A stretch of DNA of 23,353 nt from a virus. How positions within the stretch are numbered: position 1 is the stretch's first letter; each line of letters opens with the position of its first letter. The position numbers and the translations under genes are program-made. Positions 1-23,353 of this stretch are shown here, in pieces. Under the pieces are notes generated by a model, which saw only the letters and a list, made by a program, of their open reading frames with translations, was not told the DNA's origin and searched no databases. Location: positions 1-23,353 of IMG/VR virus record IMGVR_UViG_3300029448_000461. One strand, 5' to 3'.

Positions 1-1
1 T

Positions 2-772
2 CATGCTGTTCAGTTTGGTGATGAAAGTGGAACTGCTTCTAATCATTATCGTGGTTATATGGAATATGCCCATAATGGTGATAGTTTAAGGTTTGGTACT
101 GCATCTACAGAACGTATGCGAATACACTCAAATGGTAATGTTTCTATGCAGAATACTGATAACCAAGCTCTTTTAAAAATATACGGACACTTGCAATCAT
201 ACAATGGTCTTATGATACAAAATGGTACAAATAATAGTGGTGGTTTTTTTGTTGCTTTTAGAAAGTATGATAATGTTACAATAGGTAGTGTATCTCAAAA
301 TAATTCTGCAGTATCATTCAATACTTCTAGTGATTACAGATTAAAACAAAATGTTTCATATACTTGGGATGCAACAACAAGATTAAAGCAACTTAAACCT
401 GCCAGATTTAATTGGATATCAGATGACACTAATACTTTACAAGATGGATTTCTTGCACATGAAGTTTCATCGATAGTGCCAGAAGCTATTACTGGTACAA
501 AAGATGACACACAAAATATAGGTACAGTAAAAGATAAAGATGGTAATATTATAGATACCAATATATCTGAAGCACAGTATGCAGAGGGTAAAAAAGAAAC
601 TGTAGATAGTGATGGTAATAAAAAAGAGTCTTTATACCCATCAACACATACTTGGGAAAAAACTGGATCAGAAAATGTTTATCAACAAATTGATCATGCA
701 AAACTTGTGCCTTTACTCGTAAAAACAATCCAAGAATTAGAAGCAAGAATAACAGCATTGGAGAGTGCATAA
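2..772 (+). CDS. Tail fibre/spike C-terminus with peptidase S74 chaperone domain (5' partial)
   Basis: The frame is open to the window edge, so the gene starts upstream; 256 residues are visible. The N-terminal visible part has the ERMRI..NG.V signature common just before fibre chaperones. A peptidase S74 (intramolecular chaperone, endosialidase type) domain follows: SSDYRLKQNV near nt 329-358 contains the Ser and Lys of the self-cleavage dyad (S-D-x-R-L-K), then LKPARFNW and GFLAHEVSSIVPEA. In this family the domain trimerises the fibre and then cuts itself off just before the Ser. The C-terminus (LLVKTIQELEARITALES) is a short coiled coil. It is probably the receptor-binding fibre at the end of the tail module. 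The stop overlaps the next start (TAATG). Confidence 0.88.
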   Translation, partial: HAVQFGDESGTASNHYRGYMEYAHNGDSLRFGTASTERMRIHSNGNVSMQNTDNQALLKIYGHLQSYNGLMIQNGTNNSGGFFVAFRKYDNVTIGSVSQNNSAVSFNTSSDYRLKQNVSYTWDATTRLKQLKPARFNWISDDTNTLQDGFLAHEVSSIVPEAITGTKDDTQNIGTVKDKDGNIIDTNISEAQYAEGKKETVDSDGNKKESLYPSTHTWEKTGSENVYQQIDHAKLVPLLVKTIQELEARITALESA

Positions 773-1005
773 TGACTGAACAAACAAACGTAATTAATAT
801 TGATGGTAAAGAATTTGATATTGAAAAAGATCTAAATAAGGATCAGCAATATTTCATCAATCAGATCAGAAGTTGCCAAAGCAAATCAGCTAACTTGCGA
901 TTTGAATTAGATCAAATAACCATGTCTCAGGATGCTTTCACAAACAAACTTATTACATCAATTAAGACTGATGAAGAGGCTAGTTTGGCGAGTGAAGTCA
1001 GTTAA
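772..1005 (+). CDS. Small phage protein, DUF6447-like
   Basis: A 77-aa soluble protein. It starts with an INIDGKEFDIEKDL strand followed by a predicted helix rich in Gln, Arg and Leu, the pattern of DUF6447-type small phage proteins that often sit between tail fibre and lysis genes. Function is unknown; the helical part could form a coiled coil. It is coupled to both neighbours by TAATG overlaps (start at 772, next start at 1005), so it is translated as part of one operon with the fibre. The family call rests on resemblance only. Confidence 0.7.
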   Translation: MTEQTNVINIDGKEFDIEKDLNKDQQYFINQIRSCQSKSANLRFELDQITMSQDAFTNKLITSIKTDEEASLASEVS

Positions 1006-1244
1006 TGGAGTTAGATGTAGCAACCCTTTGGTCGGCAGTTATAACACTGATCCTGATGCCATTTGGTTGGGCATTTAGCAAAATGTTTTCTGAAGTCAAA
1101 AGACAACAAATATTATTGTCAAAAACAAGAGAAGAGATTGCATATAATTATGCAAGAAAAGATGATGTAAGAGATGACATTACAAAGCTAATGGATGCCT
1201 TACATAGACTTGAAGATAAATTAGACAAAGTTCTTTCAAAATAA
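1005..1244 (+). CDS. Small inner-membrane protein with cytoplasmic coiled coil, lysis-region
   Basis: 79 aa. Residues about 6-26 (ATLWSAVITLILMPFGWAF) are one hydrophobic segment; the rest is a charged helix ending in a heptad-like stretch (LMDALHRLEDKLDKVL). There is no signal peptidase or lipobox motif. Such single-TM, coiled-coil proteins are common next to phage lysozymes and may act as holin-like, antiholin or spanin-type accessories, but no specific family is recognised. It starts in a TAATG overlap with the preceding gene. Confidence 0.7.
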   Translation: MELDVATLWSAVITLILMPFGWAFSKMFSEVKRQQILLSKTREEIAYNYARKDDVRDDITKLMDALHRLEDKLDKVLSK

Positions 1245-1257
1245 ATTAGGTAAATAT

Positions 1258-2013
1258 ATGGTTTTTGGTATAGGCGAAGCTATGGCAGGCTATGCCCTTT
1301 TGCGTAGTGCGATTGCAGGAGTAAAAGGTGCGATTGAAACTGGAAAAGATGCGAAAAACATAGCTAAACTTGTCGGATCAATTTTTACAGCACAAGACCA
1401 AATCCAAAAAGAAAAAAATCATAACGTTACAGTCAAAGATCAATTTGGCATGGAAAACATTGTTTCCAGTGAGATTGATAAAGCAGAACTGGAAAGTCAG
1501 TTAAATGAGATTAGACTTCTTTGCAATATGAAATATGGATCTGATTTTTGGTCTAATTGTTTGCAGATTAGAAACAATGCTTTAGCTGAACAAAAAGAAA
1601 AAGAAAAAAAAGCTAGAATTAGAAAAGCACAAGAAGCAAAAGAATTAAGACATAATCTATTTATATTACTTTCTATTGTGGTTGTTGCAGGATTTATATT
1701 TGTAGCTTTTGCACTTTATCAAAAAGCCTTTGCTAAGGAATATACAAGAAGCCAAAAGATACATCGTGGAGATATTGTATTAATTAAGACAACCACTTGC
1801 AGATTATTTGCTCAAGATATTAAAGATAATGGATCGACTAGATGGTGTTTTTATCAAACTAGAATTGGCTTTAACAGAAAATATTCAACAATAACTCAAG
1901 ATAGTGTTTCTTTTTGTCAAAGAGAATTTAAATGCAGAATAAATGCGTTAACTGATAGTCCGCCAAAAGAAGTTAACGATACTATGAAAAATCTAAACAA
2001 AGGCTTTAATTAA
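1258..2013 (+). CDS. Membrane-anchored protein of unknown function with Cys-containing C-terminal domain
   Basis: 251 aa. Layout: a Gly/Ala-rich amphipathic N-terminus (1-45), a charged helical region (45-130, very Lys/Glu-rich at 112-130), one strong TM segment at about 133-154 (LFILLSIVVVAGFIFVAFAL), and a C-terminal domain of about 95 residues with four cysteines (C181, C197, C220, C226) that could form two disulfides if exported. The positive charges before the TM favour a cytoplasmic N-terminus and periplasmic C-terminus. It lies between tail fibre and lysozyme, so a role in lysis or in the cell envelope during infection is possible. No family recognised. Confidence 0.7.
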   Translation: MVFGIGEAMAGYALLRSAIAGVKGAIETGKDAKNIAKLVGSIFTAQDQIQKEKNHNVTVKDQFGMENIVSSEIDKAELESQLNEIRLLCNMKYGSDFWSNCLQIRNNALAEQKEKEKKARIRKAQEAKELRHNLFILLSIVVVAGFIFVAFALYQKAFAKEYTRSQKIHRGDIVLIKTTTCRLFAQDIKDNGSTRWCFYQTRIGFNRKYSTITQDSVSFCQREFKCRINALTDSPPKEVNDTMKNLNKGFN

Positions 2014-2097
2014 TGAATTTTTTTTTATTTAAATTTTTTAATAAAATTGGGAATTATTTCTACAATAAATATTGCATCAATTTGAGGAAAAGAAGAA

Positions 2098-2550
2098 ATG
2101 AAAACTAATCTAATTAATCAACTCCGCAGGCATGAAGGATTGAGATTAAAACCTTATCAGTGTAGTGGAGATCCGCCCAAATGGACAATTGGTTTTGGTA
2201 GGAACATAGAAGATAATGGTATTACGCAAGAAGAGGCTGAGATCATGCTTTTAAACGACCTTAAAATGGTCGAGGAAGAGTTAAATGGTCATGTTTGGTA
2301 TGATGGGTTATCTGAGACAAGAAAGGCTGTATTGCAGAATATGAGTTTCAATATTGGATTTCCAACTTTAAAAAAATTTTCTAACTTTTTGGGTTGTCTT
2401 ACCAATAATGATTTTGAAGGTGCATCAAAAGAAATGTTAGTTGGATCTGATGGTGTTTCTGAGAGCAAATGGGCATCTCAGGTTGGCAAAAGAGCATATG
2501 AACTAGCTGAACAAATGAAAACTGATCAGTGGCAAGATGAGAGATTTTAA
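2098..2550 (+). CDS. Endolysin, GH24 T4-type lysozyme (muramidase)
   Basis: 150 aa, a usual length for phage GH24 lysozymes. The active-site region reads RRHEGLRLKPYQC followed by WTIGFGRN: Glu13 is the catalytic acid, Cys22 takes the place of T4 Asp20 (as in P21/P1-type endolysins) and Thr30 corresponds to T4 Thr26, with two extra residues (the PP of GDPP) between Cys and Thr. The C-terminal half has the family's VLQNMSFNIGFPTLKKF helix. It hydrolyses the MurNAc-GlcNAc bond of peptidoglycan. There is no N-terminal signal or SAR segment, so it should depend on a holin, consistent with the holin gene 9 bp downstream. Confidence 0.9.
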   Translation: MKTNLINQLRRHEGLRLKPYQCSGDPPKWTIGFGRNIEDNGITQEEAEIMLLNDLKMVEEELNGHVWYDGLSETRKAVLQNMSFNIGFPTLKKFSNFLGCLTNNDFEGASKEMLVGSDGVSESKWASQVGKRAYELAEQMKTDQWQDERF

Positions 2551-2559
2551 GGAGATAAA

Positions 2560-2952
2560 ATGTTACCATTAATAACAGCGATTGCTCCATTAATAGGAGA
2601 TATAGTTAAGGAAGCAATTCCTGATCCTGATAAAAAAGTTGATGCTGAAAATAAAGTTAGATTGGCATTATTAGAAAATTCAAAACAAATTGAGGCTTCA
2701 GCAAGTTCTATTATATTGGCTGAGGCGAAGTCAGAAAGTTGGATAGCTTCTAGTTGGAGACCAATCTTAATGATGAATATAACAGCTATAGTTTCGGTTA
2801 ATTTTCTAGTGTTTCCACTGGTTGAAGTTTTCACTGGAACTAAGTTATCAATACCCCTGCCACCTGAATTATGGACACTCCTGACAGTCGGAGTTGGTGG
2901 CTATACAATAGGAAGATCAGGAGAAAAGATTGCACAAAATCTAAAAAAATAG
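2560..2952 (+). CDS. Holin, GTA_holin_3TM-like
   Basis: 130 aa. The N-terminus (MLPLITAIAPLIGDIVKEAIPDP) is hydrophobic to amphipathic, followed by an acidic/Ala helix with KSESWIASSWRPILM, the W-x-x-SWRP signature of the 'holin of 3TMs' family first described in alphaproteobacterial gene transfer agents. Two further hydrophobic segments follow at about 71-92 and 102-120 (LWTLLTVGVGGYTIGRSG). Holins of this type permeabilise the inner membrane so the lysozyme can reach peptidoglycan. RBS AAGGAGATAAAATG. It is the last gene before the attachment region. Confidence 0.85.
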   Translation: MLPLITAIAPLIGDIVKEAIPDPDKKVDAENKVRLALLENSKQIEASASSIILAEAKSESWIASSWRPILMMNITAIVSVNFLVFPLVEVFTGTKLSIPLPPELWTLLTVGVGGYTIGRSGEKIAQNLKK

Positions 2953-2956
2953 TAAT

Positions 2957-3006
2957 AGTGATAAATTAATTTATTTAAAAATAAAGTGATAAATAAAGTG
3001 ATAAAT
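2957..3006 (+). repeat. Left cluster of AGTGATAAAT repeats (candidate P-arm integrase sites)
   Basis: Exact copies of AGTGATAAAT at 2957-2966, 2985-2994 and 2997-3006; the last two form a perfect tandem with a 12-bp period. All have the same orientation. They lie 45-95 bp left of the tRNA-derived core, the place where tyrosine integrase arm-type sites are expected. The role is inferred. Confidence 0.65.
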
Positions 3007-3050
3007 GGAAACTATTAACCTATATATACAGCCAAAAATGGAGCAAAAAT

Positions 3051-3101
3051 GTCAGGCTCATAACCTGAAGGTCGTAGGTTCAAATCCTACCCCCGCAACC
3101 A
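3051..3101 (+). other. attP core: 3' half of an initiator tRNA-fMet(CAT) gene
   Basis: The segment contains a full anticodon arm (TCAGG-CTCATAA-CCTGA), the variable loop AGGTC, a T arm (GTAGG-TTCAAAT-CCTAC) and the 3' acceptor strand CCCCGCA-ACCA. The 5' half (acceptor strand, D arm) is absent: the upstream sequence is AT-rich and cannot pair with CCCCGCA. The T arm, the acceptor CCCCGCAACCA and the CTCATAA loop match initiator rather than elongator tRNA-Met; the A29-U41 pair in place of G29-C41 is the form known from alphaproteobacteria. A tRNA 3' half inside a phage genome with an integrase is the classic attachment-site arrangement: it rebuilds the host gene on integration. Confidence 0.87.
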
Positions 3102-3133
3102 ACTTATTCAATAAAATCAATGACTTATACGAT

Positions 3134-3164
3134 CCTCAAAGACTTCGGTTTTTGGGGTTTTTTT
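3134..3164 (+). terminator. Rho-independent terminator of the lysis operon
   Basis: A 10-bp stem, CCTCAAAGAC / GTTTTTGGGG with two G-T wobbles, closed by a TTCG tetraloop (3144-3147) and followed by seven Ts (3158-3164). It should stop + strand transcripts from the late/lysis genes after the attachment core. Confidence 0.9.
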
Positions 3165-3189
3165 GCGTTTTAAGCCTGATAACGATCAC

Positions 3190-3310
3190 AGAGTGATAAA
3201 TAAAGTGATAAATGTTCGTCAGGCATAGTTCCCTTTTTTTGAAATAATAGTTGCATAATAGGTATAATAGTGCATAATAGAGGAATAAAATCGCTTTTAG
3301 AGTGATAAAT
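3190..3310 (+). repeat. Right cluster of AGTGATAAAT repeats (candidate P'-arm integrase sites)
   Basis: Exact copies of AGTGATAAAT at 3192-3201, 3204-3213 and 3301-3310. The first two repeat the 12-bp-period tandem of the left cluster in the same orientation; the third lies downstream of the -10 of the integrase-operon promoter, so binding there could also repress transcription. Together with the left cluster there are six identical copies flanking the tRNA core. Confidence 0.65.
3239..3268 (+). promoter_or_regulatory. Promoter for the leader ORF-five genes-integrase operon
   Basis: -35 TTGAAA (3239-3244), 18-bp spacer, perfect -10 TATAAT (3263-3268). The -10 lies between two copies of TGCATAATAG (3252-3261 and 3271-3280), a possible regulator site. 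The nearest downstream gene is the leader ORF at 3329. Confidence 0.7.
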
Positions 3311-3328
3311 TTAAATTGGAGAGTTTAA

Positions 3329-3412
3329 GTGAAAATAAAAAAAATAATTTTTTTCCAAGAAAAAGTACTTCTCAATCGTACTACTATTAGAACATTAAAT
3401 TGGAGCAACTAA
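3329..3412 (+). CDS. Short leader ORF, 27 aa (GTG start)
   Basis: GTG at 3329 preceded by TTGGAGAGTTTAA, a good ribosome-binding site. It encodes a basic 27-aa peptide beginning MKIKKIIFFQEK and stops at TAA 3410-3412, overlapping the next ATG in the same TAATG arrangement as every other gene of this operon. The TTAAATTGGAG preceding it (3311-3321) is repeated before the next gene (3395-3405). It may be a real micro-protein or a leader that couples translation to the next gene. No homologue recognised. Confidence 0.4.
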   Translation: MKIKKIIFFQEKVLLNRTTIRTLNWSN

Positions 3413-4035
3413 TGAATACAACAAATAAAACATCAAAATACATAGAACAAGCAATCGACCTTTCATCAAAAGGTTACTTTTTATCTAAATCTTCACAAAA
3501 GCAAGCTATAGATAATCTTAATAGAGCATATGATAATCTTACTGATTATTCTAATATCAAATTTCCTAAAGGATCTACTCCTCAACAAAAATGGGAATTT
3601 AGATTTGATCTGCCTCAAAATTTACATCATGTTAACGAAAAGCATAGACCTATATTTGATAAGTGCGGTCTAGATGTTGAGTACATCATGCAAGTTTCAG
3701 AAATAAGATCTTTAGTTAAATCTATGGATATTATCAAACCTTCTAAAGATAATGCTGAACAAAAGTTAAATGATATAATTATTAAAATGGCTAAAGAGCA
3801 TCCTAAAAAAGAAGGTGTTATTAGTCTTAAAACTTATAATTTTGCTGAAGATGAAGTTGACCTTTTGGAGAAGTCATTTGGCAGTATCAAGGGCAGGGTT
3901 AATTATGATTGGCATCATGTAACTAACCAATATGGAACATCATTTATTAGGGTGTTTTGGTATCTTGATATGAAGGTTACTAAATTATCAACAATCCTTT
4001 CTTTAGCAAGCAAAGAAAAGAAGGGAGCAAACTAA
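3412..4035 (+). CDS. Unknown phage protein, 207 aa, lysogeny operon
   Basis: ATG at 3412 is chosen over the in-frame TTG at 3400 because GGAG (3402-3405) sits 6 nt before the ATG and the TAATG overlap with the leader ORF matches the other junctions. The product is soluble, Lys/Asn/Asp-rich, with no signal or membrane segment; the N-terminal 60 residues look helical. It ends in Lys-Lys-Gly-Ala-Asn, forced by the GGAGCAAACTAA junction sequence. No family recognised. It is the first long gene of the operon that ends in integrase, so host-interaction, immunity or excision control are all open. Confidence 0.65.
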   Translation: MNTTNKTSKYIEQAIDLSSKGYFLSKSSQKQAIDNLNRAYDNLTDYSNIKFPKGSTPQQKWEFRFDLPQNLHHVNEKHRPIFDKCGLDVEYIMQVSEIRSLVKSMDIIKPSKDNAEQKLNDIIIKMAKEHPKKEGVISLKTYNFAEDEVDLLEKSFGSIKGRVNYDWHHVTNQYGTSFIRVFWYLDMKVTKLSTILSLASKEKKGAN

Positions 4036-4037
4036 TG
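4023..4037 (+). repeat. Repeated gene-junction element GGGAGCAAACTAATG
   Basis: The 15-mer spanning SD (GGGAG), stop (TAA) and start (ATG) recurs exactly at 4595-4609 and 4969-4983; the 14-mer GGAGCAAACTAATG occurs at 5694-5707, and GGAGCAACTAATG (one A missing) at 3402-3414. It makes each upstream protein end in Gly-Ala-Asn and couples translation through a one-base stop/start overlap. Only the 5349 junction differs (GAGGGGCAAGAATAATG). Confidence 0.85.
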
Positions 4038-4607
4038 AAAAGTATTTGGTCAATCAATAGTGGTAGGGGCGATAAAATGTTTTGCCTTTACCACACTTTT
4101 GATGAGTACACTTCATATGGAATGTATGAAAAGACAGTTCATATAACTAATTTGTCCACTGACTATGATAAGGCAGTTATCGTTGCTAAGTCTTTATATA
4201 AGTCTCATGCAGATAAATTTTCAAAATTATTTATTCCATCTAAATGGGATCTTCAAAAAATTATTAAAGATGGTTCTTCTGAGAAAAGAACAAAGCCAGT
4301 TTTTTATCAAGATGATGAGCCTAAAGTTATCTATCCATCAAGTTCTTTTGTTGGTGCTGTAGGAGAGACAGCTTCATTAAGATTAGGTGTAACAGATAGC
4401 TTTTATTTTGATGGGTACTTTGGCAAATCTTTATGCACTAAGTTTGTGGATGTTAATCACAATATCTATACGACTTATGCTTCATCTAAGTTTGTTAGAG
4501 AACTCAAAGTTGGCGATACAATTAATTGCATTGCTGAAGTCAAAGATCATAAAAATTACGATGAGGAAAAAACTACAATTATTAAAAATGTTAAGGGAGC
4601 AAACTAA
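4035..4607 (+). CDS. Unknown protein with probable C-terminal OB-fold-like domain, 190 aa
   Basis: The N-terminal 90 residues (Tyr/Lys-rich; KAVIVAKSLYKSHADKF) are unrecognised. Residues about 107-188 follow a pattern seen in several phage nucleic-acid proteins: SFVGAVGE, an aromatic YFDGYFGKS, F-x-D-x-x-x-N-x-x-x-x-Y, VGDTINCIAEVKDH, Y, then T-x-x-x-x-V-K. It resembles OB-fold modules that end in a 'G..VKxHxxY.G.K.T.L.R' motif. Single-strand DNA or RNA binding is therefore possible, but inferred. It starts with the GGGAGCAAACTAATG junction and ends with a second copy. Confidence 0.62.
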   Translation: MKSIWSINSGRGDKMFCLYHTFDEYTSYGMYEKTVHITNLSTDYDKAVIVAKSLYKSHADKFSKLFIPSKWDLQKIIKDGSSEKRTKPVFYQDDEPKVIYPSSSFVGAVGETASLRLGVTDSFYFDGYFGKSLCTKFVDVNHNIYTTYASSKFVRELKVGDTINCIAEVKDHKNYDEEKTTIIKNVKGAN

Positions 4608-4981
4608 TGGATATTAGATTTTATAGAGAAGAAAGTTCTAAGGAACTTGGTATAGAAGCACAATGCAATTATATCGTTATGCTTAAAGAAATTGGTAAGC
4701 TATATAAATTGTTACCTTATACTATTTGGTATTGTGATGACACTAGATGTTATGTCGCAGTAAAAATCAAAACATATCAATATAGAAATCCACATTTACA
4801 TGATGTTTTAGACTGTGGAAACCACGAAGAATGGTCTGAAGCATTTAACACATTAAAAGATGCAAAAGAATATATCTATAATGAAGTTAAATCAGGATCA
4901 ACAATTAATGGATGTATCGTTAATGGAAAGTGTGTTGAAGGCAGATCAGAAGCATTTAAAAGAATAGAGGGAGCAAACTAA
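4607..4981 (+). CDS. Unknown phage protein, 124 aa
   Basis: A soluble protein with alternating strands (YVAVKIKTYQY) and a helical WSEAFNTLKDAKEYIYNEV segment. Five cysteines are scattered (C20, C43, C48, C70, C103 region) without a CxxC pair, so no zinc motif is evident. Both ends are TAATG junctions with the GGGAGCAAACTAATG sequence. No family recognised; its co-transcription with integrase suggests a lysogeny or early accessory role. Confidence 0.62.
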   Translation: MDIRFYREESSKELGIEAQCNYIVMLKEIGKLYKLLPYTIWYCDDTRCYVAVKIKTYQYRNPHLHDVLDCGNHEEWSEAFNTLKDAKEYIYNEVKSGSTINGCIVNGKCVEGRSEAFKRIEGAN

Positions 4982-5349
4982 TGAAAATTAAAGCAACTGT
5001 AACAATCGAAATTGATGAGCAACAATATATAGACACTTATAAAGATAGTGATCCTGATTATTCAAGGGAACTTCATATTGATGATATGTATCAAGACATT
5101 TTAGGATCTGCTCAAAATGGTGTTAAAGAATGGGGAAAGGCTCTTAGTTTTAAATTTAAAATTAAGAATGAGCATGAAGCAAATAATAATAGATACAAAG
5201 AACTTCATGGAAAACATCAAGCACAAATCGATACTTTAATTAATAAAATAGCTTCTCATCAAAGTTCTACAATGAACCAAAACATTATGGATGCAGTCAA
5301 TGATGCAATGATGAAAATTGAAATGGATTTTATTGAGGGGCAAGAATAA
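4981..5349 (+). CDS. Unknown phage protein, 122 aa
   Basis: It begins with a strand rich in alternating residues (KIKATVTIEIDEQQY), then acidic and helical regions; the last 60 residues are Gln/His/Asn-rich and probably helical. This is the only member of the cassette whose 3' junction departs from the pattern: it ends ...GQE with GAGGGGCAAGAATAATG, still a TAATG overlap. It has no membrane segment and no known motif. Confidence 0.62.
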   Translation: MKIKATVTIEIDEQQYIDTYKDSDPDYSRELHIDDMYQDILGSAQNGVKEWGKALSFKFKIKNEHEANNNRYKELHGKHQAQIDTLINKIASHQSSTMNQNIMDAVNDAMMKIEMDFIEGQE

Positions 5350-5705
5350 TGGCAATTTATTATGAGTTTCAAATAGAAGTTACAAACAATGAAGGAAGCA
5401 TTGAAGATCCAAATGTTTTTCTAGTAATACAAAATGGAAAAGTTTTGCCTGATTATTTGATCCCTAATAATTTTGTAAAAGATTATGTCAATTCAAGTTT
5501 TGAAGATGATGGATGTATTAAAAAGGGATTTGTTACTGAAAATGAATTACATGAATTTGCAATAATGAAAATGGTCATCACTGAAGATGAAGGATGTATT
5601 GATAGAGAATATTTTTATCTCAATGAACATGGATCACTTCCAAATGGATTACCTCAATATGTGCAAAATGCTTTTGATAAATGTTTAATGGAAGGAGCAA
5701 ACTAA
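5349..5705 (+). CDS. Unknown acidic phage protein, 118 aa
   Basis: An acidic protein with an N-terminal strand (YYEFQIEVTN) and two DDGCI/DEGCI turns spaced about 32 residues apart, hinting at an internal duplication (DDGCIKKGFV and DEGCIDREYF). It has three cysteines and no CxxC. It lies immediately upstream of integrase and ends Met-Glu-Gly-Ala-Asn at a GGAGCAAACTAATG junction. Genes in this position are sometimes excisionases, but there is no visible helix-turn-helix or winged-helix signature to support that. Confidence 0.62.
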   Translation: MAIYYEFQIEVTNNEGSIEDPNVFLVIQNGKVLPDYLIPNNFVKDYVNSSFEDDGCIKKGFVTENELHEFAIMKMVITEDEGCIDREYFYLNEHGSLPNGLPQYVQNAFDKCLMEGAN

Positions 5706-6820
5706 TGGCTAATTATTTTATTGGAGATATTACAGTTTTTAAACTTCCTAATCAGGATTTCAAAGGCTTTAGATTTAGATATAAAACTCCTGCAATGGCT
5801 AACTATAAATTTAAATCATCTAAGAGCAAAAAAGAATTATCGGCTATCAGAAAAGACATGATTGCTGACTTTGAAAATCATGTAACTAAGATTGAGGTTG
5901 CATTGTTTGATGACGTAGCAAAACTTGCCTTAGAGAAGCGATTAAATGCGGTTGGAAGAAAAGTTAATGGCATTAGGCAACGATCATATGACAATGACGA
6001 AAGGCATCTCAGACTACACTTAAATCCCTTTTATAAGGGTATGAGTATCAAAGATGTTACCACTGGTAAGGTAAATGAATTTATTGATGATAGTGCTGAC
6101 AAAGATCTTTCAGCTAAAACTATCAGGCATTGTGTTCAGTCATTAAGTATGGTTATGAAATTTGCAGTTGATCAGGGTTATATTTCTAGAAATCCTTGTA
6201 ATTCTGACGATAGAAAAGAAATAAAAGGATCTGTCATAGAAAGAGGCGGATATTCTCACGATCATGTTTTGAAATTAATTCAAGCTGAAAAAACTTTATA
6301 TCTAGATACGTTTATAATGTTTTCTGCTTTTACTGGAATATCAGCTAACGAACTTCAGGGATTGCAGTGGAAGGATATAAACTTCACTAAGTCTGAGGTT
6401 ATTATAAAAAGAAATGTTTATAGATATGATAGTCAGGAATTAAAAAATAATTTTAGAGAAAGAGTTTTAGGCTTGCCTTCTCAGGTTATGACATTGCTGA
6501 AAAAATGGAAATTAAATTCTAATTGTGATTTTTGGATATTTCCAAATTCTAATGGAAGAAAGCCATTTGAGCAAAATGCCATGAGAAAATTACTTACTAC
6601 AGTTTGTAAGAGAGCAGGAGTGCCTGATTATGGTATTGGTGGCTTTAGGAAGTATTACAATACATCTATGATTGGAGAAGTGCCTGATCATATCAGAAAG
6701 GCTAGAATGGGGCATAGCAAGAACTCTAAGACAGCCGAAGTTCATTATACAGTTGTTGATCTTGAGCAAGCTAGAAGTCCAGTACAAGCTGAGAAATTAA
6801 TGCAAAGATTGTTTGGTTAA
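5705..6820 (+). CDS. int: Tyrosine recombinase / phage integrase with atypical catalytic boxes
   Basis: 371 aa from ATG 5705 (GGAGCAAACTAATG junction; the in-frame ATG at 5681 lies inside the previous gene and lacks this RBS). Layout: N-terminal arm-binding region (1-60), SAM-like core-binding domain (about 70-165, SYDNDERHLRLHLNPFY and VQSLSMVMKFAVDQGYISRNPC), catalytic domain (180-371). Box I reads TGISANELQGLQW (210-222), so the usual catalytic Arg is Ser213. Box II is GIGGFRKYYNT: the His of HxxR is Gly312, Arg315 is kept. GHS (His337) and Tyr348 (VHYTV), the nucleophile, are present. It should catalyse integration at tRNA-fMet; the missing Arg and His are discussed in the findings. It converges with the - strand operon, sharing its last bases. 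Confidence 0.9.
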   Translation: MANYFIGDITVFKLPNQDFKGFRFRYKTPAMANYKFKSSKSKKELSAIRKDMIADFENHVTKIEVALFDDVAKLALEKRLNAVGRKVNGIRQRSYDNDERHLRLHLNPFYKGMSIKDVTTGKVNEFIDDSADKDLSAKTIRHCVQSLSMVMKFAVDQGYISRNPCNSDDRKEIKGSVIERGGYSHDHVLKLIQAEKTLYLDTFIMFSAFTGISANELQGLQWKDINFTKSEVIIKRNVYRYDSQELKNNFRERVLGLPSQVMTLLKKWKLNSNCDFWIFPNSNGRKPFEQNAMRKLLTTVCKRAGVPDYGIGGFRKYYNTSMIGEVPDHIRKARMGHSKNSKTAEVHYTVVDLEQARSPVQAEKLMQRLFG

Positions 6821-7098
6821 ATCTCATCAATTATATTTCTACTAAAAACATATGTACCCTTACGTTTATTTCTTAGGGGTACATTATCCTTATCTTCAAC
6901 ATTATCTGCACCCCAATCTTCTTCCTCAGTATTGGTTTGATTTTTTCTTAATTGATTAAAAATTTTTGTTAGTTCGTGATTGCCATCAACTTTATCCATA
7001 TGGCAGTCTTTACACATTGTTGCTCTATATCTTTTGACTTTTACTTTGGGGAGTTTGACCTCACAATATTTACAATAATCATAAGGGTTGGAACTCAT
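6817..7098 (-). CDS. Small Cys-pair (zinc-ribbon-like) protein, paralogue of the 7263-7676 gene
   Basis: 93 aa. Two Cys pairs, CKYC (residues 9-12) and CKDC (29-32), could bind one zinc ion. The order of motifs (CxxC, L-x-K-x-K-x-x-R, CxxC, G-x-x-EL-x-x-x-F-x-x-L-x-K, DWG, a hydrophobic C-terminus ending in ..I..EI) matches the 137-aa protein encoded two genes upstream, so they are paralogues. It is the last gene of the leftward early operon; its stop overlaps the integrase stop tail to tail. Function unknown: such proteins can modulate host transcription or nucleases. Confidence 0.68.
   Translation of the reverse strand: MSSNPYDYCKYCEVKLPKVKVKRYRATMCKDCHMDKVDGNHELTKIFNQLRKNQTNTEEEDWGADNVEDKDNVPLRNKRKGTYVFSRNIIDEI
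6844..6884 (-). terminator. Hairpin plus T-run inside the last leftward gene (possible early terminator)
   Basis: An 11-bp stem, ATGTACCCTTA (6852-6862) / TAGGGGTACAT (6874-6884, one wobble) with an 11-nt loop. Read on the - strand it is followed after three bases by TTTTT (complement of 6848-6844). It lies in coding sequence about 25 nt before the stop codon of the 6817-7098 gene, an unusual place, so termination there is uncertain. Confidence 0.4.
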
Positions 7099-7261
7099 CT
7101 CTCAACCTTTTTGATAGCTTCTTTTCTTGTTTTATAGGCTCATTATCACAAACTCCTGAACAGCAATCTAACAATATTGATAGTCCACAAACCCTGCATT
7201 GCTCCGCAGATCTAGTTATGATTGGTCTCCATGCTGATTTGCAGGCAGGACATACTTCCAT
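7079..7261 (-). CDS. Small Cys-rich zinc-ribbon-like protein, 60 aa
   Basis: The start is set at ATG 7261 (MEVCPACKS): AAAAGGAGTTAACATG provides an SD and the ATG follows the stop of the upstream gene by one base. Longer in-frame starts (to 7360) would lie inside the neighbour. The protein has eight cysteines: CPAC, then CRVC (a four-Cys ribbon), then CCSGVC. A two-zinc or zinc-plus-disulfide fold is possible. It overlaps the next gene by 20 nt. Probably a nucleic-acid or protein-interaction factor of the early operon; no family recognised. Confidence 0.65.
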   Translation of the reverse strand: MEVCPACKSAWRPIITRSAEQCRVCGLSILLDCCSGVCDNEPIKQEKKLSKRLRDEFQPL

Positions 7262-7262
7262 G

Positions 7263-7676
7263 TTAACTCCTTTTGTGTCTAAAGCCTTCTCTTGCTGATC
7301 CCTTTTTGTGGACATATTTATAGTTTTTTTCCATGATTTCTGAGATTGGAGAAACTCCAAAAGAAACTTGAGTTGTTTTTTTAGAAATTCTCGAAAAGCG
7401 ATCTACATCATCTATTTTGATTTCCTGACTGCCCCAATCATCTACATCTACAGTTTTTGTTTTGCTTAACTCTTTAAACATTTGTCTGAGTTCAGTGCTT
7501 CCACTGGCACGATCTCCACGACACATATAACAAGTTTTAGGACTATCTCGTCTTTGTTTAGATTTCTTTAATGGATCTCCGCACTGACTACAGTTTTCAA
7601 AATTTTTATTATCTTTTGCTATTTGTTCTCTTGTCCTGCGAAAAACTGGAAGATGTTTATTTGGTTTATTTGTCAT
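7263..7676 (-). CDS. Zinc-finger-like protein, 137 aa, paralogue of the 6817-7098 gene
   Basis: A basic N-terminus (NKHLPVFRRTREQIAKDNK), then CSQC (29-32) and CYMC (49-52) forming a four-Cys site, a DWG motif near residue 81, and a region ending GVSPISEIMEKN that aligns with the end of the smaller paralogue. A basic tail (KKGSAREGFRHKRS) is extra. It overlaps the upstream gene by ATGA. The charge and the Cys site suggest nucleic-acid binding, by inference only. Position in the recombination operon suggests an early accessory role. Confidence 0.68.
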   Translation of the reverse strand: MTNKPNKHLPVFRRTREQIAKDNKNFENCSQCGDPLKKSKQRRDSPKTCYMCRGDRASGSTELRQMFKELSKTKTVDVDDWGSQEIKIDDVDRFSRISKKTTQVSFGVSPISEIMEKNYKYVHKKGSAREGFRHKRS

Positions 7677-7945
7677 TTCTTTTCTTTCTCCACAAATTCT
7701 CCGCCAATTCCTGAATATCCTGCAAGATCAATCCAACTGTCTTTTTTTGTGGGGGAGTGAATAAGTCTAGCAACTTTCAATAGGATTAAGCATAGGACAA
7801 CTTGATAGGCGGTTACTTTTATTCCAAAAACAACTGACCATAACTCAGCGATCCTATTATGGTTATCAAGAGCATCTCCATAGTCTTTTGCTCTATCCCC
7901 ATTAATTAATCCTATTGCAGTTTTTAATATCTCTTCTCTATTCAT
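7673..7945 (-). CDS. DUF6378-like small phage protein
   Basis: 90 aa. ILKTAIGLINGDRAKDYGDALDNHNRIAELWS, VTAYQVVLCLILLKVARL and DSWIDLAGYSGIG follow the pattern of DUF6378 phage proteins, an all-helical family. The RxxDYGD...N..RIA..W motif and the K.aRl....KDSWiDlaGY ending are its hallmarks; the second resembles MazG-like or NTP-pyrophosphohydrolase-type helices (metal-binding acidic residues), so a nucleotide-pool function has been suspected, but this is inference. The ATG follows the SSB stop directly. Confidence 0.75.
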   Translation of the reverse strand: MNREEILKTAIGLINGDRAKDYGDALDNHNRIAELWSVVFGIKVTAYQVVLCLILLKVARLIHSPTKKDSWIDLAGYSGIGGEFVEKEKK

Positions 7946-8326
7946 TTAAAAGGGTATTTCATCATCTAAATCAGGATCAGCTATGGTAGTGGAATTAGTC
8001 ATAGTTTGCCCATTAGTGTCTTTAGGAGCAGATCCAAAAGCAAGACTTTGAACATTTAAAGTTAGAGATGTTTTTGTTTGACCTTCTTTATCAGTATATT
8101 CTCTAGTCGAAAACTCTCCAACAACGACAACTTGCTGACCTTTTCTGAGGCTTTGATTTAATGCTTCTCCTCTTTTGCCCCACATTCCGCAGTCTATCCA
8201 AAGAGTTTTTTTCTTGTCTCCAAATCCAACCGCAGATCCTATAGAAAAGTTAGAAACTTTATTGCCCCCAACATCCTTTAATTCGGCATCTCTAGAAAGA
8301 TTGCCCACAAAACTACAAGTATTCAT
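7946..8326 (-). CDS. ssb: Single-stranded DNA-binding protein
   Basis: 126 aa. An OB-fold SSB: MNTCSFVGNLSRDAEL at the N-terminus, VSNFSIGSAVGFGDKKKTLWIDCGMWGKRGEALNQSLRKGQQVVVVGEFSTREYTDKEGQ with the conserved strand order, and the acidic tail DLDDEIPF that recruits partner proteins in bacterial SSBs. It protects ssDNA during phage replication and recombination. Its ATG overlaps the ERF stop (TAATG, GGAG upstream), so SSB and ERF are made together. Confidence 0.95.
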   Translation of the reverse strand: MNTCSFVGNLSRDAELKDVGGNKVSNFSIGSAVGFGDKKKTLWIDCGMWGKRGEALNQSLRKGQQVVVVGEFSTREYTDKEGQTKTSLTLNVQSLAFGSAPKDTNGQTMTNSTTIADPDLDDEIPF

Positions 8327-9009
8327 TATTTAAGTTCTCCTCTTTTAATTTTAAATTTTTTAATTATTTCATCATCAACAACGAGTTTTTTATGTTCTCT
8401 ATAAATTTTTTCTAATTGTTTTTGATCTTTCGCATTGTCGATTAATTTAAGAATATCTACATCTTCTTCATCATCGTCATCATCATCGTCAGGATTATTA
8501 GGTTGATCCCAACCCATTGCACTAATGCCATCATTATCGGCTGTCGGTATGGAAAATATGCTCATTAATCCATATCTCCGAGCATATGAAACACTTCCGA
8601 AAAATTTATGAGGATCATTATAATCTTTGCATTTTATCGGAGTTCTATCTGATAAAGTCTCTCCTGAAGAGTGCAAAATTATTGTTGATACATAATATTC
8701 AGTATCTTCAAAATTAATATTCTGAATAAAAGTTAGATCAAAATCGACTGCTTTTCTGCAAATAGTAATAACTTCTTCAAGTGAGGCATAAGTAGAATTT
8801 TTATTATTTTTTTTAAAAAAAGTATTTTGAGACTTTTCTTCTGCAAAAGGTTGAGTTTTATGAAAAGCAATTAATGATTTTGCTAGTTGTGAGCCTACTG
8901 CGAGAGGCTTGGAGGTGTTACCCATCGCAGTAGTGGGATCTTCAGTCTTGAGGGGAGCATCTGAAGATCTTATTTTCTGTGGTTTAATAATATTTCCTAA
9001 TTGTTGCAT
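8326..9009 (-). CDS. erf: ERF-family single-strand annealing recombinase
   Basis: 227 aa. The region LIAFHKTQPFAEEKSQNTFF, NSTYASLEEVITICRKAV, YYVSTIILHSSGETL and FFGSVSYARRYGLMSIFSIPTADNDG matches ERF proteins: the 'YASLEEV', 'HssGe' and 'G.a.tYarRY.L...fgi...dDDG' motifs. A run of aspartates follows (about residues 174-181), then a charged C-terminal helical region. ERF proteins anneal complementary strands, working with a 5'-3' exonuclease, which is encoded just upstream (13-nt overlap; RBS AAAAGGATAACACT). Confidence 0.92.
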   Translation of the reverse strand: MQQLGNIIKPQKIRSSDAPLKTEDPTTAMGNTSKPLAVGSQLAKSLIAFHKTQPFAEEKSQNTFFKKNNKNSTYASLEEVITICRKAVDFDLTFIQNINFEDTEYYVSTIILHSSGETLSDRTPIKCKDYNDPHKFFGSVSYARRYGLMSIFSIPTADNDGISAMGWDQPNNPDDDDDDDEEDVDILKLIDNAKDQKQLEKIYREHKKLVVDDEIIKKFKIKRGELK

Positions 9010-9869
9010 AGTGTTATCCTTTTTGAATTATTCTTTGAAACTTTTACAATGATCCCATGACCAAATGCTTCACTGGCATTTTTGGGAACTAACTTTTTGA
9101 TTTTGGCTTCAGCATCTTTGAAGATCTCATTTGCACCTTTTGACTGAATATATTGATCAGCAATTGATTTCCAAAGCGGATCAGCTTCCATATCAACTGG
9201 AACTTTATCTTCAATCGGTATTGGTATTTCTGCGTTTGGAATGTCAGTTGGCTCAATATCAAGTTCAATACATCCCATGAACCATTTAGCCACATTTATT
9301 AACTTTTCCTGAAAATCACGATCAATCTTCATTTCATGTAAAGATGGCTGTTCCCCCTGCTTTACAAAAGACAGCAACCCATATGGACATTCTTTACCAG
9401 TAGCTTCTTCAACCAAATATGCGTTCCAATGGATTTGAGGACTGTAGGATCTAATAAGACGAGGGATAACATCTTTATACTCCTCATCTCTTTTAGGTCT
9501 CCCCATAGTAAATTTAGCATCAATAACAGCTAGATTATTCTTATAGCCTTCAACAACACCATCTACAGTACAACGCATAAATGAATGTTTTTTGCCATAA
9601 AAAACACTTTGCTTATTTGTTATTGGAAGATCTAAAAAATGCTCAGTCCATTCTAGATTGGCTTCTTCTGTTATATGCCCCATGATTACACTCCAATTAA
9701 GTGTCAAATCATCAGGTTCTTCCCTGCCAGTTTTTACTCTAAATAGTTTTAAAATGCGTTCAGCATCTCCTGAAGTCAGAATATTTGCATCACTACCACC
9801 AATGGTATTTTTGCGTTCTTTCAGACTTTTTGGACTTAATCCTAATGTTTTAAAAAATTCAACTCCCAT
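8997..9869 (-). CDS. YqaJ / lambda-exonuclease-family recombinase
   Basis: 290 aa. N-terminal IGGSDA (about 23-28), GHITEEANLEWTE (64-76), a central VDG (102-104) and VIDAKF (115-120) make up the YqaJ-type PD-(D/E)XK nuclease core, with Asp103, Asp117 and Lys119 as probable metal-site residues (Asp in place of the more usual Glu of ExK). The later IHWNAYLVEE helix also fits. This enzyme resects dsDNA 5'-3' to give 3' tails for the ERF protein. It is the first gene of the leftward operon; RBS GAGAGGAG. Confidence 0.9.
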   Translation of the reverse strand: MGVEFFKTLGLSPKSLKERKNTIGGSDANILTSGDAERILKLFRVKTGREEPDDLTLNWSVIMGHITEEANLEWTEHFLDLPITNKQSVFYGKKHSFMRCTVDGVVEGYKNNLAVIDAKFTMGRPKRDEEYKDVIPRLIRSYSPQIHWNAYLVEEATGKECPYGLLSFVKQGEQPSLHEMKIDRDFQEKLINVAKWFMGCIELDIEPTDIPNAEIPIPIEDKVPVDMEADPLWKSIADQYIQSKGANEIFKDAEAKIKKLVPKNASEAFGHGIIVKVSKNNSKRITLCNN

Positions 9870-9898
9870 AGATATACTCCTCTCAATCTAATGAGAAA

Positions 9899-9928
9899 AG
9901 TATAACATATAGGCATATATTGCAATAT
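9899..9928 (-). promoter_or_regulatory. Leftward early promoter (pL-like) with palindromic operator
   Basis: On the - strand an extended -10, TGTTATACT (9907-9899), lies 30 bp before the exonuclease ATG. The -35 region is TATTGC with a 17-bp spacer (or TTGCAA with 15). It is embedded in a perfect 12-bp palindrome, ATATTGCAATAT (9917-9928), and the spacer contains CCTATATGTT, also present at the rightward promoter. So CI or Cro could act here. Confidence 0.6.
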
Positions 9929-9930
9929 TT

Positions 9931-10563
9931 TTATTCTATATTGGTTCTACTGCCGACTATTTTATGGATAGCTATAATATCTGAGTTCTTGTAAACCTCA
10001 GTATTATCAGGATTAATTGTGGATAGTTTATATTGTCTATCAGATACCTCAAAAACTTTACGAATTAAACCGCCAACTTTAGTTCCCAATTGAACATGAA
10101 CAACTACAAAATCTTTTGGTTTTACTTGCAATGTTGGATCAACATAAATGACTTCTCCATAGAAAAATCGCTGTTCCATATTTGATGACAATACAAAGCA
10201 TCCATAAGCTGAAGCTATGCCCATTAGGTAATCAGGTCTGACACAATGACTGATCATTTTCTTTTGGATTTGTATTCCTTCAGCACCACATGGAAATGGT
10301 AATCCATAAATAGGAAGATCTTCTATTAATGGCATTGCCTCATGGTTAACTGCTTTTTTAGAAATTACAGTTGCGTTACTTAATATTGTTTCCTGATCAG
10401 TTTTGAAAAATTCTATTAATGGCTTTAGATGAACACCTAACTTTCTATCGCCTCGTTCCATCTTGCTATATTCAGATTGACCAACACCAATAGCATCAGA
10501 TACTTCTTTTTGCTGAAGTCCTTTGCTAGACCTCATCACATGAAGATTATTTGGAAATTTCAT
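9931..10563 (-). CDS. CI-like repressor: HTH plus S24/LexA-type domain with degenerate active site
   Basis: 210 aa. N-terminal XRE helix-turn-helix (7-60: LQQKEVSDAIGVGQSEYSKMERG), then a linker and an S24 peptidase-like domain (about 85-205). A Cys92-Gly93 pair stands where LexA-family proteins are cut. The catalytic Ser motif (GDSMEP in the family) reads SSNMEQ, so the Ser position is Asn128; the catalytic Lys position is Arg168 (GGLIRKV). The fold still shows the VDP and VVVHV strands. It is the lysogeny repressor by position; self-cleavage on SOS induction seems doubtful. It starts at ATG 10563 with a distant GGGAG. Confidence 0.85.
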   Translation of the reverse strand: MKFPNNLHVMRSSKGLQQKEVSDAIGVGQSEYSKMERGDRKLGVHLKPLIEFFKTDQETILSNATVISKKAVNHEAMPLIEDLPIYGLPFPCGAEGIQIQKKMISHCVRPDYLMGIASAYGCFVLSSNMEQRFFYGEVIYVDPTLQVKPKDFVVVHVQLGTKVGGLIRKVFEVSDRQYKLSTINPDNTEVYKNSDIIAIHKIVGSRTNIE

Positions 10564-10595
10564 TGTAGTTTATTAGCTCCCTGTAACAAAAAAGA

Positions 10596-10624
10596 TTAAT
10601 ACTTTATTAAAATATTTAATTCAA
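10596..10624 (-). promoter_or_regulatory. Candidate promoter for the repressor gene
   Basis: On the - strand TTGAAT (10624-10619), 17-bp spacer, TATTAA (10601-10596), placed 33 bp upstream of the repressor ATG. It lies between the repressor and the 43-aa ORF. Low-complexity A+T sequence makes chance matches likely. Confidence 0.4.
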
Positions 10625-10632
10625 TCTATTTG

Positions 10633-10764
10633 TTAGGCAGGAGGTGCTATTGGAGGATTATCCCAAACTTTCAAATTAGATAATCCACTCATAAATGATT
10701 GTTTGTAAAAATAAATTTTAAAACATCTTGGTTTTCTTTTAATTATTTTAAATTTTTGTTTCAT
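10633..10764 (-). CDS. Short ORF, 43 aa, between repressor and control region
   Basis: ATG at 10764 preceded by AAAAGGACTTGTATT (SD AGGA, 8-nt spacing). It encodes a basic N-terminus (MKQKFKIIKRKPRCFKIYFYK) and a C-terminus ending VWDNPPIAPPA. It is co-directional with, and 69 bp upstream of, the CI gene. No family recognised. The Lys/Arg-rich start and Pro-rich end do not look random, and the codons use the same AT-rich set as neighbours, but it is short, so coding is only likely. Confidence 0.5.
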   Translation of the reverse strand: MKQKFKIIKRKPRCFKIYFYKQSFMSGLSNLKVWDNPPIAPPA

Positions 10765-10784
10765 AATACAAGTCCTTTTATATT

Positions 10785-10798
10785 AAGTGGTACTACTT
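10785..10798. promoter_or_regulatory. Near-palindromic site AAGTGGTACTACTT (candidate regulator-binding site)
   Basis: Dyad with one mismatched pair around central GTAC, 21 bp upstream of the 43-aa ORF start. The 11-mer TGGTACTACTT within it recurs at 13664-13674 in the late leader. Nearby, TATTCCACT (10804-10812) and its complement AGTGGAATA (10948-10956) form a second, widely spaced inverted pair across the control region. Confidence 0.4.
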
Positions 10799-10898
10799 GA
10801 GCCTATTCCACTTTTTTCCTTTCCATTTATTTACAATATATTACTATAAGGCAAGAATACCATATTGCAAATTATTTTTGATGAATATGTTAAATGTA

Positions 10899-10969
10899 TT
10901 GACTAAAAGGAATAAAGCGTATTATAACGATACCTATAGTGCAATTTAGTGGAATACAACATATAGGTA
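10899..10969 (+). promoter_or_regulatory. Rightward early promoter (pR-like) with inverted-repeat operators
   Basis: -35 TTGACT (10899-10904), 17-bp spacer, -10 TTATAA (10922-10927). Just downstream are TACCTATA (10931-10938) and its exact complement TATAGGTA (10962-10969), start points 31 bp (about three helical turns) apart and flanking the probable start site. The right half belongs to AACATATAGG, also found at the leftward promoter (9904-9913). They are good candidates for CI/Cro operators. Confidence 0.6.
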
Positions 10970-10975
10970 AATGAA

Positions 10976-11161
10976 GTGAAGTTATCACAATATCTTGTTA
11001 AAAATGGAATATCTCAAAAAGAATTATCTGATCTACTAGAAGTTTCTCAACCAACAATACACAAATGGCTTTATTCAAAATCTTTACCTTCAGCTAAGAA
11101 GATGTTGGCAATTCATACATTTACAAAAGGTAAAGTAAATCTTCAGGATTGGAAAATGTAA
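10976..11161 (+). CDS. Cro-like HTH regulator, 61 aa
   Basis: GTG start at 10976 (the ATG at 10971 is in another frame and meets TGA at once); AGG of TATAGGTAA serves as a weak SD. The protein is one helix-turn-helix of the Cro/YdaS kind: LSQYLVKNGISQKELSDLLEVSQPTIHKWLYSKSLPSAKKMLAIHTFTKGKV. It is divergent from the CI gene and first in the rightward early operon, the usual position of Cro. The operator half-site TATAGGTA lies in its leader, so autoregulation is likely. Confidence 0.85.
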   Translation: MKLSQYLVKNGISQKELSDLLEVSQPTIHKWLYSKSLPSAKKMLAIHTFTKGKVNLQDWKM

Positions 11162-11469
11162 TGGGAAAATTTTCTAGAGATAAAGGTTATCGTAATGAAA
11201 ATAATCTTAGAAAGCAGGCTTTAATGCACGAAGGTATTGAAGCAATTAGAGTTCCATTGTCAGGCGGTGGCAGTATTAAATCAGATTTAATTATTAATAA
11301 TGTTGGCGAGGAAAAGTGGAATATAGAGGCTAAGTTAAAGGCTAAAGGATATAAATCTATCTATGATGATTATGATGGAAATGATGCCCTGATAATCAAA
11401 GCTGATAACAAAAAGCCTTTAATAGTTTTAGATTTTGATGATTGGTTGGAGTTAGTAGCTAGACGATGA
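11161..11469 (+). CDS. PDDEXK-family nuclease, Holliday-junction-resolvase-like, 102 aa
   Basis: ATG 11161 overlaps the Cro stop (TAATG) and is preferred over the TTG at 11149. Sequence GKFSRDKGYRNENNLRKQ, IEAIRVPLSGGGSIKSDLI, WNIEAKLKAKGYKSIYDDY gives the archaeal-Hjc-type PD-(D/E)XK pattern: Glu near residue 13, Asp in SDLI, Glu-x-Lys in IEAKLK, and the basic/Gly-rich VPLSGGG loop. Such small phage enzymes probably resolve branched DNA during replication or packaging. The name rests on motifs. Confidence 0.8.
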   Translation: MGKFSRDKGYRNENNLRKQALMHEGIEAIRVPLSGGGSIKSDLIINNVGEEKWNIEAKLKAKGYKSIYDDYDGNDALIIKADNKKPLIVLDFDDWLELVARR

Positions 11470-11939
11470 AAGTAACCTTACTTGATTATGAGATGGCTCA
11501 GGGAGCAAATACTGGTTCTCTTAGGCATATTGGGGCGATCAAGAGAGGTTATAAGAGCAAGACAAAACTTCAATCCAGTTGGAATAGTCATATTGAGGGT
11601 GCTTGCGGAGAAATAGCAGTGTCAAAAGCAATGGGTAAATATTGGGGCGGATCTATTAATACTTTTAAAAAAGGGGGCGATATTGATGGATCTGACGAAT
11701 GGGAAGTCAGGACAAGAAGTAAGGAAGGCAATGATCTGATTTTAAGAGAAGATGATCCTGAAGATAGGATTTATTTTCTAGTCGTGGGGGTTTGTCCAAC
11801 CTATGAGATTAAGGGTTGGATAAAGGGTATAAATGGGATGCTTAATGCGTTTTCAGCTAATTATGGAGACTATGGTTATGCTTACTTTGTGCCACAAACA
11901 TTTTTAAATAAACTGGAAGATTTGGAAGGTATTAAATGA
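11466..11939 (+). CDS. PDDEXK-like phage protein, 157 aa
   Basis: HIEGACGEIAVSKAMG (about 43-58), then GGDIDGSDEWEVRTRSKEGNDLIL and DRIYFLVVGV, a pattern like a restriction-endonuclease fold (Glu in the first helix, Asp of GDI, Glu-Val-Arg in place of ExK) followed by a WIKG strand. Many marine phages carry such a gene near replication genes. With Arg where the catalytic Lys is usual, activity is uncertain. ATGA overlaps at both ends (11466, 11936) place it in a coupled early operon. Confidence 0.68.
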   Translation: MKVTLLDYEMAQGANTGSLRHIGAIKRGYKSKTKLQSSWNSHIEGACGEIAVSKAMGKYWGGSINTFKKGGDIDGSDEWEVRTRSKEGNDLILREDDPEDRIYFLVVGVCPTYEIKGWIKGINGMLNAFSANYGDYGYAYFVPQTFLNKLEDLEGIK

Positions 11940-12769
11940 GTATAGAAGCATATGCGTGGGGTATAAAACAAAAGGTTGGAGATCCAACTAGAAAATTAAT
12001 ATTTTGGATCATATGCGATCATTATAATCCCAGTTTAGGATATGCTTTTCCATCTCAGGATAGAATAGCTGATATTGCAGAATGTTCAGTTAGAACTGTT
12101 CAAAGGCACATAAAAATTTTGTTAGATAGTGGGTTGATTGGAGTTACCGCAAATCCAAATGTTGTTAACAAATATACTATTCCTGCAATGAAAATGGATA
12201 CGTCATTTGGAACAAATGAGAACGACACTGGTGTCATCCGATCCCTTAATAACCCTTATACTATATTTAATAAATTAAATATAGCGGAGAAAACAACAAA
12301 AACGTATGGAGATTTAGTGTATCAAGATCATCTTCAGTGGCTTGCAAAACAGAATATTGGAGTTAAATATCTCAGACCTTTCGTTGGTAAGTTAAGAGAG
12401 ATTATTAAGGGTAAATCAGCACTGCCAAATGAAAAGGTTTATGAACATCTTCATAGATTGTTTGTTGAAGTGCAGGAAAATCCAAAAGGAGAATTGCAAA
12501 GTTATTTGATGAAGTCGGCTAAGTCGATTAATGAGAAATTGAATAAACCGAAAGAGAGAGTGCTGACTGATCAGGCTAAGGCACTTATGGAAAGTAATTT
12601 TCAGAAAATATACAAAGCTACGAAAGATGTAGCAGGATGGGGCGGTTTAGATTATTTGGCTATCAGGGAAGAATATGAGACTGCTTTTAGGCAGGGATCT
12701 ATTGTCTTTAGTCATACAAAGAAAAAGGCTACCTCAGACGAAATACTTGAATATTTTGGGGTAAGATGA
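11936..12769 (+). CDS. Replication initiator-like protein with HTH_36 N-terminal domain
   Basis: 277 aa. Residues 1-75 carry a winged helix: KLIFWIICDHYNPSLGYAFPSQDRIADIAECSVRTVQRHIKILLDSGLI, the HTH_36 pattern shared by phage replisome organisers (lambda O/DnaD-type). The C-terminal half is charged and helical, probably for partner binding. There is no helicase or loader gene elsewhere in the window, so it may recruit the host's replicative helicase. It is ATGA-coupled to both neighbours. Confidence 0.82.
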   Translation: MSIEAYAWGIKQKVGDPTRKLIFWIICDHYNPSLGYAFPSQDRIADIAECSVRTVQRHIKILLDSGLIGVTANPNVVNKYTIPAMKMDTSFGTNENDTGVIRSLNNPYTIFNKLNIAEKTTKTYGDLVYQDHLQWLAKQNIGVKYLRPFVGKLREIIKGKSALPNEKVYEHLHRLFVEVQENPKGELQSYLMKSAKSINEKLNKPKERVLTDQAKALMESNFQKIYKATKDVAGWGGLDYLAIREEYETAFRQGSIVFSHTKKKATSDEILEYFGVR

Positions 12770-13266
12770 GGAAAAAGAAAGTTGCAACTCAAAGAGAAGA
12801 AAGAGTTCTTCCAACTCCTGAATTTTTGCAGAAGCATGAAGTTATTGAAAAGCCAACAAAGATTGCAGGAGAAAAATTATTATATGTTACCGATCAGCTT
12901 TGGATAGATATTTATTTTAAAAAAAATGTAATTAATTATGATCAATATCAAACTGCACAAAGATTATTGGGTTTATATATGGCTTCAGGGCGAAATCAGA
13001 AGCTAACAGCATCATTAACTGATCAAGTGTTGGGAAACAGCCTAACTGGAGATTACGATAAATCTGAGGTCGCTATGATGGATTTTATTAAGGTGGCTAG
13101 AAGAATGGGAAGAAGAAGTTTTAGTATTGTGCAGGATGTAGTTTTACATAATTTTTCAGCAAAAGATTGGGCAATAAAAAACAGCCGAAACGTTAAAGCA
13201 TCGGCTGAGATATTGAGGTTAAGTTTGGATGATCTAGAAGATGCCTTTAAGAAACTAAGCCTTTAG
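12766..13266 (+). CDS. DUF6456-like protein, candidate late-gene activator
   Basis: 166 aa. After a basic N-terminus, residues about 65-165 follow the layout of the DUF6456 domain: INYDQYQTAQRLLGLYMASG (compare 'Q..AAeRfR.dfe.A'), a G-containing loop, MMDFIKVARRMGRRSFSIVQDVVL (compare 'kAir.LGp....vv.DVc'), and KASAEILRLSLDDLEDAF (compare 'rSAk.lLr.AL..L'). DUF6456 forms the C-terminus of GafA, the activator of Rhodobacter gene transfer agent genes. It is the last gene of the rightward early operon, just before the late control region, the usual place for a Q-like late regulator. Similarity judged by eye. Confidence 0.6.
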   Translation: MRKKKVATQREERVLPTPEFLQKHEVIEKPTKIAGEKLLYVTDQLWIDIYFKKNVINYDQYQTAQRLLGLYMASGRNQKLTASLTDQVLGNSLTGDYDKSEVAMMDFIKVARRMGRRSFSIVQDVVLHNFSAKDWAIKNSRNVKASAEILRLSLDDLEDAFKKLSL

Positions 13267-13497
13267 TTGCTTGCTTCTGACTTCTGAGTTCCATTTAGAT
13301 CTATTGTTTATGTGATAATCAACTTCATCTATTTCTTTTAGGTGTTCTTTTATTCTGCCTTTGAAATGATGAATAGATTTAATACATGGATTATTCTTGT
13401 TTTTTTCAAGATCTAAATATGCTTTGTTAGCATTGCTGTTTAGTAAGTGCCATTTACGAACAGTTACTAATTCATCGACTGTTAGGACTAATCTCAT
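13255..13497 (-). CDS. Unknown small protein, 80 aa
   Basis: Start set at ATG 13497 (MRLVLTVDELVTVRKW), which overlaps the stop of the 26-aa membrane ORF (ATGA); the longer start at 13548 has no RBS. The protein is soluble, Lys/Asn/His-rich and helical, with no known motif. It runs against the early operon and overlaps the previous gene's 3' end by 12 bp. Its opposite strand and separate promoter suggest it could be expressed from the prophage (a lysogenic-conversion or 'moron' gene), which is inference. Confidence 0.55.
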   Translation of the reverse strand: MRLVLTVDELVTVRKWHLLNSNANKAYLDLEKNKNNPCIKSIHHFKGRIKEHLKEIDEVDYHINNRSKWNSEVRSKQLKA

Positions 13498-13574
13498 GTG
13501 AAAAGTACCAAAGCTGTATACGCATAAATAAATAAAAGCGGAATACATATAATATTTAATATTAGGTTTAACAT
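13494..13574 (-). CDS. 26-aa hydrophobic membrane peptide
   Basis: TATAGGAGATAGTATG gives a strong SD and start at 13574. The product (MLNLILNIICIPLLFIYAYT...) is a single transmembrane segment of 26 residues, with no charged residue at all. Its TGA overlaps the ATG of the next gene, so the pair should be co-translated. Small hydrophobic phage peptides often inhibit envelope functions or block superinfection; the role here is unknown. Confidence 0.5.
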   Translation of the reverse strand: MLNLILNIICIPLLFIYAYTALVLFT

Positions 13575-13608
13575 ACTATCTCCTATAAATAATTGCTTAT
13601 TAGGTATA

Positions 13609-13637
13609 TTATTAGATTATATTAGAATATTTGTAAA
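13609..13637 (-). promoter_or_regulatory. Candidate promoter for the 26-aa/80-aa pair
   Basis: On the - strand TTTACA (13637-13632), 17-bp spacer, TAATAA (13614-13609), 35 bp before the ATG. The sequence is strongly A+T-rich, so confidence is low. Confidence 0.35.
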
Positions 13638-13640
13638 GAC

Positions 13641-13748
13641 ATATTGCATATAAGACCTCTGTTTGGTACTACTTAGATATGATTGAAGTAATTGACAGTA
13701 AATGTTGATTGCTGATCTCCTTAAAATAGTTATTGAAAAAAAAGAAAG
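13641..13748 (+). promoter_or_regulatory. Late control region and leader upstream of terS
   Basis: It contains TATAAG (13649-13654) as a possible -10 without a good -35, the 11-mer TGGTACTACTT (13664-13674) shared with the 10785 site, and a perfect TTGACA (13692-13697) lacking an obvious -10. A terminator follows at 13749. This layout, a weak or activator-dependent promoter with a terminated leader, suits control by a Q-like or activator protein. The promoter position is not settled. Confidence 0.4.
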
Positions 13749-13773
13749 CCTCACAGAAATGTGGGGTTTTTTT
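13749..13773 (+). terminator. Rho-independent terminator in the late leader
   Basis: CCTCACA-GAAA-TGTGGGG, a 7-bp stem (one wobble) with a GNRA-type GAAA loop, followed by seven Ts (13767-13773). It sits 12 bp upstream of the terS ATG and would block the head operon unless read through. Confidence 0.88.
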
Positions 13774-13785
13774 ATAGGAATTATT

Positions 13786-14247
13786 ATGAGCAGAAAATAT
13801 ACCGAAAAAGAGTGGATAGAATTCCTGAAAAGAATTGGAGAAGGAAGATCCGCTAGAGATGTTTGTGCTAACGATAAGGAGATGCCAAGTTGGAGATTGG
13901 TATCAGATAAGCTGAATACTGATAATGGGTTTGCTCAACGTTATGCAATGGCTATGGAGAATAGAGGTCAGGTATATGCAGATAAGATTACCGATACAGT
14001 GAATGATATGCTGAATGGAACTATAGATTATAATCAGGCTAGAGTTGCGATAGATGCACTGAAATGGCAGTCAAGTAAGTTAGCACCAAAGAAGTTTGGC
14101 GATGTTCATAGGATGGAAGTGAAGCATGAGGCTAGTTATTTAGATGCGTTGAAGGAAGTTAGTAAGGTGGTTGATGGTGGGGAAAGTACTCTACCTAATG
14201 CAATACGCACACGCAAAGAAACCGAAAAAACAGATACAATTCAATAG
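13786..14247 (+). CDS. terS: Terminase small subunit
   Basis: 153 aa from ATG 13786 (TATAGGAATTATT before it). The upstream in-frame ATG (13702) is rejected because the terminator lies inside that extension. The N-terminal YTEKEWIEFLKRIGEGRSARDVCAND...PSWRLVSDKL is a DNA-binding helix-turn-helix; the central helices and the ending ALKWQSSKLAPKKFGD are typical of small terminases of the Sf6/terminase_5 type, where W-x-x-x-KLAPKKxGD is a hallmark. It recognises the packaging site and loads the large subunit. Confidence 0.88.
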   Translation: MSRKYTEKEWIEFLKRIGEGRSARDVCANDKEMPSWRLVSDKLNTDNGFAQRYAMAMENRGQVYADKITDTVNDMLNGTIDYNQARVAIDALKWQSSKLAPKKFGDVHRMEVKHEASYLDALKEVSKVVDGGESTLPNAIRTRKETEKTDTIQ

Positions 14248-14440
14248 GTCGTTACATAACTGACCTGACGAAACTTGTTGGTATACAACGATTATAGAAG
14301 ATATTTATCACTTTACTTATCACTATTAATATTTATTAAAGAATTTTATAGAGAAATAATAATATATACCCCCCCCCTTAAACAAACGCAGGGGTAGGTG
14401 TTGTTCTACCATTTTCTCTCATAACCGCTACGAGATCAAT
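14246..14440. other. terS-terL intergenic region with inverted repeat, attP-type repeats and poly-C run
   Basis: 193 bp without a convincing gene. Holds (a) an inverted repeat AGGTCGTT...AAC(T)GACCT at 14246-14266, with no T-run; (b) ATTTATCACT (14303-14312) and ACTTATCACT (14315-14324), a 12-bp-period tandem that is the reverse complement of the attP arm repeat AGTGATAAAT (second copy one mismatch); (c) nine consecutive Cs at 14369-14377. It is an unusually long gap between terminase genes and a candidate cos/pac or regulatory site. Confidence 0.55.
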
Positions 14441-15832
14441 TTGACAAATGCCACTGAAACATTACTCAAGCTACACAATGATCCAGTTTTATTTGTAGAG
14501 AGTGTATTGAAAGCCACCCCTCAAAAGTGGCAAATGGAAGCATTAATTGGCATTAGGGATAATGACAAAATATCGATTAAATCAGGTCATGGAGTTGGCA
14601 AAACTGCTTTTCAATCATGGCTTATTCTTTGGTGGATGTTAACTCACTATCCATGCAAGATTGCGGTAACTGCTAACACTGCTCATCAATTGTCGGATGT
14701 TTTATGGTCTGAGGTTGATAAATGGTTTAGGCGATTGCCTGAAGGTTTTAAAAGCCAATTAGAGATTAAGTCTGATAAGATTGCTTTGAAGGGTGCTTCC
14801 GATAGCTTCTGCGTTGCAAGAACATCTCGCAGGGAAAATCCTGAAGCGTTACAAGGTTTTCATAGCGAGAATATGTTATTCATATGTGAAGAGGCTTCAG
14901 GTATTCCTGACGTTGTTTTTCAGGTTGGAGAAGGTGCTTTATCGACTGAGGGTGCTAAGGTTGTTATGTGTGGCAATCCTACTAGATCTGATGGGTATTT
15001 TTATGAAGCCTTCCATTCGATGCGAGATCGATGGTTTAACATGACTGTAAGTTGTGAAGATGGCGAGTATGTTTCCGAAAAATTTTTGGAAGATATGAAG
15101 TCGAAATATGGCGAAGAGAGTAATATTTATAAGGTTCGTGTTTTGGGCGAGTTTCCAACTCAGTCTGATGACGTACTTCTTCCCTTACATCTTGTAGAGA
15201 GTGCTTGCACTAGAGATACTCAGGCATCGCCCTTAACGCCAGTGGTTTGGGGATTGGATGTTGCGAGATATGGAAATGATAGATCTGCTTTAGCTAAGAG
15301 AAGAGGGCAGGAATTATTAGAGCCAGTTAAAACTTGGTCAGGCAAGGATTTAATGGAACTTGCAGGGATTATTCTTACTGAATATGAGGCTGTTAGATAT
15401 AATGATCGCCCTACAGCTATATATATTGATGCTATTGGGATTGGAGCAGGACTTGCTGACAGATTGAAGGAACTTGATTTGCCTGCATATTCGGTTGCTG
15501 TTTCTGAGAGTGCATCTTTGAAGGATAAATTCACTCGATTGAGGGATGAATTATTTTGGAATTGTCGTGAGTGGTTTGAAGGCAGGGATGTAAAAATTCC
15601 GCAGGATGACAATTTAATTCAAGAGATTACTGGTATTCGATATAAATATTTATCCACTGGTAAATTAAAGATTGAGAGTAAGGATGAGATGAAACGCAGG
15701 GGGCAAAGATCTCCTGACGTAGCTGATGCGTTTGTTTTGACGTTTGCTGATAATGGGGCGATTGCTTCAGGTGTATTGAGTAGATGGAATAACAAGAAGA
15801 GTTTTAAGCAGAATACGAGTTGGATTGTTTAA
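14441..15832 (+). CDS. terL: Terminase large subunit
   Basis: 463 aa. TTG at 14441 is the best start found: GAG lies 6 nt upstream, and no in-frame ATG exists upstream to the stop at 14360 (an in-frame ATT at 14411 is the only other odd option). Walker A GHGVGKT (49-55), Walker B LFICEEA (146-152) with catalytic Glu, and a coupling motif near VVMCGNPT. RNaseH-like nuclease domain: Asp273 in WGLDVARYG, Asp330 in AIYIDAIG, Asp426/Asp429 in SPDVADAFVL. It powers DNA translocation into the prohead and cuts the DNA. The stop overlaps the next ATG. Confidence 0.95.
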   Translation: MTNATETLLKLHNDPVLFVESVLKATPQKWQMEALIGIRDNDKISIKSGHGVGKTAFQSWLILWWMLTHYPCKIAVTANTAHQLSDVLWSEVDKWFRRLPEGFKSQLEIKSDKIALKGASDSFCVARTSRRENPEALQGFHSENMLFICEEASGIPDVVFQVGEGALSTEGAKVVMCGNPTRSDGYFYEAFHSMRDRWFNMTVSCEDGEYVSEKFLEDMKSKYGEESNIYKVRVLGEFPTQSDDVLLPLHLVESACTRDTQASPLTPVVWGLDVARYGNDRSALAKRRGQELLEPVKTWSGKDLMELAGIILTEYEAVRYNDRPTAIYIDAIGIGAGLADRLKELDLPAYSVAVSESASLKDKFTRLRDELFWNCREWFEGRDVKIPQDDNLIQEITGIRYKYLSTGKLKIESKDEMKRRGQRSPDVADAFVLTFADNGAIASGVLSRWNNKKSFKQNTSWIV

Positions 15833-16113
15833 TGATAGATCCAAAATTAAAAAAATTAGGATTAACCGAATATAATAAGCCTAAACGCACCCCCAACCAT
15901 AAAACTAAGTCTCATGTTGTTGTGGCTAAGGTTGGCGATGAAACTAAGACGATTAGGTTTGGTCAGCAAGGAGTAACTGGTGCAGGCGGTAATCCAAAGA
16001 CTAAAAAGGATAAGATGAGGAAGAAGAGTTATTATGCGAGGCATAATGCTCAAGATCCCAATCCATCTAAATTATCAGCGAGATATTGGTCTCACAAAAC
16101 TAAATGGGCATAA
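15832..16113 (+). CDS. Small conserved marine-phage protein, 93 aa
   Basis: ATG 15832 lies in a TAATG overlap with terL. The sequence VAKVGDETKTIRFGQQGVTGAG, KDKMRKKSYYARHNAQ and LSARYWSHKTKWA matches a small basic protein seen in many marine phages (KTIRFGQQGVTGAG ... KSFKARH ... SAAYWANKVKW). Very basic, so perhaps DNA- or capsid-associated, but the function is unknown. No domain name is asserted. Confidence 0.8.
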   Translation: MIDPKLKKLGLTEYNKPKRTPNHKTKSHVVVAKVGDETKTIRFGQQGVTGAGGNPKTKKDKMRKKSYYARHNAQDPNPSKLSARYWSHKTKWA

Positions 16114-16124
16114 AGGAGAATAAA

Positions 16125-16184
16125 ATGGGTTATGGAACTAAAAAAATTAAAAAGCCAGTTAAGAAGCCAACTAAAAATAAATGA
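16125..16184 (+). CDS. 19-aa Lys-rich micro-protein
   Basis: AGGAGAATAAAATG gives a clear RBS and ATG at 16125. The product is MGYGTKKIKKPVKKPTKNK, of the kind of tiny Lys/Pro peptide seen between terminase and portal in related phages. Its TGA overlaps the next ATG (ATGA). Probably translated; function unknown. Confidence 0.55.
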   Translation: MGYGTKKIKKPVKKPTKNK

Positions 16185-16432
16185 TTGTCAGGTTTTATAG
16201 AAAGCCACGACAAGACAGTCCAATATTAGAATTAGAAACTTGTACTGGTTGTGTTACCCCCAAACTATGCAAAAGAAATGGAAAATGTGATGTCCATGAC
16301 GAAATCCAAAAAGAACGCACCAATTTGGAAAAAGAAAAGACCGAAATCATTGAAAAAATCCACCCCCCTATCAAAAAACCAAATCGCCTCAGCCAAAGTA
16401 AGAGCCAAAAAAGCAGGAAGAAAATATCCTAA
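16181..16432 (+). CDS. Unknown protein with Cys cluster, 83 aa, overlapping the next gene
   Basis: ATG 16181 overlaps the 19-aa ORF stop (ATGA). Residues 21-36 hold CTGCVTPKLCKRNGKC, four cysteines that could bind a metal; the rest is charged and low in complexity. From 16290 on it shares DNA with a conserved gene in another frame, so only the first third looks constrained by its own function. It may be a short real gene with a filler tail or a translational relay. Confidence 0.5.
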   Translation: MIVRFYRKPRQDSPILELETCTGCVTPKLCKRNGKCDVHDEIQKERTNLEKEKTEIIEKIHPPIKKPNRLSQSKSQKSRKKIS

Positions 16433-16472
16433 TTTAGTGGACAATATGGCTGTCGCAAGGAAGAAAACATAA
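16290..16472 (+). CDS. Small conserved basic phage protein, about 60 aa
   Basis: The core KNQIASAKVRAKKAGRKYPNLVDNMAVARK is a familiar motif ('..A.aKarAk.AGRpYPNLVDNm.AarK') found in many phages near terminase/portal. The start is uncertain: ATG 16290 (MSMTKSKK) and ATG 16296 (MTKSKK) are both plausible; 16251 also lies in frame. It ends in a TAATG overlap with the next gene. Function unknown; it is lysine-rich. About 140 bp are shared with the 16181 gene in a different frame. Confidence 0.72.
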   Translation: MSMTKSKKNAPIWKKKRPKSLKKSTPLSKNQIASAKVRAKKAGRKYPNLVDNMAVARKKT

Positions 16473-16648
16473 TGGCTAAAGGTATGAAACATTATTTTCG
16501 AGATGGCACTGAGCATAAAGGTGGTATGCACAAAATGGCTGACGGCACTCTACATTCAGGTTTAAGGCATACAAATAATTCAAAAAAATTATTTCATATG
16601 AATGAATTATCCAAGACTTCTCAGGCGAAAGCTAGAAAGAAAAAGTAA
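16472..16648 (+). CDS. Small conserved phage protein, 58 aa
   Basis: ATG 16472 and stop 16646-16648, each in a TAATG junction. The sequence MAKGMKHYFRDGTEHKGGMHKMADG and SKKLFHMNELSKT resembles a short marine/cyanophage protein ('..HYF.dGt.h.G..HkM.nG...tg..H...SkkL.H'). His and Lys are frequent. The function is unknown; the position before the portal is typical. Confidence 0.75.
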   Translation: MAKGMKHYFRDGTEHKGGMHKMADGTLHSGLRHTNNSKKLFHMNELSKTSQAKARKKK

Positions 16649-18693
16649 TGGCAAAAATGACAGATGAGAGATTGGGATCGATTATCCAATCTGAAATAAC
16701 AGATAGCCAAAACCATTTTGAGACTGAGTATTCGTCAGACCGATTAAAGGCTATTGACTATTATTTGGGCGAGCCATTTGGCAATGAAGTTGAAGGCAGG
16801 AGTTCAGTTGTATCGACTGATTTTGCTGATGCAGTTGAGCAGATAATGCCATCATTAATGCGTATTTTTACGAGTTCTGATAAGTATGTAAGATATGCTC
16901 CAAGAACTGCGGAAGATGTTCAAAGAGCCGAACAGCTAACAGATTACGTTAATTATATAATCAACAATGACAATGATGGTTATAGGATTATGTATAACTG
17001 GTTCAAAGATAGCCTGATGTTTAAATTGGGTGTTGTTAAGTATTGTTGGGATGAAGCATCCACTGTTCAGGAAGAAGAATATGAAGGATTAACTGAAGAA
17101 GAGTTGGCTTTATTATTAGCTAATCCTGATGTTGAGGTTATTGAGAGACAAGAAAATTTCACGACTATGATTAGTGAATTAGGCGAAGAAATTCAAGTTG
17201 CTGATAGTTATGATTTAAAAGTTAAAATCACAAAAAAATCAGGAAAAATAAAGATTGAGAATGTACCGCCTGAAGAATTTTTATTTAATCGCAGGGCAAA
17301 GTCTTTAGAAGATTGTTATTTCATGTGTCATAAGACAACTATGTCAGTAAGTGATTTAGTTTCTATGGGATATGATAGAAAACTAATTGAAGATAATGCA
17401 GGCATGATTGATGGCGATATTGATGAAGAAAGACAAAGACGTTTTGAAGATCTAGAAAGTCAGTCAGGAACAGATCCAGTTGATCCATCTCAGCATGAAG
17501 TTGTAGTTCACGATATTACAATGAAGGTTGATTATGATGATGATGGTGTTGCCGAGATGCGAAGGATTTTATCTATTGGCGATGGCGGAGATGTAATTTT
17601 AGAAAATGACGTTGTGGATTTTATTCCTTTTGCAGTTATTTCTCCAATATTAATGCCACATAGATTAGTCGGAAGATCTTTATTTGATTTAACTCAAGAT
17701 TTGCAAACAATAAAATCAACTTTATTGAGGCAGTATTTAGATAGCACATATCACTCAGTATTACCGAGAATGGTGGCTGTCGAAGGTCAGGTTAATTTAG
17801 ATGATCTTTTAGATGGTACGGCAGGGGGTATCATAAGAACTAGGTCAAGTGGGGCAGTGCAACAATTGTCAACAAGTGGTGTTGGCGGAGAAATACAACC
17901 TTTGATGCAATATTTGGATCAGGTTAAGACTTCAAGAACTGGTATTTCAGAGGCTTCTCAGGGATTAGATCCTTCTGTTTTGCAAAGCACGACTGCTCAA
18001 GCTGTATCAGCTACAGTTAGAGGTTCACAGCAAAAATTAGAAAGTTATGCAAGAACGATTGCGGAAACTGGAGTTAAGGATTTATTTAAGGGCATATTGC
18101 ACCTGATCTCCACATATCAGCAACAAGAACGAATTGTGAGACTTAGAAATGAATTTATTGCAGTAGATCCGCAAGAGGGTTCTAGCGGTTTTGATGTAAT
18201 TGTAAATGTGGGGTTAGGTACAGCCGATGACGAACAAAAAATCAGTTTTCTCCAAGCTATTGCTCAAAAGCAAGAAACTATTCTTCAAACTTTGGGAGCA
18301 GATAATCCGATTTGCAATGCTAGTCAATACGTTAATACCTTACGACAAATTACCGAGATTGGCGGATTTAAGGATGCAAATCAGTTCTTTAATCCCCCTC
18401 AAGTTGTGCAAATGCAAATCCAACAACAACAACAGCAAACGCAAGGGCAAGAAAATCCAGTAATGCAGGCTGAGATGCAGAAAGTTCAGGCTGAGATTGA
18501 AGCTAAGAAGATGAAGTTAGAAGCGGATATACAATTAGCTAGAGAAAAAGCCAGTGCTGATATTCAGCTTGCTAGAGAAAAGATGCAGGCAGAATTAGAG
18601 ATGCGAAGGCAGGAATTAAGTATGGAAGCTGAATTAAGGGTAGCTAAGGCGGTTACAGATGCAGAAATCTCAACCAATTTACCGAGAGCATAA
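16648..18693 (+). CDS. Portal protein, SU10-like
   Basis: 681 aa. SSDRLKAIDYYLGEPFGNEVEGRSSVVSTDFADAVEQIMPSLMRIF near the N-terminus, then the stem/wing region with FKDSLMFKLGVVKYCWDE and VPPEEFLFN, and the clip/crown segments SLFDLTQDLQTIKSTLLRQYLDSTYHSVLPRMVAVEGQVNLDDLL follow the large portal of SU10-like and related podoviruses. The C-terminal 110 residues are a Gln-rich coiled coil with ADIQLAREK repeated. Twelve copies would form the DNA entry vertex. TAATG start; the end overlaps the next gene by 35 nt. Confidence 0.9.
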   Translation: MAKMTDERLGSIIQSEITDSQNHFETEYSSDRLKAIDYYLGEPFGNEVEGRSSVVSTDFADAVEQIMPSLMRIFTSSDKYVRYAPRTAEDVQRAEQLTDYVNYIINNDNDGYRIMYNWFKDSLMFKLGVVKYCWDEASTVQEEEYEGLTEEELALLLANPDVEVIERQENFTTMISELGEEIQVADSYDLKVKITKKSGKIKIENVPPEEFLFNRRAKSLEDCYFMCHKTTMSVSDLVSMGYDRKLIEDNAGMIDGDIDEERQRRFEDLESQSGTDPVDPSQHEVVVHDITMKVDYDDDGVAEMRRILSIGDGGDVILENDVVDFIPFAVISPILMPHRLVGRSLFDLTQDLQTIKSTLLRQYLDSTYHSVLPRMVAVEGQVNLDDLLDGTAGGIIRTRSSGAVQQLSTSGVGGEIQPLMQYLDQVKTSRTGISEASQGLDPSVLQSTTAQAVSATVRGSQQKLESYARTIAETGVKDLFKGILHLISTYQQQERIVRLRNEFIAVDPQEGSSGFDVIVNVGLGTADDEQKISFLQAIAQKQETILQTLGADNPICNASQYVNTLRQITEIGGFKDANQFFNPPQVVQMQIQQQQQQTQGQENPVMQAEMQKVQAEIEAKKMKLEADIQLAREKASADIQLAREKMQAELEMRRQELSMEAELRVAKAVTDAEISTNLPRA

Positions 18694-19096
18694 TTATTTA
18701 GGCGATATTTTATTTTTGGTGGCACATTCACAAATGCACCATCATTTTAAAATGCACAAAATTAAAAAAATTTTTTTACCGCCAGTTAATTTAGGTCAGT
18801 ACCGAATATTTTATATGAACTCAAAGCCGAGTGGTTTTTGTACTTGGGCATGGGTATCTGATGAAGTTTTAGAAAAATTGCAAAAGGGCAACTCAATTAT
18901 TGAGGCTAAAGATTGGCAGTCAGGTAATAATTTATGGTTTGCTGATTGGGTAAGTCCTTTTGGGCGAACTAGAGAAATGGTTCGGTCTATGAGGGATTTT
19001 GTAACTAAGAATTTTGGCACAAATGTAAAAGGTCAGTGGATAAGATCATCAAAAGGAAAAAAAGGTTATGCGTTTTCAAATAAAGAAAATACTTGA
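18659..19096 (+). CDS. HlyC-like toxin-activating lysine acyltransferase family protein
   Basis: 145 aa, close to HlyC's 170. ATG 18659 lies within the end of the portal gene with AAGGCGG 7 nt upstream. Residues 14-32 (LGDILFLVAHSQMHHHF..) align with HlyC LGHVSWLWASSPLHRNW without gaps, so His27 matches catalytic His23. SGFCTWAWVSDEVLEKL and DWQSGNNLWFADWVSPFG match HlyC CSWANLS and DWTSGDRKWFIDWIAPFG; Asp96 matches Asp92. The family transfers fatty acyl from acyl-ACP to lysines of protoxins. No toxin gene is visible; the target here is unknown. It overlaps the next gene by 29 nt. Confidence 0.85.
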   Translation: MQKSQPIYREHNYLGDILFLVAHSQMHHHFKMHKIKKIFLPPVNLGQYRIFYMNSKPSGFCTWAWVSDEVLEKLQKGNSIIEAKDWQSGNNLWFADWVSPFGRTREMVRSMRDFVTKNFGTNVKGQWIRSSKGKKGYAFSNKENT

Positions 19097-20120
19097 AGGA
19101 TATGATCCTGCCGAACTAATTGAGCAGTCTATGTATTGTTTTGGATCTGATAGTTCAGACAATGACAACTCAGGTGGCGATGAGGCTGACGAAGTTTCTG
19201 AGAGAACTGAGGTTACTCAAGATTATAGCAGTAGTCCTAATGATGGTGGATATGCAAGTAATGAAGCAAGAGATAATTATGTTGCACAACAAAATGCTAT
19301 TGCAAATGCAGTGGCACAAGGCATAAGTCCAATTGATAGTGGTCGTGGCGGAAGTGAGCCTTCATTTGGTAATGCTATAGACAATATTGCAATGGGTGGC
19401 GGATTAAGTGCATTTGGTGGTCAAGGTGGCGGAATGTCAAATCAGGCAACCGCAGGAATACAATCAACATTAGGAGATATGGCAGGCGGTAGTTTAAGGG
19501 AAATAGATCCTATAACTGGTCAGAGAACAACTTTTTCTCCGATGCAAGTTCCTGATTTAGAACTTATGCCAAAAGTACCATATGACATATTTGGTATGCA
19601 AAATCGTGTTAATAAAATTTTAGAAGATAGAGATGCACAAGGATTATATACGCAAGTTACAAGAGATGAATTAGGAAATGTAACTGGTGCTTTTAACAAT
19701 GCTCCGATGTTTGGTTTAGGCTTTCTTCCAAATGTTAGAACTTATACTGGACTAGATCAAAATCCTTATAATGAAGATAGGAGATTTATGGATAGTGGCA
19801 ATGATGAGCAAGTTGTCGCACCAACAAGAAATCCAGTTAGCGGACAACCAGTTTGTCCTGATGGTTATAGGTTTGATGACGATTTGCAGGCTTGCAGGCT
19901 AGACACTACAAGACCAAATAATCCAAACAACCCAAATCCATTTCCTTCAGGAGATGCGTATTATAGAGCAACAAGTCTAGACAATGCTCCGATGAATGTT
20001 CCGAGTGGATTTGACTTTAATAAGGCTAATCAGGATTTTGTAAGTCAATTTGCATACCGCCCTGCTAATTTTACAAATCAAATGAATTTAAGTGGATTTA
20101 CTCCATTCAAGAGATCTTGA
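19068..20120 (+). CDS. Gly/Asn/Asp-rich low-complexity protein, probably virion-associated
   Basis: 350 aa from ATG 19068 (AAAAGGAAAAAAAGGTT before it). MYCFGSDSSD (from 22) resembles the start of several marine-phage proteins (MxCFGG...), so ATG 19131 is an alternative. The middle is Gly/Asn/Gln-rich (GGGLSAFGGQGGGMSNQ), followed by a C-x-x-GYxFDxxxQxC motif (QPVCPDGYRFDDDLQACR) and an Asn/Pro-rich tail ending FTPFKRS. It has only six lysines. It lies directly after the HlyC-like gene, which in RTX operons is the place of the substrate toxin, but no GGxGxD repeats are visible. Function unknown. Confidence 0.72.
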   Translation: MRFQIKKILEGYDPAELIEQSMYCFGSDSSDNDNSGGDEADEVSERTEVTQDYSSSPNDGGYASNEARDNYVAQQNAIANAVAQGISPIDSGRGGSEPSFGNAIDNIAMGGGLSAFGGQGGGMSNQATAGIQSTLGDMAGGSLREIDPITGQRTTFSPMQVPDLELMPKVPYDIFGMQNRVNKILEDRDAQGLYTQVTRDELGNVTGAFNNAPMFGLGFLPNVRTYTGLDQNPYNEDRRFMDSGNDEQVVAPTRNPVSGQPVCPDGYRFDDDLQACRLDTTRPNNPNNPNPFPSGDAYYRATSLDNAPMNVPSGFDFNKANQDFVSQFAYRPANFTNQMNLSGFTPFKRS

Positions 20121-20389
20121 TGAGAGAGGGAAAAGTAAGACAAGAATTTGAAAAAGGAAATAAAGCTGACATTTTATTAAAAAATGAAGTTTTTTTAGAA
20201 ATTTTTGAAAATTTAGAAAATCAGTTTTTAGATGCGTGGAAAAACTCATCCTTAAAAGATGCTCAGGAAAGAGAACGCATTTACTATCTTTATCAATCTT
20301 TGAAGGCACTAAAATCAGGAATTGAGAATGTTAGTGCAAATGGAAGATTGGCGAAGGCTCAACTAGATAAAATAATAGCAAACAACTAA
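20120..20389 (+). CDS. Small helical protein before the scaffold, 89 aa
   Basis: ATG 20120 shares one base with the preceding stop (TGATG); the in-frame TTG at 20117 is disregarded. The sequence is helical and charged: KADILLKNEVFLEIFENLENQFLDAWKNSSLKDAQERERIYYLYQSLKALKSGIENV. The pattern A-x-x-L-x-N-x-x-F-x-E ... W-x-x-S-x-x-x-D-x-x-x-R-E is common in short phage proteins between portal and scaffold. It may assist head assembly; no named family is claimed. Confidence 0.75.
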   Translation: MREGKVRQEFEKGNKADILLKNEVFLEIFENLENQFLDAWKNSSLKDAQERERIYYLYQSLKALKSGIENVSANGRLAKAQLDKIIANN

Positions 20390-20400
20390 AAGGAAAACTT

Positions 20401-21399
20401 ATGGACAATGTAAACTCGAAAGAGATCGGATCTATAACAGTAAACCAAGCAATTGACCAATTACTGCCCTTTGAGGAAGCAAAAGCTAACCCTCAAGAAG
20501 AGGCAATAACCGAGCCAGTAGAAGAAGAGGCTCAAGTATCAGAAACCGAAGAGCAAGAGGAAGTCTTAGAAGATAACTCCGATGAAAGCGAAGAAGTAGA
20601 AGATGCAACTTTTGAGGAAGATGAACAAGAAGAGGTTGAAGAAGAAGTCCAACTCTACAAAATCAAAGTTGATGGCGAAGAGGAAGAGGTAACTTTGGAT
20701 GAAGCCTTAAATGGTCATATGAGACAAAAGAAATTTCACAAAGAACTAAATGACTTGCATAGTAAACGTAAATCGTTTGAGGCAGAAAGTGCTGAAACGA
20801 AGCGATTGCGAGATCAGTATTCTTTAGGACTTCAGCAATTAAGCCAAGCATTACAAGTGCCTGAGCCTAATTGGGAAGAACTGCGAAGAACTAAGACCAA
20901 TGATGAGTTTGCAAGTATTCACGCAGAATACCAAATTCAACAAAATAATTTAGCGAAAGTACAGCAACAACAACAAGTAATAAAATCTCAACAAGAGGCA
21001 GAACATCAAGAGAAATATCAAAATCATTTAAAAGCTGAGTTTGACACAATGCTTGATAGAATTCCTGCTTGGAGAGATGAGAAAGTTAGAGATGCTGAAA
21101 GATCAAAAGTGATCTCATATGCTAAATCCAACATGGGTTATACTGACGATGAAATTGCTCAGGCGAGTGATCATCGTGCAATTGTAACTTTGAGGAAGGC
21201 AATGCTTTATGATGAGTTAATGGCAGGCAAAACCAAAGCCAAAAAGAAGGTTAAGGATGCCCCCAAAATGGTTAGAGCAGGAACTCCTAAAACAAAATCT
21301 GAAGTTGTATCAAAGCGTAATTCAGACATGATGAAACGCTTCAATAATAACAGCACAATAGAGAGTGCTGTCGAACTACTTTTAAACAAATCAGCCTAA
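20401..21399 (+). CDS. Capsid scaffolding protein
   Basis: 332 aa. A strongly acidic region (25-90, many Glu) is followed by VQLYKIKVDGEEEEVTLDEALNGHMRQKKFHKEL, a motif found in many phage scaffolds, a long coiled coil (about 112-215, Gln-rich), and a basic C-terminus (TKAKKKVKDAPKMVRAGTP) of the kind that contacts the coat protein. Position just before the coat gene is typical. It should direct prohead assembly and then leave. RBS AAAGGAAAACTT. Confidence 0.88.
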   Translation: MDNVNSKEIGSITVNQAIDQLLPFEEAKANPQEEAITEPVEEEAQVSETEEQEEVLEDNSDESEEVEDATFEEDEQEEVEEEVQLYKIKVDGEEEEVTLDEALNGHMRQKKFHKELNDLHSKRKSFEAESAETKRLRDQYSLGLQQLSQALQVPEPNWEELRRTKTNDEFASIHAEYQIQQNNLAKVQQQQQVIKSQQEAEHQEKYQNHLKAEFDTMLDRIPAWRDEKVRDAERSKVISYAKSNMGYTDDEIAQASDHRAIVTLRKAMLYDELMAGKTKAKKKVKDAPKMVRAGTPKTKSEVVSKRNSDMMKRFNNNSTIESAVELLLNKSA

Positions 21400-21411
21400 A
21401 AGGAGAACTTA

Positions 21412-22365
21412 ATGGCAACTTTAACAACCGCAAATCAGACTGGCGAAAGAGAACAGCTTGCTGATATTATCTATAAGATTGATAGTGATGAAACACCAAT
21501 TTTTTCACTAGCAAAAAAAGAAACAGTGAATGGAACGTTAGTCCAGTGGAGTGTCCAAGAATTAGCTTCCGCAGGACAAAACAGTCTTTCTGAAGGTGCA
21601 GATGCTTCATATGCAACACCTACAGCAACGACAATCCTTAATAATCACACTCAAATAAGTGGAAAAGATTTTGCAATCTCAGGAACTTTAGAAAGTGTCG
21701 ATAAAGCAGGAAGAGCAAAAGAAAGTGCGTACCAATCAGTGTTGAAAGGACTTGAGTTAAGAAGAGACATCGAGAAGATTGTCGGAGATCTTAACGTAGC
21801 TAAGTCAGGCTCTGAGCCTCGTAAGACAGCTACACTAGTAACATGGATGACAAATGGAGATGCTTCTCCTTCTGACATTTCATTTGGTACTGGTGATGGT
21901 TCTGATGTTGCGGACTTAACTGGAACAGAAGCGGCTCTAACTTTAGCTAAAATTGACAATGCCGTAACTCAGGCATGGCAAGATGGCGGTAAGCCGAGAG
22001 TTTTAGTTTGTGATGCAACAAACAAAGCTAACATTTCTGACTTATCACAAGCAGGAACAAATCTTGTAACAAATCAGGTAAACACAACTCAGGGTCAAGC
22101 CCCTTCATTTGTGGGTGCAACTTCTGTTTACTTAACAGACTTTGGAACTCTTGAGTTAACACCTTCAAGATTTATGTCAGATAATAAGTTATTTGTTGTT
22201 GATCCTGATCACATAAAGATCGGAACACTTAATGGCAGAAACTTTACAAAGACAACATTAGCAAGAACTGGTGATGCAATCAAAGAGCAGATCATCACTG
22301 AGTTTGTCTTGATGCCAACAGCACCTAAAGCTCATGGTGCAGTTATTGGTTTATCAGGTGCTTAA
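21412..22365 (+). CDS. Major capsid protein, SU10-like (DUF5309 type)
   Basis: 317 aa. TTANQTGEREQLADIIYKIDSDETPIFSLAKKETVNGTLVQWSVQELASAG at the N-terminus is the hallmark of the SU10-like/DUF5309 major capsid family (HK97 fold); SGKDFAISGTLESVDKAGRAKESAYQSVLKGLELRRDIEKIVG and the C-terminal region (LARTGDAIKEQIITEFVLM.PKAHG) also fit. Several hundred copies form the icosahedral shell. Strong RBS AAAGGAGAACTTAATG. A terminator-like hairpin follows and may reduce transcription of the next genes relative to coat protein. Confidence 0.92.
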   Translation: MATLTTANQTGEREQLADIIYKIDSDETPIFSLAKKETVNGTLVQWSVQELASAGQNSLSEGADASYATPTATTILNNHTQISGKDFAISGTLESVDKAGRAKESAYQSVLKGLELRRDIEKIVGDLNVAKSGSEPRKTATLVTWMTNGDASPSDISFGTGDGSDVADLTGTEAALTLAKIDNAVTQAWQDGGKPRVLVCDATNKANISDLSQAGTNLVTNQVNTTQGQAPSFVGATSVYLTDFGTLELTPSRFMSDNKLFVVDPDHIKIGTLNGRNFTKTTLARTGDAIKEQIITEFVLMPTAPKAHGAVIGLSGA

Positions 22366-22379
22366 TAACTAGCGATGAG

Positions 22380-22407
22380 AGGGCGATTAATTTCGCCCTT
22401 TCTATTT
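22380..22407 (+). terminator. Partial terminator after the major capsid gene
   Basis: AGGGCGA-TTAAT(T)-TCGCCCT stem at 22380-22399 (7 bp, AT loop) with TTCTATTT following. The T-run is interrupted, so it probably trims rather than stops the head operon. Confidence 0.6.
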
Positions 22408-22419
22408 ATAGGGGAAACA

Positions 22420-22752
22420 ATGTCTAGACTATTATCAAGAAATCCATATTCGCAGAAAGAAACTTTTTGGCATGACAATAACGATGGCACTTACACCATT
22501 GAGACAAAACAGCACATTAAAGAAGTTTTAGAAGCCAATAAAAGAAAAGCAAATGACTACGAAAAAGGATCTATGATTGGTAACACGCAAAGACACTGGC
22601 AACATATAGCCGAGATACCAAACAATTTATATCTAGAACTTATGCAAAAGTTTGGAGATCCAAAGGATAACCCTGAAGCCTCTAAGAAGTGGAAGCGGTG
22701 GCTTAACGATAGCGAAAATAGATTTTTCAGAACTGGCGGAGGCTCGATGTGA
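22420..22752 (+). CDS. Small neck/head-associated protein, 110 aa
   Basis: The start is set at ATG 22420 (AGGGGAAACAATG); an upstream in-frame ATG at 22375 lies in the terminator and is rejected. MSRLLSRNPYSQKETFWHDNNDGTYTIETKQHIKEVLEANK and KRWLNDSENRFFRTGGG match a short protein found after the capsid gene in many podo-like phages (..DP..g..e.fhyd...d.f.iet.qdv..ileankr...W..vA.IPl..y.....GI....d..a..rwLNdpdNrfFRT..g). Probably head or neck assembly; the exact role is not known. The 3' end overlaps the next gene (ATGTGA). Confidence 0.78.
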   Translation: MSRLLSRNPYSQKETFWHDNNDGTYTIETKQHIKEVLEANKRKANDYEKGSMIGNTQRHWQHIAEIPNNLYLELMQKFGDPKDNPEASKKWKRWLNDSENRFFRTGGGSM

Positions 22753-23353
22753 GCATATCAACATATTCAGAATTAAAAACTGCGGTAGCTAACTTTCTAG
22801 CTAGAACTGATCTTGACGATCAGATCCCTAACTTTATCCAGTTAGCTGAGGCAAGATTATCTAGAGAGTTAGAGACTAGAGATCAGGAAAAAAGAGCGAC
22901 TGCCACATTGACAAGCGGTGATGAGTTTATAGCCCTTCCCACTGACATGAGAGAGGTCAGAGAGATTAAGCTAAATACAAGTCCAAATGTCGTATTAGAA
23001 TATAAAAGCCCTACAGCCTTAGACACTGCCTTTACTGGCGGAAGTGGCAGACCTTCAGCCTATTCTATTGTTGGTGGTGAGTTAAAGATCAGACCTATAC
23101 CTGATGATAACTACACAGCCGAAATTATTTATATCGGTAGCCTCACTGCCCTATCAGATAGCAATGCAACAAATGTGATGTTAACTCGTCACCCTGATGC
23201 TTATTTATCAGGGGCATTAGTTGAGGCTTACACCTATTTAATGGATGAACAAAGGGCATCAACTTATGATGCTAAGTTTACAAGATCTATAGAAGAGATA
23301 AGAAAAGATGAACAACGATCTCACTATGGAACTGGTGCTTTGCACATATCATC
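22749..23353 (+). CDS. Head-tail adaptor, SU10-like (3' partial)
   Basis: GTG 22749 (GGAGG 6 nt upstream) opens a frame that runs to the window end, 201 residues visible. MSISTYSELKTAVANFLARTDLDDQIPNFIQLAEARLSRELETR, then FIALPTDMREVREIKL and LEYKSPTALDTAF, LKIRPIPDDNYTAEIIY, matches the SU10-type adaptor protein family, in which 'F..lAe.ri.rel..r..e' and 'lP.Df.e.r.i.l' are typical. It should form the ring below the portal. The remainder lies outside the window. Confidence 0.85.
   Translation, partial: MSISTYSELKTAVANFLARTDLDDQIPNFIQLAEARLSRELETRDQEKRATATLTSGDEFIALPTDMREVREIKLNTSPNVVLEYKSPTALDTAFTGGSGRPSAYSIVGGELKIRPIPDDNYTAEIIYIGSLTALSDSNATNVMLTRHPDAYLSGALVEAYTYLMDEQRASTYDAKFTRSIEEIRKDEQRSHYGTGALHIS

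Follow-up and report, generated by a model that had tools for sequence, protein, structure and literature searches.

Marine temperate phages carry, as far as sequence comparison can tell, an extra copy of the attP-type integrase site pair between their two packaging genes, and this copy changes together with the integrase. The integrase, the mover of phage DNA into and out of the chromosome, probably also acts on packaging. The window (the whole stretch of DNA analysed here, 23,353 bp) is a viral record from a temperate phage; it carries an attP that overlaps a tRNA gene, together with int, cI, cro, genes for replication, terS, terL and portal (Table 1). The site pair in its terS-terL gap, called the gap tandem below, is real, conserved and unexpected; in kind it would belong with the known integrase arm sites. 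It is very probably a third arm-type site pair for the phage's own integrase (Int), bound through the N-terminal arm-binding domain, because the gap allele co-varies with that domain among relatives.

Table 1. Elements of the window phage that bear on the gap tandem (coordinates of the window).
Feature	Position	Strand	Basis
attP arm site, single, left	2957..2966	+	decamer match
attP arm tandem, left (two decamers, period 12)	2985..3006	+	decamer matches
attP core: 3' part of tRNA-Met(CAT) gene, presumed crossover region	3037..3106	+	Rfam tRNA match 3037-3090; same core in relatives
attP arm tandem, right (two decamers, period 12)	3192..3213	+	decamer matches
attP arm site, single, right; just upstream of operon ending with int	3301..3310	+	decamer match
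Tyrosine integrase, likely start ATG 5705	5681..6820	+	PF00589 (E 2.6e-13); alignment
Int N-terminal arm-binding domain, about 52 aa; tracks arm allele	5705..5860	+	allele comparison; beta-beta-beta-alpha model, pLDDT 79
terS, Sf6-type small terminase	13702..14247	+	PF20901 (E 2.8e-22)
Inverted repeat AGGTCGTTACATAACTGACCT directly after terS stop, conserved	14246..14266	+	kept in relatives
terS-terL gap tandem, very probable third Int arm-site pair	14303..14324	-	AGTGATAAGT-AA-AGTGATAAAT; equivalents in relatives
C-run/G-run element of gap, conserved	14368..14399	+	phiM5 counterpart at right edge of direct terminal repeat
terL, large terminase	14441..15832	+	weak PF04466

The gap extends from the end of terS at 14247 to the start of terL at 14441. 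The first unit of the gap tandem (14303-14312) is ATTTATCACT, the exact reverse complement of AGTGATAAAT, and the second (14315-14324) is ACTTATCACT, the reverse complement of AGTGATAAGT, which has one mismatch to the decamer. The two decamers are spaced 12 bp apart, which is also the attP period. Both attP tandems (2985-3006 and 3192-3213) read AGTGATAAATAAAGTGATAAAT, and the gap tandem is identical to them at 21 of 22 positions, with the AA spacer counted. An earlier note on this DNA had described the attP arm repeat as recurring here, inverted and with the same period, without remarking on the spacer, and had judged a chance match of the tandem unlikely. The description is confirmed, with one exact and one single-mismatch decamer, and the judgement is borne out: under a first-order Markov model, the expected number of matching 22-mers is 4e-6 for the window, and that of spaced decamer pairs is 3e-7 for the 193-bp gap. 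The single decamer, at one mismatch or fewer, has eight copies in the window, six around attP on the plus strand (starts at 2957, 2985, 2997, 3192, 3204 and 3301) and two in the gap on the minus strand; this count is not significant, eight matches being reached in 12 of 100 shuffles. The note had also proposed counting the tandem over the genome and its relatives. A scan of the whole 23,353-bp record found the attP pairs, the gap pair and no further tandem, and four longer relatives (L404, L405, L406 and L408; 30-34 kb, scanned piecewise) each show exactly three pairs, of which two are at attP and the third, inverted, is in the gap. In the window phage the gap tandem lies about 11 kb from attP and 7.5 kb past int, and a search of the gap found no tRNA-like core. 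The gap tandem is thus an arm-type site in kind that lies outside any attachment site. Folded as RNA, the gap does not outperform shuffled sequence (z -1.08).

The integrase and its surroundings have further features. The outermost single arm site (3301-3310) has promoter-like sequence on one side and, on the other, the ribosome site of the operon that ends with int, which suggests that Int may also control its own expression. Among relatives the stretch from attP to int (3400-5705) is highly variable, and close kin lack counterparts of most genes in it. At Int residues ~217-228 (FTGISANELQGL) the usual first catalytic arginine is missing, with TG-x-S/A-A-N-E instead of TGxRxxE, and this is so in all Int relatives compared here. 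CTnDOT-type integrases are reported to show the same arginine loss and to have a substitute arginine elsewhere (PMC8138268). A structure model of full-length Int was poor (mean pLDDT 53) and was not used; the model of the arm-binding domain had no significant match in the PDB, only weak dsRBD-like ones.

Relatives indicate whose site this is. Eleven records have both an integrase and a readable gap, ten of them also attP, and among them are six arm alleles: AGTGATAAAT in the window phage, AGTGGCTAAC in L014, L052, L071 and L072, ATACCAACCA (also given as TACCAACCA) in L082, TTGGCGATAC in L404 (G016), CATAGCACCA in L405 (G019) and L406 (G020), and TTGGCAACAC in L408 (G032). In L012 the Int type and the gap agree, and attP is lacking. 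In 11 of 11 records the gap holds the record's own arm allele, inverted and with the same period as attP, which is 12 bp, but 11 bp in one group of records. This is the opposite of the case that the note had named as refuting its reading, namely relatives with the repeat at attP and not in the gap. Gap and attP tandems differ by 0-2 mismatches within a record (ten linked records) and by 6-15 between alleles; when one representative of each of the six alleles was taken, the true pairing of gap and attP ranked first among 720 permutations.

The four longer relatives, obtained from a second TerL search and fetched records, have a different arm domain and an attP at a tRNA-Met core, with the arms in the order single, tandem, core, tandem and a period of 11. 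Their gaps hold the inverted period-11 tandem of their own attP unit. The distance from attP to the gap varies by record, from about 8.5 to 11 kb. These four, with L014, L052 and L082, share one attachment core, the tRNA-Met(CAT) 3' end, despite differing arm domains. Gap alleles among TerL relatives on viral contigs are AGTGATAAAT, AGTGATTAAT, AGTGGCTAAC, TACCAACCA and TTTTGTTACC, and the position of the tandem (~57-78 bp past terS in most), its period and its inverted orientation are all kept. In L072 the second unit has a G to A change (AATGGCTAAC) in the attP right tandem and in the gap alike, which suggests parallel drift of matched sites. In L071 (~18507-18597) the gap tandem is followed by a jump into the reverse complement of a gene downstream of cro; this junction, right at the tandem and seen once, is probably an assembly chimera.

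On the TerL and TerS trees, of which only some branches are strongly supported, the gap alleles need six changes where the minimum is three, and L001 and L052 have near-identical gap flanks around switched tandems. Both observations favour selection and make linkage alone a poor explanation.

The note had suggested that the protein that binds the attP arms may also bind the terminase gap. The allele match in 11 of 11 records supports this suggestion, and the protein is best identified as Int, to judge from what segregates with the allele. The window phage and L052 are 97% identical in the Int core and 52% in the arm-binding domain, and arms and gap are both switched; the window phage and L073 are identical in the arm-binding domain (100%), 85% identical in the core, and their arms are equal. 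The arm allele therefore segregates with the first ~50 residues of Int, not with the catalytic part. When the coding segments of the window were tested one by one, only the Int arm-binding domain segregated with the allele, and domain and allele agree in every contig readable.

Gaps were scanned over 520 bp, as some tandems lie too far from terL for 260 bp. Short tandems occur in ~8% of random 520-bp windows, and at this background the unlinked gap tandems of L335, L342-L345, L347 and L374 are suggestive only; those of L028, L332 and L388, found without matched arms, may be background. In six records whose TerL is of the same family and whose integrase is unrelated (L320, L321, L407, L409, L410 and L411), none of the local repeat families with an arm-array pattern recurs in the gap. 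Another six (L034, which is the circular C72C1, L359, L360, L363, L390 and L392) have no integrase found and no matching gap tandem; the absence of integrase is firm only for C72C1, because most other such records are fragments. The TTTTGTTACC allele, the gap type of L024, L025 and L249, stays unlinked, since none of the matches listed has TTTTGTTACC-type attP arms linked to an integrase. GATT-type attP and GATT-type gap occur only on separate contigs, sometimes of one metagenome. A prophage scan of genomes returned one MAG contig, L319, in which arm domain and arms are concordant, without the gap; no match to attB is present in the genome bin that holds it. A large share of the marine members of this podovirus lineage has been placed in SAR116 alphaproteobacteria (PMC10386132), and a SAR116 host fits this placement, short of proof.

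The surroundings of the gap tandem point toward packaging. Besides the inverted repeat after terS, the gap has a conserved element, (A)CCCCCCC...GGGG, which is kept even in integrase-free relatives. Sinorhizobium phage phiM5 (MF074189), whose TerL is 46% identical to that of the window, has this C-run/G-run element too, likewise upstream of terL. Its terminal repeat, as annotated, is 357 bp long and proved identical at both ends when checked, and the C-run starts 43 bp inside the right repeat edge, just before terL. By homology, the gap tandem would lie within or beside the region that forms the genome ends. phiM5 differs from the window phage in having a 300-aa integrase of another type, and no matched arm tandem was found in it; a CTGACAGC repeat near its C-run was considered as a counterpart and rejected, as copies are spread genome-wide. 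In the window the C-run starts 45 bp past the tandem. Among records this spacing ranges from roughly 22 to 45 bp, so a tight geometry with terminase is not evident.

Arm sites at attP of the lambda type have much in common with those described here: short direct repeats in tandem pairs flank a core that overlaps a tRNA gene, and specificity follows the N-terminal domain of the integrase. What sets the present phages apart is the further inverted pair in the terS-terL gap, ~8.5-11 kb away. Inverted arm-type-like sites outside attP are also present in Cluster J mycobacteriophages, for which a possible regulatory role was raised (PMC3706429). Those sites overlap the start of int, whereas that of the window phage is in the terminase region, and no systematic site differences matching the arm-binding domains were seen in Cluster J (PMC3706429). 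IntS of KplE1 is a DNA-binding repressor as well as a recombinase (PMC2951348), a pairing that is a proposal for the window Int. The KplE1 operator overlaps attL and the int promoter (PMC2951348), whereas the gap tandem overlaps no int promoter and lies in the packaging module. In the open-licence literature searched, no earlier report of an integrase arm site in a terminase region was found.

Several other explanations of the gap tandem bear on its origin and on the protein that reads it. A coincidental match, or co-inheritance with attP, might be considered for AT-rich sequence and in view of the background of short tandems given above; it is refuted by the multi-allele match and deserves almost no credence. 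The expectation of matching 22-mers is far too small, independent alleles and periods agree in every linked record, and no co-segregation with the allele is seen for the genes that separate attP from the gap. Recognition of arms and gap by another phage protein, such as an excisionase, the Zn-finger-like protein at 6817-7098, CI or Cro, is quite improbable. The cargo genes between attP and int vary strongly among relatives and could hide an excisionase; against this stands the perfect agreement of the Int arm-binding domain in all readable contigs. For the 6817 protein, identity runs from 98 to 61% within a single allele, a spread similar to that between alleles. Neither TerS and TerL nor Cro and CI track the arm allele: Cro is 95-100% identical across arm alleles, and CI, the closest kin of the window phage excepted, is at ~66-73% identity whichever arm allele the contig has. 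The cI-cro region of the window contains no copy of the decamer. The gap tandem thus lacks both the cI-cro copies and the co-variation of a CI or Cro operator, and a general regulator site, which the earlier note had offered as its alternative, is disfavoured.

With Int as the protein, the question becomes what it does there. That its occupancy of the gap tandem gates packaging by hindering terminase is the reading we favour, at slightly less than even credence; one ground for holding back is that the terminus is taken, by homology, from one distant phage, phiM5, with an integrase of another type. Selection would keep gap tandem and arm-binding domain matched, and the period and inversion of the tandem unchanged, and the tandem would lie within or next to the place at which terminase initiates packaging and makes the genome ends. 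When Int is abundant, during establishment of lysogeny or while excision is incomplete, the gap site would be occupied and terminase cutting hindered; as the Int level falls, packaging could start. The gap site would in this way tie recombination state to packaging. A fuller version is more tentative still: Int, bound where terminase starts, would be a packaging checkpoint that protects a genome not yet excised, or just integrating, from being cut; a single protein would thereby signal recombination state to the packaging motor, and its site would be re-matched at each swap of the arm-binding domain. The tandem is not needed for packaging itself, because integrase-free relatives package without it. 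In the main rival reading, Int bound at the gap might instead be a transcriptional roadblock or repressor that lowers terS-to-terL and structural gene transcription while Int is made, affecting packaging only via terminase supply. The allele co-variation fits such a role equally, and the tandem does lie between the co-oriented terS and terL, with a single arm site at 3301 just before the int-containing operon. Precedents exist in IntS of KplE1, which represses its own gene (PMC2951348), and in the inverted arm-type sites at the int start of Cluster J (PMC3706429). We consider the roadblock somewhat unlikely: no sigma-70-like promoter was found in 14200-14480, the placement beside a conserved putative terminus element would be left unexplained, and the homology of the C-run with the phiM5 repeat edge would favour gating of packaging over a transcription block. 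Less probable again is an architectural role, in which gap-bound Int would bridge to attP or, if the gap is in terminal repeats, join the virion ends for circularisation before integration. The constant inversion relative to attP would suit it, and termini like those of phiM5 would put a tandem at both ends of each virion; but the distance to attP varies between records, no core-type site is seen in the gap, and the terminal repeat of the window phage is putative.

Excision and packaging need ordering in temperate phages, as errors waste genomes or package host DNA. The replication-packaging-excision programme of P22 shows that it matters in which order excision and packaging occur and that this order can be tuned; its timing results from delayed excision, and the abstract describes no integrase site at pac (PMC8575938). 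The co-variation reported here is a ready data set for inferring the DNA specificity of arm domains from sequence. If true, an integrase site conserved in the terminase region would join excision and packaging by a direct molecular link, and the natural allele pairs make this link testable by swapping.
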